Below, one piece after another: positions 1 to 64,000 of a stretch of 64,000 nt of DNA. Each line of letters opens with the position of its first letter. Positions within the stretch are counted from its first letter, which is position 1. This DNA is from Methanolobus profundi. GTDB lineage: Archaea > Halobacteriota > Methanosarcinia > Methanosarcinales > Methanosarcinaceae. The notes beneath the pieces were generated by a model. The model had not been told where the DNA came from. It saw nothing but the letters and a program-made list of their open reading frames with translations, and searched no databases. The stretch spans positions 1 to 64,000 of the forward strand of contig NZ_FOUJ01000005.1 of the NCBI RefSeq assembly GCF_900114835.1, read 5' to 3'. Position numbers and translations under genes: made by a program.

Positions 1-44
1 AAGTAAAGTATAAATGTAATGGATTCATTTGTGAATCGCTCATT

Positions 45-116
45 GCCAAGGTGGCGGAGCGGCTACGCAATCGCCTGCAGAGCGATTCCATTCCGGTTCG
101 AATCCGGACCTTGGCT
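45..116 (+). tRNA. tRNA-Cys (GCA)
   Basis: The cloverleaf folds cleanly. The acceptor stem GCCAAGG pairs with CCTTGGC at the 3' side, the anticodon stem ATCGC/GCGAT encloses a loop with anticodon GCA, and the T arm carries GGTTCGAATCC. The discriminator base is U73, the cysteine identity base. No CCA is encoded. In this organism the tRNA is expected to be charged with phosphoserine by SepRS, whose gene lies at 18747-20366, and then converted to Cys-tRNA. It sits directly before the 5S rRNA gene. Confidence 0.97.
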
Positions 117-137
117 TTACTTTCATCAACATTCATT

Positions 138-273
138 TGAGTGAGTTTGGCGGCCATAGCGGCAGGGCAATTCCTGTACCCATACCGAACACAGAAGATA
201 AGCCTGCCAGCGTTCCTTACTGTACTGAAGTACGAGAGTCTTCGGGAACTCTGGATCGCTGCCATCTCACTCA
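138..273 (+). rRNA. rrf: 5S ribosomal RNA
   Basis: The closing helix TGAGTGAG (138-145) pairs with CTCACTCA (266-273). Inside lie the conserved loop with CCATACCGAACACAGAAG and the archaeal-style long arm ending in a TTCGGGAA hairpin. The exact ends are set by the helix and could move by a few bases. tRNA-Cys lies just upstream, so this could be the distal end of an rRNA operon, but 16S and 23S are outside the window. Confidence 0.95.
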
Positions 274-531
274 TTTAACCTTATCTATTCTTTTTCTGGA
301 TTACAACTTTTAATATCAAGAGCTTTGAATTTGTAGTTTTTATCTTTTGCATAGACTCTACTTTTTAGTCGGTATTCTTTCAGATATTTTCCCTAATTCA
401 TTTGTAAAATCTGAAATAGACATGTTCTCAGTGAGTTTGGCGTACTTTTAGATACATCATTCAAAATATTCACTTTATTACTTACAATAGTATTTATCCA
501 TAGACATCCCATGTAAAATGGGGTTAATTAT
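274..531. other. A/T-rich intergenic stretch with a 13-base copy of the 5S start
   Basis: No gene is seen between the 5S rRNA and the gene at 532. The segment is A/T rich. At 430-442 the bases AGTGAGTTTGGCG repeat bases 140-152 of the 5S gene exactly, but the match does not continue, so this is a short duplication or chance and not a second 5S gene. Confidence 0.5.
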
Positions 532-1671
532 ATGAAATATACATTTCAGGATTCTACAGAATTGCCTATTCAACGGGACTTCATAAAGGATATACAGGAA
601 TTTATTAAATTATCTAAAGAGGTACATCCACTTGAGAAAGCATCCCGTCTTCTCAATGAAGAGAAGAAAAAAGGTACTATATCGTTTGAAAATGAGGTCA
701 AAGCCCTTGATGGGTTTGAAACCGGTATCACAAAAGCGATACAGGAACTAAACAAAAATATTGAAGGAATTGATATTACCGGTGTGATAGATGAGTCGGT
801 CGCATCAATATCTTCTATTTGTTCCAAGAGAAAAACAGAACTTGGAAAAAAGCTTGAAGATAATGTGAAAACCGCAGATTTTGAACTTGATCAGTTAAGC
901 ACTAAAATTATGTCTCTTCTAAACTCTTTCTTTGAAGGCACGATCTATAATTCAACAGACACATATATACTTGAACAGGAAGACGGAAGTATCCGTGGAA
1001 AGCAGATCTCATTTGCTGAGAACATGGAATACTGGTTTGATTTGGATCTTAATTCAACCTCGCTGAAAGTAGAGCATTTTTATAAAAAATTCCATGTACC
1101 TATATGGGTTTCAGGCGGCTTATTACATCGGGAAAATAAGGTGAAGAACATGGATCTATCCGATCACCGCATTATTTCCATGGAATATGATGGTGACGAA
1201 CACCTTGAAGCCCTACTAAAGGATGATGATTCCGAGCATGTCTTCAGAATAGTTGCTGATGAAAATACCTTCATGATATTCCATAATGATCATGACATAA
1301 CTGTTGATGAGGAATTGGTCCAATCTCTGGAAGAAGAAGAAGTCCTGCTTCTTATAAAAAAAATGAAGCAATATTTTTTAGTGGCTGTTCAGTCTCGTGT
1401 ACTTTCTAAGGTTTTGATCGACGGTAAAGATGCAATATCTGAGAACCGAGTATTTGATTGCCTTAAGATCATCGCTTCAAAGTATGGTGACTTGATCAAT
1501 GAATGTCTCGATAAAGGCTATAATAAGGAAGAGATCACAATTAAGATCGAGCGTCCGGATGAAACCCGAACAGAAAAATATATCGCAAAAGCAGAAATTT
1601 TCAGTCAGCTCTCAGATATTGGTAGTGAAGGTCTTGAACTTGCAGATATAATGAACGTTGTAGAAAAATGA
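532..1671 (+). CDS. Uncharacterised 379-residue protein with helical N-terminal half
   Basis: I do not recognise this family. The protein is acidic and soluble, with no signal peptide or membrane segment. Residues about 15-130 are rich in K, E and L with heptad-like spacing and probably form a coiled coil. Residues about 145-300 look like mixed alpha/beta, with several acidic runs (EYDGDEH, KDDDSEH, SLEEEEV). It stands alone between the 5S rRNA gene and a terminator stem at 1739-1765, convergent with trkA. Codon use looks like that of the neighbours, so it is probably a real host gene. No strong Shine-Dalgarno is seen before the ATG; a GGGG lies about 12 bases upstream. Confidence 0.8.
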   Translation: MKYTFQDSTELPIQRDFIKDIQEFIKLSKEVHPLEKASRLLNEEKKKGTISFENEVKALDGFETGITKAIQELNKNIEGIDITGVIDESVASISSICSKRKTELGKKLEDNVKTADFELDQLSTKIMSLLNSFFEGTIYNSTDTYILEQEDGSIRGKQISFAENMEYWFDLDLNSTSLKVEHFYKKFHVPIWVSGGLLHRENKVKNMDLSDHRIISMEYDGDEHLEALLKDDDSEHVFRIVADENTFMIFHNDHDITVDEELVQSLEEEEVLLLIKKMKQYFLVAVQSRVLSKVLIDGKDAISENRVFDCLKIIASKYGDLINECLDKGYNKEEITIKIERPDETRTEKYIAKAEIFSQLSDIGSEGLELADIMNVVEK

Positions 1672-1738
1672 TAATTGACCGAATGGTATTGTTTTATGAC
1701 AAATAAATGAGTCTTTCTAGACCAATAGGTTTTGTTTT

Positions 1739-1765
1739 AATTCAGGGCACCTTCCTCCCTGAATT
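1739..1765. terminator. Stem-loop between convergent genes
   Basis: A perfect 9-bp stem AATTCAGGG/CCCTGAATT with a 9-base loop lies between the converging gene at 532-1671 and trkA, and just outside the trkA stop. It is followed by T-rich DNA in both directions, so it may end transcripts from both sides. Confidence 0.5.
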
Positions 1766-1767
1766 TC

Positions 1768-2427
1768 TCAATTTTCGTTCTTTCTTCCTAGTGCCTCATG
1801 TACATCCTTTATTAGATCTGCGTTTGTAACAATTATTACCTCATCTTTTTCCCTCAACTTAGGGTCTTTTTCTGCAAGGATGAATTCATTCTTACGGTAA
1901 AGTCCTATGAATGCACTATCTTCAGGCAGCGATATCTCTGATAGTTTCATATTGATGACATCTTCTGTGATAATAACGCCCATAAAACGAACATTGGAGC
2001 GGACCAGATTACTTAGTTCGATCGTATTTATTCCTCTTATCACGTCCGATATGTACCTGGACGATATGCTTGATGGATTTATCATATAATAGAATCCAAG
2101 TTTATTGGCAACGTCCATGAACTGTTTATCATCAATCTTGAGAATGATCTTACCCACCTTTGCATCCCTGGCGATCAATCCTATGAGAATATTGTTCTGA
2201 TCATTGCTCGTACAGGCAACTATTGCATCGGCATTGGAAAGGTCTGCTTTTTCAAGGATGTCAGGTCTTGTCCCCTCCGCATTTATCACTGTACAATCCA
2301 GTGTCTCTGCCAGCTCTTTAGCTATTGCCTCATCCTTCTCTATAAGTATTACCTCTCTTCCCTGTTCTATCATGTTCTTTGTGAGCTGTATTCCAAGTGA
2401 ACCTGCACCTACTATGATAACTCTCAT
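1768..2427 (-). CDS. trkA: Trk potassium uptake regulatory subunit TrkA
   Basis: This is a cytoplasmic NAD-binding regulatory (RCK) subunit of a Trk/Ktr potassium transporter. The N-terminus has the Rossmann dinucleotide motif GAGSLG at about residues 7-12 and the acidic residue (IEKDE) after beta strand 2, followed by the TrkA-N core. A TrkA-C domain fills about residues 140-215. At 219 residues it is a single-RCK subunit, unlike the double-length enterobacterial TrkA. Its ATG overlaps the trkH stop by 4 bases, so the two are translationally coupled, and the pair forms a complete uptake system. Confidence 0.93.
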   Translation of the reverse strand: MRVIIVGAGSLGIQLTKNMIEQGREVILIEKDEAIAKELAETLDCTVINAEGTRPDILEKADLSNADAIVACTSNDQNNILIGLIARDAKVGKIILKIDDKQFMDVANKLGFYYMINPSSISSRYISDVIRGINTIELSNLVRSNVRFMGVIITEDVINMKLSEISLPEDSAFIGLYRKNEFILAEKDPKLREKDEVIIVTNADLIKDVHEALGRKNEN

Positions 2428-3881
2428 ATTTTCACCATCCTCTTATTTGTCCGTTTCCTTTTGAACCATGTTCCAGGCATGAATATCAATATCAATGGTA
2501 TTATTTCGATCCTTCCGAACAACATGTCTATTATCAATACTGCTTTCAGTACAAATGGCATTGCAGCACTTGTAGTCCCTGCCGAAAGACCCACAGTGCT
2601 CAATGCGCTGGATACCTCGAACACTGAGCTGCTTGTATCAATTCCGTGAAGCATGAAAATGAATGCTGAGACGACCAGTATCAAAGTATAAAGTAACATG
2701 AAGGTCACAAGGTTGTATATCTCATCACTTTCTATTACATGTTCCTCTATCTTCATTGGAGTAATGTTCTCTTTTGGAAGGAACAATCTTAGAAGGACAT
2801 TGTGGACCACCTTAAAAAGCAGAAGAACCCTGAAAACCTTAATTCCTCCTGCAGTTGAACCCATATTCCCACCTATCCACATCATGAATATCAATACAGC
2901 TTTCGATGCTTCTGATAATATGGACAGGTCAAATGTAGAGAAACCAGCAGTTGTGACCGCGGATATTATCTGGAAAAGGTTGTCTTTGATGACATTATAT
3001 CCAAAGTTCTCCTTTGAAAGCGTAAAGGCAAACAAGACCGAACCAATAGCGATAAGTGCCAGAAAATATCTCAGTTCCTTGTTCCTGAAGAACTTCTCCG
3101 GCTTTTTCAACAGATATGGATACAGTACGAAACTCACTGCACCCAGAAGGCACGATATGCTGATGGCAGCAGGTATGAGATTCCCTTGATACGCACCAAT
3201 GCTAGAGGCCTGTGTTGAGAACCCACCTGTTGAAACACAGCAGAATGCATGACATATTGAATCAAAGAGTGACATGCCGCTGAGAAGTAGCAGTATTATC
3301 GATACTAATGTTATGACAATGTACACCTTACCAAGTGTTCGTGTTGTGGATATAACAGTTGGTTTGATCTTCATGTCTCCATAATTGGCCTTGTATATCC
3401 GGTATGCTGTTGTTCCCGGGCTTATCAATACTGAAAGCACAACAAGGATTATTCCTATTCCACCGACCCACTGACCCCACGAACGGGCGAACAGGAAGAC
3501 CGGTCCAACATCAGCAGGCGCAACACTGAGTCCGGTAGTTGTCACTGCTGACACACTTTCAAAATAAGCGTCGAATAACGTCATTCCAGTTGAGAGTGAC
3601 ATTGGTATAGCACTGAGAAATGCAGAGACAGGGAACACAAGGGCCACGATAACAAGTGCTTCTTTTGTTTCCAGTTCATACTCCGGTAAGGTTCTGTATA
3701 TTATTGATCCGAGACCGAACGCTGCAACAGCGGTAGCTCCATAATATATTGCAGCTTCAATGTTGGAAAATAAAAGTGCAGCTATCATTGGTACGATAAG
3801 CACGAATGTAAAAGCTATGAGATAATATCCCATGTACTTGGCCACAGCCTTTGTGTCAACAGGGGTATGCAGCTCGTACAT
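2424..3881 (-). CDS. trkH: Potassium transporter TrkH, membrane subunit
   Basis: This 485-residue polytopic protein is the ion-conducting subunit of a Trk system. Four pore loops with filter-like signatures are visible in order: TTTGLS, STGGFS, TTAGFS and STVGLS, as expected for the four-fold M1-P-M2 repeat of the SKT superfamily. About ten hydrophobic segments surround them, and the length is typical of TrkH. It is the first gene of a two-gene operon with trkA. The start ATG is preceded by a divergent promoter region shared with tgtA (3882-4027). Confidence 0.95.
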   Translation of the reverse strand: MYELHTPVDTKAVAKYMGYYLIAFTFVLIVPMIAALLFSNIEAAIYYGATAVAAFGLGSIIYRTLPEYELETKEALVIVALVFPVSAFLSAIPMSLSTGMTLFDAYFESVSAVTTTGLSVAPADVGPVFLFARSWGQWVGGIGIILVVLSVLISPGTTAYRIYKANYGDMKIKPTVISTTRTLGKVYIVITLVSIILLLLSGMSLFDSICHAFCCVSTGGFSTQASSIGAYQGNLIPAAISISCLLGAVSFVLYPYLLKKPEKFFRNKELRYFLALIAIGSVLFAFTLSKENFGYNVIKDNLFQIISAVTTAGFSTFDLSILSEASKAVLIFMMWIGGNMGSTAGGIKVFRVLLLFKVVHNVLLRLFLPKENITPMKIEEHVIESDEIYNLVTFMLLYTLILVVSAFIFMLHGIDTSSSVFEVSSALSTVGLSAGTTSAAMPFVLKAVLIIDMLFGRIEIIPLILIFMPGTWFKRKRTNKRMVKI

Positions 3882-3997
3882 ATCTAATAATGCTCACTGA
3901 AACATTATAAATTATATCGTGCAACATAGTGAATGACCCTTTGACCTTCCCTTATTTTGTCTTTAGATATTCTTCCTTGTTTTCCCGGGAGGAAGCT

Positions 3998-4006
3998 TAA
4001 ATATAT
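3998..4006 (+). promoter_or_regulatory. TATA box of tgtA
   Basis: The sequence TTAAATATA lies about 25 bases before the tgtA start codon at 4028, so transcription should begin within a few bases of the ATG. No Shine-Dalgarno is present, so the message is probably leaderless or nearly so. An imperfect inverted repeat (CTTCC ... GGAAG) lies just upstream. Confidence 0.5.
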
Positions 4007-4027
4007 CTTAACCTCATCTACTGGCTC

Positions 4028-5494
4028 ATGTCACAATTCGATATAATCCATAAGGATGCAGCAGGGCGTATCGGTAAGCTGACCACTCCCCACGGAGTGG
4101 TAGAGACCCCTACTGTAATGCCTGTTATCAATCCAAATCTCCAGACCATAAAACCCTCTGAGATGAGGGATTTTGGTGCTGAGATACTTATCACTAATTC
4201 ATACATCATCTACCGTAAAGATGAACTAAGGGAAAAGGCACTGAAAGACGGTTTGCATGCATTGCTCGATTTTGACGGTCCCATAATGACCGATTCCGGT
4301 TCGTTCCAGTTATCAGTCTATGGTGAGGTAGAGGTTACCAACGAGATGATCATCGATTTCCAGCAAAAGATCGGTACAGATATCGGTGTTCCTCTGGATA
4401 TCCCTACACATCCTGATGTCTCCTATGAGAAAGCAAAGGAGGATATGGATATCACTATAGGCCGTCTGAAAGCTGCAAGGGAACTTGTAAAAGATGGCAT
4501 GCTTCTGGCAGGTCCTGTACAGGGTGCAACTTACAAAGACCTCCGTGAGGAATGTGCCCGTGAGCTTTCAGATGTTGGTTTTGATGTCTATCCATTCGGT
4601 GCTGTTGTTCCATTAATGGAATCTTATCGCTATGCAGACCTTGTTGATGTTATTGCATCTGCAAAGAAAGGTCTTGACCCGGTAGCACCAGTACATCTCT
4701 TCGGTGCAGGACACCCAATGATGTTCGCACTTGCAGTTGCTCTGGGATGTGATCTCTTTGACTCTGCAGCCTATGCACTTTATGCAAAGGACAGGCGCTA
4801 CATTACTTCAAGGGGTACTTATCATGTGGATAAACTGAAGTATCTACCATGTTCCTGTCCTGTATGTATAGCTCACACAGCAGAAGAACTGAAAAAGGCA
4901 CATAATTGTACCGATCTTCTTGCAAGGCACAACCTCTATGTGACATTTGAGGAGATGCGTGAGGTAAAGCAGGCTATATGGGAAGGTAATCTTCTGGAGC
5001 TTGTGGAACAGCGTTGCCGTTCCCATCCAAGAATGCTGGAAGCACTGAAACAGATGTACACATATTCCGAATGGCTGGAAGAGTGTGACCCTTCATCCAA
5101 GTCCACCTTATTCTACTGCGGACCTGAATCCTCAAAGAGACCTGAAGTACTGCGCTTCAATAAACAGCTTGAAAGACTAACGATCGAAGGTTCTGTGTTA
5201 ATAAGAGCATACCCTACGAAAATAGACAAAGAGTATGACAATGTCCTGATGTTCAAGCCGCCATTTGGTTCCTATCCGCAGGAACTTGCAGAGGTCTATC
5301 CATTCAATGCAGAGGTTGTAAGGACCCCTGACTATGAATCACTTGAGACCGCTTATCAGAACACCATCAAGCTTGTGGAGCTAAACCCTGATGCAACCTA
5401 TACTTTCCTTATGAAAGACACGTTCGAGCATCCTCTGGTTGAGAAACTCGCAGCGATGGATAACTTTACAGTTGTTCCACCAAAGAGCGACTGA
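4028..5494 (+). CDS. tgtA: tRNA-guanine(15) transglycosylase (archaeosine pathway)
   Basis: The enzyme swaps guanine-15 in the D-loop of archaeal tRNAs for preQ0, the first tRNA-level step to archaeosine. The TIM-barrel catalytic domain fills about residues 1-330 and shows the TGT signature MTDSGSFQ with a catalytic Asp, and the zinc site PCSCPVC followed by a distal His. Residues about 350-488 resemble the archaeal C1 domain. The protein stops at 488 residues, so the C-terminal PUA domain of longer archaeal enzymes is absent and is probably supplied by a separate ArcS-like protein. It stands alone, divergent from trkH. Confidence 0.93.
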   Translation: MSQFDIIHKDAAGRIGKLTTPHGVVETPTVMPVINPNLQTIKPSEMRDFGAEILITNSYIIYRKDELREKALKDGLHALLDFDGPIMTDSGSFQLSVYGEVEVTNEMIIDFQQKIGTDIGVPLDIPTHPDVSYEKAKEDMDITIGRLKAARELVKDGMLLAGPVQGATYKDLREECARELSDVGFDVYPFGAVVPLMESYRYADLVDVIASAKKGLDPVAPVHLFGAGHPMMFALAVALGCDLFDSAAYALYAKDRRYITSRGTYHVDKLKYLPCSCPVCIAHTAEELKKAHNCTDLLARHNLYVTFEEMREVKQAIWEGNLLELVEQRCRSHPRMLEALKQMYTYSEWLEECDPSSKSTLFYCGPESSKRPEVLRFNKQLERLTIEGSVLIRAYPTKIDKEYDNVLMFKPPFGSYPQELAEVYPFNAEVVRTPDYESLETAYQNTIKLVELNPDATYTFLMKDTFEHPLVEKLAAMDNFTVVPPKSD

Positions 5495-5609
5495 TCATTT
5501 TTATTTCATGTTACCCTGACTATATGTCAGGGACATTTTCATTTTAAAATAAAGACATTTGGAAATTTCTGCACCGAATATCTTTTAAGTGTAAAACTAA
5601 TGTAATTTT

Positions 5610-6872
5610 ATGGGAGTTATTTTTACTGATGAGCTATTGGAAAATATAGATAAATATCAATTGATCGATATACGGTCTGTTGATGCTTATAATGGATGGA
5701 AGGAGAATGGGGAGGCAAAAGGCGGGCACATAAAAGGTGCCAGATTGTTGCCTTACAAGTGGTTACATTATATTGACTGGATCGAGATAGTAAGGAACAA
5801 AAATATTCTTCCTGATGATCCTTTGGTGATCTATGGTTATGACCGGGCCAGGGCAGAGGAAGTTGCCAGGCAATTTGAGAGGGCTGGCTATCCTGATGTC
5901 TCTGTTCTCAACTCTTTTTCAGAATGGGTGGAAAAAGATTATCCAATGGATGATCTTGAAAGATACAGGCAGCTTGTTTCAGCAGACTGGCTGAACCAGT
6001 TGATCACCACGAACAATGCTCCTGAATATGACAATGACAGATTTGTCCTATGTCATGCTCACTACAGGAATCCCTCCGATTATGAAGAAGGCCATATTCC
6101 AGGAGCAATATCTATGGATACCAATTCTCTTGAATCCACAGAAACATGGAACCGTCGGTCTCCTGAGGAACTGAAGGAAACTCTGGAAAAAGCAGGTATA
6201 ACTCATGATTCTACTGTGATCGTTTACGGGAGATTCTCCTTTCCGAACAATGACGACCCGTTTCCAGGAAGCAGTGCAGGTCATCTGGGGGCAATGAGAT
6301 GTGCTTTCATAATGCTCTATGCTGGTGTAAAGGATGTTCGTATCCTTAACGGAGGTCTTCAGTCCTGGCTTGATTCGGGCTATGATATTACCAAAGTTCC
6401 GGTAAGCAACTTTCGTGTCTCTTTTGGTGTTGATATCCCTCAAAATCCGGGGATAGCTGTTGATCTGGAAGGTGCAAAAGCTATTCTGGCAGCTCCTGAT
6501 AAGAATCTGGTGAGTGTCAGAAGCTGGAGGGAATATATCGGGGAGGTAAGCGGTTATAATTATATTGAGAAAAAAGGCCGTATACCAGGCTCGGTCTTTG
6601 GTGACTGTGGATCAGATGCGTATCACATGGAGAACTACAGGAATCTTGACCACACCATGCGTGAATATCATGAGGTCATGGAAAGCTGGGAGAAGATAGG
6701 CATTACTCCTGATACTCACAATGCCTTCTACTGCGGGACCGGTTGGAGAGGCAGCGAGGCTTTCTTCAACGCATGGCTTATGGGGTGGGACAAGGCAGCT
6801 GTCTATGATGGTGGCTGGTTCGAATGGAGTAATAATGACCTTCCATTTGAGACCGGGGTGCCTGAGCAATGA
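5610..6872 (+). CDS. eanB: Three-domain rhodanese sulfurtransferase, candidate ergothioneine synthase EanB
   Basis: The 420 residues hold three rhodanese-like domains at about 1-115, 125-260 and 275-415. Only the third has a candidate catalytic cysteine, Cys375 in YCGTGWRGSE; the equivalent sites in the first two are YGYDRA and YGRFSF. In anaerobic ergothioneine synthesis EanB moves sulfane sulfur onto C2 of hercynine. I recall Cys412, Tyr353 and Thr414 as key residues of the Chlorobium enzyme. Here Tyr316, Cys375 and Thr377 have the same spacing (59 and 2), which supports the call strongly. It overlaps the next gene, a histidine methyltransferase, by 4 bases. The fallback name is multidomain thiosulfate sulfurtransferase. 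Confidence 0.78.
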   Translation: MGVIFTDELLENIDKYQLIDIRSVDAYNGWKENGEAKGGHIKGARLLPYKWLHYIDWIEIVRNKNILPDDPLVIYGYDRARAEEVARQFERAGYPDVSVLNSFSEWVEKDYPMDDLERYRQLVSADWLNQLITTNNAPEYDNDRFVLCHAHYRNPSDYEEGHIPGAISMDTNSLESTETWNRRSPEELKETLEKAGITHDSTVIVYGRFSFPNNDDPFPGSSAGHLGAMRCAFIMLYAGVKDVRILNGGLQSWLDSGYDITKVPVSNFRVSFGVDIPQNPGIAVDLEGAKAILAAPDKNLVSVRSWREYIGEVSGYNYIEKKGRIPGSVFGDCGSDAYHMENYRNLDHTMREYHEVMESWEKIGITPDTHNAFYCGTGWRGSEAFFNAWLMGWDKAAVYDGGWFEWSNNDLPFETGVPEQ

Positions 6873-7831
6873 TAATTGAAGATCTCATGCCTCGTACCGG
6901 GGAAAGTTCCGTAAAGGATAAACTGTTGGCCGGATTGAGGTCCGATCCAAAAACGATCCCTTCCGTGTTCTTCTATGACCATCGTGGTTCGGAGCTGTTC
7001 GAGCAGATAACACAGTTGGAGGAATACTACCCTCCCATGATAGAGATACCACTTCTTGCTTCGACCGCCCGGAAATTGGAACAGGACCTTAAGAACTGCG
7101 ATATTGTGGAGCTTGGGAGTGGCGACTGCTCAAAGATATCCGTCTTCCTTGATGAAGTACCAGAAGATGTCCGTGCAACAATGACCTATTATCCGGTTGA
7201 TGTATGCAAAGAGGCCATTGAGAAGTCTGCATGTAATCTCCATGAAAAATATCCTGAAATAAAGATACATGGGATCACAGCTGACTTCCTTGAGCATATG
7301 GAGAAGATTCCCGGAAACAGAAAAAGGTTCTTCTGTTTCTTTGGCAGTACAATTGGAAATCTCAGTGATGCAAGGTCAATGGAGTTCATGGAAAACCTTG
7401 GGGAGGTCATGAATGTAAATGACCGGCTGATCCTTGGGATGGATATGGTCAAGGATATCAGTGTCATTGAAAAGGCATATAATGATGACCAGGGTGTCAC
7501 GGCTGAATTCAACAGGAATATACTGAACGTCACTAACGACCATCTTGGAACCGATATCAACCCTGCTGATTTTGAACATGTTGCTTTTTTCAATAGGGAA
7601 TATTCACGGATAGAGATGCATCTGAGAGCAAAGAGGGACCTGGAGATCACGATACCAGAGTTGGATGAACATATCATCATTGAAAAAGGTGAGATGATCC
7701 ATACTGAGAATTCCCATAAATATTCCGTTGATGATATCGTGAAACTGGCAGATGCCGGTGGACTTGATGTGGAGGAGATCTTCACTGATGAGAAAAAATG
7801 GTTCTCACTTGTGGAAATGGTGAAAAGATGA
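6869..7831 (+). CDS. eanA: L-histidine N-alpha-methyltransferase (EgtD/EanA family)
   Basis: This SAM-dependent enzyme of the EgtD family should trimethylate histidine to hercynine. Signatures in order are SVFFYDHRGSELFEQI near the N-terminus, the SAM motif ELGSGD, YYPVDV, and the conserved FFGSTIGNL, whose Asn binds the histidine carboxylate in EgtD. Near the C-terminus TENSHKYS matches the substrate-pocket segment. The 320 residues fit stand-alone EgtD, with no fused sulfoxide synthase. It overlaps both neighbours by 4 bases. No EgtB-type oxygen-dependent enzyme is nearby, which fits the anaerobic route through the upstream rhodanese. Confidence 0.88.
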   Translation: MIIEDLMPRTGESSVKDKLLAGLRSDPKTIPSVFFYDHRGSELFEQITQLEEYYPPMIEIPLLASTARKLEQDLKNCDIVELGSGDCSKISVFLDEVPEDVRATMTYYPVDVCKEAIEKSACNLHEKYPEIKIHGITADFLEHMEKIPGNRKRFFCFFGSTIGNLSDARSMEFMENLGEVMNVNDRLILGMDMVKDISVIEKAYNDDQGVTAEFNRNILNVTNDHLGTDINPADFEHVAFFNREYSRIEMHLRAKRDLEITIPELDEHIIIEKGEMIHTENSHKYSVDDIVKLADAGGLDVEEIFTDEKKWFSLVEMVKR

Positions 7832-9009
7832 TGGATGTCAAAAAGGATTTTCCTATACTTGAAAAAGAAGTATATGGAAAAAGACTGGTCTATCTTGATA
7901 ACGCAGCAACGAGCCAGAAACCTAACTGCGTGATCGATGCTATTTCTGAGTACTACAGGTCCGATAATAGTAATATCCACAGGGGAGTTCATTACCTGAG
8001 CGAGGTCTCAAGTGAAAAGTATGAGCATGCAAGGAAAAAGGTCAGTGAGTTCATCGGTGCCAGTGATCCTGCAGAGGTGGCATTCACTGCAGGTACGACA
8101 GATTCCATAAATCAGGTGGCACGGTCCCTGGAGCCATCTTTGAGGGGAAATGAGGTCATTGTAACGGGTGTGGAACATCATTCAAATATCGTTCCATGGC
8201 AGATGGCAGGAGCGACATTAAAGGTGATCCCTATGGATGACGATCTCAATGTGCTTATAGATTCCATTGAAATATCGGACAGGACGAAATTGGTAGCTAT
8301 CAGCCATGCTTCCAATGTACTTGGTTCGGTGAATGATATCAAAGCCATCTGCAGCATTGCAAAGGAACATGATGTTCCTGTTCTTGTGGATGCAGCCCAG
8401 TCAATACAGCATATGCCGATCGATGTAAGGGATATAGGTTGTGATCTCCTTGCCTTCTCCGGTCATAAGATGTATGCATCCACTGGTGTAGGTGTGCTTT
8501 ATACAGGTGAGCGTTTCAGAGACCTGGTGCCAGCAAGAGGTGGTGGTGGTATGGTCGATAAAGTGACCATTGAAAGAACGACATACCTGGATCCTCCTTT
8601 ACGATATGAAGCAGGAACTCCTGATATTGCAGGAGCTATAAGCATTGGTGCAGCCATCGATTATATGCAGAGAATAGGGATGGACAATATCAAAAGGCAT
8701 GAGAATGAGGTCTATTCATATGCAAGGAAAAGGCTTCTGGAAATGGATGATGTAGCCGTTTACGGAAACACGAATGAGATGTGCGGTGCTATTTCGTTCA
8801 ACCTTGATGGGATCCATCATTACGATGCAGGCCTGATAATGGATAAGATGGGAATCGCTGTAAGGACAGGTCATCACTGCGCTCAGCCACTGATGAGGAT
8901 ATTGGGTGTTGAAGGCACTGTGAGGGCAAGTTTTGCAATGTACAATACAAAGGAAGATGCCGACATGCTTATTGAAGGCATAGAAAAAGTGAGGATGATG
9001 TATTCATGA
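7828..9009 (+). CDS. sufS: Cysteine desulfurase, SufS type
   Basis: This PLP enzyme takes sulfur from cysteine as an enzyme-bound persulfide. Evidence is the SufS-type N-terminus (DFPILEKEVYGKRLVYLDNAATSQKP), the PLP lysine Lys214 in SGHKMYAS, and the catalytic Cys351 in RTGHHCAQPL; 393 residues is the group II length. I take the start as the ATG at 7828, which overlaps the eanA stop as ATGA; an in-frame reading from 7798 lies inside eanA and is less likely. It is translationally coupled to eanA and to sufE. The context suggests that it feeds sulfur to the ergothioneine rhodanese more than to Fe-S assembly, since no sufBC lies here. Some methanogens do without a desulfurase. Confidence 0.93.
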   Translation: MMDVKKDFPILEKEVYGKRLVYLDNAATSQKPNCVIDAISEYYRSDNSNIHRGVHYLSEVSSEKYEHARKKVSEFIGASDPAEVAFTAGTTDSINQVARSLEPSLRGNEVIVTGVEHHSNIVPWQMAGATLKVIPMDDDLNVLIDSIEISDRTKLVAISHASNVLGSVNDIKAICSIAKEHDVPVLVDAAQSIQHMPIDVRDIGCDLLAFSGHKMYASTGVGVLYTGERFRDLVPARGGGGMVDKVTIERTTYLDPPLRYEAGTPDIAGAISIGAAIDYMQRIGMDNIKRHENEVYSYARKRLLEMDDVAVYGNTNEMCGAISFNLDGIHHYDAGLIMDKMGIAVRTGHHCAQPLMRILGVEGTVRASFAMYNTKEDADMLIEGIEKVRMMYS

Positions 9010-9413
9010 GCGACCCCATTCAGGATGAGATCATAAAAGAGTTCGACGGGCTTGAGTGGTTCGATAAGTATGAACTTCTGATCAATTCTGCCAGAAAGGC
9101 CGGGAGCATGGCTGAAGAGTTCAGGACCGAAGAGAACGCGATAAGTGGTTGCCAGTCAAAAGTATGGGTCAGAAGCTACACTAAAAACGGCAGACTGCTC
9201 TTCGAGTTCGACAGTGATGCAATGATAACCAAAGGCATCACATATCTTGTACTCAGAGTGCTCAACGACCGCTATCCTCAGGAGATACTTGACACTGATC
9301 TGTATTTCATTGAAGAGGTCGGTCTGAAGTCGAACTTATCCCCTGCAAGGGCCAATGGCCTGGCCTCTATTATTAAGAGGATAAGGGAGATCGCGGAGGG
9401 GGAAGCTTCTTAG
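9006..9413 (+). CDS. sufE: SufE-like sulfur acceptor
   Basis: This 135-residue protein is a SufE/CsdE-family partner that accepts the persulfide from SufS and passes it on. The hallmark is Cys49 in the loop SGCQSKVWV, followed by the usual GLKSNLSPARANGL segment. It overlaps sufS by 4 bases and ends the four-gene operon; A/T-rich DNA follows. SufE is, to my knowledge, uncommon in archaea, so the sufS-sufE pair may have come together with the ean genes from an anaerobic bacterium (inference). Confidence 0.92.
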   Translation: MSDPIQDEIIKEFDGLEWFDKYELLINSARKAGSMAEEFRTEENAISGCQSKVWVRSYTKNGRLLFEFDSDAMITKGITYLVLRVLNDRYPQEILDTDLYFIEEVGLKSNLSPARANGLASIIKRIREIAEGEAS

Positions 9414-9548
9414 AGTACTGCATATGTAAAAATTATCTTCAATGATAATTCTCTTTTTAAAAACCGAAACCGGGTTGATTTTAGCGCACAACCCTAATAC
9501 TAATATACAATACCGGGGATTAGAACCTATAATCTATTGGTGATATAC

Positions 9549-10493
9549 TTGGTTTCCACTTCAGGTTCAAAAACGAGAAATCCCTATCTGGAAATGTTGA
9601 GGCCGGAGATAGCGGATATGGATCTTGCTCTCCCTGCAGCAAGTGCTTTATTGGCCTCTTACCTCACGATAGGGGTACTGCCAGATCCTATACTGTTCAT
9701 AATAGCCGTTATCGGAGGCTATGCAGCGATCACAAGTTCCTATGTGTTCAATGACTGCTGTGATGTCGATATAGACACGATCAACCTGCCGGACCGTCCA
9801 CTTGTATCTAACAAGCTCAGCAGGGATCAGGCACTGAAGTACGCAGGTCTACTTTTCCTTATAGCCAGTGCGGCAGCCCTTTACCTAAATCCTGAATCAT
9901 TCGTTGTTCTGGTCATCGCTGTAGTAACTATCAGTGTATACTCAAAGCTCGCAAAGAGAATGACCTTCCTTAGTTTTGTACCTGTGGGAATTGCTTACGG
10001 ACTTGTACCAATTGGGATCTGGCTGGCTTTCGACCCTGCCGGAATTCTCAAAGAACCTTCCTACGGTTCTATCCTTCCGCTTCCTGCGATCTTCCTCGGT
10101 CTTATGATGTGTTTCACTGATTGGGGATTCACACTATCTGGTGTGGCAAGGGATGTAGAAGGCGACAGAGCAAGAGGTGCACCGACATTTCCGGTAACAT
10201 TCGGTATTCCGGCAACATCAAAATTTGTGACCTTCATGTGGGCAGTAGGAATTATAGCTTCCATAGCCATTGGGATCACTGCAAAGATAGGTCCTATATA
10301 CTTCGCAGGTGCACTGCTTGCAGGCGGCTGGATGCTTATCCAATCATTTGATTTTATAAAGAACCCAACAGAACAACGTGGAGGACAACTGTTCCTTCAG
10401 GGCTCCAGATATAGGGGCCTGATGTTCGGTTCTCTCATACTTGACGTAATACTTTGCATACTCGTACCGGCATATTCCGGTATCTTATGGTAA
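9549..10493 (+). CDS. UbiA-family prenyltransferase, substrate unknown
   Basis: An integral membrane enzyme of about nine hydrophobic segments that should transfer a polyprenyl chain to a hydroxyl or aromatic acceptor. The two Asp-rich metal-diphosphate motifs are visible: NDCCDVDID (about residue 75) and DVEGD (about residue 200). The first motif differs from the NDYFDIEID typical of the lipid enzyme DGGGP synthase, so I do not assign archaeal lipid synthesis. I prefer the TTG at 9549, which follows a GGTG six bases before it; a TTG at 9537 is the alternative and would add four residues. It is the first gene of an operon with a reductase and a radical SAM protein. Confidence 0.85.
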   Translation: MVSTSGSKTRNPYLEMLRPEIADMDLALPAASALLASYLTIGVLPDPILFIIAVIGGYAAITSSYVFNDCCDVDIDTINLPDRPLVSNKLSRDQALKYAGLLFLIASAAALYLNPESFVVLVIAVVTISVYSKLAKRMTFLSFVPVGIAYGLVPIGIWLAFDPAGILKEPSYGSILPLPAIFLGLMMCFTDWGFTLSGVARDVEGDRARGAPTFPVTFGIPATSKFVTFMWAVGIIASIAIGITAKIGPIYFAGALLAGGWMLIQSFDFIKNPTEQRGGQLFLQGSRYRGLMFGSLILDVILCILVPAYSGILW

Positions 10494-10509
10494 CTTCACG
10501 AGGTTCAAC

Positions 10510-11667
10510 ATGGATGCAGATATCATTGTAATAGGAGCTTCCCCTGCAGGAGTAATGGCAGCAAGGAACGCATCAAGAAAAGGCTGCAAGGTCATACTTC
10601 TTGACAAAAAGGAAGCTGCAGGTGTACCAACACACCCTGCCAACACATTCTTTAAAGGAATGTTCGACCGTACAGGAGAGGAAGTGGACCAGAGCTATGT
10701 CATCAAGAACCTCAAAGGTGCCTACATCATAGCACCCTCTGGCAAGAACGTTATCTTCGAGGGCGATGCTTATTTCCTTGACCGTAAGAAGTTCGATGAG
10801 TTCTACATCGAGCAGGCAAAGGAAGCAGGTGTGGATGTTCGCTTCGGCATAGATGTTCTAAATGTTCTCAGGAAAGATGGCGGTTTCATAGTCAGCACTT
10901 CCAAAGGCAAGGCAAAGTGCAAACTCGTTATTGTCTCCGATGGTATCAATTCCAAGATAAGTGCTCTTCTGGGAATGAAACCTATCAAACATCCACAGGA
11001 TATTGCCTGGTCACTGGAAGCTGAGATCGAGGCAGAAGGCATCGGTGAACCTGACCTTTTCGAATATTATGTGGGTAATCATGCACCAGGATGGAAATCC
11101 ACATATTCACCATGTGGCGGTAACAGGGCAACTCTCGGTATGTATGTACGAAGGCACGGAATGGATGTCTCGGATTTCTTTGATGCATGGCTTGAGAAGT
11201 TCAAGGCACTGAAAGGGCTCGATGAGGTTAAGATAATCAGTAAGTCCACAGGGGGTGACCCCATAGTTGCTATTCCCGGGGAGATCGTGGCCGATGGTGT
11301 CATAATCGTAGGAGGTTCTGCAGCACAGTCTGGTATTGGATATGGAATGCATGCAGGACAGATGTGTGGCGATGTCGCAGCAGATGCGATAAAGAAAGGT
11401 GACACCTCTAAGAGGTCACTGTCAGAGTACAGAAGGGTCTGGAACGATGCCTACAGGACAGAATACTATCTTGGAAGGTTCGCTATGGAAACTCTCAGGA
11501 AAATGACCGATAAGGAGATCGATGGTATGATGGAGGTCTTTGAAGGTGAAGACCTGAAGGTACTTAGCGGAAGTCCTTTCAATCAGGCATTGCAAGTATC
11601 AAAGATGATACTGAAGAACAATCCTTCTTCGATCCTTTCATACAGAGCTGCATTCAGGTCGAAATGA
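10510..11667 (+). CDS. Geranylgeranyl reductase-family flavoprotein
   Basis: This 385-residue FAD enzyme saturates prenyl double bonds in its known relatives (archaeal lipids, chlorophyll side chain). Seen in it are the N-terminal FAD-binding motif DIIVIGASPAGVMAA, the KLVIVSDGINSKI segment, and a second FAD contact in GVIIVGGSAAQSGIGYGM near residue 260. A GAGGTT lies just before the ATG. It follows the prenyltransferase by 16 bases and precedes a radical SAM gene by 3. This suggests that it reduces part of the chain attached by the UbiA protein, as in the partly saturated side chain of methanophenazine (inference). Confidence 0.86.
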   Translation: MDADIIVIGASPAGVMAARNASRKGCKVILLDKKEAAGVPTHPANTFFKGMFDRTGEEVDQSYVIKNLKGAYIIAPSGKNVIFEGDAYFLDRKKFDEFYIEQAKEAGVDVRFGIDVLNVLRKDGGFIVSTSKGKAKCKLVIVSDGINSKISALLGMKPIKHPQDIAWSLEAEIEAEGIGEPDLFEYYVGNHAPGWKSTYSPCGGNRATLGMYVRRHGMDVSDFFDAWLEKFKALKGLDEVKIISKSTGGDPIVAIPGEIVADGVIIVGGSAAQSGIGYGMHAGQMCGDVAADAIKKGDTSKRSLSEYRRVWNDAYRTEYYLGRFAMETLRKMTDKEIDGMMEVFEGEDLKVLSGSPFNQALQVSKMILKNNPSSILSYRAAFRSK

Positions 11668-11670
11668 ACC

Positions 11671-12816
11671 ATGAATAAGAAATATTACTTTTACCGGAAC
11701 CCATTGTTCAAAGTATATGCCCAGATCGAGAACGATCGGGTGAAGATGAAGACCTCAGGTATCGCATCTTCGGTCATGGGTTCTTTTGTTTCGGATATGA
11801 TGGAGATATTCGATGATACGAAACCATCAAAGGTTGAAAATGATAAACTCATCTATTCCACATGGATGCCTCCTATCCCCAGCAAGGCATTTGACAGGCT
11901 TGTATCAAGCCAGATGAGTGCTATGAGGGGTAAGTTCATTCCAGAGCAGATAACCATCTCTATCACAGAGGAATGTCCTAACAGGTGCCTTCACTGCGCC
12001 CTGCCGGACACTAAGAACAAGGCAAAGCTCGACCCTGAAGCTGTGAAGAGTGTCATAGATCAGACACAGGACATGGGTACCACACTTATCATCTTCGATG
12101 GTGGTGAGCCTTTGTTGTATGATGGGCTTGAGGACCTGATAAGCTATGTTGACCAGTCAAAGGCAATTCCAGGTCTTTTCACCTCTGGTGTGGGAATGAC
12201 CCCTGAACGTGCACAGAGTCTCAAAAGAGCAGGTCTTTCAATGCTCAGTATAAGTCTTGATAGTGCTAACGAGGAAGGTCATGATCATATGCGTGGAAGG
12301 CCGGGAGTCTTCAAGGAAGCTGTCAATGCCATAAAATGTGGTCTTGATGCAGGTCTTCTTGTTGGTATCTATGTTGTCCTTTCTCCGAGGAATGTTGATG
12401 AGCTCGATGATTTCTATGAACTTGCAACAGAGCTTGGTGTACATGAGCTCTCTTTCTATGAGATAGTCCCTACCGGAAGATGGCAGGAACATGAGAAAGA
12501 GGTAGTTTCACCCGAAGGTCTGAAGAAGTTCGATGATTTCGTAGAACGTACTTCTACTGGCGAAGGTCCCCGCGTGTTCCCTATACCTCAGATAATCAGG
12601 AAAATGGGATGTTTTGCAGGAAGGAAATGGCTCCATGTCACTCCTGAAGGAGATGTTCTGCCATGTGCATGTATGCCAAAACCATATGGTAATATCCATT
12701 ATGAGAAACTGGCAGCTATATGGAAGAAGATATACAAAGATCCTGTTTTCAACTCAGGTCCATGTCTTATGAGGGATACTGAGTTTAGAAAGATCCACCT
12801 TAAACTTGAACAATAA
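11671..12816 (+). CDS. Radical SAM protein of the prenyl operon
   Basis: The [4Fe-4S]-SAM motif CPNRCLHC (CxxxCxxC, about residue 102) is followed by the GGEP motif in IFDGGEPLLYD and a TIM-barrel-like pattern. The C-terminal part carries further cysteines (GCFAGRKW, LPCACMP, GPCLMRD), consistent with a SPASM or Twitch auxiliary cluster. The first 85 residues (rich in K, Y and M) match no domain I know. The operon position suggests a role in building or modifying a prenylated small molecule or an enzyme partner. The reaction is unknown. It is the last gene before the terminator at 12870. Confidence 0.85.
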   Translation: MNKKYYFYRNPLFKVYAQIENDRVKMKTSGIASSVMGSFVSDMMEIFDDTKPSKVENDKLIYSTWMPPIPSKAFDRLVSSQMSAMRGKFIPEQITISITEECPNRCLHCALPDTKNKAKLDPEAVKSVIDQTQDMGTTLIIFDGGEPLLYDGLEDLISYVDQSKAIPGLFTSGVGMTPERAQSLKRAGLSMLSISLDSANEEGHDHMRGRPGVFKEAVNAIKCGLDAGLLVGIYVVLSPRNVDELDDFYELATELGVHELSFYEIVPTGRWQEHEKEVVSPEGLKKFDDFVERTSTGEGPRVFPIPQIIRKMGCFAGRKWLHVTPEGDVLPCACMPKPYGNIHYEKLAAIWKKIYKDPVFNSGPCLMRDTEFRKIHLKLEQ

Positions 12817-12869
12817 CTGCGTTATGCACTTATTGGTCCTAATTTTAGTTTATAAAAAAACAGTTGAAT

Positions 12870-12888
12870 GAGGGTGAAAACCACCCTC
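12870..12888. terminator. Stem-loop between convergent operons
   Basis: GAGGGTG (12870-12876) pairs perfectly with CACCCTC (12882-12888) around a five-base loop. It lies between the end of the radical SAM gene and the end of the converging coiled-coil gene, with T-rich DNA on its far side, so it likely serves both directions. Confidence 0.5.
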
Positions 12889-12903
12889 TGAATTTTGATT
12901 TGA

Positions 12904-13812
12904 TTATTTCAGGAAACCTGATCTCTGGATCGCCATTAGGTTTTCCATGGTGAGCTTTTCGCCGGACTTGAACTTGTCCATGATGTCTTCTGCATCCTTG
13001 CGTGCGTCTGCTCTTGCAGCTTCCTTCTTTCCATCGACGTCTCCTCTCTTGAGCTTGCGGAGTTCTTTATCGATATCGCGGATCTCTTTCTGCGCTGCTA
13101 TGAATAGCTTGTGCTGTTCATCAGCCTTTTCCTGGAATTGAACGAATTCTTTATGAGCTGAATCTGATTCTGCACGTACTTTGTCAGCCTCTTTGAAGGT
13201 GGTTATCATCTTGTCATGATATTCCTGGGCTTTCTGTGCAAATTCTGAAAGTGTATTATGGAACTCTGAAGCTTCATCCCTGATAGCCTGTGCATCTGTA
13301 AGCAGGTTCTTAAGCTCTTCATTTCCTTCAAGCTGCTGCTTCTTTACAACATACTGCTTCTGGAGTTCAGTGATCTTGTTAACCAGTTCTCTTTCCTTGT
13401 TGGTTGTGAGTACTTCTGTCTGCTGTGCGAATTCAAGCCTGTCGATCTCTTTGCGTATGTCTTTGATCGAAGGACCGCCAAGGTTGTTCTCATTGCGTAT
13501 CTGGTCTATCTTAGCAAATATGTCGTTTGCCTTGTTGTTGACCTCGTCACGGAGTGCCTTGTTTTCCTTTACCTTCTCATTGTTCTCGTCACGGAGTACT
13601 TTGTATTCCTGAGCTTCGTTGATAAGGTCCTTGGTCTTCTTGTTCAGCTCATTACGCTTTGATGCAAGTGCACTTGCTTCTGCGTTAAGCTCGTTACGTT
13701 TTGTCTTGTATTCTTCGGACTGTGCTTTGAGCTCAGTCTTCTTGTCATTAAGTTCTTTGATCATTTCCTTATTGTCCTCCCGGTCCAGCAAAAAAGCTGG
13801 CATTTCATGCAT
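12904..13812 (-). CDS. Archaeal coiled-coil protein next to serB (COG1340-like)
   Basis: Almost the whole of the 302 residues is a charged heptad-repeat coiled coil rich in K, E, N, R and A, with repeated elements such as KRNELN and ALRDE. It fits the archaeal coiled-coil family COG1340, which is commonly next to phosphoserine phosphatase. There is no membrane segment. The function is unknown; such proteins are usually guessed to be structural or scaffolding. It starts 22 bases after serB in the same direction, so the two are probably co-transcribed. The first residues (MHEMPAFLLDRED) are less certain, and an internal Met at KEMIKEL could be the true start. Confidence 0.85.
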   Translation of the reverse strand: MHEMPAFLLDREDNKEMIKELNDKKTELKAQSEEYKTKRNELNAEASALASKRNELNKKTKDLINEAQEYKVLRDENNEKVKENKALRDEVNNKANDIFAKIDQIRNENNLGGPSIKDIRKEIDRLEFAQQTEVLTTNKERELVNKITELQKQYVVKKQQLEGNEELKNLLTDAQAIRDEASEFHNTLSEFAQKAQEYHDKMITTFKEADKVRAESDSAHKEFVQFQEKADEQHKLFIAAQKEIRDIDKELRKLKRGDVDGKKEAARADARKDAEDIMDKFKSGEKLTMENLMAIQRSGFLK

Positions 13813-13834
13813 TTCTAATGCACGATACTTGGCA

Positions 13835-14503
13835 TTATTCCGAATCCAGAGACTGGATGACCGGTATAACTGCTTCTAGGTTCTTCTCAGTTATGACAAT
13901 GTCTGCAAACTCGCGAAGGATCGGTTTGGAATTGAATGCTATTGCATACCTTGCCATTTTGAATATACATATGTCATTGGCGCCGTCACCAACCACTATA
14001 CATTCATTTGGTTTGATCCCATACTTGCTTGCGATCCCTTCAAGAACGTGTTCCTTGGAACCCTGATCTCTAAGGGGACCTATGACCTCTCCTGTGAGAT
14101 GTCCATTGTCTGTAAGAAGCTCATTTGACACTACATGATCCATTCCAAGTGTTTCACCAACACGCTCTGCAGCTATGGTGAATCCTCCGGAGATCATGGC
14201 AGTCTTGTATCCTCGGGATCTCAGGTAAGAGACCAGTTCTTTCGCACCGGGCATAAAAGGCATCCTGTCAAGTGCATCATGTGCCTTTTCCAGTGAAAGC
14301 CCTTTAAGCAGCCTAACTCTTTCCAGAAGCGCTTCGGAAAAATCTAATTCTCCGTGCATTGCTCTTTCAGTGATAGCGGCCACTTCGTCTCCCACTCCGG
14401 CGGCATGCGCTAGCTGGTCAATGGTCTCAGCATCGATAAGCGTGCTGTCCATATCAAAAACCACTAACTTTACTCTATCAGAATTATTGCTGGTACGATT
14501 CAC
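13835..14503 (-). CDS. serB: Phosphoserine phosphatase SerB
   Basis: This HAD-superfamily enzyme removes phosphate from O-phosphoserine to give serine. The nucleophile motif DMDSTLID is at about residue 16, then comes motif II (MISGG) and the motif IV acidic pair in VVGDGANDICIF; 222 residues is the usual length. It competes for phosphoserine with the SepRS/SepCysS route to Cys-tRNA, whose first gene sepS lies 4 kb away. A downstream coiled-coil gene follows on the same strand. The first ten residues before VKLVVFD are variable, so the start is approximate. Confidence 0.93.
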   Translation of the reverse strand: MNRTSNNSDRVKLVVFDMDSTLIDAETIDQLAHAAGVGDEVAAITERAMHGELDFSEALLERVRLLKGLSLEKAHDALDRMPFMPGAKELVSYLRSRGYKTAMISGGFTIAAERVGETLGMDHVVSNELLTDNGHLTGEVIGPLRDQGSKEHVLEGIASKYGIKPNECIVVGDGANDICIFKMARYAIAFNSKPILREFADIVITEKNLEAVIPVIQSLDSE

Positions 14504-14864
14504 TTCATCAAACCTGGAATTTGAATCCCGTATTGAAACAGTATTTAAGTGCCGAGATTGATGTGAGATACGTTACATTGCTTTTAAGGTTTTCGGGTAG
14601 GAACGTTTCACACCAGTGCTATTTTCTGAAAGTTGCGTAAGGAATTAAAGAATCGAATATTATCATCAAGATATCTTGGATATTTGCGCTATATGTTACT
14701 GTATCTGTGCGGCAGCGAGTACTTTTCATGTAAGGTTGAGCGGCGCTATCATATTTTCTCATTTTTCACTTCACTTTTGGTATATTTTCTCATTTTTGGA
14801 TTCTAGCGGGCTCATTCCAAAAGTAATATATGCTACACTGCACATTGCACTACTGTGATTTTAC
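14504..14864. promoter_or_regulatory. mtd upstream region with direct repeats and TATA box
   Basis: This 361-base gap between serB and mtd has no gene. It holds two exact 16-base direct repeats ATATTTTCTCATTTTT at 14751-14766 and 14782-14797, spaced 31 bases start to start (about three helical turns). A likely TATA box TAATATATG lies at 14824-14832, about 33 bases before the ATG, which leaves a short leader. The repeats sit just upstream of the TATA box where an activator could bind. The rest is A/T rich without clear structure. Confidence 0.45.
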
Positions 14865-15686
14865 ATGGCAAAGATTGGATTCATAAAGCTAGGTAACTTA
14901 GGCATGAGCCAGGTGGTCGACCTCGTACAGGACGAGATCGCAGCAAGAGAAGGAATTACCGTTCGTTCTTTCGGAACCGGTCCTAAAATGGGCAAAGACG
15001 AAGCAGCAGCAACAGAAGAACTCAAGAAATTCGATGCTGACTTCTACGTAATGATCAGCCCAAATTCAAGCGCACCAGGTCCAACCGCAGCTCGTGAGAT
15101 ATACAAGGACGTTCCATGTATCGTCATCTCAGACGGTCCAACAAAGAAGGACGACCGTGCAGCACTCGAGGAAGCAGGATTCGGTTACATCATCATGACC
15201 GTAGACCCACTTATCGGCGCAAAGACCGAATTCCTTGACCCTGTAGAGATGGCTTCATTCAACTCAGACGCAATGAAGGTCCTTTCAACCTGTGGTGTTG
15301 TAAGACTCATTCAGGAAGAGCTTGACAAGGTCGCTGCAATGGCAGACGAAGGTAAGGAACTCGAACTTCCACACATCCTCGCAAAGCCAGAGAAGTGCAT
15401 CGAGAGAGCAGGTTTCAACAACCCATACGCAAAGGCAAAGGGTCTCGCAGCTCTGCACATGGCTGATATGGTCGCAAAGATCAACTTCCCAGCATGCTTC
15501 ATGATGAAGGAGATCGAGCAGGTCACCCTCACAACTGCAGCAGGTCACGAGATGATGCGCGCAGCAGCACAGCTGGCTATCGAAGCAAGAGAGATCGAGA
15601 AAGCAAACGACAGTGTCTTCAGACAGCCACACGCAAAGAAGGGCCACCTGATGACCAAGACAGCTCTCTACGAGAAGCCACAGTAA
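14865..15686 (+). CDS. mtd: F420-dependent methylene-H4MPT dehydrogenase
   Basis: The enzyme interconverts methylene- and methenyl-tetrahydromethanopterin (sarcinapterin here) with coenzyme F420, a central step of methylotrophic and CO2-reducing methanogenesis. The N-terminus MAKIGFIKLGNLG, the segment DFYVMISPNSSAPGPT and the His-rich end are characteristic, and the length of 273 residues is exact for Mtd. Codon use is strongly biased toward a few codons (GCA, AAG, CTC), unlike the neighbours, as expected for a highly expressed gene. A promoter with direct repeats lies upstream, and a small membrane-protein gene follows. Confidence 0.98.
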   Translation: MAKIGFIKLGNLGMSQVVDLVQDEIAAREGITVRSFGTGPKMGKDEAAATEELKKFDADFYVMISPNSSAPGPTAAREIYKDVPCIVISDGPTKKDDRAALEEAGFGYIIMTVDPLIGAKTEFLDPVEMASFNSDAMKVLSTCGVVRLIQEELDKVAAMADEGKELELPHILAKPEKCIERAGFNNPYAKAKGLAALHMADMVAKINFPACFMMKEIEQVTLTTAAGHEMMRAAAQLAIEAREIEKANDSVFRQPHAKKGHLMTKTALYEKPQ

Positions 15687-15717
15687 GTACCTCTAAGGTA
15701 CTTCTATTTTCTTTTTT

Positions 15718-15897
15718 ATGGATACTCTTTCTGCGATACTGATCGGTATTGCTTTATTCGTTGCATTTGTTCTTTTCACAGCTTATTTTCTCAAGAGCTA
15801 TATTGTCATGAACTCTATGGAAAAAGCAGCTAAGAGCAATGGCTCTGCAGACGATGAAGATGCATCTGATCCATCCGGATCAAAAGAGCAAAAGTGA
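15718..15897 (+). CDS. Small single-pass membrane protein (59 residues)
   Basis: An ATG reading frame of 59 residues follows mtd by 31 bases. Residues 5-25 form one hydrophobic helix (AILIGIALFVAFVLFTAYF), followed by a short basic segment and an acidic hydrophilic tail (DDEDASDPS). It looks like a real small membrane protein with a cytoplasmic tail. No Shine-Dalgarno is seen; the T-rich stretch before the ATG could be part of an mtd terminator. The hairpin at 15947 closes the region. The function is unknown. Confidence 0.6.
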   Translation: MDTLSAILIGIALFVAFVLFTAYFLKSYIVMNSMEKAAKSNGSADDEDASDPSGSKEQK

Positions 15898-15946
15898 TCT
15901 GCGATCATTAATCAAAGAACTCGGATACAATAAAATAGGATAATAG

Positions 15947-15960
15947 GCCGGAGATCCGGC
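15947..15960. terminator. Short GC hairpin between convergent genes
   Basis: GCCGG and CCGGC enclose a four-base AGAT loop, between the small membrane-protein gene and the converging gene ending at 16000. The stem is short, and a T-rich run follows at 15966-15985. Confidence 0.35.
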
Positions 15961-15999
15961 ATATTATGGTTATTTGTTGTCTTTTCTGGTCGTATTGTC

Positions 16000-16593
16000 T
16001 TATTTTGGCTCTTCCTTAGCTCTTGGCATTGCTATAATTTCCCTTACCTGCATGGCAAAGAAATCAAAGGAATGTGCAGGTCTGACCACAACAGATACAT
16101 CAGCTCCCTGTCTTGTCCCGCCAATTGCGATTATCTCTGTATCTGCGGATACAGGGATGTGGCCTGAATCTGCTGCCATCATTACACATTCAAGCGCGAC
16201 CTTGAAGCCCTTTCCAAATACTGCGCGGAGTGTGTCGGAGATAACATCTGCACGGCTTGCACCACCAATACGCTTCTGGATGGCACGTTCTACACCAGAG
16301 AACATATGGGACTGTGTGGTCATTACAACGCCAAGTTCATTGAGCTTTGCAAGCTTGTCCTCATCGACCTCCCATTCTCCAGGTTCTTTCAGTCCGTACT
16401 GGTGGGTCATTGCTATGATCTTTACATCCTGGTCCTTGAACGCCTCTGCAGCTATGAGTGCTGTCTCACCGCTTGTGCTTGCAAGTACCACGTGTTTGAT
16501 CCCAAGTTCTGCAGCTCTCTTTGCAGATAATTTCATAACCTCTTCTGTATTTGCTTTTCCGACATCGTCGAAGTACGTGATCGTCTTATCCAT
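16000..16593 (-). CDS. Pyruvate kinase alpha/beta-domain-like protein
   Basis: The protein resembles the stand-alone C-terminal (alpha/beta) domain of pyruvate kinase, seen in KRAAELGIKHVVLASTSGETA and the following strands, without the catalytic barrel. It therefore cannot be a pyruvate kinase itself. Its role is unknown; a small-molecule sensor or binding role is a guess. I choose the ATG at 16593 (198 residues) because GGTGAG stands seven bases before it; a frame open to 16641 would add 16 basic residues and lacks a ribosome site. It is divergent from the gene at 16760. Confidence 0.82.
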   Translation of the reverse strand: MDKTITYFDDVGKANTEEVMKLSAKRAAELGIKHVVLASTSGETALIAAEAFKDQDVKIIAMTHQYGLKEPGEWEVDEDKLAKLNELGVVMTTQSHMFSGVERAIQKRIGGASRADVISDTLRAVFGKGFKVALECVMMAADSGHIPVSADTEIIAIGGTRQGADVSVVVRPAHSFDFFAMQVREIIAMPRAKEEPK

Positions 16594-16759
16594 ATTCTCA
16601 CCTTTAATTTTGATCTTGATATGTAATTTAAGAGTAAACAATTGCTCTGCTTATTGCATATAAGTTTAATTTATCGTGGCAAACGATGCGCTTATCTATA
16701 AGACGGCAGTTATATTAATATAAGGGAGTTTGGCAAGTTATATTTCATGAGGTGATCGT

Positions 16760-17506
16760 TTGGCTGAAACAGATTATGATGATAACAATGTAAAGATCAT
16801 TACAACAGAGGTACAATCCGAAAATCCAGTATTGATCGAGGGTTTTCCTGGAATAGGTCTGGTGGGTAACATTGCAAGCCAGCAGATAATCGATGAATTG
16901 AAAATGGAATATATAGGTTCCATTGACTCACGGCACTTTCCTCCAATTGCAGTTCTCTATGAAGGGCTCATAAACATGCCTGTGCGTATCTACGAAAGTA
17001 CAGAGCACAAAATGGTGATGGTGGTTTCGGACATTCCTATCAATCCGGTGGTAGCTTACGATATAAGCAAAGCCCTTCTGACATGGGCGAAATCCATCAA
17101 TGCCAAAGAGATCGTCTCTCTGGCAGGCATTGCGACCATGAGCGAGGAGAACAAGGTATTTGGTGCTGCAACCAACATGGACATGCTTGAGAGGATCAAG
17201 GATAAGGTAGAGCTTTTCCAGATGGGTACCATTTCCGGTATATCCGGCAGCATAATGGGAGAATGTCTTGTACGTGAGATGCCTGCAATAAGTCTTCTTG
17301 GTTCCACCATGAGCCAGAATCCTGATCCAAGAGCTGCAGCAGTGGTGATCGATGTACTTAATCTTCTCTATGAATATGGCATCAACACTGAAGGTCTCAT
17401 TGAGCAGGCTGAGAAGATCGAGGTTGAGATGCAGAGGCTTGCAGAAGATGTAAGGACAACAGAACAGCCAACCGGGGCAAGGAAAGAGTTCCCAATGTAT
17501 GGGTGA
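16760..17506 (+). CDS. PAC2-family protein (archaeal proteasome assembly chaperone family)
   Basis: This 248-residue protein belongs to the PAC2/COG2047 family. The mark is the N-terminal PVLIEGFPGIGLVGNIA and the alternating beta-alpha pattern to about residue 220, with a helical tail. Eukaryotic relatives help assemble the proteasome; the archaeal role is not firmly set. The start codon is TTG at 16760, preceded by an excellent ribosome site GAGGTGATC with GGTG five bases from the TTG. It overlaps the next gene by 4 bases, so the two are translationally coupled. Confidence 0.88.
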   Translation: MAETDYDDNNVKIITTEVQSENPVLIEGFPGIGLVGNIASQQIIDELKMEYIGSIDSRHFPPIAVLYEGLINMPVRIYESTEHKMVMVVSDIPINPVVAYDISKALLTWAKSINAKEIVSLAGIATMSEENKVFGAATNMDMLERIKDKVELFQMGTISGISGSIMGECLVREMPAISLLGSTMSQNPDPRAAAVVIDVLNLLYEYGINTEGLIEQAEKIEVEMQRLAEDVRTTEQPTGARKEFPMYG

Positions 17507-17901
17507 TTAACGTGGAATATGTTGCTTTGACAGGAATATCTGAACGTGTCGTCTCAGAATTGAGGCAGAGCAAGCTCTTGACGATCGAGATCCGCAGCCC
17601 TCATAATTTTTTCGCAGCTCTACGCCTGAATGTTGGTGATATGTTATTTCTGACCCATACTAGTCCTGAAGATGTCACTGGCGGTAGCATGGGTATAATT
17701 ACAAAGGTACTCAGGCATCAGGTGTCAACTCATCGTATGATGCAGAGCAATGAGCTTTACTATGAGGAACGTGAGACAACAACTCTCAGGTTGCAGCTCG
17801 ACCCGAAATGTGTTGCTCGAGTACGTAAAGTGCTGAACAATACTATTGGTGAGGTCACAACGGTGGAAGCCGAAGAGATCCCACTCTATCACGCACGGTA
17901 A
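17503..17901 (+). CDS. DUF473-family protein
   Basis: This 132-residue archaeal protein carries the family pattern ALTGIS followed by TIEIRSPHNFFAAL and VGDMLFLT, and it may adopt a PUA/ASCH-like barrel (inference). The start is a GTG at 17503 inside the stop of the PAC2 gene (GTGA); a second GTG at 17512 is possible. There is no signal or membrane segment. The function is unknown. The tight coupling to a PAC2 protein suggests a shared process. Confidence 0.78.
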   Translation: MINVEYVALTGISERVVSELRQSKLLTIEIRSPHNFFAALRLNVGDMLFLTHTSPEDVTGGSMGIITKVLRHQVSTHRMMQSNELYYEERETTTLRLQLDPKCVARVRKVLNNTIGEVTTVEAEEIPLYHAR

Positions 17902-17910
17902 TTATAGTTC

Positions 17911-18540
17911 TCAATCGAATGTTGCAGGGATATTGTTCAGTCCCTCTTCTATTTCTTTTAACAATTCGAAGCCAATACCTATGGGTACTTCTCCATTGGC
18001 ATATCCGCTATGTTTTCTCGAACCTTTGCATCCATAGGATATTCCTATGCCTTCATGGAGAGGTCTTGCAGTACAATCTCCGCATATTGATGCTGCACCA
18101 ATGGACCTTGATGTTATCCCTTCTCCGTGATGATACGCATATGCCTGTATTATCTTCATGGCACTTTCAGGCTTGAGGTAAAGTAAGAGCACATCGAACT
18201 TCTCATTGTTCATTCCAAGAGGTTCTATCTTCAATGACCTGTATTCTCTCTGTATCCTTGGAAGTGAGCTCACAGCTCTCTCTGCTGTTTCCTTGTCCAT
18301 GTATCTGTTGGACTTCAGATAGTAGTCTGCAGGACTGTTCTCACTGACACCAAGAACGAATTTTCCAGGTCTGCACCTCTGGTCCTCTATAAGGAAAGAA
18401 TCACCATGTCTTGCCAGATGTATCAGCTCACAGTAGAGACTATCTGAGGTTTTACCTTCATCCTGGCACAGTGTGATGCATACAGGCTCGCCTTCATCCA
18501 TCAGCGCTTCGATATTGGGGTATCTGTGTGAGTTCATCAT
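17911..18540 (-). CDS. DUF169-family protein
   Basis: This 209-residue cytoplasmic protein matches the DUF169 family, common in methanogens and other anaerobes and lacking a firm function. Visible marks are EDQRCRPGKFVLG, the aromatic AYAYHHGEG, the cysteine pair SICGDCTA, and a later GCKGSRKHSGY. The conserved cysteines could hold a metal or cofactor (inference). It converges closely with the DUF473 gene (9 bases). Its start at 18540 lies downstream of sepS and of the folded element at 18634-18718. Confidence 0.82.
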   Translation of the reverse strand: MMNSHRYPNIEALMDEGEPVCITLCQDEGKTSDSLYCELIHLARHGDSFLIEDQRCRPGKFVLGVSENSPADYYLKSNRYMDKETAERAVSSLPRIQREYRSLKIEPLGMNNEKFDVLLLYLKPESAMKIIQAYAYHHGEGITSRSIGAASICGDCTARPLHEGIGISYGCKGSRKHSGYANGEVPIGIGFELLKEIEEGLNNIPATFD

Positions 18541-18633
18541 TTCATTTCCTGCTGGTGTGTGGTGGTCAATATCTCAATGATAGAATGTTATAATATCAGG
18601 CTTGTGCCAAGCTCTCAAAAAACAGATCAAGTA

Positions 18634-18718
18634 TCTTCACACCAAAGCCATCCTCAATACTGAGCTTTTGGATGGCCTTGTTCCGGAGGGATCACAATCC
18701 CTCCGGTGTATGTGAAGA
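18634..18718 (-). ncRNA. Candidate structured RNA (three-way junction) downstream of sepS
   Basis: Three helices nest without conflict. The outer P1 pairs TCTTCACA (18634-18641) with TGTGAAGA (18711-18718). A perfect 10-bp stem CCGGAGGGAT/ATCCCTCCGG spans 18683-18706 with a four-base loop. A third stem pairs GCCATCC (18647-18653) with GGATGGC (18670-18676). On the minus strand the element follows the sepS stop by 28 bases and is itself followed by a T6 run. It may be a folded 3' end or terminator of the sepS message, or a separate small RNA. The strand is inferred from the T-run. No known family is recognised. Confidence 0.35.
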
Positions 18719-18746
18719 GGGGTCGAACCGGTGGTCCGGCCCGCTC

Positions 18747-20366
18747 TTATTCAATAGTTGCTCTCACTGTGGTGAAGACCGGTCCACGGATGTCTATCTT
18801 CTTCTTGTTGCTTGTGATAAAACGCTGTGCAAGTGGTTCAAGGCGGATGTTGATCTCTGAAGGGACCTTCACGATCCTTACTCTTATCTCAACTTCGCTC
18901 TCTCCGTTTGTAACAGCATCTTCTATGTCCTTTGCTGCCTGGCAGGCGAATGCATCAAGGAATCTGACACCAGTTCTTGCAGAGTGGTTCTCAAGAACTT
19001 TCTTCCATTTCTTGTTGTCAGGTACTCCAAGTATATCATTCTCGTATGCAACTACTTCGTTGAACACGGCAGGTCCACAGAGCTTTGTCTCTTCCTCAGG
19101 TTCGATAACTGATACCTTTACGACTTTTCCGTTGATCGTTCCTTCCCATGCAGGGAACTCGCATGGGCTTGGGGTTGCTGAATGCTCTTCGCATATTGCG
19201 GTGATCGCCTTTACGATATCCATGCCTTCTGCGGTCTCCGGAACATTTGCTACCCGTACATTCTTTGCAAGCTCATTATCGGTCATCTTCCACTCGGAGT
19301 ACTGTGCGATCTGTGGATATGTCAGTGAGCGGATATCTGTTGCGTCGTGGAGGATCATTGCGAGCCTTTCAACGCCAAGTCCGAGATTCATCACAGGATA
19401 TGGTATCTCGTACTGTGAAAGTGCTGTAGGTGAGTATATTCCAAAGGTCGCTATCTCTATCCAGCCATCGGAGTATTTCGTATTGGAGCCCACAAGGTTA
19501 GGGTGGTAGGCAAATACCTCTATCTGTGTATCAGGCACGTAGTACTTGCTGCGCTTGTCATCCGGTCTGAACATGAACTTCTCAAAACCGAACTGTGATA
19601 ATAATCCCTGAGCCACTGCCATTCCGTGGTCTACGGTCACATTCTCATCCATGATCACACATGATGCTGAGTAGTATGTCATAAGACGTGCAGCATCCTC
19701 GTCCTGTTCTCTTCTGAAACAGCGGTCAATGGAGAAGAAATTGAAAGGTGGTTCAGCACGCTCGATAACTGATGCAAGACTGATGAACCAGCCTGATGTC
19801 ATGTGGCTTCGCAGGGTTTTCTTGATCGCCTGTGGAATGAGTTCTTTGAACTCAGGGAAGACCTGATCGATCATCTCAACGATGAGTGAGTCTGATATTC
19901 CTATTCCTGCAGCGATCTCCTGTACGAGGTCATCTCCTTCAACATCTCCCTTCTTGTATGCGTGAAGGACCTTCCTGATGGTCTCTATTGCCTCATCATC
20001 GATATCACCGAGTATTTCCCTTATGTTGGCAATACGTTCGTCAGAGATGCCTACGTTAGGACGTGGGAGGCCTGCAAGATAGAAACATCTGTCAAGGACC
20101 GCCAGTGCCTCATGGCCGAACTGCTTGTGAACCTCTCTCTCATCAACTATGAGCGGGTTCATCATTTCCTCGAATCCCATTCTCATGTATGCGTCACGGA
20201 GCTTGGATATGGTGTCATAAACAGGGTGTGGCTTACCATATTTGATGGTCATGTGTGGGTACTGGTCATTCAGTTTTGTCTCACTGATGTAGTCCTTTCC
20301 CTTGTTCCATGCAGCATCAAAATCCTCATTCGCTGCTTTTTTAATATCATCAGGATCGAATTTCAT
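18747..20366 (-). CDS. sepS: O-phosphoserine--tRNA(Cys) ligase (SepRS)
   Basis: This class II synthetase charges tRNA-Cys with O-phosphoserine, the first step of tRNA-dependent cysteine synthesis in methanogens; SepCysS then converts it to Cys-tRNA. The N-terminus (MKFDPDDIKKAANEDFD) and 539-residue length are typical of SepRS. Class II motif 2 is seen in SIDRCFRREQDEDAARL, the active-site phosphate-binding segment in MTSGWFISL, and motif 3 in LGLGVERLAMIL. The substrate tRNA-Cys is in the window (45-116), and serB, which uses the same phosphoserine pool, is 4 kb away. pscS is not seen. Confidence 0.96.
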   Translation of the reverse strand: MKFDPDDIKKAANEDFDAAWNKGKDYISETKLNDQYPHMTIKYGKPHPVYDTISKLRDAYMRMGFEEMMNPLIVDEREVHKQFGHEALAVLDRCFYLAGLPRPNVGISDERIANIREILGDIDDEAIETIRKVLHAYKKGDVEGDDLVQEIAAGIGISDSLIVEMIDQVFPEFKELIPQAIKKTLRSHMTSGWFISLASVIERAEPPFNFFSIDRCFRREQDEDAARLMTYYSASCVIMDENVTVDHGMAVAQGLLSQFGFEKFMFRPDDKRSKYYVPDTQIEVFAYHPNLVGSNTKYSDGWIEIATFGIYSPTALSQYEIPYPVMNLGLGVERLAMILHDATDIRSLTYPQIAQYSEWKMTDNELAKNVRVANVPETAEGMDIVKAITAICEEHSATPSPCEFPAWEGTINGKVVKVSVIEPEEETKLCGPAVFNEVVAYENDILGVPDNKKWKKVLENHSARTGVRFLDAFACQAAKDIEDAVTNGESEVEIRVRIVKVPSEINIRLEPLAQRFITSNKKKIDIRGPVFTTVRATIE

Positions 20367-20429
20367 GTATTTTCCTCGTATTATTAGTAAGAAATATTGT
20401 AAATTCCAATGTTAATGTCGCTAAGTGAA

Positions 20430-21062
20430 CTAATTGATCCGTTCTTCGAACTCTTTCATAGCCTTTTCCAGCTGTTGCTGACGTATGGCATTGGTAAGGT
20501 CTCCCCGGGTCTTCTCAATGATCGACCTTGTCACATCGGTCTTGTGCCTGAGTCCGTGTGTCATAGCATCGGGATAGTCGAACATCATAAGGCAGTTATG
20601 GATCTCTTCCATCAACTGGAGGTATGTTTCTCCTTCCTCCGGGACGCCTTTTCTGATGAGGTCCAGTGTATGTCTTCTGAGCTCTCCGCTGACATCACCA
20701 AGTCCGTTCAGGTATGCTATATCGCTGACCTTCAACACTTCAGGGCCGGGTAATATTGCTCCATCCTCTGCATTAAGTATGTGATGCACTACTATGCACT
20801 CAACATATTCCTGCTGCGCATGTTCCAGGAACCCTGAGAAATATACGTCAGGATGACCCTGGAGCAGTTCATCGATCCTCTGGAGCATTTCTCCTGCTTC
20901 TCCTATCATCTGGAGTGCTTTGACAGGGTCTCTGTTGTGTATCCTGTACATCGCTGCTCTGCAGTTGCGTACAACATCTCTGGATATTGCCAGAGCTCCT
21001 TCTCTGGCTTTGTCTTTTTGTTCGAAGTTGTTCTTGATACCACAGGATATGTTATTGATCAT
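20430..21062 (-). CDS. Translin-family protein
   Basis: This all-helical 210-residue protein fits the archaeal translin/COG2178 family, whose eukaryotic members bind single-stranded DNA and RNA and form ring-shaped octamers. The family signature is seen in REGALAISRDVVRNCRAAMYRIH near the N-terminus, in EYVECIVVHHIL, and in YLNGLGDVSGELRRHTLD with the acidic residues used for RNase activity in the TRAX branch. It lies 63 bases upstream of sepS on the same strand, so co-transcription is possible. Confidence 0.88.
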   Translation of the reverse strand: MINNISCGIKNNFEQKDKAREGALAISRDVVRNCRAAMYRIHNRDPVKALQMIGEAGEMLQRIDELLQGHPDVYFSGFLEHAQQEYVECIVVHHILNAEDGAILPGPEVLKVSDIAYLNGLGDVSGELRRHTLDLIRKGVPEEGETYLQLMEEIHNCLMMFDYPDAMTHGLRHKTDVTRSIIEKTRGDLTNAIRQQQLEKAMKEFEERIN

Positions 21063-21207
21063 TGCAATCCTTTAGTTCATTTGCCGCTTTGTATAAACAG
21101 TTTTTCAAAAGCATAGCTAAAACGTGAAGGTATGTAAAAATGAGATTCTGTAAATGTTGTATGTAAAAAAAGGTTAAAGAACGAACAAAATGTATTTGTT
21201 CGGCTCT

Positions 21208-21474
21208 TTACTCATCGACCGGGATGGTCTCGAGCTGGCTTGCAACATCCCATATGAGTGTCCTTGTGTGGACAGGGATGTTAGGGTCGTTACTGATATC
21301 TTCAAGAATGGATATGCTGGATGATGTTCTCAGGAAGAGTGGTTCATCCTTTTTGCTTAATGTTTCCAGGATTTCATTTGCAGAACGCCTTATATTCCTA
21401 GGTACTGAATTATCGTTTGCGATATATTCCAATTTCTGTTTGCATTCTTCAATGACTTGTTCAAAATTTGACAT
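21208..21474 (-). CDS. UPF0147-family protein
   Basis: This 88-residue helical, acidic protein is an archaeal UPF0147 member. The hallmark is [15 protein letters not shown] in the middle of the first half and [15 protein letters not shown] later, two similar helix-turn elements that suggest an internal repeat. The function is unknown. A GGTGATC ribosome site stands before the ATG on its strand. It is monocistronic and divergent from the gene at 21592. Confidence 0.87.
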
Positions 21475-21591
21475 GTAGGATCACCTTGATAAGCTTAAAA
21501 TCAAAATAGGGTTGCTCAATTTATTCCTAAATAATTATATTCTATAAAAAGACTTTCATTGGTATATAGCTTTTGAGAAAAAGGAGATAAT

Positions 21592-22062
21592 ATGTCAAAT
21601 ACAGATGATGATACTATAAAGAAGATATCTAAAATGCTTGAGATCGGTGGCACTATGCTTGCACAACATTGTGGCAATTGTGGTGCTCCACTCTTCCGCT
21701 ATCAGGGTCGTGTACTATGCCCTGTTTGTGAAGATATTAGAGACCCTCGTTCTCCTGCTCAGGCAGCTTCTCCTGCAGTTCCATCCAGATCTTCTGTGGA
21801 TGAACGTTCTCCTGCAAAAGAAAAAGAAGTGCCAGTTGCGGCAAGTCCTGGAACCGTTCCTTCACCTGTCAGGGCAACTCCCGCAACAGTTCCTGACAGA
21901 CCATTGGTCCAGGGTTCACTTTCAGAGCTCGAGTCCCTTATTATCAGCAAGATGACAAGCATGGCTCGTGAGATGCAGGCTGAGACCGATCCCCGAAGGG
22001 TCGATGAGTATCTGGACCTTATCGATCGCAGCATGGATATAATTGCTAAAATGAGGCAATAG
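21592..22062 (+). CDS. Zinc-ribbon protein of the Sjogren/scleroderma autoantigen-1 (p27) family
   Basis: The N-terminus has a helix then a zinc ribbon, CGNCGAPLFRYQGRVLCPVC, with four cysteines (CxxC...CxxC). The middle, about residues 55-115, is low-complexity and rich in S, P, A and V, and likely disordered. A C-terminal helix (about 118-155) could mediate assembly. The archaeal role of the COG1645 family is unknown. An AAGGAGAT ribosome site precedes the ATG. Confidence 0.85.
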   Translation: MSNTDDDTIKKISKMLEIGGTMLAQHCGNCGAPLFRYQGRVLCPVCEDIRDPRSPAQAASPAVPSRSSVDERSPAKEKEVPVAASPGTVPSPVRATPATVPDRPLVQGSLSELESLIISKMTSMAREMQAETDPRRVDEYLDLIDRSMDIIAKMRQ

Positions 22063-22069
22063 GTCGGGT

Positions 22070-22087
22070 GTGGATGGGAACATCCAC
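22070..22087. terminator. GGAA-tetraloop hairpin between convergent genes
   Basis: GTGGATG (22070-22076) and CATCCAC (22081-22087) form a perfect 7-bp stem with a GGAA loop, in the 41-base gap between the zinc-ribbon gene and hef. Confidence 0.45.
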
Positions 22088-22103
22088 TCCACAATTCTCA
22101 TAT

Positions 22104-24374
22104 TCAATTCTTGTATTCGCTACCAACTATCTCTCTTATTTTCGCTGCTGTCTTAGGGCCTATATTGTCGACCTCGAGCAGTTCCTCGTAGCTGGCTTTC
22201 ATGACATTTTCAACAGAGCCGAAATGTAGTAGCAGATTGCGTGCTGCCTTTGGACCGATATCTGATATCGAAGAGACGATGTATTCCTGTTGTTGCGGTA
22301 ACATTGGCGCAGCCTTTCGCCCATGCATATTTATCTCTCTCTTCTCATCCACCTGTTCCCTCTTAGCTATCTGCATCAACAGGGAGGCTGTGTCCTCTGC
22401 ATCACGGGTGTAGAATATGGATACTCCAAAATCAATGGCTATCGAGGATATTGCACCATGAATGGCATTAGGGCTCATGCCTCTGCAATTGAACAGGCTT
22501 TCTCCTTCAATTATCAGCACAGGTTTTTCATAGGCTCGGGAGAGGTTCGATATCTGTTCGAAAAGTTTCTGTTCGATGAGTGAGCTCACAAAGTCCTGGG
22601 TCTCTTTCCTTTCAACGGCGATACGGTCACTGAGGATGTAATCTCCCACCTCCAGTGTCTTAACGATGATATCTGCTCCATTCCTGTCAAGGTTCCGGGC
22701 AACTGAACTGCGTATCTCTCTCTGGTCGACAACGATGCTTATCTTGTCACTATCGTTGCCATACTCGAACAGCTTTTTTTGTTCCTCACCAGATGTTTCA
22801 GATACGAATTCCTCTGTAATGGAATTGTTCTTAACCGCCGGCATGGATGCCTGAAGCTCTTTCATATTGCTCTGCATCTTCCTTTCTCTTGAAAGGCTGC
22901 TCCAGTAATAGGCTTCATCACGGGTGTCTTTTGTTACAAGCACCACCACGCGACCTTCGTGTTTTCTTCCTGTCCTGCCTTTTCTCTGGATACTTCTTAT
23001 CTCAGAAGGGATCGGCTCGTAGAAAAGAACGAGGTCAGTTGACGGGATATCCAGTCCCTCTTCTGCAACTGAGGTTGCTACAAGTACATTGTAGTCTCCA
23101 GCCTTGAACTGCTCGATGATCTCTACCTGCTGTTTTTGTGTGAGCCCCTTATCCTTGTATTTAGATGCCTGGCCAACAAAACGTATCGGTCTTATGCCTT
23201 CAACCTCTGCAAGCTCGTTTGTGATCATCTCGGCCGTGTCACGATAGTTTGCGAATACGATGACCCTTGAATGCGGCTTTCCGTCAAGCTCTCCAAGAAC
23301 TATCTTCTTCACGTATTCCAGTTTAGGGTGCTCAATATCACAGTCCTTCAGGCGTCTGACGACCTGTCTGATGTATAGGTCCTCAGCAAGACGCTTTGAT
23401 GCTTTACTACCACTTTTGGAATATGCCTCATTGTCCAGCCTTTCCATATACATGCGCAGCGACTCGATACCCTGTGTCTCTGTTATCTCTACTGCATGAT
23501 TTACTTTCATTATCTCTGCAAGAATGGATATGGCGCTGTAAACAGAAGGTTCCGGGATGCCACCTCTCAATTCTCCCTGAAGCTTTGCCTGTAATCCCAG
23601 AAGGTCCTTTTTTGAGACATATCTCTGGTTGTAGATGGGATAACCAAGCTCTGTGAGCTTCTTGTATCTGTCTTCAAGGACCTTGTTAAGAAGGTCCTTT
23701 ATCTCTTTCATCCCATCAGGCAGGGTGATGCGCTTCCATTCGATCTCCTTCTTGTGGATATATGGTATCACATCTTTGTCAGACTCAGTTTTCACAGCAA
23801 CCGATTCAATGTGTAGCGACTGGCATACTTCTGCTATCTTTTCATCGGAACTCCCGGGACTTGCGGTAATTCCCAGACACAGGGGATTCTTTGCAGTTTC
23901 AAAATACTTCTCTGCAATGTAGGTGTAAGCATAATTTCCAACTGCCCTGTGAGATTCATCAAAGGTTATGTGGGTAACGTCCTCAAGGCTGATCCTCTTT
24001 GTTAGTATATCGTTCTCGATCACCTGCGGGGTGGAAACTATCACTTTTCCTTGTTTCCACATCTCTGCCCTTTTATCTGGACTGATGCTGCCTGTGAACG
24101 TGAGTACCTCCTCTTCAGGGAGGTTGAATACATTTCTAAAAAAAGAAGCGTGTTGTTCAACCAGTGGTTTGGTTGGTGAGAGTACCATGACCTTGCCGCC
24201 GTATTTCTCCAGCCTTGATGCCATTACAAGAAGCGAGATGATGGTCTTGCCAAGTCCCGTGGGCAGTACTACTAAAGTAGATGTGTCAAGTGCTTTGCCT
24301 GCCAGGTCAAGTTGATATAGCCTCTGCTCAACGGAATCTGCTTTTATCAATGGGTGTTTTATGAATTCCGGCAT
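22104..24374 (-). CDS. hef: Hef helicase/nuclease (FANCM/XPF family)
   Basis: Hef processes stalled replication forks. The 756 residues contain an SF2 helicase (about 1-510) with Walker A LPTGLGKT, the DESH box in FDESHRA, and motif VI QRKGRTGR. An XPF nuclease domain follows (about 545-680) with VDQRE and the catalytic ERKETQDF. A tandem helix-hairpin-helix region comes last (about 695-750), seen as DIGPKAARNLLLHFG and VDNIGPKTAAKI. All catalytic motifs are intact, unlike in some archaea where the helicase or the nuclease is lost. It lies just downstream of glyS on the same strand. Confidence 0.96.
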   Translation of the reverse strand: MPEFIKHPLIKADSVEQRLYQLDLAGKALDTSTLVVLPTGLGKTIISLLVMASRLEKYGGKVMVLSPTKPLVEQHASFFRNVFNLPEEEVLTFTGSISPDKRAEMWKQGKVIVSTPQVIENDILTKRISLEDVTHITFDESHRAVGNYAYTYIAEKYFETAKNPLCLGITASPGSSDEKIAEVCQSLHIESVAVKTESDKDVIPYIHKKEIEWKRITLPDGMKEIKDLLNKVLEDRYKKLTELGYPIYNQRYVSKKDLLGLQAKLQGELRGGIPEPSVYSAISILAEIMKVNHAVEITETQGIESLRMYMERLDNEAYSKSGSKASKRLAEDLYIRQVVRRLKDCDIEHPKLEYVKKIVLGELDGKPHSRVIVFANYRDTAEMITNELAEVEGIRPIRFVGQASKYKDKGLTQKQQVEIIEQFKAGDYNVLVATSVAEEGLDIPSTDLVLFYEPIPSEIRSIQRKGRTGRKHEGRVVVLVTKDTRDEAYYWSSLSRERKMQSNMKELQASMPAVKNNSITEEFVSETSGEEQKKLFEYGNDSDKISIVVDQREIRSSVARNLDRNGADIIVKTLEVGDYILSDRIAVERKETQDFVSSLIEQKLFEQISNLSRAYEKPVLIIEGESLFNCRGMSPNAIHGAISSIAIDFGVSIFYTRDAEDTASLLMQIAKREQVDEKREINMHGRKAAPMLPQQQEYIVSSISDIGPKAARNLLLHFGSVENVMKASYEELLEVDNIGPKTAAKIREIVGSEYKN

Positions 24375-24462
24375 GTCTATGGCTCTTAGTTTGCCATATA
24401 TACACCCTTCAGACTTTTAAACCTGAGCTAAGCAGGGTGAAAGTATTATTTAAAAAAAGAGA

Positions 24463-26211
24463 TCAGAGTGCTTTTCCAGCACTCTCAAAATCCCTGTTCA
24501 TGTAGATAAGCTCATGGAGCAGGTCTGCGATGCCATCCATTGGGGCGCGGATCTGTTTCATGCTGTCCCTGTCCCTTATGGTGACGGTGTTGTCCTCAAG
24601 TGTATCGTAGTCGATGGTAACGGAATATGGTGTTCCTATCTCATCGTTCCTTCTGTATCTTCTTCCGATGGTACCTGAATCATCATAGGACACCAGCAGG
24701 CCTTTCTGCTTTAACTGGGCCTCGATGCTCCTCGCAGGGTTGATGAGTTCTTCTCTTGTGAGAAGTGGAAGGATCGCTACCTGTACTGGTGCTACCTCCT
24801 TTCTGAGTCTCATGACTATCCTTGCATCTTCCTCATCAGATTCTTCCTTTCCGGTGACCATTTCCTCTTCAAAGGCATGTTCCATTGTTGAGTAGAATAT
24901 CCTGTCGATACCGTATGATGGCTCGATAACGTGAGGTATGATGTTCTCACCGCTGATCTTCACGGTCTCTTCTGCAAACTCTACTATCTCTCCCGGAACT
25001 GTGAACTCTTCACCATCAACAGTGACTGTGATGTTCTCCTGTTCAAGTTCTTCCTGTCCAAGTGCCTTCAATGCATCTGCAACCGCTTTTGCCTTGCCCT
25101 TGAACAGTGGTCCAAGCTTGCCCATATTTGGTTTGACCACGAACTGTGTGACCATCTTAGGCTCGCTGTATTCTCTGTAGATGGAGAGCTCGGTCTTGCT
25201 GACACTTGCATGTGCTTTCAGGTCATAGTCTGTCCTGTCTGCGATACCGACAACCTCGACCCAGCCGAACCTGTCTGTCTCGATCTCAGCATCCCAGCAA
25301 TCGATCGCGTAGTGTGCCATCTCATCCTTCATGTGCTGTCTGAATCTTAGTTTGTCAGCTGCAATCCCAACACGCTGGAGGAAGTGGTTCGTGAGTCCTA
25401 TCTGGTATGCCAGGAACTCATGGGCAATGGTGCCTTTCTCGACCGCTTCACCAAGGGTCATCTGCTCGATCTCTTGCCTTTCCTGTGCCTCATCCGAGTA
25501 GAGGTTGACCACAGTATCAGCGAACCTGCTGAAGTTTGCATGCTTCTTGTCATTCGGGTCGATGAATATCTCAGCCTCTGCCTGGGTGAACTCTCTGAGT
25601 CTGATAACACCCTGTCTTGGTGAGATCTCATTACGGTATGATTTACCTATCTGGGTTGCACCGAATGGAAGCTTTTCACGATAGAAACGTGCAAGTCTGA
25701 GGAAGTCCACGAACATTCCCTGTGCGGTCTCAGGACGCATGTATCCCTGTCTGCCTGTTCCCGGTCCGATGTTAGTCTTGAACATGAGGTTGAACTCATA
25801 GGTCTCTCCGAGGTCGCCTTCACATTCGGGGCACTTCACTTCGTTCTCTTTGATGACCCTGTCAAGTTCTTCGTCACTAAGAGTATCTGCTATTGCTACG
25901 TATTTTTCTACGAGGTGATCTGCCCTGAAAGCTTCACCACAGTTCTTACATTCACAGAGCGGATCTGAGAAACCACCTACGTGACCTGATGCCACGAAAA
26001 CCTCTTCTATCCCTATGGTAGGTGCCTCTATCTCCATGTAACCTTCCTGGACGACATAGGTCTCACGCCAGATCTGCTCTATTCTGCGTTTCAATGTACT
26101 TCCGAGAGGTCCGTAATCGTAAAATCCTGCGGTACCTCCATAAAGCTCAAAAGAGTTCCATAAGAATCCCCGGCGTTTGGCCAGTTCTATAACTTGTTCA
26201 TATTTATCCAT
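24463..26211 (-). CDS. glyS: Glycyl-tRNA synthetase (class II, archaeal/eukaryal type)
   Basis: This 582-residue alpha2-type GlyRS charges tRNA-Gly. Evidence: N-terminal KRRGFLWNSFELYGGTAGFYDYGPLG, a zinc-knuckle pair CECKNCG and CPECEG in the insert (about 87-145), motif 2 with YRNEISPRQGVIRLREFTQ, motif 3 in SYGIDRIF, and the C-terminal anticodon-binding domain. It is encoded upstream of hef, 88 bases apart. The start ATG at 26211 has GAGGATC a few bases upstream. Confidence 0.96.
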   Translation of the reverse strand: MDKYEQVIELAKRRGFLWNSFELYGGTAGFYDYGPLGSTLKRRIEQIWRETYVVQEGYMEIEAPTIGIEEVFVASGHVGGFSDPLCECKNCGEAFRADHLVEKYVAIADTLSDEELDRVIKENEVKCPECEGDLGETYEFNLMFKTNIGPGTGRQGYMRPETAQGMFVDFLRLARFYREKLPFGATQIGKSYRNEISPRQGVIRLREFTQAEAEIFIDPNDKKHANFSRFADTVVNLYSDEAQERQEIEQMTLGEAVEKGTIAHEFLAYQIGLTNHFLQRVGIAADKLRFRQHMKDEMAHYAIDCWDAEIETDRFGWVEVVGIADRTDYDLKAHASVSKTELSIYREYSEPKMVTQFVVKPNMGKLGPLFKGKAKAVADALKALGQEELEQENITVTVDGEEFTVPGEIVEFAEETVKISGENIIPHVIEPSYGIDRIFYSTMEHAFEEEMVTGKEESDEEDARIVMRLRKEVAPVQVAILPLLTREELINPARSIEAQLKQKGLLVSYDDSGTIGRRYRRNDEIGTPYSVTIDYDTLEDNTVTIRDRDSMKQIRAPMDGIADLLHELIYMNRDFESAGKAL

Positions 26212-26593
26212 AGATGATCCTCTGAATATACGAATTTTTATGAATCCATCGATATGCCCATTACATTTAATAGTAACGAAAGTACTTCTATCATCACATG
26301 TTCATAAAATGCCAATATATGTAGTTGTTTGAGAGAAACACTTTCATTATGGTTATATCCATGTTCATACATTTTGTATGTTGAGCAAGGTCGAATCTCA
26401 ATCAAATCATATCATATCGTACCACCATCTTATATGATTCAATTGGTCATTTCAACACTGACCTTGCTCTTCCTATCGAATTCTTTTTCTATAAATATCA
26501 ATGGCCGATCAGGTAAACCTCTATTATTCCATTGCCGTAGCTATTCAGCCTTTTGTTCATATTCACATAGTATACTTAAAAAAAAGAGTGTGT
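26212..26593. other. Intergenic stretch without a recognisable gene
   Basis: This A/T-rich segment upstream of glyS holds only short frames that lack ribosome sites and family likeness. It should include the glyS promoter near its left end. I see no repeat or strong fold in it. Confidence 0.4.
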
Positions 26594-26612
26594 GGGGTTT
26601 AGACAAAACCCC
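26594..26612 (-). terminator. Terminator of the aldolase-family gene
   Basis: GGGGTTT (26594-26600) pairs with AAACCCC (26606-26612). On the minus strand the stem is followed by CACACTC and a T8 run, a good intrinsic-type terminator 36 bases after the stop of the gene at 26648. Confidence 0.6.
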
Positions 26613-26647
26613 CTAATTTCCACTGGAGATCTATTCTATATATAATA

Positions 26648-27442
26648 TTAGTCTGAATTGAGTGCTTCTTCTGCAGTCATTCCCTTGTGTGCGATCTTTG
26701 AGATGTGTGAGACTAGCTTTGTAGGGTCGTCTGACTGGAATACATTCCTTCCAATTGCTACGCCTTTTCCACCTGCTTCAAGTGAATCATGGATCATTTC
26801 AAGGAGCTCTCTCTCAGTGTCCATTCTTGGACCACCTGCGATAACAACTGGTACTGGACATCCTGCAACTACTTCTTTGAAAGTGTCAATGTCACCTGTG
26901 TAATTCGTCTTAACAATATCTGCACCAAGCTCTGCACCGATCCTTGCTGCGTGCTTTACATATTCAACATCGTGTTCGGAAGTGACCTTTGGACCTCTTG
27001 GGTACATCATAGCAAGAAGTGGCATGCCCCATTCATCACACTTGCGTGCTACATATCCCATATCCTGAAGCATTTCTGCCTCATCATCTGCACCCACGTT
27101 CACGTGGATAGATACTGCATCTGCACCGACCTTGATAGCCTCTTCGATATCTGTGACGATAACTTTGTGGTTTGGATCAGGTCCAAGTGATGTTGAAGCT
27201 GAGAGGTGAATGATGAGTCCTACATCCCTTCCGTATCCACGGTGGCCGTGCTTTGGAAGTCCCATATGTCCGAGAACTGCATTCGCGCCGCCATCTGCAA
27301 CTTTGTTAACGGCAGTTGGGAGGTCTATAATTCCTTTTATCGGTCCTGCTCCGACCCCATGGTCCATTGGTATGATAATTGCATTACCTGTGGTACGGTC
27401 GAAGATCCTTTCCATCCTGACAGATTTGCCAATTTCACTCAT
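26648..27442 (-). CDS. Class I aldolase-family protein (ADTH synthase or fructose-bisphosphate aldolase)
   Basis: This DeoC/FbaB-family barrel of 264 residues keeps the family pattern [12 protein letters not shown], the segment MYPRG and the Schiff-base lysine in [10 protein letters not shown], and ends in IAIGRNVFQ-like phosphate-binding residues ([14 protein letters not shown]). It is clearly paralogous to the copy at 42690, which heads the aromatic operon. Because that copy probably makes 2-amino-3,7-dideoxy-threo-hept-6-ulosonate, this one may be the fructose-bisphosphate aldolase or a second ADTH synthase. Sequence alone does not settle it. It is 53 bases downstream of the dUTPase-family gene. 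Confidence 0.85.
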
Positions 27443-27495
27443 GTTCGCATCATTGCTTTTATTGTAGATAATCCTAACGTGAACGGGTCACTGTG

Positions 27496-28008
27496 TCACA
27501 GATTCTCATGCTGGTATTTGCCACAGTAACCTTCTGTAAGCTCGCTGTGAAGGTCAAAGAACAATAATTGCATGACACGTGCATCTTTTTTAAGTCTGAA
27601 TCCGTGAGGGTTGTGTACTACAAGCATTGATTCGCTTCTTCCCCTGTATCCTGAGTCCCATACGGCGGTCCCTATGTTCGCTCCGCATCTAAGTAATGTG
27701 GATCTTGGTCTTGCTATGGCAGCAAGGTCCAGTGGGATGTTGACGATCTCATTGAACGTGATCTTGTATACTCCCTGGTCAAGGTGTGCCCATCCGTTGT
27801 CATCGAACTCTATTGGTTCAGTTGATGGAGTCTCTCTTTCACTGTTATCAAAATCAACTGCACCTGCACTGTCATACATCTCAATGCCTTTGAGGGTGAG
27901 TTCAACGCTGTTGGGCTGTAGTTGTGTCTCTGTATCGATCGTATTCTCTACAAGTGGTGTTTCACTGTTGATCAGTGCTTTGAGCTCGTTCCTTGATAGA
28001 AGGGTCAT
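27496..28008 (-). CDS. dUTPase/dCTP deaminase-family protein
   Basis: The protein has the conserved motifs of the family: LQPNSVELTL near residue 32, ARPRSTLLRCGANIGTAVWDSGYRG in the middle, and a Q near the end (VMQLLFF). It should supply dUMP or remove dUTP. I take the ATG at 28008 (170 residues), which gives the common archaeal start MTLLS. Upstream in-frame ATGs at 28047 and 28077 exist; a TATA-like ACATATAAAC at about 28103-28112 on this strand would put transcription start near 28080, so a leaderless longer form cannot be excluded. Confidence 0.8.
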   Translation of the reverse strand: MTLLSRNELKALINSETPLVENTIDTETQLQPNSVELTLKGIEMYDSAGAVDFDNSERETPSTEPIEFDDNGWAHLDQGVYKITFNEIVNIPLDLAAIARPRSTLLRCGANIGTAVWDSGYRGRSESMLVVHNPHGFRLKKDARVMQLLFFDLHSELTEGYCGKYQHENL

Positions 28009-28242
28009 GGTTGTAGGTCTTTCTGATCTGATATATTTGTTTGGCATGCAATAAATACCGGAAGCCAATGTTAGCATTAATGCATATTATTGTAAACCAA
28101 TTAGTTTATATGTGTTATTGTGCATGTATGGTATGGTGAGTTTGGAGCGGTTTCAACCCCACCTCCCTGATATTGTATATGGGGTGGGTTTGTAAATTCG
28201 TGACGAATACAGAATAGAGGTAAATTAATAGGAGTGAATGAT

Positions 28243-28458
28243 ATGAGTAGCACGGATCTTGTAAAGTATGGGAGCAGGCCTGAAATGTTGTTCAGGGTCA
28301 GTTTAAACCCCGATGGAAACACTTACCAGAAAGAGATCTCTCTTGTTTTTCCAAAATATGTAAGTGCAGACCTTCCTCATTACAAGGATGACTTCATGCC
28401 AAAGGCACATGACAATACCTCAGATGGGTGTCAATGGCATTTTAGTATAGAGGACTGA
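28243..28458 (+). CDS. Small hypothetical protein (71 residues)
   Basis: The ATG at 28243 has GGAGTGA eight bases upstream, so I prefer it to a GTG at 28234 that overlaps the ribosome site. The protein is soluble and looks like a single small beta-rich domain (EMLFRVSLNPDG, EISLVFPKYV, DGCQWHFSIED). No family is recognised. It stands alone between the dUTPase-family gene (divergent) and a sensor kinase. Confidence 0.6.
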   Translation: MSSTDLVKYGSRPEMLFRVSLNPDGNTYQKEISLVFPKYVSADLPHYKDDFMPKAHDNTSDGCQWHFSIED

Positions 28459-28552
28459 TCATCGGTTCCTCTTCTTTTTTGCTTATTTTTTTGGTCTTAT
28501 GCATCTCTTTTTTTATCTTGGTCTACTATTTTTACGACACTAAATAATTATA

Positions 28553-28596
28553 TGTGCAAACAGAAACACTTTGATCTGTGCAGACAGAAACACTTT
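28553..28596 (+). repeat. Tandem 20-base direct repeat upstream of a sensor kinase
   Basis: TGTGCAAACAGAAACACTTT at 28553-28572 recurs at 28577-28596 with one change (CAGACAG for CAAACAG), 24 bases start to start. It follows a TATA-like TAATTATATG at 28546-28555. It could be an operator or mRNA-leader element of the kinase gene at 28745. Confidence 0.5.
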
Positions 28597-28744
28597 ATTA
28601 TGATCATGTACCATTAACAATGGGGAAAATATATTCGGAGTATTTAATGATACTGTGGTCTTTCTATTGGCCGTTTTATCCTTTCGGAATAGCCGAAGGC
28701 TGAAATTGTGTATTGGAGTAAGGGTGCAGGGGTTGATGGCGTAG

Positions 28745-30697
28745 GTGGAAGAAATTCGTAATAATTCCAGTTATCTTGATGATATGTCCATGTATGATGA
28801 TGTATCAGGTGAGCACATGCTGTCAGATGCATCTTGCGGACCGGTCATAGATGCCAGTGCTCATGCAGGCAGTAATGCTTCCTTTGTCAATGGTTATCTC
28901 CGTATCTCTCTCCATGGGAAAATTCTGGACGTAAACGGTGCATATAGCATGGCAAGCGGATACTCCAGGGAAGAACTTCTGTGCATGTCCTTATCAGATC
29001 TCGATGATGGTACTCTTTTAGAAAAAAAAGACAACGGTCTTCTTGATATCATATCTCAAAAGAAAGGGTGTTTTGATGTAGTTCATCGTACAAAGGATGG
29101 TGCCCTCCTTGAAATGAAGGTGAGTTCAACATATGTGGACCATCCCGAACCTTTCTTCGTATTTATCCTGGAGAACACTCCTGATCCAGAAAGTTCTGAC
29201 TGTTTCTTTTCGGGCAAAGGTGACCTATATCATTCTCTTTTCAAAGACAATAAAGCGATCATGCTTGTGATCGATCCTGTGAATTTTGATATAATCGATG
29301 CAAATGTTGCAGCTTGTGATTTCTATGGCTGGCCACTGGAAGTGATCACTCGTATGAAAATTCATGAGATCAACACTCTTTCCGTTGAAAAGATATCAGA
29401 TGAGATGCAGAATGCGGTAAGTGAAAAGAGGAATTATTTCCTTTTTAAACATAGACTTGCAGATGGTAATGTCCGTGATGTGGAAGTGTACAGCAGCCCG
29501 GTTATTGCCAATTCGAGAGATCTTCTATATTCGGTAATTCATGACATCACGGACCGTAAGAAGGCCGAAGATGAATTGATGACAAGGGAAATGCAATTGA
29601 GGACCGCACAAAAGATAGGGCATATTGGAAGCTGGAGCTTTGATCTTAAAAATGGTGATGCAGATGCTTCAGAAGAGGCAAGGATAATCTATGGGTATGG
29701 TCTGGATGGTGGACGCTATTTAATTTCTGAAGTACAGTCTATAGCATTGCCGGAATATCGCTCATATCTTAATGAGTCCATGCGAGCTCTTATCGAGGAT
29801 GATGCAACCTATGATGTTCAGTTCAAGATAAAAAGAGCGAATGATGGGGCTATTCGTGATGTCCATGTTGTTGCGGAATATAGTAATGAGAAGAATATGG
29901 TCATAGGTACTATTGAGGACATTACTGAACGCAAGAAGGCCGAAGATTCTCTGCTCCATGCAAAGATGCTCGCAGAAGCTGCTAACAGGAGCAAGGATGA
30001 GTTCCTGGCCACTATGAGCCATGAACTTCGTACTCCACTTACATCTGTTATAGGTTTCTCAGATGTTCTTCTCGATGAAACATTTGGGAGTCTTGAGGAA
30101 AAGCAAGCTGGATATGTAAAACATATTGCAGATGCTGGAAAGCATTTATTGAAACTTATCAATGATGTGTTGGACCTGTCAAAGGTCGAAGCAGGAAAAA
30201 TGGAACTCCAATATGAGGTTTTCCATGCTGGTGTTGCGGTCAATGAGGTTCAGACGTTGTTGTCTCCTTTAGCCAGGAATAAACGTATCAATATCGGGGT
30301 AGATGTCGATGCAGACGTTGTTTCTGTAAACGCGGACAGAACAAAGTTCAAGCAGATCCTCTACAACCTTGCAAGTAATGCTATCAAGTTCACTCCTGAG
30401 AAAGGTTCTGTACTTATTAAGGCACAATGTTCGGATAATTTCCTGGTGGTAAGTGTAAAGGATACGGGAATTGGTCTCTCTAAAGAGGATCAGGACAAAC
30501 TTTTCCATCCATTTGAACAACTAAGGTCCTATGTTGCTGATGAGTATGCAGGAACAGGTCTTGGTCTTGCTCTTGTAAAGAAGTTCGTTGAACTTCATGA
30601 TGGAAGAATATGGGTTGATAGCAAGGTTGGCGAGGGTAGCACATTCTATTTCTCAATGCCTTTGGGACTGGATCTGGAAAGAACGGCTGAAGAATAA
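28745..30697 (+). CDS. Soluble PAS-domain sensor histidine kinase
   Basis: No membrane segment or signal is seen, so it senses in the cytoplasm. In order there are three PAS-like domains (about 50-150, 165-275 and 280-400; each of the last two ends in an RKKAEDxL-type linker), HisKA with His in MSHELRTPL (about residue 425), and a HATPase domain with NLASNAIKF, DTGIGL and GTGLGLALV. There is no receiver domain, so a partner is needed; the REC-containing kinase at 31860 is one candidate. The start is a GTG at 28745 with no clear ribosome site; the ATG pair about residue 14 is an alternative. Confidence 0.88.
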   Translation: MEEIRNNSSYLDDMSMYDDVSGEHMLSDASCGPVIDASAHAGSNASFVNGYLRISLHGKILDVNGAYSMASGYSREELLCMSLSDLDDGTLLEKKDNGLLDIISQKKGCFDVVHRTKDGALLEMKVSSTYVDHPEPFFVFILENTPDPESSDCFFSGKGDLYHSLFKDNKAIMLVIDPVNFDIIDANVAACDFYGWPLEVITRMKIHEINTLSVEKISDEMQNAVSEKRNYFLFKHRLADGNVRDVEVYSSPVIANSRDLLYSVIHDITDRKKAEDELMTREMQLRTAQKIGHIGSWSFDLKNGDADASEEARIIYGYGLDGGRYLISEVQSIALPEYRSYLNESMRALIEDDATYDVQFKIKRANDGAIRDVHVVAEYSNEKNMVIGTIEDITERKKAEDSLLHAKMLAEAANRSKDEFLATMSHELRTPLTSVIGFSDVLLDETFGSLEEKQAGYVKHIADAGKHLLKLINDVLDLSKVEAGKMELQYEVFHAGVAVNEVQTLLSPLARNKRINIGVDVDADVVSVNADRTKFKQILYNLASNAIKFTPEKGSVLIKAQCSDNFLVVSVKDTGIGLSKEDQDKLFHPFEQLRSYVADEYAGTGLGLALVKKFVELHDGRIWVDSKVGEGSTFYFSMPLGLDLERTAEE

Positions 30698-30741
30698 ATT
30701 AATTAGTTATGTAATACACAGGCCTTTTAAGATGGGGGATA

Positions 30742-30776
30742 TTGCAACACCCGATCTCTGCCGGGTGAAGTTGCAA
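30742..30776. other. Strong stem-loop between convergent genes
   Basis: TTGCAACACCCG pairs with CGGGT and GTTGCAA around an eight-base loop and a three-base bulge, 12 pairs in all. It lies in the 168-base gap between the kinase gene and a converging small membrane-protein gene. A T-run is absent on the plus side, so it may be a message-end structure and not a classic terminator. Confidence 0.4.
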
Positions 30777-30865
30777 CGCCATGACAAGCTAGGCCAACAG
30801 CCTTTAAAGGATAGGATAGAATTGGCTACTGGATCTGTGTATCTGTAGTTGCTCTTTCTACTGTG

Positions 30866-31066
30866 TCATTGGTTGTACTTTTTTTTTAGTACAACATAGG
30901 TTATCAATGCTACAACGATAGTTCCTACGAATATACTTATTAGCGCAGTTGTAGGCGGCAGATACGTATATGCGATGATTGCCAGCAGAGTTCCAAGGAT
31001 AACTGCGGCAGGTATGAGCAAAGAGTTTTTCTTTAGTGTCTTTTCATCGATTTCTAGTTGTGCCAT
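30866..31066 (-). CDS. Small two-helix membrane protein
   Basis: The 66 residues have a short charged N-terminus (AQLEIDEKTLKKN) and two hydrophobic helices separated by LPPTT, ending in a basic KKKYNQ tail. I prefer the second ATG (31066) because GGGATG lies just before it; the first ATG adds two residues. The protein is probably a helical hairpin with both ends inside. No family is recognised. It is encoded downstream of the VTT-family gene, 143 bases apart. Confidence 0.65.
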   Translation of the reverse strand: MAQLEIDEKTLKKNSLLIPAAVILGTLLAIIAYTYLPPTTALISIFVGTIVVALITYVVLKKKYNQ

Positions 31067-31209
31067 TTTCATCCCTTTAAAAAAGGTTTAGCTATCTTTG
31101 GTAATATATATTTATTTATATGCTCGTGTAGGGTATATATAATTTTTCCTTCTTGCTTTAATTGTTTGAACAATTATGAATTAAAAATAGAAATCTGATA
31201 ACATCGTTA

Positions 31210-31674
31210 CTAAAAAAATACCATTGTACTCATTGTAATATATGTGATTGTAACATATCTTGCAAGTTTTCCAATGAACACATAAAATGAGAATATTTTG
31301 AAATCCAGCTTAAGAACTCCTCCTGTTGCTGCAATGGCATCGCCTATTAGAGGTAACCATGTGAATATCAGGAGGAATGCACCATATTTTGAGAACAATC
31401 TATCTGTTCTCTCAAGTTGCTCTTTTGATATTGAGAAATATCTTTCGATCACATCGGTGCGTCCTCGTATCCCAATATAATATGTAGTACAGGCTCCCAG
31501 ATAATTGCCAATGGACGCTACCATGATTATGGACAGGGGGTCAAAACCTTTGCTTATAAGCAATATAACAAAGGCCTCTGAACCAAGTGGAAATATAGTG
31601 GAGGCCAGAAAACTTGCTATGAACAGGCCTGTAAATGCATGTTCCTCTATGAATCCTGTGAAAAGTTCTATCAT
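31210..31674 (-). CDS. VTT/SNARE-associated (YqaA-like) membrane protein
   Basis: This 154-residue protein has about four hydrophobic segments and the VTT-domain pattern FLASTIFPLGSEAFVILL followed by GNYLGACTTYYIG and the half-helix-loop FTWLPLIGDAIAATGG. DedA/YqaA relatives act in lipid flipping or membrane homeostasis. It fits the short YqaA branch, not full DedA. It is divergent from the hybrid kinase at 31860. Confidence 0.85.
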   Translation of the reverse strand: MIELFTGFIEEHAFTGLFIASFLASTIFPLGSEAFVILLISKGFDPLSIIMVASIGNYLGACTTYYIGIRGRTDVIERYFSISKEQLERTDRLFSKYGAFLLIFTWLPLIGDAIAATGGVLKLDFKIFSFYVFIGKLARYVTITYITMSTMVFF

Positions 31675-31859
31675 TTTTAAGTCTCTTGTTCAAAACTGTT
31701 CTTCAATTGATCTTGTTAATGTGCTCATAAATTTATATATTAATATGATGTATATTTGATGTGCAACGGTCTCCCTCTACCGGTGTACCCTACTAATACG
31801 GTATGACCTCTATATCTTACCAATAGTTTACTCGTATCATATACAAGGTTAATCTAACC

Positions 31860-34151
31860 ATGGAAAAAAAACCTGCACATTCAATATTGATAGTTGATGA
31901 TGATCCCCTCAATGTCAAGCTTCTAGAGACATTTCTATCAAAGGACTATAAGATCCTCAAGGCCTATAGTGGAGAAGATGCTCTTTCTATCATAGGCATG
32001 GAGGAAGTGGATCTTGTTCTTCTTGATATAATGATGCCTGGGATCGACGGTTATGAAGTGTGCCGCAGGATAAAATCATCACGTTCAACACAATTCATCC
32101 AGGTAGTAATGATCACGGCTCTTTCTTCCAGGGATGACCGGATAATGGGACTTGAAGCAGGAGCTGATGAATTCCTTGTTAAACCCATTGACCGGATCGA
32201 GGTTATAACTCGTGTGAAGACACTTTTGAATAGCAAGGAACTTTATGATGAACTAATATCCGAAAGGGACCGTGCACAGGATTATCTTGATATATCCGGT
32301 TGTATGATCGTTGCCTTCGATAGCGATGGAACGGTCAAACTTGCAAATAAGAAGTGCTGCCATGTACTTGGTTATGAGGAATCAGAACTCATCGGCAAGA
32401 ACTGGGTCAGAGATATTGTTCCTCCGGAGGACCGGGATGGTGTATCATCTGTATTCAGCAATGTCGTAAAGGGCAATATTGATGAGGTGTCTGTCTTCGA
32501 GAACAGTGTTCTTACCAAGAATGGTGAGAAACGGATAATCCACTGGAACAATGCCTATATGAGGGACAGTGATGGCAATATCATAGGGACCCTTAGTTCC
32601 GGATCAGATGTGACCGAAGAAAGAATGGCTACCATGCGTCTGAAGGCTTCGGAAGAGAAGTTCAGGATACTTTTTGAGAATGCTGCTGATGCGATCATCA
32701 TTTTTGATACCGACTGCAATATAATCGATGTTAATTCAGTTGCATTTGATATGCTTGGGTATAAAGAGGATGAATTGCTCAAGATGTCCAGACATGACCT
32801 CGTGGCACCTGCTAGCTATGGCACATGTGATGAAAAGGTTGCAGATGTGATGGACGATAAATGCAACCGCTTTGAGATCACCTACATGAAAAAGGATGGG
32901 ACCCTTATACCTGTTGAAATGGGTGTCAGGGTGATCGAATACAATGGTATTAGCGCTCTTCTGAGCAATGTAAGGGATGTAAGCGAACGCAAGAACTCAG
33001 AGAAGGTGTTAAAGGAAAGTGAACAGAAGTTCCGCCTGCTGGCCGAGAATGCCAATGATGTGATATGGACACTAGATAAAAGTGGCAGGTTCAACTATAC
33101 CAGTCCTTCTGTTTTCAAGCTACGTGGCTATACTCCTGATGAAGTTGCCGAACAGACATTCGATGAGATATTCCCTCCTGAACACAAGAACACGGTAATA
33201 GGGGCAATAGCTCGTTTCTACGAGAAATTGGAAGCAGGAGCTGGTAATTATTCTGAGAAATTTGAGATAGAGCAGTATCACAAGGACGGTCATCGTGTGT
33301 GGACCGAAACAGTTGCCAATCCTGTATATGATGATGAAGGCAACTTCCAGTTCTTCCTTGGCGTTTCCCGTGACATTTCGGAGAGGAAGAGGGCTGAAGA
33401 AGAGATCGATCATTATACTGAAGAATTGGCTAAAAAGAATGAGGAACTCAAATCCCTTGACCGGATGAAGGATGAGTTCATCTCTAACCTGAGCCATGAG
33501 CTCAAGACCCCTCTTATCTCTATAAAAGGTTACAGTGAGCTAGTTCATGATGAGGTGCTGGGTCCACTTAACTCCAGGCAGAAGAATGCCATGAAGACGG
33601 TTCTGGATAAATATGATCATCTTAGCTTCCTCATGGACTCGCTGATATACATGAGCATTGTAAAATCCGGTAAGGTCCATTACAGGCTGGATCCGATCAG
33701 GGTGGTGGACAGCCTTAACAAAGTCATCGATTATTTCAAGTTCCAGTCACAGGATAAGGCACTTATCCTTCTGATCGACATTGAGGATGATCTGCCTTTG
33801 ATAAAAGGTGATGTAGAGTATATGCCTTACCTGTTCAGGGCAATTATAGACAATGCGATCAAATTCAGCCAGTCTGGCTCTGAGGTCCTTATAAGCGCTT
33901 TTTCTGAAGATGATAAGGTCCATATAACCGTAACTGACTCCGGGATAGGAATACCCAAACATGAACTTCCCAATATCTTCAGGCGTTTCTATCAGGTGGA
34001 TGGTTCCATGTCCAGAAGGTATGGTGGAAGCGGCCTTGGACTATATGTCAGTAAGACCATAGCCGAGATACACAATGGGGAGATATGGGTTGAGAGCGAT
34101 GAAGGTAAGGGAACCACGGTTCATGTCAGGTTCCCTATATTCAGGTCATAA
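31860..34151 (+). CDS. REC-PAS-PAS-PAS histidine kinase
   Basis: This 763-residue soluble signalling protein begins with a receiver domain (about 8-125) with the acidic pocket VDDD, phosphoacceptor Asp in LLDIMMPGIDG, and Lys in LVKPID. Three PAS domains follow (about 135-255, 262-380, 390-510), with PAC-type ends such as ISERKRAEE. HisKA (His in SNLSHELKTPL, about 545) and HATPase (DNAIKFSQ, DSGIGIP, GSGLGLYV) complete it. With REC at the front, it may receive phosphate from another kinase, such as the one at 28745. An N-terminal REC suggests control of its own kinase activity. It converges tightly with the DUF4139 gene. Confidence 0.9.
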   Translation: MEKKPAHSILIVDDDPLNVKLLETFLSKDYKILKAYSGEDALSIIGMEEVDLVLLDIMMPGIDGYEVCRRIKSSRSTQFIQVVMITALSSRDDRIMGLEAGADEFLVKPIDRIEVITRVKTLLNSKELYDELISERDRAQDYLDISGCMIVAFDSDGTVKLANKKCCHVLGYEESELIGKNWVRDIVPPEDRDGVSSVFSNVVKGNIDEVSVFENSVLTKNGEKRIIHWNNAYMRDSDGNIIGTLSSGSDVTEERMATMRLKASEEKFRILFENAADAIIIFDTDCNIIDVNSVAFDMLGYKEDELLKMSRHDLVAPASYGTCDEKVADVMDDKCNRFEITYMKKDGTLIPVEMGVRVIEYNGISALLSNVRDVSERKNSEKVLKESEQKFRLLAENANDVIWTLDKSGRFNYTSPSVFKLRGYTPDEVAEQTFDEIFPPEHKNTVIGAIARFYEKLEAGAGNYSEKFEIEQYHKDGHRVWTETVANPVYDDEGNFQFFLGVSRDISERKRAEEEIDHYTEELAKKNEELKSLDRMKDEFISNLSHELKTPLISIKGYSELVHDEVLGPLNSRQKNAMKTVLDKYDHLSFLMDSLIYMSIVKSGKVHYRLDPIRVVDSLNKVIDYFKFQSQDKALILLIDIEDDLPLIKGDVEYMPYLFRAIIDNAIKFSQSGSEVLISAFSEDDKVHITVTDSGIGIPKHELPNIFRRFYQVDGSMSRRYGGSGLGLYVSKTIAEIHNGEIWVESDEGKGTTVHVRFPIFRS

Positions 34152-34157
34152 ACCGCT

Positions 34158-35624
34158 TTAATATTCTGTTTCCACGGAGTATGTTATCTTTTTCTCACCG
34201 TCTGCTGGTACTTTGACCTTAAATTCAATGGTTGATGAGTCAATTTCGGTGAAGCTATCTGATGAACTCAGAATTTCCCAATCTCCTCTGAAAGTTTCTA
34301 TCACATTGATCTCTACGCTTTCTTCCTTGTGATTCTTCAGTTCAATAACAAAAGTTCTTTTCTCCGAGGTATCTCCTGTTCTTTTGTAATAGCTCTGTCT
34401 TCTGTCTCCGGTGATATCAAATGCATTTCCTACCAGTATCTCAACTTCTTCATCTTTTGGTGTGTGATCTATTTCATCTTCTCCCAGGAATTGAAGTTGC
34501 CCCTGAGAATCTGATTTGTATACCCTGACAACTCCTTTTGGAAGGGGTGTACCAAGATCGTTCTCTTCTGAATTGTTGATCTCAAGTATAACTTTGATCT
34601 TATCTTCGTTCTCATACAGATATTTCTTCTTTACCGGTATCTCATCAGATGACAGCAGAGCTATTTGCTTTACTTCATTGTTATTCAGTGTCGTGGTTCT
34701 TTCCAGTGTGTACAGGTGATAATCAAAAAGAGATTCCTCAGCTACCGACAGGTCTGCAAAGAAACCTGCAAAAGTTTCAACTTCCATGGATTCATATCCA
34801 TCATATATCTTGTAGGATGCTTGGCTGACCTGATTTATATCTCCTGCAACCAGTTTCAATTTTGCATTTTCAAAAGTCGTTCCGGCCTTATTGTCAACAG
34901 TGACCCATCCGTCCAGGTTTGCTTCTGTGTCATCTTCATTTATTTTGACAATGTAGTTTGCTTTCCAGTTGATACCATCTGTAAGATAGGTGGTGAGTAC
35001 GTCCCTTTCCCCGTCAACAGAAGAGTATACTTGCCACACGAGGGTCGGTTTTGTGAGTAGTCCGGCAGCATCCGGATATTCTATCTTTGATACTTCAGAG
35101 AGGGTAACAATTCCATCATTGGTCTTGAGGACAATGTTCTCTGAATGGCTGAGCAGTTTTCCGCTATATGTTATCCCTTCCATATCGGTGACTATTATCT
35201 CTTCATCCAGGTATTTGTCCAGAAGCTTGCTGCTACTGACCAGGTCATACTGGTAGTTCTGTTCAATGACAAAAGTATCCGGGTTCTCGGTATCCTCGAA
35301 AGTTACGGATGTGGCATCTATGCCTGAAGCGACATCCACGAACTCGACCAGGTTTATCCCTGTTCTAAGGTCTATGTTCCTTTTATCTTTTACAAGAGCA
35401 ATATTCTGGTTATATACGGTAAGTTCTGTATCCTCACTCATTTCATCTGCAGATGCTATCTCAAAGAACGATGCTATTGAGTTTGTTTTTGTTGCGACCG
35501 TTGAATGTGATATATGGTTGATCTCATTGTCGTATGAAGTCTCTTTTCCGCTTTGCAGGAGTGCACTTGCTGCTGTGACAAGTAATATCAGCATGGCTAT
35601 GTAAAATATTTTCTTTGAATGCAT
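34158..35624 (-). CDS. Secreted or membrane-anchored DUF4139 protein
   Basis: An N-terminal signal or anchor helix (KKIFYIAMLILLVTAASALL) precedes an exported beta-rich protein of 488 residues. The DUF4139 region covers about residues 180-488, with TYLTDGINWKANYIV, LDGWVTVDNKAGTTFENAKLKLVAG and the late YYKRTGD...FVIELKNHKEE pattern. The family is found in surface or cell-envelope proteins of unknown role. No sortase or PGF-type anchor is seen at the C-terminus. Only six bases separate it from the end of the hybrid kinase gene on the other strand. Confidence 0.8.
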   Translation of the reverse strand: MHSKKIFYIAMLILLVTAASALLQSGKETSYDNEINHISHSTVATKTNSIASFFEIASADEMSEDTELTVYNQNIALVKDKRNIDLRTGINLVEFVDVASGIDATSVTFEDTENPDTFVIEQNYQYDLVSSSKLLDKYLDEEIIVTDMEGITYSGKLLSHSENIVLKTNDGIVTLSEVSKIEYPDAAGLLTKPTLVWQVYSSVDGERDVLTTYLTDGINWKANYIVKINEDDTEANLDGWVTVDNKAGTTFENAKLKLVAGDINQVSQASYKIYDGYESMEVETFAGFFADLSVAEESLFDYHLYTLERTTTLNNNEVKQIALLSSDEIPVKKKYLYENEDKIKVILEINNSEENDLGTPLPKGVVRVYKSDSQGQLQFLGEDEIDHTPKDEEVEILVGNAFDITGDRRQSYYKRTGDTSEKRTFVIELKNHKEESVEINVIETFRGDWEILSSSDSFTEIDSSTIEFKVKVPADGEKKITYSVETEY

Positions 35625-35704
35625 AATTTAAGAAAGAAGTATGTATTATTAATAAATTTTGACAAATATCAAATAAATGTAGGGGCAGGAGTTCTGAAAA
35701 GGAC

Positions 35705-35713
35705 TTTATATTT
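35705..35713 (+). promoter_or_regulatory. TATA box of nth
   Basis: TTTATATTT lies about 24 bases from the ATG at 35733. That spacing puts the transcript start at or next to the start codon, so the message is likely leaderless, and it supports 35733 as the true start. Confidence 0.45.
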
Positions 35714-35732
35714 CGAGTCCGATCATTACTCC

Positions 35733-36344
35733 ATGTATGCCGAAGATGTAGTCGCACGCCTCAGGGAATTGTATCCTGGTGGATATTTCCACATCAATAA
35801 GGACCCTTTCTATCTTCTGATCTCCACTGTGCTGTCCCAGCGCACACGTGATGATGTGACAATTCCAACGAGCCAGAAACTTTTCAGTGTGTTCGGCACG
35901 GTTGAGGAAATGGCGCAAGCAGATGTTGATGAGTTACAGGAGCTTATCAGGAATGTGGGCTTCTACAGGGTGAAGGCGCAGCGTATACTTGATATTTCCC
36001 GTATCATTCTACAGGACTACGATGGAGTTGTTCCAGATAGTATGGATGAACTTCTGAAACTTCCCGGAGTTGGTCGAAAGACTGCTAACTGTGTGCTTGG
36101 TTATGGTTTCGAGCAGGATGTTATCGCAGTGGATACTCATGTACATAGGATCTCCAATCGTATGGGTCTGGTTGAGACCTCGGAGCCGGATGAGACCGAG
36201 AAAGAGCTTGAGAAGGTACTCTCAAAAGAGGACTGGAAGGACATTAACGGACTCATGGTGCTGTTCGGACAGAATGTATGCAGGCCGGTGGGTCCAAAAT
36301 GTAATGAGTGTATTATGGATGACATCTGTCCTAAGATCATCTGA
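35733..36344 (+). CDS. nth: Endonuclease III (DNA glycosylase/AP lyase)
   Basis: The enzyme removes oxidised pyrimidines and cuts the abasic site. It has the helix-hairpin-helix LPGVGRKTANCVL with the catalytic Lys, the catalytic Asp in VIAVDTHVHRI, and the C-terminal [4Fe-4S] ligands in CRPVGPKCNECIMDDIC. From the ATG at 35733 it has 203 residues, the normal length. The frame stays open upstream to 35619, but those 38 residues are atypical and overlap the divergent promoter region, so I reject them. Confidence 0.93.
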   Translation: MYAEDVVARLRELYPGGYFHINKDPFYLLISTVLSQRTRDDVTIPTSQKLFSVFGTVEEMAQADVDELQELIRNVGFYRVKAQRILDISRIILQDYDGVVPDSMDELLKLPGVGRKTANCVLGYGFEQDVIAVDTHVHRISNRMGLVETSEPDETEKELEKVLSKEDWKDINGLMVLFGQNVCRPVGPKCNECIMDDICPKII

Positions 36345-36481
36345 CCATCATCAAACTAAAAATGGGAGTTTCAACAAAGTATTTATTGATATATTCTATA
36401 TAAAGCAGAAATCTCGTGAACCATGCCATAACTCTAATATATAAAGCGCTGGTTTGCACGAGAGTCGATAAATTTCATAGT

Positions 36482-36488
36482 TATAAAT
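36482..36488 (+). promoter_or_regulatory. TATA box of fae-hps
   Basis: TATAAAT at 36482-36488 would start transcription around 36512 and give a leader of about 60 bases. The 227-base region upstream of the gene is A/T rich and contains a second TATA-like TATATAAAG near 36438-36446. Confidence 0.4.
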
Positions 36489-36571
36489 AGTATAATTGCT
36501 TAATTAAGAAACTATAGGCAATTACGAACTACGGATGAGTTATTTATCCACTATCTATACGAGTGAGAATC

Positions 36572-37750
36572 ATGTTACTAATCGGAGAAGCATTAATCGG
36601 CGAGGCACCAGAACTCGCACACGTTGACCTTATGATCGGAAACAAAGACGGTCCTGTAGGTCAGGCATTCGCAAACGGATTAACACAGCTTTCAGCAGGT
36701 CATACACCTCTGCTTTCAGTTGTCCGTCCAAACCTTCCAACAAAACCTGCAACACTTATCGTGCCAAAGGTAACAGTAAAGAACATGGACCAGGCATCCC
36801 AGATATTCGGTCCTGCACAGGCTGCTGTTGCAAAGGCTGTTGCAGATGCTCTTGAAGAAGGCGCATTCGGTGACCTCGATGTTGAGGATATCGTTGTTGT
36901 TGCAAGTGTCTTTATCCACCCTGAGGCAACTGACTACAACAGGATCTACAGATACAACTACGGAGCTACAAAATTGGCAGTAAAGCGCGCAGTAGATGGC
37001 TTCCCTGACATTGACACAGTACTCAAGGAGAAGGACAGAATGGGTCACGCTATCATGGGATTCAAGGTATCCAGACTCTGGAACCCACCATACCTTCAGG
37101 TTGCACTTGACAATCCAAACCTTCCTGTTATCCAGAACATCGTTAAGCAGATCCCTAAGAGCGACCACGTTATTCTTGAAGCAGGTACACCTCTTATCAA
37201 ACGCTATGGTGTTGACGTGATCAGCAAGCTCAGAGAGATCCGTCCTGATGCATTCATAGTTGCTGACCTTAAGACCCTGGACACAGGAAACCTCGAGGCA
37301 CGTATGGTAGCTGACGCAACTGCAGACGCAATTGTTGTCTCCGCACTCGCACCAGTAGCAACCCTTAACAAGGCGATCGAGGAAGCTCACAAGACAGGTA
37401 TCTATGCTATCATGGACACACTCAACTGTGACGACCCAGTAGCAGTACTCAAGCAGCTCGATGTACTTCCTGATGTAGTTGAACTCCACCGTGGAATTGA
37501 CATCGAGGAAACAGAGCACGCATGGGGCAACATCGACGACATCAAGGCACTCTCACCAAAGATCCTGGTGGCAGTCGCTGGTGGTGTACGTATCGACACT
37601 ATGCCAGCTGCACTTAAGGCAGGCGCAGATGTCCTTGTAGTTGGAAGAGCTATCACCAACGCAAAGGATGTAAGGCAGGTCGCAGAGAAATTCATTGAAG
37701 GTCTTAACAACCCTGAGATCGACCAGTTCAGAGTTATGACCGACTTCTAA
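36572..37750 (+). CDS. fae-hps: Bifunctional formaldehyde-activating enzyme / 3-hexulose-6-phosphate synthase
   Basis: The N-terminal part (about 1-160) is Fae, which condenses formaldehyde with tetrahydromethanopterin ([20 protein letters not shown], and the active-site His in AHVDL). The C-terminal part (about 170-392) is HPS of the orotidine-phosphate decarboxylase fold, with [13 protein letters not shown] and the catalytic [10 protein letters not shown]. In methanogens lacking the oxidative pentose route the HPS part runs backward to make ribulose-5-phosphate for nucleotides. I choose ATG 36572 because GAGTGAGA precedes it; a GTG at 36563 overlaps that site. Codons are strongly biased as in mtd, so it is highly expressed. 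Confidence 0.97.
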
Positions 37751-37752
37751 GC

Positions 37753-37787
37753 GTGTGGGATTTCCACACTCTTATCTTCTTTTTTCT
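37753..37787 (+). terminator. Terminator of fae-hps
   Basis: GTGTGG (37753-37758) pairs with CCACAC (37764-37769), followed by TCTTATCTTC and a T6 run. It lies two bases after the stop codon. Confidence 0.6.
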
Positions 37788-37938
37788 TAACTTTTAGTCT
37801 CACTTTTCACCTCTTCTCACTATTCCCTACGTTTCTCCCAAGATTCTCCCACGTTTATATTTATAGTTGGAGTTACATCTCTATTGCTGCGTACAAGATG
37901 CGCATACTGATATTCATATGATCATTGGAGAGATTTAA

Positions 37939-38607
37939 TTGAGTTCTACACTAATTGTCCTTAACCTCAAAACATACCTTGAGGGCACAGGCGAAGGCGC
38001 CGTAAAGGTTGCACAGGCATGTAAAGAAGTTGCAGATGACAGCGGAATTGAAATTGGTGTTGCACCACAGTTCTGTGATATATACCGCGTTGCATCACAG
38101 GTTGACCTGCCGGTCTACTCACAGAGTCTTGATCCGGTCGGAGCAGGCAGCTTTACAGGACATGCATTCGTCCAGTCCATCAAAGACGCAGGCGCAGTTG
38201 GAACCCTTATCAACCACTCCGAATGCCGTCTCACACTTGCGAACATCGATGCATCCATCACAACTGCAAAGAACGCAGCTCTCAAAACAATAGTCTGCAC
38301 CAACAACGTTGCAACTTCAGCGGCAGCAGCAGCACTCGGTCCAGATTATGTTGCAGTAGAACCGCCAGAGCTTATCGGCTCCGGCATCCCTGTATCAAAA
38401 GCAGACCCTGGAGTAGTCACAGGTTCAGTTGATGCAGTAAAGAGGATCAACCCTGCAGTACAGGTTCTCTGCGGTGCAGGAATCTCAAAAGGTGAAGACC
38501 TTGCAGCAGCTCTTGAACTTGGTTCAGTTGGCGTTCTGCTGGCATCAGGTATCGTGAAAGCTGCTAATCCTAAAGCAGCACTTGAAGACCTTGTAAGCAA
38601 GGTCTGA
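37939..38607 (+). CDS. tpiA: Triosephosphate isomerase (archaeal type)
   Basis: The enzyme interconverts dihydroxyacetone phosphate and glyceraldehyde-3-phosphate. The 222-residue length is that of the short archaeal enzyme. Motifs are VLNLKTYLEG with the active-site Asn and Lys, LINHSECR with the catalytic His, and AVEPPELIGSG with the catalytic Glu, followed by the phosphate loop CGAGIS. The start is a TTG at 37939, preceded by GGAGAG at 37927-37932. It lies 190 bases downstream of fae-hps, probably as a separate unit. Confidence 0.95.
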   Translation: MSSTLIVLNLKTYLEGTGEGAVKVAQACKEVADDSGIEIGVAPQFCDIYRVASQVDLPVYSQSLDPVGAGSFTGHAFVQSIKDAGAVGTLINHSECRLTLANIDASITTAKNAALKTIVCTNNVATSAAAAALGPDYVAVEPPELIGSGIPVSKADPGVVTGSVDAVKRINPAVQVLCGAGISKGEDLAAALELGSVGVLLASGIVKAANPKAALEDLVSKV

Positions 38608-38646
38608 TTATTCTTTTTTTAAAATAAGTAAAAACCATTTGGGATT

Positions 38647-39978
38647 TCATATTAGTTGCTCTTCTCCTCGAATAGTGCAACCAATGCCCTTAAGCTGCCT
38701 CTCCACTTCCTGATGCACCTTTTCAGCTTCAAGATCGCCCATGATCATCACGCGGAAAGTAACACTCAGCCTTTCAGTACCTTTAATGCCATCATACCTG
38801 TCAATGATCTCAATTGAAACGATGTCATCATTACAGGAAACAAGCTCCATGATAACATCTGCATTAGCTCCCTCGGGGATAAGTACAGATATATCTCTTA
38901 GATGGTGTTCGAGGTTGTCGAGTTTCCACTCATGCATCTTCTCTTCATCCAGCAAACGGATGTTCTCTATTTTAAGTGATATCATCCTGCTTCCACATTC
39001 GAGAACAACATCTCTTGGTGTCACTTTCTCGACAATTCCAGTATGGACTATCCCTGAATAGATGTGTCTGACACCGATCTCCTGTCCTATGGAATCCAGC
39101 AACTTGTCGAATTCAGCGATCTTTGAGTTTATGAGCTTGTCAGAGCGGCGAAGTGCAGATGCAGTATCTCCGAAATGTACTGCTGCCTCTTTCATTTTGT
39201 TGGTGAAGGCTTCAACATCCTTTTTCCTGACAATTGAGGACATCTCGCTGCATTGATTCATGAAAGCATCATGAACTTTGAGAACTTCCGGGTTCTCCAT
39301 CTGGATGTATGCGTAGAGGTATGGGTTCTGTCCGATTATCCTGCCAACGAAATCAAGCATGATGTCGTAGACCGGGCTCATGAACCTTCTTGATTCGTTC
39401 ACGCTGAAATCAAGGGCATCAAAGGTGGTTCCTATGGTGATGTATGCGAAGTGTGTAAGTCCCTGCACAACGGAAACGAACCTGTCGTGCTCTGCTGGGG
39501 TGATAACTTCGATGTGTGCGCCGTTGTCCTCAAAAAGTGAGTGCATGATCGGGAACCATTTATCACATCGTCCTTCGATGGGTGTTAGAATGAATATCTG
39601 GCCGTGCAGACTTGGAATAGATGGTCCGAACATAGGGTGGGTACCGAGTATCTCCACACCTTCGGGAGCATACTTCTTCATGGCCTCGGTGGGTCCGACC
39701 TTAAGTGATGTGAAATCCATAAGCAGGCTTCCACTCTTCATTTTAGGGGCAGTCTCACTGATGACCCTCTCGGTTATATTGATAGGTACTGTTACGATAA
39801 CAATGTCGCTGGTGCTAATTGCAGCATCAAGGTCACTGGCGAACTCAACTCCCATTCGCTCTGCAACCTCAATTTTCCCGCTGCTGCCCCAGACAACAAC
39901 ATCGTAACCGTGGTTCTTAAAAAAGGGAGTGAACCACTGTCCCATCTCGCCGGTACCGCCTATGATAAGGACCTTCAA
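38647..39978 (-). CDS. tyrA: Prephenate dehydrogenase with C-terminal FDX-ACB-like domain
   Basis: The N-terminal Rossmann domain (IIGGTGEMGQWF) and helical dimer domain (about 1-290), with THPMFGPSIPS and VQGLTHF, make this the NAD(P)-linked dehydrogenase of tyrosine synthesis. About residues 290-345 form a small beta-rich segment. About residues 350-443 (RDISVLIPEGANADVIMELV ... EIIDRYDGIKGTERLSVTFRVMIMG) resemble the FDX-ACB domain of phenylalanyl-tRNA synthetase beta. That extension is odd for the family and could sense an aromatic ligand. The start is TTG at 39978, two bases after the aroE stop, with GGAGG upstream. Confidence 0.88.
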   Translation of the reverse strand: MKVLIIGGTGEMGQWFTPFFKNHGYDVVVWGSSGKIEVAERMGVEFASDLDAAISTSDIVIVTVPINITERVISETAPKMKSGSLLMDFTSLKVGPTEAMKKYAPEGVEILGTHPMFGPSIPSLHGQIFILTPIEGRCDKWFPIMHSLFEDNGAHIEVITPAEHDRFVSVVQGLTHFAYITIGTTFDALDFSVNESRRFMSPVYDIMLDFVGRIIGQNPYLYAYIQMENPEVLKVHDAFMNQCSEMSSIVRKKDVEAFTNKMKEAAVHFGDTASALRRSDKLINSKIAEFDKLLDSIGQEIGVRHIYSGIVHTGIVEKVTPRDVVLECGSRMISLKIENIRLLDEEKMHEWKLDNLEHHLRDISVLIPEGANADVIMELVSCNDDIVSIEIIDRYDGIKGTERLSVTFRVMIMGDLEAEKVHQEVERQLKGIGCTIRGEEQLI

Positions 39979-39980
39979 AC

Positions 39981-40796
39981 TCAGAAGCCCTCCAAAACTG
40001 CTTTTTTCATAACATCGATCGGTGGCTCAACGCCAGTCCAGATCTTAAATGCCTCTGCACCCTGGTAGACAAGCATCATCTCTCCGGTGACAGCTTTAGC
40101 ACCGGCTTTCTTTGCTTCTTTCAGGAGGGTGGTTTCCAGAGGGTTGTACACTATATCGAATACAGTAAGGTCTGAGTGCATGTCCTCTGCTGTTGCTATC
40201 GTTCCCTCGGTCTTTGGATGCATTCCGAGGGTAGTGCAATTGATGAGTATATCACTGTCAGCTATCAGTTCTCTAATATTGTCAAGTCCGCAACCTCTGG
40301 CACTGCCAACTGCCGACACGCCGGCTGCAAGCTCAACAGCTTTCTCTTCGGTCCTGTTGGCTATGGTGATGTCCGCTCCATCCTTTGCGAACTGGAATGC
40401 GATAGCTCTTGAAGCTCCGCCTGCACCTACTATCAGTACATTGGAACCATCTATCTTCACTCCTTTTTCCTCAAGGCTGCGTTTAGCACCAAGTCCGTCA
40501 GTATTGTAACCGACCATGCCGTCCTTGAAGTCAACGGTGTTCACTGCACCGATACCTTCTGCAAGTGGGTCTGCATCCACTATCTTCAATGCTTCCTGTT
40601 TCAGCGGAACGGTGAGGTTCACACCACCAAAACCCATTGCTTTTGCTCCAAGGAGTGCATCCCTCAGGTTCTCGGGGCTGACCCTGAATGCATGGTATGT
40701 GCATTCCATGTCAAGTTCCCTGAAAGCTGCATTGTGCATGTCAGGGGACTTTGAATGTGCTATCGGGTCACCGAATACGCCAAAAACTGTTCTCAA
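39981..40796 (-). CDS. aroE: Shikimate dehydrogenase
   Basis: The NADP-linked enzyme reduces 3-dehydroshikimate to shikimate. Motifs are GDPIAHSKSPDMHN at the N-terminus, the catalytic Lys in NLTVPLK, and the nucleotide loop GAGGASRAIA. I take the TTG at 40796, whose bases overlap the aroD stop (TTGA), giving the canonical start RTVFGVFGDPI and 271 residues. The frame stays open upstream to 40895, but that part lies inside aroD and has no family likeness. The genes are coupled as aroD-aroE-tyrA. Confidence 0.94.
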   Translation of the reverse strand: MRTVFGVFGDPIAHSKSPDMHNAAFRELDMECTYHAFRVSPENLRDALLGAKAMGFGGVNLTVPLKQEALKIVDADPLAEGIGAVNTVDFKDGMVGYNTDGLGAKRSLEEKGVKIDGSNVLIVGAGGASRAIAFQFAKDGADITIANRTEEKAVELAAGVSAVGSARGCGLDNIRELIADSDILINCTTLGMHPKTEGTIATAEDMHSDLTVFDIVYNPLETTLLKEAKKAGAKAVTGEMMLVYQGAEAFKIWTGVEPPIDVMKKAVLEGF

Positions 40797-41497
40797 AAGA
40801 GTATCTCCAGAGCTGACTTTAGTTCGTGTATCTTTATCTGTCCGGGTGCAACTGCCTGTGCTATTGCTCCGTATGTAAGACGTGAACCGTAACATGGTGC
40901 AACGATGCGGCTATGTTTGCCGATCTCTCCCATTGCAATGGTGCATACTGGTTTTTCCATATCGGCGGTTGCCTGCAATACGTCCAGTACATCCTGTTTT
41001 GACTTTGCCATGACTGCAAGTTTTGCGATATCGCCACCAGCTTCGTGTGCGCTGTCAAGTATCTTTTTCATTATCTCGACAGAAGGGGTTCCGTCAAAAT
41101 CATGAGCAGAAACAATAACTGTCACTCCTGCTGCTTTTGCTGCTGCGATGACCATGTTACGCTGATCTTCATCTGCGCTAAGTTCTATGTCAACTGCTTC
41201 CACGTAAGGCATGATGTCGATCAGAAGTTTGATCCTGTCATCTTCTGAACCTTCCCACTTGCCGCCATCAGATTGTAATCTATTGGTTGCAATACACGGA
41301 AGGCTGGTATTCGCTTTGATCCTGTCAATGGTCTTCTTAGCCTCTTCAAGGTCTGAGAAATTGAGAAGATCAAGTCTCAGCTCAAGGACGTTCGCACCCA
41401 GCCAGTTTGCAGCCTTTGCATTCTCAGCGGGGTCATCGTCTATCACTGAAACGATAGCAGGTCGCATGTCAAGGTCAAAAGTACCTATCTTAACCAT
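40793..41497 (-). CDS. aroD: 3-Dehydroquinate dehydratase, type I
   Basis: The enzyme dehydrates 3-dehydroquinate through a lysine Schiff base. The catalytic His is in VSAHDFDGTP and the Schiff-base Lys in GDIAKLAVMA, with the N-terminal pattern ANWLGANVLELRLD. I choose the ATG at 41497 (234 residues) because GGAGAG lies six bases before it; a GTG at 41515 would overlap aroB' by 4 and add six residues. It is the third gene of the aromatic operon and overlaps aroE by 4. Confidence 0.94.
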   Translation of the reverse strand: MVKIGTFDLDMRPAIVSVIDDDPAENAKAANWLGANVLELRLDLLNFSDLEEAKKTIDRIKANTSLPCIATNRLQSDGGKWEGSEDDRIKLLIDIMPYVEAVDIELSADEDQRNMVIAAAKAAGVTVIVSAHDFDGTPSVEIMKKILDSAHEAGGDIAKLAVMAKSKQDVLDVLQATADMEKPVCTIAMGEIGKHSRIVAPCYGSRLTYGAIAQAVAPGQIKIHELKSALEILF

Positions 41498-41511
41498 GAG
41501 CAACTCTCCGG

Positions 41512-42654
41512 TCACTTCTCGATAATGGTCTCTTCGATCTTCATACCGAAGTGACGGCCAATATCCTCTGAGTAGACAAGTATCTCGTCGCCGACCTTTA
41601 TGTCTGTCACTGCTATTGGTTCCTTGTCCTTTGTGACGAGCTTGATGGTCTCTGCGTTCTGCAGTATGTTCTTGATGATCTTGCCATCAAGGTCAGCTTC
41701 CACAAGGATAAGCGGTCTTCTTTCGATCTTTACCCGACCGACAACACCAGTTCTCTGCTTTCCGTCACCGTCAACTATTGTGACCTGGTCGCCGGCTTTG
41801 AGCTCTGAAAGGTAGCGTGTCTTCTCTCCTACCTTTATGTAAGCATGTACTGCACCTGCATTCACTCTGAATGGCCGGGAAGCCACGTATGGACTTTCCT
41901 CTGATTCTGAGTGCACAAGGAACATTCCATTAGCCTGTGAACCTACAAGCATTCCTTCGCCTTTTACCATGAGGTTGCATGTGTCCACACAGACCCTGTC
42001 GCCCATGCCGATGGATTCGACATTTGTGACTACGGCTGTTTTTATGTCAAGACTTGTGACGCCTGCACTTTCAGCGACCTCGGCTGTCTTCTTTATCTGG
42101 CTCAGGTCCTTTGTGTCAAGCATTACGCCATCGGTACCGTGTTCCATGGTCTCGAATGCAAGCTTTGCCTGCTCTGAGTTCTGGACACCGGAAAAGAGCT
42201 TTACATCCTTCTTCTGCAATCCTGCAATGAGATTCTCAAGAGGAATGACCTGCCAGTCAGTACCTATGGTGATAAGATAATCACAGACACTTCCCATCTC
42301 TGCTGCAAAGTTCTCATAGTCCTTGTTGCGAATGATGACGTAGCCTGCGACCTTTAATCCCTTCTCTTTCAGACGAAGAGCTGTTGTGATATCGAGGGAT
42401 CCTGCGTAATCTGGTGGCAATGGCTTTGTACCGTCTCCTTCTCCTCCTTTACCAACAACGATTATCTCTGCATCCTCAACATCAGTTGAAGCAAAGGCAG
42501 CTACCTTGGTTTTTCCAAGTTCCTTCACTTTACCGACATCGGCAGCATCTACCAGTATGGCGTCAACTCCGGATTCCATTCCGGTTGTGATTATAGCCTT
42601 GCGTTCATCCCAGTTGCCTTCATCGGCTTTGATCCATATCATTTTATTATTCAT
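41512..42654 (-). CDS. aroB': 3-Dehydroquinate synthase II (archaeal AroB')
   Basis: This NAD-dependent enzyme deaminates and cyclises ADTH to 3-dehydroquinate in the methanogen shikimate route, replacing classical AroB. The N-terminus KMIWIKADEGNWDERKAIIT and the middle GDRVCVDTCNLMVKGEGMLVGSQANGMFLVHSESEESPYV region are characteristic, and 380 residues is standard. It follows aroA' by 35 bases and precedes aroD by about 14, all on the minus strand. Confidence 0.95.
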   Translation of the reverse strand: MNNKMIWIKADEGNWDERKAIITTGMESGVDAILVDAADVGKVKELGKTKVAAFASTDVEDAEIIVVGKGGEGDGTKPLPPDYAGSLDITTALRLKEKGLKVAGYVIIRNKDYENFAAEMGSVCDYLITIGTDWQVIPLENLIAGLQKKDVKLFSGVQNSEQAKLAFETMEHGTDGVMLDTKDLSQIKKTAEVAESAGVTSLDIKTAVVTNVESIGMGDRVCVDTCNLMVKGEGMLVGSQANGMFLVHSESEESPYVASRPFRVNAGAVHAYIKVGEKTRYLSELKAGDQVTIVDGDGKQRTGVVGRVKIERRPLILVEADLDGKIIKNILQNAETIKLVTKDKEPIAVTDIKVGDEILVYSEDIGRHFGMKIEETIIEK

Positions 42655-42689
42655 ATGAGCACGTCCGCAGCACAGAGGAGTAACTGACC

Positions 42690-43487
42690 TTATTTCAGCA
42701 TTTCCAGTGCTTCTTCTACTGACTTTTTATGGTGCACTATCTCTGTTATTGCTCTTGTAATTTTTGTAGGGTTCTCGTGCTGGAACACGTTCCTTCCAAT
42801 TGCAACACCTCTTGCTCCGCCTTCCATTGCACCCTCGATCATCTGAAGGAATTCCTCGTCAGTATTGGTCTTTGGTCCGCCAGCGATAACTATTGGTACA
42901 GGACATCCCTGAACAACATCCTTGAATGTATCAACATCACCGGTGTAAAGTGTCTTTACGACATCTGCTCCGAGTTCAGCACCTACTCTGGCAACATGGC
43001 CTATAAGTTCAGCGTCATGTGGGTTACTGATGTCCTTACCACGTGGGTACATCATTGCAAGAAGTGGCATTCCCCAGTAGTTGCATTCCTCGGATACGCT
43101 TCCAAGTTTCTGGAGCTGGTCCGATTCGGTCTCTGAACCAACGTTCACATGAATGGATACAGCATCTGCTCCCATTTTCATTACTTCTTCAACAGAGCAC
43201 ACTTGTACCTTGTTATTTGGGTCAGGCCCAAGGATGGTCGATGCACTCATGTGAACTATGAGCCCTACATCGTGTCCGTATCCTCTGTGTCCGTGGGTAA
43301 CGATTCCTTTCTGCATAAGAACAGCATCTGCTCCGCCTTCTGCAACCTTATTGATGGTGTCTGCAACATCGATAAGGCCCTTGATAGGTCCATCTGATAT
43401 TCCGTGGTCCATAGGGATTATTACAATGTTCCTGCTGTCTCTGTGCATTATTCTTTCTATGCGTATCTTCTTTCCAATATCTGACAT
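42690..43487 (-). CDS. aroA': 2-Amino-3,7-dideoxy-D-threo-hept-6-ulosonate synthase (AroA')
   Basis: This class I aldolase-family protein of 265 residues makes the first committed compound (ADTH) of the archaeal shikimate route. It has [17 protein letters not shown], and the Schiff-base Lys in [10 protein letters not shown], and ends in [11 protein letters not shown]. It is paralogous to the gene at 26648. The operon position directly before aroB' is the main reason to prefer ADTH synthase over fructose-bisphosphate aldolase. It is the first gene of the operon behind a palindromic promoter. Confidence 0.92.
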
Positions 43488-43520
43488 TTGCTTTAGCCTT
43501 CTGTTAAGTTAATAATTGTG

Positions 43521-43587
43521 CAGTAATGTATTTTAATGTACATTACTGTATTTATACTATCTGTGTTACTATGTGACATAGTAGCAC
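43521..43587 (-). promoter_or_regulatory. Aromatic operon promoter with two palindromes
   Basis: On the minus strand a TATA box TATAAATA (complement of 43549-43556) would start transcription near 43523. A perfect 10-bp inverted repeat CAGTAATGTA/TACATTACTG (43521-43530 and 43539-43548) covers the start region; its right side overlaps a TGTACA hexamer (43537-43542). A second palindrome TACTATG-TGA-CATAGTA (43567-43583, extended with one mismatch to 43563-43587) lies just upstream of the TATA box. The first looks like a repressor site and the second like an activator site. TGTACA is the core of the TrpY box known from Methanothermobacter. Confidence 0.55.
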
Positions 43588-43646
43588 GGTTTATTATTTA
43601 AAGTTTTTTGTGCAGCTTACTAAAGTGAAAAAAGAGGGAGGGTGTA

Positions 43647-45014
43647 TCAGATATCTTTCAGGAACTCGCCGATCTGTATCCCTTCAGAAGTTATGTCATA
43701 TCCGATAAGATGTTTCTCATGGTCACTACCATGCATCTTAAGGATGGACATGGTCTTCCTGATCTCCTTATCGATCTCGGCATGTTTGAGGAGTATCAAC
43801 ACATCTGCAAGGGAGGATACTGGTATCTCTGCCACAAGTACATTGTTGCCTGCAGCCCTGTTCCCGCTTATGAGCATCGATGTAAGTCCCATGTTCTTGA
43901 AAAAACGCAGGAGATTGGCGATATGTTCTCTTTTAGCAACAGGTTCTTCAAATACGTAGTCAAATCCTGATATATCATCAAGGAGCACTCTTTTTGCCCC
44001 TATCTCCTCGATATTCTTCCTGAGCTCTACTGTGTGTTTGCAGGAATTGATATCAGAAGGTGGGGTGTATATGATCCTGATAAGGTTTTTCTGTTCAAGT
44101 TCCTCGAGTTCAAGTCCAATGCTTGCAGCGTAACGTCTCAGTTCTGTGGGATTATCCTCAAAACTGCTTATTATCCCTGGCTCTCCGTTCATTGCACCAT
44201 ACACTATGAAGTGTAGCCCAAAGGATGTCTTTCCCGTACCTGTGTTCCCTGCTATCAATGTGGATGATAGTTCGAAGAGTCCTCCACGGCTCAGTTCGTT
44301 GAATTTTGTTATCCCTGCATCGATCCGTTTCAGTTCTGATGTATGGTCGAGGTTCAGGGCATTGATCCTGGGATATATCGCGATGCCTTCACTCGATATG
44401 TCAAAGGTGTGTTCTCCTTCCATGTAGTCGGAGTTGTTCATCTTCATTATCTTTATCGAACGCCTGCTTCCTCTTCTCTGGATGTTCTGTGAGAGATAGA
44501 CTATTCCTTCTACCACATCGCTGATCACAGACCTCCAGACATCGGCTTCTGCCATTGTTCCTGTAAGGTAGACTATGGCATTCCATTCTCCTATTGCAGA
44601 ACTGAGGGAATAGATGAACCTTCTTCTTTCAGCTTCAGGGAAGCCGAATCCAATTGGTGTGACCGAGTCTACAAGTATACGGTCTGGTTTAAGGGAAGCA
44701 ACAACATTCCCAAGCTCAACTAGCATTGTCAGTGGGTCCCTTTCAACGGAACTAATGTTGAATACACGTATGTCCAGCCCTTCTTCGTAGAAACTGTAAT
44801 TCGAAAGTCCTTCTCTAACACCATTTTCAGATTTTGTGGTGATGCAGATGTAAAGTGCTTTCTCTCCGTTCTTGACAGCTTCGCATAAGCTCTGGATCCC
44901 GAGGATCGTCCTTCCGCTCCCGGGGTTACCTGCGATCAGGGTTGTGGATGGTGCAGTAAGACCTCCTCCGAGTATCTCGTCAAAACCGGGTATTCCCGTT
45001 GATCTGTTTTCCAA
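43647..45014 (-). CDS. KaiC-like double RecA ATPase
   Basis: Two RecA/KaiC-type domains occupy about residues 1-225 and 235-455. The second has a normal Walker A, AGNTGTGKTSF, an SSFEDN catalytic segment, and Walker B in RVLLDDISG. The first has AGNPGSGRTIL, with Arg in place of the usual Lys, and lacks an acidic pair after its beta strand (ICITTKSENG), so its ATPase may be weak or lost. Archaeal KaiC-like proteins act as signalling ATPases of largely unknown output. No kaiB or kaiA is nearby. A 159-base gap separates it from the aromatic operon. Confidence 0.85.
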   Translation of the reverse strand: MENRSTGIPGFDEILGGGLTAPSTTLIAGNPGSGRTILGIQSLCEAVKNGEKALYICITTKSENGVREGLSNYSFYEEGLDIRVFNISSVERDPLTMLVELGNVVASLKPDRILVDSVTPIGFGFPEAERRRFIYSLSSAIGEWNAIVYLTGTMAEADVWRSVISDVVEGIVYLSQNIQRRGSRRSIKIMKMNNSDYMEGEHTFDISSEGIAIYPRINALNLDHTSELKRIDAGITKFNELSRGGLFELSSTLIAGNTGTGKTSFGLHFIVYGAMNGEPGIISSFEDNPTELRRYAASIGLELEELEQKNLIRIIYTPPSDINSCKHTVELRKNIEEIGAKRVLLDDISGFDYVFEEPVAKREHIANLLRFFKNMGLTSMLISGNRAAGNNVLVAEIPVSSLADVLILLKHAEIDKEIRKTMSILKMHGSDHEKHLIGYDITSEGIQIGEFLKDI

Positions 45015-45281
45015 TGTAGTACCTCGTCCAATAAGTGATATGGATGTAAGGAGAGCACTTACGCTCAGGATTTATATGTAATTTCCTCTCCCTTAGTTAG
45101 TTTTGTTTGTACTTTTACTTAACATTATTCATTAACAGATATAACAAGTATTTTATTTAGTAGCATTTGAACAAATAATTGTAATGGAACAATATGAGTA
45201 TGAAACCCTCTTATATGGTTAATTACTATTAGGGCAGTATCATATACAAATACGCGAACAAATCTATAAAAGGAAAGATCT

Positions 45282-45851
45282 ATGAGAGAATTAAAGATCC
45301 TTGTTATCAATAACTATGGGCAGTTCTGTCATCTTATCCATCGTGCAGTAAGGGATCTGGATATGGATACGAAGATAGTTGCCAACACCACACCTGTGGA
45401 TGACATACTTAATGAAGAGCCGGATGGCATCATCCTTAGTGGCGGACCTACAATGGACCGTGCAGGTATATGTGCTGAATATGTGGAAAGCATCGATATT
45501 CCGATCCTTGGTATCTGCCTTGGTCATCAGGTCATTGCCAAGACATTTGGCGGTGAAGTGGCATCTGGTATGGCAGGTGGCTATGCAGACATCGAAGTTG
45601 AGATCGTTGATGAGGATGAGATCCTAAAAGGACTTGGTCCTAAGACCTCCGTGTGGGCTTCACACGCTGATGAGGTTATAACTCTTCCTGAGGATTTCAT
45701 ACAGCTTGCAAGATCCAACATCTGTGAATATGAGGCAATGAGGCATATTGACAGGCCGATATTTGGTGTGCAGTGGCATCCTGAGGTTGCACACACCGAA
45801 AAAGGAGAACAGCTTTTAACTAATTTCTTCGAGATATGTGAGACCTATTAG
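45282..45851 (+). CDS. guaAA: GMP synthase, glutamine amidotransferase subunit
   Basis: This class I amidotransferase makes ammonia for XMP amination by the separate ATP-pyrophosphatase subunit GuaAB. The nucleophile Cys is in [12 protein letters not shown], and the His-Glu pair in [13 protein letters not shown]; 189 residues is the split archaeal form. A guaAB start is seen at the right edge of the window (63951), 18 kb away. An AGGAAAGATC ribosome site precedes the ATG. The gene converges with SRP54, and a palindrome covers its stop codon. Confidence 0.95.
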
Positions 45852-45890
45852 GTCTCGCATTCTTCTATGTGAAACCTGCTGGTCTCACAT
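45840..45890. terminator. Double hairpin between guaAA and srp54
   Basis: A perfect GAGACCTA-T-TAGGTCTC palindrome (45840-45856) spans the guaAA stop codon. A second hairpin ATGTGAAACC/GGTCTCACAT with one mismatch (45867-45890) spans the srp54 stop. The two share the GAGACC/GGTCTC core and may end both convergent transcripts. Confidence 0.45.
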
Positions 45891-47204
45891 TCCCATTTTC
45901 TTCATCATTTTTTGCATATTGAACTTTCCACCACGGAATCCTTTCATGGCGGTCTGCATCATTTTATGATATTTCAAAAGTTCCCTGACATCTTCAGGAC
46001 TTGACCCTGATCCTCTGGCGATCCTTTTGATACGGGAGCTGCCAATGGTCCTTGGGTTGAGCATCTCTTCTTCCGTCATGGAATCCATAAGAACTCTATA
46101 ACGGCTGAGCTTGTCACCTGTGACCTGGTATGCATCTTCAGGTATCTTGGCACCCATTCCGCCAAGTGGTAACATCTGCATGATCTGCTTCATTGGTCCC
46201 ATCTTGTTCAGGCTCTCAAGTTGCTTGTACATGTCCTTGAGCGTGAACCTGCCACGGAGCATTGCTTCCATGTCAAAGTCCTCTTCTCCAAGGGCTTCCT
46301 CTGCCTTTTCTATAAGGCTCTTGATGTCACCCATTCCAAGGAGTCTTGAGATGAACCTGTCCGGTTCGAACCTCTCAAGGTCTTCCGGTGTCTCTCCAAC
46401 ACCAATGAATGCGATAGATGAGTTTGTCTCGGATACTGCGGATAGTGCACCACCACCCTTTGCTGTACCGTCGAGCTTGGATATTACAACACCTGATATT
46501 CCTATGGAATCATTGAATGCACGTGCCTGTTCGCTTGCCTGCTGTCCAATAGCACCATCAAGTACAAGCAACTTGTAATCAGGTTTTGCCACACTGTGTA
46601 TGTCTTCCATTTCCTTGATGAGATCTCCTTCAAGTGAGTGGCGACCTGCTGTATCCACGATGAGTACGTCGTTCTTTTGAAGCTCTTTGAGACCTCTTTC
46701 CACGATCCCTACTGCATCAGGGTTACCTTCCTCTCCATAGAATGCAACGTTGAGCTTTGTACAGAGGGTACTGAGCTGTTGATATGCTCCTGGTCTGAAC
46801 GTGTCAGCACAGACTACAGCTGGCTTCAGTCCTTTTCTCTGGAAATAACGTGCAAGTTTTGATGTGGTTGTGGTTTTACCGCTACCCTGCAGACCTATCA
46901 TCATGATGGTCTGTGGTTTGAGGGGAATGTCTGTGCTCTTCCCGATTATATTGATAAGTTCCTGGTAGACTATCCTTATAACGTGTTCTCTGGGGCTCAT
47001 TCCAGAAGGCACTTCTTCTTTAAGTGCACGCTCTTTGATCTGCTTTGACATTTGCATGACCAGTTTGACGTTAACGTCAGACTGCAGCAAAGCTCTCTGG
47101 ATATCTTTGACTACCTCGTTTACGGTACGTTCATCGATGCGTCCTGATTTCACTATTTTTTTAAGGGCATCCTGCAGGGAATTCCCAAGTTTATCCATTA
47201 CCAT
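45885..47204 (-). CDS. srp54: Signal recognition particle GTPase SRP54
   Basis: SRP54 binds signal sequences and 7S RNA and targets ribosomes to the membrane with FtsY. The N domain fills about 1-95. The G domain follows with [21 protein letters not shown] and [11 protein letters not shown], then the methionine-rich M domain ending in KMMKKMGM. The length of 439 residues is normal. The first ATG at 47204 is followed two codons later by another, MDKLGNSL, which may be the true start. Confidence 0.96.
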
Positions 47205-47286
47205 TTAAGGATCATCCTATTCAGTTCTCTCTTTTGTTGTATTAAATGGGGAGTTCATATTTAATTCTGTTGTGAAATGTACACTT

Positions 47287-48120
47287 TCAGGATATCAGTA
47301 TCACGGCCAGCATAACAGAGATAACTCCTGCCCATTGTCTGCTCTTTAGTCTTTCCTTCATGAGCGCCCATGCGAGGAGTATGGTTATGGCCGGGTATAG
47401 TGAGGTAAGAATGGCAGCAATGTCCAGTCTTCCTGCCTTTGCTGCAAGTACGTAGAATACATTTCCTCCTGTATCAAGCACTCCGGCAAGAAGTATGAGT
47501 GGGAAGTATCTGATCCCGCTTATCTTTAGCTGTTTCATATACCAGGCTGCGATAATGAATGCTGAGATGCTTGCTACTCTGGCTCCTACAAGCGGCCAGT
47601 ATATTCCCTCTGCCTGCACCTGATCGATAAGTATCATGAAAGTACCGAATCCTGTTCCTGCCAGGAACGGGAGTTTGAGCTTTTGCAGTTCTATCTTCGG
47701 ACTGTCTTCGTCTCTGGAGATGAGCCATACTCCTATGAATGCAAAAAGAAAACCTATGAGCTTGCTTGTGGGTGGCAGTCCTTCTGTTATCATCCCGAAG
47801 GACATGGGTACAAGGGCACTGATCACGGCTGTTACCGGTGCTACGACCCCCATCTTCTCTATGGATAAGGCATAGTACAGTGCAAGAAGTCCCATTCCTC
47901 CGGCAAGTCCTGCAGATGCACCCCACAATATATCTGTCGTTGGTGGGATGCTTTCGGAAAAAGTAATTGCTGATGCAGTAAGCAATATCAGACCGATGGT
48001 CTGGGATACGATGGCAACTATCAGGACCTTATTCCTTTTTGTGGCAAAACCGCCGCTAAAATCTGCAGCTCCCCAGCAAAGTGCTGCAGCAAGTCCATAC
48101 ATTATAATAGATGGTTCCAT
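47287..48120 (-). CDS. EamA/DMT-superfamily transporter
   Basis: This 277-residue protein has about ten hydrophobic helices in two similar EamA halves (about 1-135 and 145-277). The first half opens with YGLAAALCWGAADFSGGFATKRN and the second ends with LTSLYPAITILLAWALMKERL, the typical EamA signature. It exports or imports a small metabolite, substrate unknown. It stands alone upstream of srp54 on the same strand (82 bases). Confidence 0.87.
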   Translation of the reverse strand: MEPSIIMYGLAAALCWGAADFSGGFATKRNKVLIVAIVSQTIGLILLTASAITFSESIPPTTDILWGASAGLAGGMGLLALYYALSIEKMGVVAPVTAVISALVPMSFGMITEGLPPTSKLIGFLFAFIGVWLISRDEDSPKIELQKLKLPFLAGTGFGTFMILIDQVQAEGIYWPLVGARVASISAFIIAAWYMKQLKISGIRYFPLILLAGVLDTGGNVFYVLAAKAGRLDIAAILTSLYPAITILLAWALMKERLKSRQWAGVISVMLAVILIS

Positions 48121-48232
48121 CTGACATCACTCTTCGATCGTTTGAAAACTGTAGCTGGTAATAATATTAATAACATTGCCATTCAGGCAGTATCAATATG
48201 CATAACTCATGATCGATATAAAATTAGAAAAG

Positions 48233-48307
48233 TAGCGGGGGATAGATTCGAACTATCGGTCTACGGGTTATGAGCCCGTCGGGATCTCCTGGCTACCCCA
48301 CCCCGCT
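48233..48307 (-). tRNA. Initiator tRNA-Met (CAT), copy 1
   Basis: On the minus strand the acceptor stem begins AGCGGGG and ends CCCCGCT, giving the A1-U72 pair typical of archaeal initiator tRNA, with discriminator A. The anticodon loop CTCATAA carries CAT, and the anticodon stem has the three G-C pairs (GGG/CCC) of an initiator. The T arm reads ATAGTTCGAATCTAT. No CCA is encoded. It is identical to copy 2 at 48431. Confidence 0.96.
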
Positions 48308-48430
48308 TCAGGGATCGAAGTTTAATTTGAAAAGATAATCATTCTATGTTTGTATACTATATGTATATTTCCAAAATACGTCTCTAACACACTAATTGAT
48401 AATTGATCAAGATATTAATGTTAGAATTAG

Positions 48431-48505
48431 TAGCGGGGGATAGATTCGAACTATCGGTCTACGGGTTATGAGCCCGTCGGGATCTCCTGGCTACCCCACC
48501 CCGCT
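48431..48505 (-). tRNA. Initiator tRNA-Met (CAT), copy 2
   Basis: The 75 bases are identical to the copy at 48233-48307, with the A1-U72 pair, GGG/CCC anticodon stem and CAT anticodon. The two copies are 198 bases apart in the same direction. The next bases share TTAGAA just beyond the 3' end of each, so a slightly longer unit was probably duplicated. Confidence 0.96.
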
Positions 48506-48683
48506 TCGGAGATTGCTATTGATTTTGGAAGGGTACTCCCCCATGAACGATTTAATTGTACATAAAGGTTGCGTACAATGGGGTATTTTCGCCATAGGCA
48601 AAATTAATTATGGCAAAAATATATCTGTTATCTCTCTAAATATAGTGATTCATCTGTTTATATTTGTATTGGAGAGACGATAA

Positions 48684-49382
48684 ATGGCCTTACCTGATAA
48701 ATTCAAATGTGTTGTCACGAACTGGGATTATATCTATGACCTGTGCAGGGAAGTTGCAAATGAAGTAAAAGCTTCAGGATACGAACCTGATATGATAGTT
48801 GCTCTTGCAAGGGGTGGCTGGTTCGCAGGACGTGTATTATGTGATTTCCTTGGTCTTGATGATCTTACCAGTCTGAAGATCGAGCACTATCTTGGAACTG
48901 CACTTGCAGGTGATGAGCCTATGATCAAGTACCCTCTTGCTGACAATGCAGTTGCAGGAAAGAAGATCCTTATCGTTGATGATATTGCAGACACCGGTAA
49001 GAGTCTCATGCACTCAATTGAATATGTGAACGAGCAGGCTCCACAGGAAGTAAGGACTGCTTCTCTCCAGTACCTTGATTCATCAGAATATGATCCAGAT
49101 TACTGTGGCGAACGTCTTGAAGAGTGGGCATGGGTGGTCTTCCCATGGAACTTCATCGAGGATATGACCGACCTGATCTCAACACTAATGACCAAAGAAG
49201 ATAAGGAGCTCTGGGATATCGCTTCTATCAGGCACGGTCTCTACATGTATCATTCACTTGATTCATTCGCATTTGAAATAGCTCAGCCTGGCAGGCTTCC
49301 TGAAGTTCTGGAAGAGATGCATCGCAGAGGTATAGTATGCTCTGTGAATGAGGATGGGAAGCAGTACTGGAAACTCGCTTGA
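48684..49382 (+). CDS. Phosphoribosyltransferase-family protein
   Basis: This cytoplasmic type I phosphoribosyltransferase (COG2236-like) has the PRPP-binding motif KILIVDDIADTGKSL at about residues 93-107, with DMIVALARGGWFAGRVL upstream. The C-terminal 60 residues form an extra domain, possibly a winged-helix-like one (EVLEEMHRRGIVCSVNEDGKQYW). The base is unknown, but the next gene is a methylthioadenosine phosphorylase-like enzyme, so purine salvage is likely. A GGAGAGACG ribosome site precedes the ATG. Confidence 0.88.
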   Translation: MALPDKFKCVVTNWDYIYDLCREVANEVKASGYEPDMIVALARGGWFAGRVLCDFLGLDDLTSLKIEHYLGTALAGDEPMIKYPLADNAVAGKKILIVDDIADTGKSLMHSIEYVNEQAPQEVRTASLQYLDSSEYDPDYCGERLEEWAWVVFPWNFIEDMTDLISTLMTKEDKELWDIASIRHGLYMYHSLDSFAFEIAQPGRLPEVLEEMHRRGIVCSVNEDGKQYWKLA

Positions 49383-49399
49383 TCTGGATAAGTGATAAT

Positions 49400-50263
49400 A
49401 TGCAGGAAAAAGCTGATATTGCAATAATTGGCGGCAGTGGCATCTATGATGCAGCTCTGCTGGATAATGTCCGTGATGTGGACATCGATACTCCTTTTGG
49501 AAAACCATCTGATTCCATTACAATAGGTGAGCATGGAGGTATGACCGTATGTTTCCTTCCAAGACATGGTGTGGGACACAGGATATCTCCATCTGAACTG
49601 AATTCAAGGGCAAACATCTTTGCTCTCAAGAAGCTTGGTGTCAAACGTATAATCGCAGCATCTGCTGTGGGTAGTCTGAAGGAAGAGTTCAAGCCACTGG
49701 ATATTGTCATTCCAGATCAGATATATGATCGTACAAAGTCCAGACCATCTACATTCTTTGAGGACGGTATTGTGGTCCACATGGGATTTGCAGACCCGTT
49801 CTGTCCGGAGACCTCAAAGGCCATAGTTGATGTTGCTAATTCAAAGGGTTACAGTGTCAAGGAAGGTGGGACCTATGTCTGTATGGAAGGTCCGCAGTTC
49901 TCAACACGTGCAGAGTCCCGTGTGTATCAGTCCCTTGGTTTTGATATTATTGGTATGACCGCTATCCCTGAGGCAAAGCTTGCTCGTGAAGCTGAGATCT
50001 GCTATTCCATGATAGCCACAGTTACAGACTACGACGTATGGCACGAGGAAGATGTCACCATCGAAGCTATCATTGAGAATGCAATGAAGAACGAGGCTGC
50101 TGTGAAGGATATTATCATATCAACTCTGGATAAGTTGAGCCTTGAGCAGAACTGTATGTGTAAGGATGCCCTCATGGGTGCTATTACCACAGCTCAGTCC
50201 ATGATCCCATATGAGACAAAGAAACGTCTTGATCCTTTGATCGGAAGGTATCTTGAGGAGTGA
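49400..50263 (+). CDS. mtnP: Methylthioadenosine phosphorylase-family enzyme
   Basis: This PNP/MTAP-family enzyme cleaves a 5'-methylthio nucleoside with phosphate. Seen are IAIIGGSGIYD, FLPRHGVGHRISPSELNSRAN, and YVCMEGPQFSTRAESRVY, then the base-binding VTDYDVW. The two Asp of TDYD match the adenine-recognising MTAP type and not the Asn-type methylthioinosine enzymes, so MTA is the better guess. I take the ATG at 49400 (287 residues); a TTG at 49379 overlaps the previous stop. The preceding phosphoribosyltransferase could recover the freed purine base. Confidence 0.88.
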   Translation: MQEKADIAIIGGSGIYDAALLDNVRDVDIDTPFGKPSDSITIGEHGGMTVCFLPRHGVGHRISPSELNSRANIFALKKLGVKRIIAASAVGSLKEEFKPLDIVIPDQIYDRTKSRPSTFFEDGIVVHMGFADPFCPETSKAIVDVANSKGYSVKEGGTYVCMEGPQFSTRAESRVYQSLGFDIIGMTAIPEAKLAREAEICYSMIATVTDYDVWHEEDVTIEAIIENAMKNEAAVKDIIISTLDKLSLEQNCMCKDALMGAITTAQSMIPYETKKRLDPLIGRYLEE

Positions 50264-50337
50264 TGAGCCTGCTATCAATTACAGGCTTATCGCAAGTGTT
50301 TTAATATATCATGATGCTTATTTAATTCGGTGGACCA

Positions 50338-50805
50338 ATGCCTCATAAGTGCACACGATGCGAATCTATCTTTATAGACGGTGCTTCAGTAATATTGAGC
50401 GGATGCCCTAATTGTGGCTGGAACAAGTTCCTCTACGTAAAAGATGAGGAAGTTGAGAAACCTGCTTCTGAAGATGCTGAGACTACTGAGACAGGGGAAG
50501 AACACATCATCGATGAGACCTCGCATGAGAAGACAGATGATGATTCGTCCGAGCCTATTATTCGTGAGATCGATGATATCCTTGGTGTTGAAGAAAAGAA
50601 GCCCAGTGTCACTGAAGAAGATGGTGAGAGGGTAGAATCCGTACGTATCCTTGGTCCCGGTTCGTATGAGCTTAACCTTGATTCCCTGCTTGACCGCAAG
50701 GAGATCGTCATGGCCATCAAAGAGGATGGTGCATATGCTCTGCATCTTGGTTCTGTTTTCAAGGACAATAAAGATAAAAAAGATAAGAAAAAGAAGAAAA
50801 AGTGA
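50338..50805 (+). CDS. Zinc-ribbon protein with acidic linker and basic tail (DUF2072-like)
   Basis: The N-terminus has a zinc ribbon with CTRC and CPNCGW (CxxC ... CxxC). An acidic linker (about 37-100, rich in E, D, S and T) follows. A small conserved C-terminal domain has ILGPGSYELNLDSLLDRKEIVMAIKEDGAYALHL. A Lys-rich tail (KDKKDKKKKKK) closes it, suggesting nucleic-acid contact. It fits the COG3364/DUF2072 group. Its function is unknown. It is followed by a membrane acyltransferase-like gene 24 bases later. Confidence 0.85.
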   Translation: MPHKCTRCESIFIDGASVILSGCPNCGWNKFLYVKDEEVEKPASEDAETTETGEEHIIDETSHEKTDDDSSEPIIREIDDILGVEEKKPSVTEEDGERVESVRILGPGSYELNLDSLLDRKEIVMAIKEDGAYALHLGSVFKDNKDKKDKKKKKK

Positions 50806-50829
50806 TACTTCTCTTTTCCGGGACAGGCA

Positions 50830-51576
50830 ATGGATAAAATTCCAAAAGAACGGTTCTTTGAAGTTGACGCCTTCCGCGGTATCGCTATCCTTCTGATGGT
50901 AATATACCATTTCTTTTTTGATCTTGATTTTCTAGGTATCCGTGAGTTCGATACACATTCCGGTCTGTTGCTTGTTATCGGCAGAAGTGCTGCTATTATG
51001 TTCATCTTCCTTGTAGGGGTATCTCTTACGCTGAGCTACTCAAGAGCAAAAGCGCTTTCAATTGATAACCAGGACAAGATCATCCATGATCTCAAAAGAG
51101 GTGCAGGTATCTTTGGCTGGGGTCTTGTTATTACAGTTGTCACAGCTACTTTCCTTGAACAAGGAACAATATATTTTGGGATACTGCACCTGATAGGTGC
51201 TTCTATTATCCTTGCATATCCATTTTTGAGATACAGGAAATTGAACCTCGTTATTGGTCTTGCTTTCCTGCTAGCAGGTATCTTTATGGATAATGCCTAT
51301 GCAGGTTTTCCATGGCTCCTCTGGCTTGGTATCAAACCCTATAGCTTCTATACTCTCGATTACTTCCCACTGATTCCCTGGTTCGGGCTCGTCCTTCTGG
51401 GTATCTTCACAGGGAATAGCCTGTATCCAGATCACAAACGCAGTTTCAGGATGTGTGATTGTGAGGGAAATGTGGCTGTGAGATTGCTTGGCTATCTGGG
51501 GAAGAGATCATTGCTGATCTATCTGGTTCACCAGCCTGTGATCGTTGGGACGCTGCTACTATTGATGTATATATAA
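50830..51576 (+). CDS. Membrane protein of the DUF1624/heparan-glucosaminide acetyltransferase-like family
   Basis: This 248-residue protein has about seven hydrophobic helices. The N-terminus RFFEVDAFRGIAILLMVIYHFFFDL carries the DxFRGxAI...H pattern common to the YeiB/DUF1624/acyltransferase-3 group, in which the His is thought to act in acetyl transfer across the membrane. The end has a LVHQP motif. It may modify a surface sugar. It lies 24 bases after the zinc-ribbon gene and converges with the pirin gene. Confidence 0.85.
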   Translation: MDKIPKERFFEVDAFRGIAILLMVIYHFFFDLDFLGIREFDTHSGLLLVIGRSAAIMFIFLVGVSLTLSYSRAKALSIDNQDKIIHDLKRGAGIFGWGLVITVVTATFLEQGTIYFGILHLIGASIILAYPFLRYRKLNLVIGLAFLLAGIFMDNAYAGFPWLLWLGIKPYSFYTLDYFPLIPWFGLVLLGIFTGNSLYPDHKRSFRMCDCEGNVAVRLLGYLGKRSLLIYLVHQPVIVGTLLLLMYI

Positions 51577-51597
51577 TGGGATTACGGCTTTGCCAGT

Positions 51598-52500
51598 TCA
51601 CTTCACAAAAGTCCCGTTCCTGTAATCCTCAAAGGCCTGCTGCAATTCTTCCTGAGTGTTCATGACAATGGGTCCATACCAAGCGACCGGCTCTCCTATT
51701 GGCTTTCCGGTCATCAGCAGGAATCGGACGCCATCTTTGCCGGCTCTGACAACTATCTTATCGCCGTCATCGAACATGACCAGATTCTCTTTTCCGGTGG
51801 ATGAGCCGGTTTCAAGGTCGAAATACTTTGCTCCATCAACTTCGTATGAATACTGGTCGTTCTCGGGGTCGAAACATCCATCTCCTTCTATCACGTATGC
51901 CAGTACGGTGTAGCCGGGTTTTGTGGGATATTCAAAAACGGTATTTTCAGGTATTGTTATGTCGAAGTATTCCGGGTCTGTGACTATGTCCTTCACAGGT
52001 CCCTGGACTCCATCTATATTGCCGCAGATGATCTTTATTCGTGTACCGTTCTCTATGCTTATCTCAGGGATCTGGCTGCTCTTCACTTCCTGGTAGCGTG
52101 GGTCCATCATTTTATGGGAGGCAGGCAGGTTTGCCCATAACTGGAATCCCCACAGGTTCTTGTCAGCATCGCCTTTTGGCATTTCCTGGTGGATAATACC
52201 GCTGCCTGCGGTCATCCATTGAACGTCCCCTGGACCGGTGGCTCCTTTATTGCCCATGCTGTCTCCGTGTTCCACATCTCCCTGAAGGACGTATGTTATG
52301 GTCTCCATTCCTCTGTGAGGGTGCCAGGGGAAACCCATGATGTATTTCTTCGGGTCATTCGAATGAAAATCGTCCAGCAACAGGAATGGATCAAGTTCCG
52401 GTACGTGGTTGAATCCAAATGCTCTCTTTAGGTGTACTCCTGCACCTTCTACAGTTGGCATACTCTTCAGTATCTTGCGTATCTTTCTAATATTTCCCAT
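51598..52500 (-). CDS. Pirin-family protein
   Basis: This bicupin of 300 residues has the metal-binding cupin pattern PWHPHRGMETITYVLQG with HxH and a later His/Glu (IIHQEMP), as in pirins, which bind Fe and in some cases have quercetinase activity. The C-terminal cupin, with GKPIGEPVAWYGPIVMNTQEELQQAFEDY, is typical. Its role is unknown in methanogens. It is divergent from a gene-free stretch of 415 bases. Confidence 0.93.
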   Translation of the reverse strand: MGNIRKIRKILKSMPTVEGAGVHLKRAFGFNHVPELDPFLLLDDFHSNDPKKYIMGFPWHPHRGMETITYVLQGDVEHGDSMGNKGATGPGDVQWMTAGSGIIHQEMPKGDADKNLWGFQLWANLPASHKMMDPRYQEVKSSQIPEISIENGTRIKIICGNIDGVQGPVKDIVTDPEYFDITIPENTVFEYPTKPGYTVLAYVIEGDGCFDPENDQYSYEVDGAKYFDLETGSSTGKENLVMFDDGDKIVVRAGKDGVRFLLMTGKPIGEPVAWYGPIVMNTQEELQQAFEDYRNGTFVK

Positions 52501-52915
52501 AATTCTCCCATGGAAATATTGTCTTCAGGTGGTATTAAACATTTTTAGTGGAGGTGCAGTTGTGTAATTATGCCTGCAAGATCGGTTCTGTAGGGTCCTA
52601 ATTTGAATACAGAGATAAATTTAAGGCAATCAACAAACAAATCAATTATTTTCATCTTTTCGGATCTTGCCGGCTTCGCCGGACCCTTCGGGATGGTTGA
52701 AGTTACTCATGACTTCCGATTAGCAAAACTATTGTCCATCGTATCCTTGTGTTTATGGTATCTGCAAAATATCATTTAGGAGCAAAGAACAGTACGACCA
52801 TCCGCCTTAGGCGGCATGTTCCATTTCCACTAATTGAAAATAATTGGTTTTATTCGGAATTAATAGGTGTTGACTTCAAAACTGGAATTGACAGGATATC
52901 TACAGAGCCGCAAGA
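52501..52915. repeat. Gene-free stretch with short GC-rich hairpins
   Basis: No gene is seen here. Three short GC-rich palindromes stand out from A/T-rich DNA. CCGGC-TTC-GCCGG lies at 52670-52682 and CCC-TTC-GGG at 52684-52692, side by side. CCGCC-TTA-GGCGG lies at 52802-52814. These could be REP-like palindromes or paired small terminators. Both dinB (minus, ending at 52916) and pirin (minus, starting at 52500) point leftward, so the region is the dinB 3' end plus the pirin promoter. Confidence 0.4.
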
Positions 52916-54004
52916 TCAAAGAAAATCACTCAAAAAAGTCTGTCTCTCATCTATCTTCTCGAGCTTTGTAACTCCAACTCCAAGTAGCCTGAACCTTCCT
53001 TTTCCAGTGAACTCTTCCATAAGGGTGAGTGCTGTTCTCTGAATAGCATCTTTATCGGTAGTGGCTGTGTTAAGTGTCTTTGCCCGCGTATACGTCCTGA
53101 AATCTTCAAAACGAACTTTTATAGTCACTGTCCTGAACCGGAATCGCTTCTTCATCATGGCTGAATGCACTTTCTCTGTGAGGTCTATGAAGGCTTTCTC
53201 GATGCTTTTTGGGTCGGAAATATCCTCATCAAAAGTGTCCTCTGTGCTCACGGACTTCACTTCTTCCCGCTCTTTTACCTCCCGCATGTCGATCCCATTT
53301 GCAAGCTGATGCATGACCACGCCAAATTTTCCGAACTTTGCTATCAAAAGCTGGACATCACAGGTTGCAAGCTGTCCTACGTTCTCTATTCCCATCTCTT
53401 TGAGAATAGGCTGTGTCTTTTTACCGATCCCTGGTATCTTTGATATGTGCAGGGGGAACAGGAACTCCTGTACGTTCTCGGGCCTGACCACAGTCAGCCC
53501 ATCAGGTTTGTTGAAGTCCGAAGCTATCTTTGCAATTACCTTGTTGGGTGCAACACCAATGGAACATGTTAGTCCGTGGAGGCGTTTGACCTCGCTTTTG
53601 ATCTTATTTGCAAGTAGTGTGGCCGATCTATAATCATCGATCGAATCACCTATGTCGAGATAGGCCTCGTCAACGCTGACCTGTTGGAATTTGTCAGCAA
53701 AGATACGTATGGTGTTCATGATCTCAGAGGAAACCTGCTTGTAGAGCTTCATGTTCACCTTGAGATATGCAGCATTGGGACACAGTCTGTATGCTTTTGA
53801 TATTGGCATGCCGGAGTGTAGTCCGAATTCCCTCGCCTCGTAGGAGCAGGTGCTGACAACTCCTCTTCCGCTGCCGCCCTTTGGGTCAGAACCCACCACC
53901 ACTGGCATGCCTTCAAGTTCAGGTCTGTCCCTTACCTCTACGGAAGAGTAAAAACTATCCATGTCAAGATGCAGTGTGATCCTTTCCCTGATCGAGTTTT
54001 TCAT
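52916..54004 (-). CDS. dinB: DNA polymerase IV (DinB, Y family)
   Basis: This translesion polymerase of 362 residues has the metal-binding LHLDMDSFYSSVE at the N-terminus, and the catalytic SVDEAYLDIGD. The HhH thumb (ISKIPGIGKKTQPIL) and the little-finger domain follow. Its C-terminus ends near QTFLSDFL, without a clear PIP-box other than this hydrophobic tail, which might bind the sliding clamp. It stands alone. Confidence 0.95.
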   Translation of the reverse strand: MKNSIRERITLHLDMDSFYSSVEVRDRPELEGMPVVVGSDPKGGSGRGVVSTCSYEAREFGLHSGMPISKAYRLCPNAAYLKVNMKLYKQVSSEIMNTIRIFADKFQQVSVDEAYLDIGDSIDDYRSATLLANKIKSEVKRLHGLTCSIGVAPNKVIAKIASDFNKPDGLTVVRPENVQEFLFPLHISKIPGIGKKTQPILKEMGIENVGQLATCDVQLLIAKFGKFGVVMHQLANGIDMREVKEREEVKSVSTEDTFDEDISDPKSIEKAFIDLTEKVHSAMMKKRFRFRTVTIKVRFEDFRTYTRAKTLNTATTDKDAIQRTALTLMEEFTGKGRFRLLGVGVTKLEKIDERQTFLSDFL

Positions 54005-54120
54005 TTGATCACTATGTATATTCGGGGATTTATCTAATTATGCCTGCTTGTTGTCTGCGGAACTCTGATATAAGATACTGACCTTGAACAACTATCGGAT
54101 GAAGGAGTGAAGGTGCAGGT

Positions 54121-54411
54121 ATGTATGAATATATTGCCATGTTGGCGTATGTTGTTGTTCTATTTCTCACTTTGAGGGATATACGCATTTATATGAGGAC
54201 AGGATTCCTTTCCTATCGAAAAGGAGTTATCAAAGGAATCATTGCATCGACTATCGTCCTTGTTGGGATCTTTGTGACCTACATCAACATGAGCTTCGGA
54301 CTCCTGTTGGTCCTGATCGCTCTGTTCATCAATCAAAAAGGTCCCAGAGAGCGTGTTTTCGAAGATGCTAATACCATGGACCGTCTACTGGGAAAGACTG
54401 ATATACAATAA
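54121..54411 (+). CDS. Small membrane protein with three helices
   Basis: The 96 residues contain three hydrophobic stretches (about 4-18, 38-55 and 58-72) and a charged tail (QKGPRERVFEDANTMDRLLGKTD). No family is recognised. A GAAGGTGCAG ribosome-like site stands before the ATG. It is divergent from dinB and sits 117 bases before rps17e. It is likely a conserved archaeal membrane protein of unknown role. Confidence 0.72.
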   Translation: MYEYIAMLAYVVVLFLTLRDIRIYMRTGFLSYRKGVIKGIIASTIVLVGIFVTYINMSFGLLLVLIALFINQKGPRERVFEDANTMDRLLGKTDIQ

Positions 54412-54528
54412 TGACTTCAGGTGCAGTTCCAGTAATCCAAAAGGTATAAATGTAAGGGTATTTATTATACCCGAACAGCACTATTATAGAGTTTCATCTT
54501 ATAATGAATATCATAATGGAGAATTATC

Positions 54529-54723
54529 ATGGGAAATATTAGACAAACAAACATCAAGAGAATTGCAATTCGCTTAGCAGAGAACCACGGTGACGTATTT
54601 ACAACAGACTTCGACGTCAACAAGCACCTTGTAACAAAGTACACAACAATAGAGAGTAAGGTTATCAGAAACCGTGTAGCAGGTTATGTTACAAGGAAGA
54701 TGACACACAGACCAAGAGAGTAA
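54529..54723 (+). CDS. rps17e: 30S ribosomal protein S17e
   Basis: This 64-residue archaeal/eukaryal small-subunit protein has the core [19 protein letters not shown] and [12 protein letters not shown], ending in [19 protein letters not shown]. It lacks the long eukaryotic tail, as usual in archaea. ATGGAGAATTATC precedes the ATG. A GGGTAT/ATACCC hairpin (54456-54472) lies in the leader and might mediate autogenous control (inference). The next gene, dapA, starts 25 bases later. Confidence 0.96.
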
Positions 54724-54748
54724 GAGTTCTGGAGAGGGGGCTGTTCCC

Positions 54749-55624
54749 ATGTTCGAAGGAGTTTTACCTGCTCTTGTAACGCCATTCTCAAATGACGGTT
54801 CAATTGACAAAGAAAGTTTTAAGAATATTGTCAATTTTGTTGAGGAAGGTGGCGTTTCCGGAGTTGTTGTCTGTGGTACGACCGGTGAATCTGCAACCCT
54901 GTCAACAGGGGAGCATAAAGAACTGATCAACCTTTGTATCGATTGTGCGAAGGTTCCTGTCATTGCCGGTACAGGTTCTAACAACACGGCTGAAGCGGTC
55001 GAGCTCACTAAACACGCAGCGGATGCGGGAGCTGATGGCGCTCTCATAATATCCCCATATTATACCAAACCTAACAATGAAGGTCTGGTAGCTCATTTTA
55101 AAAAGATAGCGGAGTCTACGGACATACCTATCATATTATATAATGTTCCTTCCCGTACTGGACAGGACATGCCTCTGGAAGTTATTGTAGAGCTTTCTAA
55201 AGTGGATAACATAGTTGCTGTGAAGGAAGCAAGCGGCAATCTTGCTAAGTTATCACAGATCCTTGAGGAAACCGTGGATGAGGACTTTGAGGTTCTCTCA
55301 GGCGAGGACGGACTAACATTCCCTATACTTGCCATGGGCGGCGCAGGAGTTATTTCTGTAGTTGCTAACATCGTTCCTGAAATGATGGTCAAGATGTATG
55401 ACGCTGTAAAAGAAGGCGACCTTGAGACTGCAAGAAGGATCCATTTCGAAGTATCCCCGCTTATACGTGCATTGTTCACAGAGACCAATCCAATTCCTGT
55501 AAAGCGTGCAGTAGAGCTTATAGGACTTTCAGGCGGAACCATGAGACTTCCACTTGCACCTTTGAGTGAAGAGAACAGTGTTACACTGGAGAATGCTCTT
55601 CGCAAGCTGGGGTGCATAGCATGA
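54749..55624 (+). CDS. dapA: 4-Hydroxy-tetrahydrodipicolinate synthase
   Basis: The enzyme condenses pyruvate with aspartate semialdehyde, opening lysine synthesis. The N-terminus MFEGVLPALVTPF, the GTTGESATLS loop, the Tyr in ILYNVPSRTG, and the Schiff-base Lys in VAVKEASGNL are intact. The length of 291 residues is normal. A GGAGAGGG ribosome site lies upstream. It overlaps dapB by 4 bases, so the two are coupled. It probably forms one transcript with rps17e. Confidence 0.96.
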   Translation: MFEGVLPALVTPFSNDGSIDKESFKNIVNFVEEGGVSGVVVCGTTGESATLSTGEHKELINLCIDCAKVPVIAGTGSNNTAEAVELTKHAADAGADGALIISPYYTKPNNEGLVAHFKKIAESTDIPIILYNVPSRTGQDMPLEVIVELSKVDNIVAVKEASGNLAKLSQILEETVDEDFEVLSGEDGLTFPILAMGGAGVISVVANIVPEMMVKMYDAVKEGDLETARRIHFEVSPLIRALFTETNPIPVKRAVELIGLSGGTMRLPLAPLSEENSVTLENALRKLGCIA

Positions 55625-56412
55625 TAAATGTTGGAGTAACAGGTGCTTCAGGAAGGATGGGCAGGCTCATCATTGACAATATACTCAGGTCCGAAGATGT
55701 CTGTCTCACATCAGCATTCGATCTTGTTAATATCGGAAAGGATGTCGGCGAGGTAGCTCAGATCGGTACTTTGAACGTACCATTATCCCATGTCGATGAT
55801 ATGGAGCCGGTCCTTAAAGAGTCAGGTACTCAGGTACTGATCGATTTTACAATTGCTAACGCAACAGCGGTGAATGCTCCAAGGGCAGCAGCAAGCGGAG
55901 TCGATCTTGTTATAGGTACAACCGGTCTTACAGCTGAACAGAAAAAGGCGATCGAGGATTCAATTCTCGAGAACGGAGTATCAGGGATAATCTCCCCTAA
56001 CTATTCAGTTGGTGTGAATGTCTTCTTCAGGATACTCAAAGAAGCTGCAAAGTATCTCGGTGACACTGATATCGAGATAATTGAAGCTCATCATAATCAG
56101 AAGAAGGATGCTCCAAGCGGTACTGCAAAGGGTGCAGCTGAGGTTATCAGCGAGGCTCTTGGTGGCAAGGAATATGTCTACGGACGTGAAGGTCTTGCTC
56201 CACGTGGTAAAGAAATAGGTATACATGCAGTTCGTGGCGGTGACATTGTAGGTGACCATACAGTTCTTTTCGCCGGTGATGGTGAAAGGATCGAGATAAA
56301 ACACCAGGCACATTCAAGACAGGCATTCGCAGGCGGTGCAGTAAAGGCAGCCGCATGGATCGGTAATGCAGATCCAGGTCTTTATACAATGCAGGATATT
56401 CTCGGGCTATAA
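55621..56412 (+). CDS. dapB: 4-Hydroxy-tetrahydrodipicolinate reductase
   Basis: The NAD(P)-dependent second step of lysine synthesis. The dinucleotide motif VGVTGASGRMGRL, the GTTGL segment, and the catalytic IIEAHHNQKKDAPSGTAKGAAE are all present. I take the ATG at 55621, which overlaps the dapA stop (ATGA), giving 263 residues; an in-frame start at 55612 has no support. Confidence 0.96.
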   Translation: MINVGVTGASGRMGRLIIDNILRSEDVCLTSAFDLVNIGKDVGEVAQIGTLNVPLSHVDDMEPVLKESGTQVLIDFTIANATAVNAPRAAASGVDLVIGTTGLTAEQKKAIEDSILENGVSGIISPNYSVGVNVFFRILKEAAKYLGDTDIEIIEAHHNQKKDAPSGTAKGAAEVISEALGGKEYVYGREGLAPRGKEIGIHAVRGGDIVGDHTVLFAGDGERIEIKHQAHSRQAFAGGAVKAAAWIGNADPGLYTMQDILGL

Positions 56413-56616
56413 AGCCAAACCTTTTTTTTAGACCCTACATGTTCATTTGTGGCGTAGTTCTACTTTTATGTGTACACAACATTGTGAATTGAGGCAGTTT
56501 CAATGAACATGGATTTTATATATTTGCCACAATATATTTGTGTTTGTAGCATATGTGTTATCTGTGCCATTGTTACCACCTCCAAAAACGTTTCTTCCTT
56601 TTTATTTTTTTGATGC

Positions 56617-57087
56617 TTAGAGCAATTGCTCTGCAATATTCTCTGAGATCACTCTTCCACAGTAGGAACATCTTAGTTTAAGACCGGTATCTTCAGTGGT
56701 CACTTTGAATTTGGATGTTATAGGTTCGTTGCTGTTAGATATGCAATTTGGATTGATACATCCGACAACACCTTCAACAAAAGAGGGGATCTGTACCTTA
56801 TTCTTTCTGGTAACGTTGAAATTACGTATGATGTTGATCGTGGCATTTGGCGCGATAAGCGCGATCCTGTCAACCTCTTCACCCTTAAGTTCACGGTTCT
56901 CGATCTTGACAACATCTTTTTTCCCATATTTTCCATAGGAATTTATCAGTACGCTCACAACTCCATGTGAGGAATCCGGCAATCCCAGTATCTTCAGGAC
57001 ATTCAGTGCCTTGCCTGCTGTTATGTGGTCTATAACTGTACCGTTCTCTATCCTGCGGACCCTGAGCTCTGTCTCTATATCGCTCAT
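56617..57087 (-). CDS. pyrI: Aspartate carbamoyltransferase regulatory subunit
   Basis: This regulatory chain binds nucleotide effectors and the catalytic trimers. The N-terminal part (ELRVRRIENGTVIDHITAGKALNVLKILG) is the allosteric domain. The C-terminal zinc domain has four cysteines in CINPNC and CSYCG. The ATG at 57087 overlaps the pyrB stop by 4 bases and gives the normal 156 residues; a longer frame to 57162 lies inside pyrB and is rejected. Confidence 0.96.
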   Translation of the reverse strand: MSDIETELRVRRIENGTVIDHITAGKALNVLKILGLPDSSHGVVSVLINSYGKYGKKDVVKIENRELKGEEVDRIALIAPNATINIIRNFNVTRKNKVQIPSFVEGVVGCINPNCISNSNEPITSKFKVTTEDTGLKLRCSYCGRVISENIAEQLL

Positions 57088-58010
57088 TCGATCGCCCCCA
57101 GTACAAGTCCAAGAAGTGCCATTCTGACCGGTACTCCGTAGAATGCCTGTTTGAAGTAGCATGCATGCGGAGTATCATCTATCCTGGTATCTATCTCGTT
57201 CACCCTTGGAAGTGGATGCATTATCTTCAACTCCTGTTTTGCATTCTTTAGTGTTTCCGGTGTGATCTTCAATTTGTTAGCAACCTTGTGGTATTCAGCA
57301 GGGTCCGGGAATCTTTCCTTCTGTATGCGGGTCATATAGAGAACATCCACATCAGATATGGCCTCTTCAATTGAATCGCACTCTGTTATCTTCGCTCCTT
57401 TTGCTGTAATATCATTAATTATCTCTTCAGGCATGCGAAGTTCCTTAGGTGAGATCAGGGTGATCTGTGCTCCGTAGAGTGATAATGCATAACATAGTGA
57501 GTGGACGGTCCTTCCATATTTCAGATCACCTGCCAGGGCGATCTTCAGTCCTTCAAGGTGGCTCTCACGTTTGATCGTGTAGAGATCAAGGAGCGTTTGT
57601 GTGGGATGCTGGCCTGCACCATCTCCTGCATTTAGTATTGGTACGCTGGAGAACTCTGACGCAAGCAGGGCTGCACCTTCTTTAGGGTGACGTAGCACAA
57701 TAGCATCTACATATCCATCAACGACTCGAATGGTATCTGCCAGTGTCTCTCCCTTTGCTATAGAACTGGCATCGATCGATCCCAGGTTCAGTACATCTCC
57801 GCCAAGTCTCAACATCGCTGTCTCAAAGGACATCCTTGTTCTTGTGCTTGGTTCAAAAAAGAGTATAGCAAGGATCTTCCCGGAAAGCAGGTCAGACCTC
57901 TGTTCCCCGCGTGCTATAGGTTCCATCTTTTCAGCAGCATTGAGGATGTGGTCGATCATTTCCCTGGAAAAGTCCTTTTTTGAAATGATGTGATTATCCT
58001 TGAATTTCAT
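57084..58010 (-). CDS. pyrB: Aspartate carbamoyltransferase catalytic subunit
   Basis: The enzyme makes carbamoyl-aspartate in pyrimidine synthesis. The carbamoyl-phosphate site FFEPSTRTRMSFE, the HPTQTLLDLYTI segment, and the aspartate-binding MTRIQKERF region are intact, and 308 residues is standard. It is coupled to pyrI, as is common in archaea. Confidence 0.97.
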   Translation of the reverse strand: MKFKDNHIISKKDFSREMIDHILNAAEKMEPIARGEQRSDLLSGKILAILFFEPSTRTRMSFETAMLRLGGDVLNLGSIDASSIAKGETLADTIRVVDGYVDAIVLRHPKEGAALLASEFSSVPILNAGDGAGQHPTQTLLDLYTIKRESHLEGLKIALAGDLKYGRTVHSLCYALSLYGAQITLISPKELRMPEEIINDITAKGAKITECDSIEEAISDVDVLYMTRIQKERFPDPAEYHKVANKLKITPETLKNAKQELKIMHPLPRVNEIDTRIDDTPHACYFKQAFYGVPVRMALLGLVLGAIE

Positions 58011-58069
58011 CGACTACTAAAGGCATTGCATGGAATATAATATTTCCCTGATACTGGACCATATTTGTC

Positions 58070-58516
58070 TCAACATCCATTTTTCTTGATGGTTTCGGAA
58101 AGCTCATCCCATTTTTCTGTGTCAACATCTTTGCATATGTGGCGGTCCTTGAAAATAGCTTTTCTTTTAGATGGGGTTGTGAGTTCCTTAAGGTCCATCA
58201 TTGCCCTTCTGACACCTGCTGCTTTATCAAAGAGGACCTTTGCCTGCTCACAGCTCAAAGGCTCTGTCTCAAGTCGTTCCTCATACTCCTTTTCTTTCTC
58301 GCAGAGCATTTCCAGGAACAGGTCTATATCGTCAATATCTTTTTCATCAAGTTTGGGTCTGTTGACTATCTCCCATACTATCTCATGAAGGTCGACATCA
58401 TTTCCTTCTATCCTCACTTTTCGGGGTATAGCTTCTCCGACCCAGAACAGACTTTTATGCAGTCTGTTGAGCAATCTTTGTCTTTCCTGCTCAGATATCT
58501 CGTTATTCTCTTCCAT
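58070..58516 (-). CDS. Hypothetical helical protein (DUF5788-like)
   Basis: This 148-residue acidic, helical protein resembles the archaeal DUF5788 family (SEQERQRLLNRLHKSLFWVGEAIPRKVRIEGNDVDLHEIVWE pattern and SCEQAKVLFDKAAGVRRAMMDL near the end). I take the ATG at 58516; the frame remains open to 58615, but that would overlap the divergent hps-rraA leader and start. It lies 59 bases upstream of pyrB. The function is unknown. Confidence 0.7.
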   Translation of the reverse strand: MEENNEISEQERQRLLNRLHKSLFWVGEAIPRKVRIEGNDVDLHEIVWEIVNRPKLDEKDIDDIDLFLEMLCEKEKEYEERLETEPLSCEQAKVLFDKAAGVRRAMMDLKELTTPSKRKAIFKDRHICKDVDTEKWDELSETIKKNGC

Positions 58517-58601
58517 TTGACCCACAGTTATGACTTTCTCGTGATTAAATTTATAGGTTTTCAAGTATTTTAGTAGTGTAAGTACATGCAAAGGTGATCG
58601 T

Positions 58602-59882
58602 ATAAGACCAATCATTCAGGTAGCTCTTGATCTTGTAGAAACGGACAGGGCGATACAGATAGCAAAGGAATCCATCGAAGGTGGTGCCGACTGGCTTGAG
58701 GCCGGAACCCCTCTGATAAAAAGTGAGGGGATGAACGTCATAAGAAAGCTCAGGGAAAGCTTTCCTGACAGGACCATAGTCGCAGATATGAAGATAGCAG
58801 ACACTGGTGCCATGGAAGTTGAAATGGGTGCTAAGGCCGGTGCCGATATCATTGTAATACTTGCCAGTGCAGATGATTCTACAATTCAGGAGGCAGTCCG
58901 TGCCGCAAAGAAATATGGTGTGAGAATAATGGCAGACCTGATATCTGCCAATGAACCTGTTTCCCGTAGTGCGGAACTGGAATCCCTTGGTGTCGATTAC
59001 ATCAATGTTCATGCAGGGATCGATCAGCAGATGACAGGTCAGGACTCACTTGCATTGATGAAGCAGATCGTCAATAAAGTGAATATTCCGGTTGCCATAG
59101 CAGGTGGTCTGGATTCAGGCTCATGTTCGGATGCCGTATCTGCGGGTGCTGACATTGTGATAGTTGGCGGTAACATAGTCCGTTCATCAGATGTGACAGC
59201 ATCAGCAAAGGTGATAAGGGAAAGTGTGGATTCCCCCTCCAGTGCACCTGTAGTGAAAAGGTCCATTGATGCGGAGATCCGCAGCATACTCGAAGGCATA
59301 TCGACTGCGAACATATCCGATGCTATGCATCGTAAAGGAGCTATGCAGGATATCTCTTCAATGCTTCCGGGAAAGAGGATGATAGGTACTGCGGTAACTG
59401 TCCAGACATTCAAAGGTGACTGGGCAAAGGCCGTGGAGGCAATAGATGAGGCAAAAGAAGGCGATGTCATTGTCATTTATAATGGCAGCAGACATGTGGC
59501 TCCATGGGGTGGACTTGCAACACTGAGCGCTTTGAACAAAGGTGTGGCAGGTGTCGTTATAGACGGTGCTGTCAGGGATATCGATGATATCAGAACTATG
59601 GATCTGCCTGTTTTTGCAACATGTTATGTACCTAATGCAGGTGAACCAAAAGGGTTTGGCGAAATAAACTCTGAGATAATATGTGGTAACCAGACCGTAA
59701 GACCTGGTGATTACATTGTGGGAGATGACAATGGTGTTGTTGTAATACCAAAAGAAAGGGCCTATGAGATCGCACGACGCTCAAAGGAGGTCGAAAAGAC
59801 CGAACTACGCCTTTTCGAGGAGATCCGCAGGGGTTCGACCCTGTCAGAGGTCATGCAACTTAAAAAATGGGAGAAACACTGA
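58602..59882 (+). CDS. 3-Hexulose-6-phosphate synthase / RraA-like fusion, apparent AUA start
   Basis: The N-terminal half (about 1-210) is HPS of the OMP-decarboxylase fold ([20 protein letters not shown], catalytic [10 protein letters not shown]). The C-terminal half (about 225-426) is RraA-like ([34 protein letters not shown]). Homology demands an N-terminus [10 protein letters not shown] just after a start codon, but that codon is ATA at 58602, with a perfect AGGTGATC site just before it. No ATG, GTG or TTG occurs in frame between the upstream stop and 58731, where a start would cut off the first barrel strands. It is followed by a peptidase gene one base later. Confidence 0.8.
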
Positions 59883-59883
59883 T

Positions 59884-60642
59884 ATGATCGAAATACTAAA
59901 AGTTCTGGCATGCATGCCATTTTTGCTCTATGCATGTTACGCAGACATCAAGACACGCCGCGTTGCCAATGAAGTATGGGTATTGATGTTCGGTGTTGGT
60001 TTTATCTTCATTATGCACGACCTCGTGACCTATGGTGTACCGTATCTCATACGTAATGTACTTACTTTCCTGTTCATTTTCGCTTTCGTATATGTGCTCT
60101 TTCAGCTCGGAGCCTTCGGTGGTGCCGATGCCAAGGTCCTCATGGTCATATCGCTTATAATTCCGACATTCCCTGTGATCTCTGTAGGTTCAACATTATT
60201 TCCGTTGAACGGGGTGCCTTTCATTGATATCTTTGCATTCAGCGTGTTCGGAAACTCTGTGATCCTCACAGTGATAGTTCCTCTGGGGCTCTTCTTTTAC
60301 AATCTGATAAAGAATCCCTCTGAATCCCTGAAACGGCCATACTATATGTTCATCGGCTACATTACTCCGATATCAAAATTAGAAAAAGGGCATTTCCGTA
60401 TGATCGATTCCTATAGCAGGACAAAAACTGGTGTCGAGTTCAGGTTCAGAAGGTCAGGAACAGAGCTTACATCCGATGTGATCTCAGAACTAAAGACATT
60501 CCAGAAAGAGGGTAAAGTGAAAGATGGGGTATGGCTAACTCCTGGTCTTCCTTTCATGATACCTATTACTGCGGGTTTTCTTACAGCAGTGATATTCGGG
60601 GACCTTATATTCTACATAACGATGCAATTCATGTTGATGTGA
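59884..60642 (+). CDS. Prepilin/preflagellin-type aspartic peptidase (A24 family)
   Basis: This membrane peptidase of 252 residues cleaves class III signal peptides of archaeal pilins or archaellins. The two catalytic aspartates are in CYADIKTRRVANEV (about residue 21) and FGGADAKVL (about 80). About five to six hydrophobic helices and a soluble basic region (about 165-215) are seen. The ATG at 59884 directly follows the hps-rraA stop; the frame is open upstream but inside that gene. No pilin gene is adjacent, so the substrate is not evident. Confidence 0.88.
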   Translation: MIEILKVLACMPFLLYACYADIKTRRVANEVWVLMFGVGFIFIMHDLVTYGVPYLIRNVLTFLFIFAFVYVLFQLGAFGGADAKVLMVISLIIPTFPVISVGSTLFPLNGVPFIDIFAFSVFGNSVILTVIVPLGLFFYNLIKNPSESLKRPYYMFIGYITPISKLEKGHFRMIDSYSRTKTGVEFRFRRSGTELTSDVISELKTFQKEGKVKDGVWLTPGLPFMIPITAGFLTAVIFGDLIFYITMQFMLM

Positions 60643-60846
60643 ATTGCTTATTTCTTTTTTGTTTCTTTCAAGATATTATTTAATTTGTCAAGACAATTCA
60701 TTTCGGTTATATGTATGCTTTTTGAAAATATCAGTTGGAGAACATGGCCATAATTTAATTATCAAATGCAGTTATTTTATTAGACTGTTGATGTGGATGT
60801 ATATCCTTTTAGAACTTGGCGGAGCAAGGCCAAATAGGAGTTATTT

Positions 60847-61386
60847 ATGCAAAAATCAAAGATCATATTGATCTTACTATTGTTGAGCTTAATTTTTATT
60901 TCATTCATCTCTTCTGGCTATGTCTATACAAATGATCCGGTTCCGGATACTGAGTTAAAACGTGTTACTACAGTTATGTCCGGATATGTGTATATTCCTT
61001 ATGCATCGCAGGTAATTACACAGCCACCAGTTCGTTCCAAACCTGTCTCAGAGGAACCTGCCGCCATTGATCTCTCCGGGACAATTGATGAGAATAATTA
61101 CATTGTTCTTGAAGGTACAATTTTCCTTGCTGAGCAAAAAGAGATTGTAAAACTATCTGGTGAAGCAACTTATGGTATTGTTTGGTGGTCTATGGATGAT
61201 AGAGAAGTGTATGCAACAAAGGTTGATCTGGTGGATGACAATAGAAACTTGATCTTGGAAGGTTCATTCCTTGAAGATGGGCGTAGCAAGCTTTTTGGAA
61301 CAACTATTATCGATGGGGAAGAATGCATAATTATGCTCAGTGGTAATTCTACTGGTATGACTTCCCTGTATTCAGGAGCTATCTGA
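60847..61386 (+). CDS. Secreted or lipid-free surface protein, unknown
   Basis: The N-terminus is a strong signal peptide or anchor (KSKIILILLLLSLIFISFISSGY). The rest (about 25-179) is beta-rich and hydrophilic, with repeated G-containing strands (LSGTIDENNYIVLEGTIFL, LSGEATYGIVWW, ILEGSFLEDGRS). It resembles a small extracellular beta-sandwich. No family is recognised. GGAGTT lies seven bases before the ATG. It is downstream of the A24 peptidase gene, 204 bases away, but it lacks a class III cleavage site. Confidence 0.72.
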   Translation: MQKSKIILILLLLSLIFISFISSGYVYTNDPVPDTELKRVTTVMSGYVYIPYASQVITQPPVRSKPVSEEPAAIDLSGTIDENNYIVLEGTIFLAEQKEIVKLSGEATYGIVWWSMDDREVYATKVDLVDDNRNLILEGSFLEDGRSKLFGTTIIDGEECIIMLSGNSTGMTSLYSGAI

Positions 61387-61474
61387 CAGTTTGCTCTGAT
61401 ATTTCATACAGAGTCAAATCCCTTCATTAGATTTTAATATCTCTAATTATAAACTATTAATTGGAGATGGGTCA

Positions 61475-61600
61475 ATGGTAGAAAAGAAACCAGATAGCAA
61501 AAAGCATGATGACGACGACAAAGAAGCAAAGGTAAACCCTATTCATGCCGGGGACCAGAGGGTCCGCCCTAAGAGGCACCTGCTGGATACCTGTGAATAA
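61475..61600 (+). CDS. Small charged peptide gene (41 residues)
   Basis: ATG at 61475 with GGAGATG eight bases before it opens a 41-codon frame. The product is very hydrophilic: VEKKPDSKKHDDDDKEAK, then a basic VRPKRHLLDTCE end with one Cys. A promoter-like ATTATAAACTATTAA precedes it. It is probably a real small protein, but no family is recognised. It converges with recQ. Confidence 0.45.
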   Translation: MVEKKPDSKKHDDDDKEAKVNPIHAGDQRVRPKRHLLDTCE

Positions 61601-61625
61601 TTGTCTTTTGGACAGCGGTCATTTA

Positions 61626-63728
61626 TCATTTATTTTTGATAAGTGACTTATATACTTCTTTTATTTCATCATCAGTATATGTTCCACCTAGTTTATCTTT
61701 TATACTTCTGATGAGGTCATCTTCGAGTTCATCCAGTGCTCTCAGTACTATCTCTTTCTTAAGGGCTGGTTTTGAGCCAATGGCTCCTGAATTTTTTGCA
61801 ACGCTTTTCTTTTTAGCAGGAGCTTTTTTGGGTGCAGCTTGTTCACGGCTTGCAGGCTGTGGTTCCAGTGTCTCCAAATACTCTGCTATCTCTTTGAGGA
61901 ACCTGTCCCCGTATTTTTTGAGCTTATACTCTCCGACACCTGTTATCTTCAGAAGCTCTTCCCTTGTCTTTGGTCTTCGGGCAGCCATCTGGCGAAGACT
62001 GGTATCAGCGAATACTATGTATGGTGGCACATCCTGCATCTGGGCAAGGTTCACACGTAGTTCCTTCAATTTGTCGAACAGGGCTCTGTCAGGGTCATCG
62101 CTGATCTTCCTGTGAACGACCGAAGGTGATTCGAAAGACTCTTCTTTGAAAGAGGATGTTGTAACCGGTTCATAGTCTTCCTGACATTCTTCATCGATCG
62201 ATCTTGTGAAGGTCACCATCCTTTTACCATCTAGAACCTCGTCGCTCTTCCTGTTCAGTTTAAGCAAAGGATAACGGGCACCTTCAACTTTGATAACGTC
62301 CTGTCGGACCATTTCCCTTGCCATCTCCAGCCAGGCATCTTTAGTGTGCATGTCTCCCTGGCCGTAGTTTCTGAGAAGATGGTGCTTCTTATCGGTGATC
62401 TTCTTGGCTCTGCTGCCTGTGAGCACATCGATGACATGGTTCATTCCAAATCTCTGGTCAAGTTCCCTTATGCAATTTATCATCACCCTGGCCTCAGGTG
62501 TTCCATCCACTTCCATGCGTGGCTGGAGGCATACATCGCATTTCCCACAATTATCTTCTAAAACCTCTTCTCCGAAATATCCAAGAAGGACCTTGCGGCG
62601 GCAGGTGTTGCTCTCACAGTAATCCACCATGTCATTGAGCTGTTTCAGGGCGATGTCCCTTTCTTCCTTCTTGCCTTTCTGTTTGATGAAATACTCTATC
62701 TTATATTTGTCACCACGGCTGAAGAAAAGTACGCATTCACATTCCAGTCCGTCCCTTCCTCCTCTTCCAGTCTCCTGGTAGTATCCTTCGAGGTTCTTAG
62801 GTAGGTCATAATGAACAACAAAACGGACATTGGGTTTGTCTATTCCCATTCCAAACGCTATGGTTGCAACGATGATGTCCGTCCTGTCCTTGATGAACAT
62901 TTCCTGGTTCTTTGCTCTTTGCTGGTCGGTGAGCCCTGCATGGTAAGGTAATGCATTGAACCCGTCCTTCCTGAGCTTAGTGGCAAGGCTGTCCACTGTC
63001 CTGCGGCTCTGGCAGTAGATTATGCCGCTCTCACCTTTCTTCTTTCTCAGGTATTTCAGCATAGTATGATAGGTGTCCTTCTTTGCCCTGATGCGATAGA
63101 ACAGATTCTTACGGTTGAAACTTGCAACATATGTTGTGCAATCCTTGATCCCAAGCTGCTGAATTGTATCTTCCCTTACTTTCGGTGTGGCAGTTGCCGT
63201 AAGTGCAATAATGGGTACTTTCGGGAACTTTTTCTTCAACATGTTGAGCTTGCGATACTCCGGCCTGAAATCATGCCCCCATTCTGATATACAGTGGCTT
63301 TCATCGATCGCGAAAAGACATACATTAAGACCTTTCAGAAGAGTGATCGTACTGGACATTACCAACCTTTCAGGAGCAACATAGAGGAGTTTTATCTCGC
63401 CTCTTTTCAACTCATCATATATCCGCTTTGATTCGGCAGGTTTCAGAGTACTGTTCAGGTATGCGGCATCAACACCGTTCTCCCGCAGGCTGTCCACCTG
63501 GTCCTTCATGAGGGATATAAGGGGTGATACAACGATCGTGATGCCATCCTTAAGAAGGGCAGGGAGTTGGTAACAAAGAGATTTACCGCCACCAGTGGGC
63601 ATCAGCACAAACGTATCCCGGTCGTTTAGCACGTCATTTATTATGTCCTCTTGGAGGGGACGAAATTCAGAATAACCAAAGTACTTCCGGAGCGTGTCGT
63701 GCATCTTTAGACCATACTTGTTTTTCAT
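61626..63728 (-). CDS. recQ: ATP-dependent DNA helicase RecQ
   Basis: This 3'-5' DNA helicase of 700 residues has Walker A LMPTGGGKSLCYQLPA, the DESHCISEWGHDFRPEY box (DExH with the RecQ aromatic loop), and motif VI QETGRGGRDG in the core (about 1-340). The RQC zinc site is in CESNTCRRK and CGKCDVC (about 365-400). An HRDC domain lies about 550-615. A Lys/Ala/Pro-rich linker and a C-terminal helical segment follow. RecQ is patchy in archaea and often regarded as bacterial in origin. It stands alone. Confidence 0.96.
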   Translation of the reverse strand: MKNKYGLKMHDTLRKYFGYSEFRPLQEDIINDVLNDRDTFVLMPTGGGKSLCYQLPALLKDGITIVVSPLISLMKDQVDSLRENGVDAAYLNSTLKPAESKRIYDELKRGEIKLLYVAPERLVMSSTITLLKGLNVCLFAIDESHCISEWGHDFRPEYRKLNMLKKKFPKVPIIALTATATPKVREDTIQQLGIKDCTTYVASFNRKNLFYRIRAKKDTYHTMLKYLRKKKGESGIIYCQSRRTVDSLATKLRKDGFNALPYHAGLTDQQRAKNQEMFIKDRTDIIVATIAFGMGIDKPNVRFVVHYDLPKNLEGYYQETGRGGRDGLECECVLFFSRGDKYKIEYFIKQKGKKEERDIALKQLNDMVDYCESNTCRRKVLLGYFGEEVLEDNCGKCDVCLQPRMEVDGTPEARVMINCIRELDQRFGMNHVIDVLTGSRAKKITDKKHHLLRNYGQGDMHTKDAWLEMAREMVRQDVIKVEGARYPLLKLNRKSDEVLDGKRMVTFTRSIDEECQEDYEPVTTSSFKEESFESPSVVHRKISDDPDRALFDKLKELRVNLAQMQDVPPYIVFADTSLRQMAARRPKTREELLKITGVGEYKLKKYGDRFLKEIAEYLETLEPQPASREQAAPKKAPAKKKSVAKNSGAIGSKPALKKEIVLRALDELEDDLIRSIKDKLGGTYTDDEIKEVYKSLIKNK

Positions 63729-63950
63729 GCATATATCTTGCCGGAGTATTTAATTGTCATGTATGCAGGGTGAAAGTATTCGTAACCATGTCTTTCCTGC
63801 TTTCTGTTCTGTATTTGATGCTATTGTGTCCATATATCCTTATTATATTTCTCCGGCAAGGCTCTTATGTCCGGGCGAGCATTAATATGTACGAAATACT
63901 ATCTCAGGGTAAAATCCCTAATAATAATCTCATATTTGGAGTTCTCATTC

Positions 63951-64000
63951 ATGGTAAAAGTAGACAAATTCATTCCTAAGGCAATAGATAAGATAAAAGA
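63951..64000 (+). CDS. guaAB: GMP synthase ATP-pyrophosphatase subunit, start only
   Basis: The last 50 bases open with ATG and read MVKVDKFIPKAIDKIK, which matches the N-terminus I know for methanosarcinal GuaAB (MVKxxKFIPKAxEKI). A TTGGAG lies upstream. The catalytic P-loop SGGVDSS would lie beyond the edge, so the call rests on a short match. It would pair with guaAA at 45282. The 222-base gap before it shows no gene. Confidence 0.55.
   Translation, partial: MVKVDKFIPKAIDKIK

What the first reader, a model, noticed from the sequence alone, without database searches (positions are those of the whole stretch)
5610..9413. Four-gene anaerobic ergothioneine operon in a methanogen (eanB-eanA-sufS-sufE)
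Seen: four genes in one direction, each overlapping the next by exactly 4 bases: triple rhodanese, EgtD-family histidine methyltransferase, SufS-type desulfurase, SufE. Known: EanA and EanB make ergothioneine without oxygen in Chlorobium limicola, using a sulfane-sulfur donor. Inference: here the donor is built in, since SufS and SufE would load sulfur from cysteine onto EanB. A complete histidine-plus-cysteine route in a strict anaerobe would be a self-contained thione pathway.
Basis: partly seen in the sequence, partly recalled or inferred. Interest (0 to 1): 0.85.

Follow-up and report, generated by a model that had tools for sequence, protein, structure and literature searches.

The report
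Cysteine-fed anaerobic ergothioneine gene cassette
A methane-making archaeon carries a four-gene unit that very probably makes the antioxidant ergothioneine without oxygen, and the same unit in several distant phyla shows that this branch of the pathway brings its own machinery for taking sulfur from cysteine, which points to the disputed natural sulfur donor of the key enzyme.

Summary
At 5610-9413 of a Methanolobus genome lie eanB, eanA, sufS and sufE, each overlapping the next by 4 bases (ATGA). EanB is 60% identical to the crystallised Chlorobium limicola EanB and keeps Cys412, Tyr353, Thr414 and Arg417. EanA passes the EgtD equivalog cut-off and keeps nine of nine checked EgtD residues. 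The EanA/EanB pair in methanogens was already noted in 2020, and E. coli IscS with cysteine was used to feed EanB in vitro. What appears unreported is the sulfur module. In 393 genomes of the phylum, intact SufE occurs only in this operon. The order eanB-eanA-sufS-sufE recurs in Thermoplasmata and six bacterial phyla. EanB splits on one well-supported branch into a SufE-linked clade (31 of 31 loci, window included) and an unlinked clade (0 of 33) that contains the characterised C. limicola enzyme. Operon SufS and SufE each form one clade, distinct from the host's other desulfurases. The four genes come and go as a block among relatives. Best reading: a horizontally moving, cysteine-fed EanB pathway whose physiological persulfide donor is SufS/SufE. 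Ergothioneine production and SufE-to-EanB transfer remain undemonstrated.

The parts
5610..6872 (+). eanB: three-rhodanese-domain ergothioneine synthase; catalytic Cys375 (C. limicola Cys412), Tyr316 (Tyr353), Thr377 (Thr414), Arg380 (Arg417)
   Evidence: 579 bits, E 3.5e-173 to PDB 6ktv; 60% identity and residue mapping; Pfam Rhodanese x3
6869..7831 (+). eanA: EgtD-family histidine N-alpha-trimethyltransferase
   Evidence: TIGR03438 346.6 bits, cut-off 290.9; EgtD Y39, F47, Y56, G161, N166, Y206, M252, E282, S284 all conserved; 196 bits to EgtD 4uy6
7828..9009 (+). sufS: PLP cysteine desulfurase (SufS type), persulfide-forming Cys in RTGHHC
   Evidence: TIGR01979 511.4 bits, cut-off 475.1; aligned with SufS structures 5vpr, 5j8q, 5xt5
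9006..9413 (+). sufE: sulfur-acceptor/carrier, Cys49 in ISGCQSK aligned with E. coli SufE Cys51
   Evidence: PF02657 131.4 bits, cut-off 27; aligned with SufE 1mzg
6869..6872 (+). eanB/eanA ATGA overlap
7828..7831 (+). eanA/sufS ATGA overlap
9006..9009 (+). sufS/sufE ATGA overlap
4028..5494 (+). left flank: archaeal tRNA-guanine transglycosylase; marks the empty site in operon-less relatives, not part of the pathway
   Evidence: PF01702; TGT-UbiA directly adjacent in genomes without the operon
9537..10493 (+). right flank: UbiA-family prenyltransferase; not part of the pathway
   Evidence: PF01040

Best explanation
The operon is a self-contained, oxygen-independent ergothioneine pathway fed by histidine, SAM and cysteine. 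EanA trimethylates histidine to hercynine. SufS takes sulfur from cysteine as a persulfide (leaving alanine). SufE accepts it and delivers it, directly or as released polysulfide, to the buried catalytic cysteine of EanB (window Cys375). The EanB persulfide then replaces the C2-H of hercynine to give ergothioneine. The window's EanB belongs to a deep SufE-linked clade whose cassette spread between phyla by horizontal transfer and was gained or lost as a block in Methanosarcinaceae. Shown here: gene identities, catalytic residues, co-occurrence, synteny, clade structure, empty sites. Inferred: enzyme activities, the SufE-to-EanB step, product in cells.
For: EanB: 60% identity to C. limicola EanB, with E345, Y353, C412, G413, T414, G415, W416, R417 invariant in all 82 EanBs aligned. 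EanA: EgtD equivalog cut-off passed and all nine checked substrate-site residues kept. In 99 other genomes of the order, 22 have the operon genes (one split over contigs) and 75 have none of eanB, eanA, operon-type sufS or sufE, weak partial hits aside. In 393 genomes of the phylum, SufE is found in 25; 24 are intact and all sit behind operon sufS and eanA, and one is a fragment. Order eanB-eanA-sufS-sufE recurs in Thermoplasmata, Aminicenantes, Bacillota, Planctomycetota, Omnitrophota, Elusimicrobiota and Fibrobacterota. EanB tree: SufE-linked clade against the rest on one branch, support 97/94, in 98% of bootstrap trees; 31/31 against 0/33 loci with room. Operon SufE one clade, support 100; operon SufS one clade, support 97, apart from archaeal SufS paralogs. 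Pairwise distances of EanB and SufE correlate, r 0.72-0.80. The host has other desulfurases with their own contexts: one beside FdhD, one beside an IscU/NifU_N protein. EanB-EanA fusions in two Bacteroidales MAGs. Literature: EanB worked in vitro with cysteine plus IscS; Cys412, Tyr353 and Thr414 essential (PMC9103826).
Against: No biochemistry. A 2020 review states that ergothioneine had not been detected in archaea (PMC7278568). Published work on C. limicola EanB argues that the catalytic Cys lies at the end of a 13 A tunnel that IscS cannot reach and that polysulfide is the direct donor (PMC9103826), so SufE might act only by releasing polysulfide. Seven SufE-linked loci lack an adjacent sufS and nine lack an adjacent eanA; two of the latter genomes show no EanA at all, possibly incomplete MAGs.
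Confidence: 0.83

Rival explanations
1. The operon makes ergothioneine, but SufS/SufE are a general sulfur supply (Fe-S clusters or tRNA thiolation) that merely sits in the operon; EanB uses free polysulfide as proposed for C. limicola.
For: Polysulfide is a direct donor in vitro and the active site is buried (PMC9103826). SufE normally serves SufB in bacteria; a published survey counted SufE in 10 of 132 Methanosarcinales and discussed it as an Fe-S factor (PMC8351635).
Against: Intact SufE is absent from every sampled relative without EanB, so Fe-S assembly in these archaea does not need it. The host has IscS-IscU and two further SufS-like genes elsewhere. SufE linkage follows one deep EanB clade across phyla. 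SufE stays next to EanB even where sufS or eanA do not.
Confidence: 0.12
2. The product is not ergothioneine but another thiolated histidine or imidazole betaine made by the same chemistry.
For: The product has not been measured in any archaeon according to the 2020 review; substrate range cannot be read with certainty from sequence.
Against: EgtD specificity residues M252 and E282, and the rest of the checked substrate site, are intact. All EanB active-site residues match the crystallised ergothioneine synthase.
Confidence: 0.05

Closest known systems
EanA/EanB anaerobic ergothioneine pathway of Chlorobium limicola (Clim_1148/Clim_1149)
   Same: Same two enzymes, same catalytic residues, adjacent genes, no oxygen needed.
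   Different: C. limicola EanB lies in the other, SufE-free EanB clade; here sufS and sufE are part of the operon. The neighbourhood of the C. limicola genes itself could not be fetched.
EanA/EanB pair noted in Methanococcoides vulcani (Rawat and Maupin-Furlow 2020, PMC7278568)
   Same: Same family of archaea and same gene pair.
   Different: That review named only the pair; sufS/sufE, their distribution and the clade split are not mentioned in the passages read.
MES, metallopterin-dependent ergothioneine synthase of Caldithrix abyssi (PMC9516567)
   Same: Anaerobic, cysteine as sulfur source, desulfurase coupled to hercynine sulfurisation.
   Different: Uses a molybdopterin module fused to the desulfurase; here a rhodanese with separate SufS and SufE and no metallopterin.
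SufS-SufE of bacterial SUF Fe-S assembly
   Same: Same protein families and conserved cysteines.
   Different: No SufBCD in the operon; the operon proteins form their own clades and travel with EanB.

Membership tests
EanB ergothioneine synthase | Catalytic Cys412 with Tyr353, Thr414, Arg417 | tested here: met
   Window C375, Y316, T377, R380
EanB ergothioneine synthase | Full-length similarity to C. limicola EanB rather than to generic rhodaneses (YnjE, SseA) | tested here: met
   579 bits against 276 for YnjE; 60% identity over 415 residues
EanB ergothioneine synthase | Converts hercynine plus sulfane sulfur to ergothioneine | not testable with these tools
   Needs an enzyme assay
EanA/EgtD histidine N-alpha-methyltransferase | Curated equivalog score and substrate-binding residues | tested here: met
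   TIGR03438 346.6 against 290.9; nine residues conserved
SufS cysteine desulfurase | Family score and persulfide Cys in RTGHHC | tested here: met
   TIGR01979 511.4 against 475.1; alignment
SufE family (PF02657) | Family score and acceptor Cys51 | tested here: met
   131.4 against 27; ISGCQSK aligned with E. coli IQGCQSQ
E. coli-type SufE equivalog (PRK09296) | Equivalog score 160 | tested here: not met
   83.6 bits: a SufE-family carrier, not the E. coli SUF equivalog
MES metallopterin ergothioneine synthase | Molybdopterin module fused to desulfurase | tested here: not met
   SufS is a free 393-aa protein with only Aminotran_5-type domains
Aerobic EgtB pathway | EgtB sulfoxide synthase in the genome | not tested
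   No EgtB search was made; none of the four operon genes is EgtB

The most novel reading that the evidence does not exclude
There are two kinds of EanB, and in one of them, spread across archaea and bacteria by a mobile four-gene cassette, SufE is a dedicated persulfide chaperone that hands sulfur straight into EanB's buried active site: a SufE whose client is a small-molecule thione synthase rather than an Fe-S scaffold, and the physiological sulfur donor of EanB.
Probability: 0.5. Interest if true: 0.75.

Novelty: new variant of a known kind. Interest (0 to 1): 0.6.

Why it matters
EanB is known, but its natural sulfur donor is disputed: IscS worked in vitro and was later explained away in favour of free polysulfide (PMC9103826). 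A widely conserved SufS/SufE module tied to one deep EanB clade gives a specific donor to test. It also suggests that SufE in these archaea, so far counted as an Fe-S factor (PMC8351635), serves ergothioneine. It strengthens the case that ergothioneine matters in strict anaerobes, with a cassette that carries its own sulfur supply between phyla. The four genes could be tried as a compact production cassette.

Tried and rejected
Chance adjacency: rejected by conserved order in distant phyla and the phylum-wide profile. Generic rhodanese (YnjE/SseA): rejected, far lower scores. SufS/SufE as housekeeping Fe-S genes: judged unlikely, see rivals. Loss of EanA where eanB-sufE loci lack it: an EanA was found elsewhere in seven of nine such genomes. 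G052 was first read as SufE without EanB; it holds only a C-terminal SufE scrap near a contig start. EanB-SufE fusion as further linkage evidence: none convincing; long open frames in MAGs L043 and L067 were not counted. Clade-specific EanB residues (N371 and N299 fixed in the SufE-linked clade; Cys148 and Cys231 enriched there) were found but have no structural interpretation yet. The primary EanB papers (Burn 2017, Leisinger 2019) were not read and PMC8302205 is not held, so a remark there on sufS/sufE neighbours cannot be excluded.
Full report
OBSERVATION. All three junctions are ATGA, a 4-base overlap of stop and start, a usual sign of translational coupling. Pfam gives three Rhodanese stretches, Methyltransf_33, Aminotran_5 and SufE. 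The host genus is Methanolobus: congener G018's contig C106 has the same length (7471 bp) and match position as a public record titled Methanolobus sp..

WHAT THE PROTEINS ARE. The rhodanese hits the crystallised C. limicola EanB with 579 bits; the next family, YnjE, scores 276. Identity is 60% over 415 residues, and C. limicola E345, Y353, C412, G413, T414, G415, W416 and R417 are invariant in all 82 EanBs aligned, Y411 in all but one. Cys412, Tyr353 and Thr414 are the residues that published mutants showed to be needed (PMC9103826). The methyltransferase passes the EgtD equivalog cut-off (346.6 against 290.9) and keeps all nine EgtD positions checked: Y39, F47, Y56, G161, N166, Y206, M252, E282, S284 (the choice of positions is from memory). 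SufS passes its subfamily cut-off and has the RTGHHC persulfide loop. SufE passes PF02657 with its acceptor Cys aligned to E. coli Cys51, but not the E. coli SufE equivalog cut-off.

CO-OCCURRENCE. In 99 other genomes of the order, full-length EanB and EanA occur in the same 21. Operon-type SufS (72-85% identity; paralogs at most about 46-50%) and SufE occur in those 21 plus one genome where eanB is split over contig ends. 75 genomes have none of the four, weak partial hits aside. In 393 genomes of the phylum, SufE was found in 25: 24 intact, all directly behind operon sufS and eanA, and one C-terminal scrap. EanB was found in 23 of the same 393, all of them also SufE bearers.

A BLOCK THAT COMES AND GOES. 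In the window the operon sits between TGT and UbiA. In seven Methanolobus genomes without the operon those two genes are adjacent, about 150-200 bases apart: an empty site. In four operon-bearing congeners (G003, G026, G016, G011) TGT and UbiA are also adjacent and the operon lies elsewhere, so the block has more than one chromosomal position even within the genus.

BEYOND METHANOGENS. A scan of 84,980 species genomes gave 419 relatives; the best 80 were kept. The order eanB-eanA-sufS-sufE recurs in Thermoplasmata, Aminicenantes, Bacillota (Syntrophomonadaceae), Planctomycetota, Omnitrophota, Elusimicrobiota and Fibrobacterota; eanB-sufS-sufE or eanB-sufE occurs in Calditrichota, Ignavibacteriota and Gemmatimonadota, among others. 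Where eanA is not adjacent it was found elsewhere in seven of nine genomes. In the SufE-linked genomes tested the operon SufE is the only SufE, with one exception. In the unlinked, mostly Bacteroidota, genomes tested, SufE is present elsewhere in ten of eleven, often beside a SufS; housekeeping SufE might serve EanB there. Two Bacteroidales MAGs fuse EanB and EanA in one ORF of about 750 aa.

TREES. On a careful maximum-likelihood tree of 82 EanBs, loci with SufE or SufS and loci with room but without them are separated by a single branch (support 97/94; one change in 98% of bootstrap trees; 22 expected from shuffled labels; bootstrap not fully settled). Counting loci with enough sequence downstream, SufE is adjacent in 31 of 31 of the first clade and 0 of 33 of the second; C. 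limicola EanB is in the second. Operon SufE forms one clade (support 100) and operon SufS one clade (support 97) nested among bacterial SufS and far from the archaeal paralogs. EanB and SufE pairwise distances correlate (r 0.72-0.80), more than EanB and SufS (0.41-0.60). This fits a cassette assembled once in bacteria and moved into Methanosarcinaceae and Thermoplasmata. Limits: the 'other' SufE sequences are mostly Bacteroidota; the 80 loci are those nearest the query; most bacterial loci are MAGs.

WHY SUFS/SUFE ARE PROBABLY DEDICATED. The host has at least three further desulfurase-like genes with their own contexts: one next to FdhD, one (IscS type) next to an IscU/NifU_N protein, one without an evident partner. 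Relatives without the operon live without any SufE. A published survey of methanogens found SufE in 10 of 132 Methanosarcinales and discussed it as an Fe-S factor (PMC8351635); the distribution here ties it to ergothioneine instead.

MECHANISM. EanA: histidine plus 3 SAM to hercynine. SufS: cysteine to alanine plus enzyme persulfide. SufE: accepts and carries the persulfide. EanB: takes it on Cys375 and inserts sulfur at C2 of hercynine. Net: histidine + 3 SAM + cysteine gives ergothioneine + alanine + 3 SAH, with no oxidant. The step SufE to EanB is inferred. The published tunnel argument leaves open whether SufE reaches the buried Cys or releases polysulfide.

COMPARISON AND NOVELTY. [quoted passage not shown] IscS plus cysteine has fed EanB in vitro (PMC9103826; PMC11767532). 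A cysteine-fed anaerobic route of a different type, MES, is known (PMC9516567). No held paper found here links EanB with SufS or SufE, but the primary EanB papers were not read. I file this as a new variant of a known kind: the SufE-linked EanB clade and its four-gene cassette.

Noticed in passing
L092:6922-9168 and L097:7965-10226: EanB and EanA are fused into one open frame of about 750 aa in two Bacteroidales MAGs that lie apart on the quick EanB tree, so possibly two separate fusions.
   Followed up: partly
L181 (G052:C7:1-6000), about 293-385: A C-terminal scrap of SufE near a contig start in a relative without eanB (family f1, genus g3); possibly a decayed operon.
   Followed up: partly
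L162:3577-5562: In the window's own genome another SufS-like desulfurase lies next to FdhD, suggesting a desulfurase for formate dehydrogenase maturation.
   Followed up: partly
window 5610-6872 (EanB residues 299 and 371; Cys148, Cys231): Asn299 and Asn371 (four residues before the catalytic Cys) are fixed in the SufE-linked EanB clade but not in the other; Cys148 and Cys231 are enriched there. Possible partner-specific residues.
   Followed up: no
L061, L068, L076, L079, L085, L087, L100, L103: Salinimicrobium (Flavobacteriia) genomes carry EanB without adjacent EanA; in one tested (L068) EanA lies elsewhere in the genome. If these are aerobes, EanB is not confined to anaerobes.
   Followed up: partly
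L256, L260, L262, L264: In four operon-bearing Methanolobus genomes the eanBA-sufSE block is not between TGT and UbiA as in the window, so it has moved or was gained more than once within the genus.
   Followed up: partly
window 48233-48307 and 48431-48505: Two tRNA genes with identical covariance-model scores in tandem on the minus strand.
   Followed up: no
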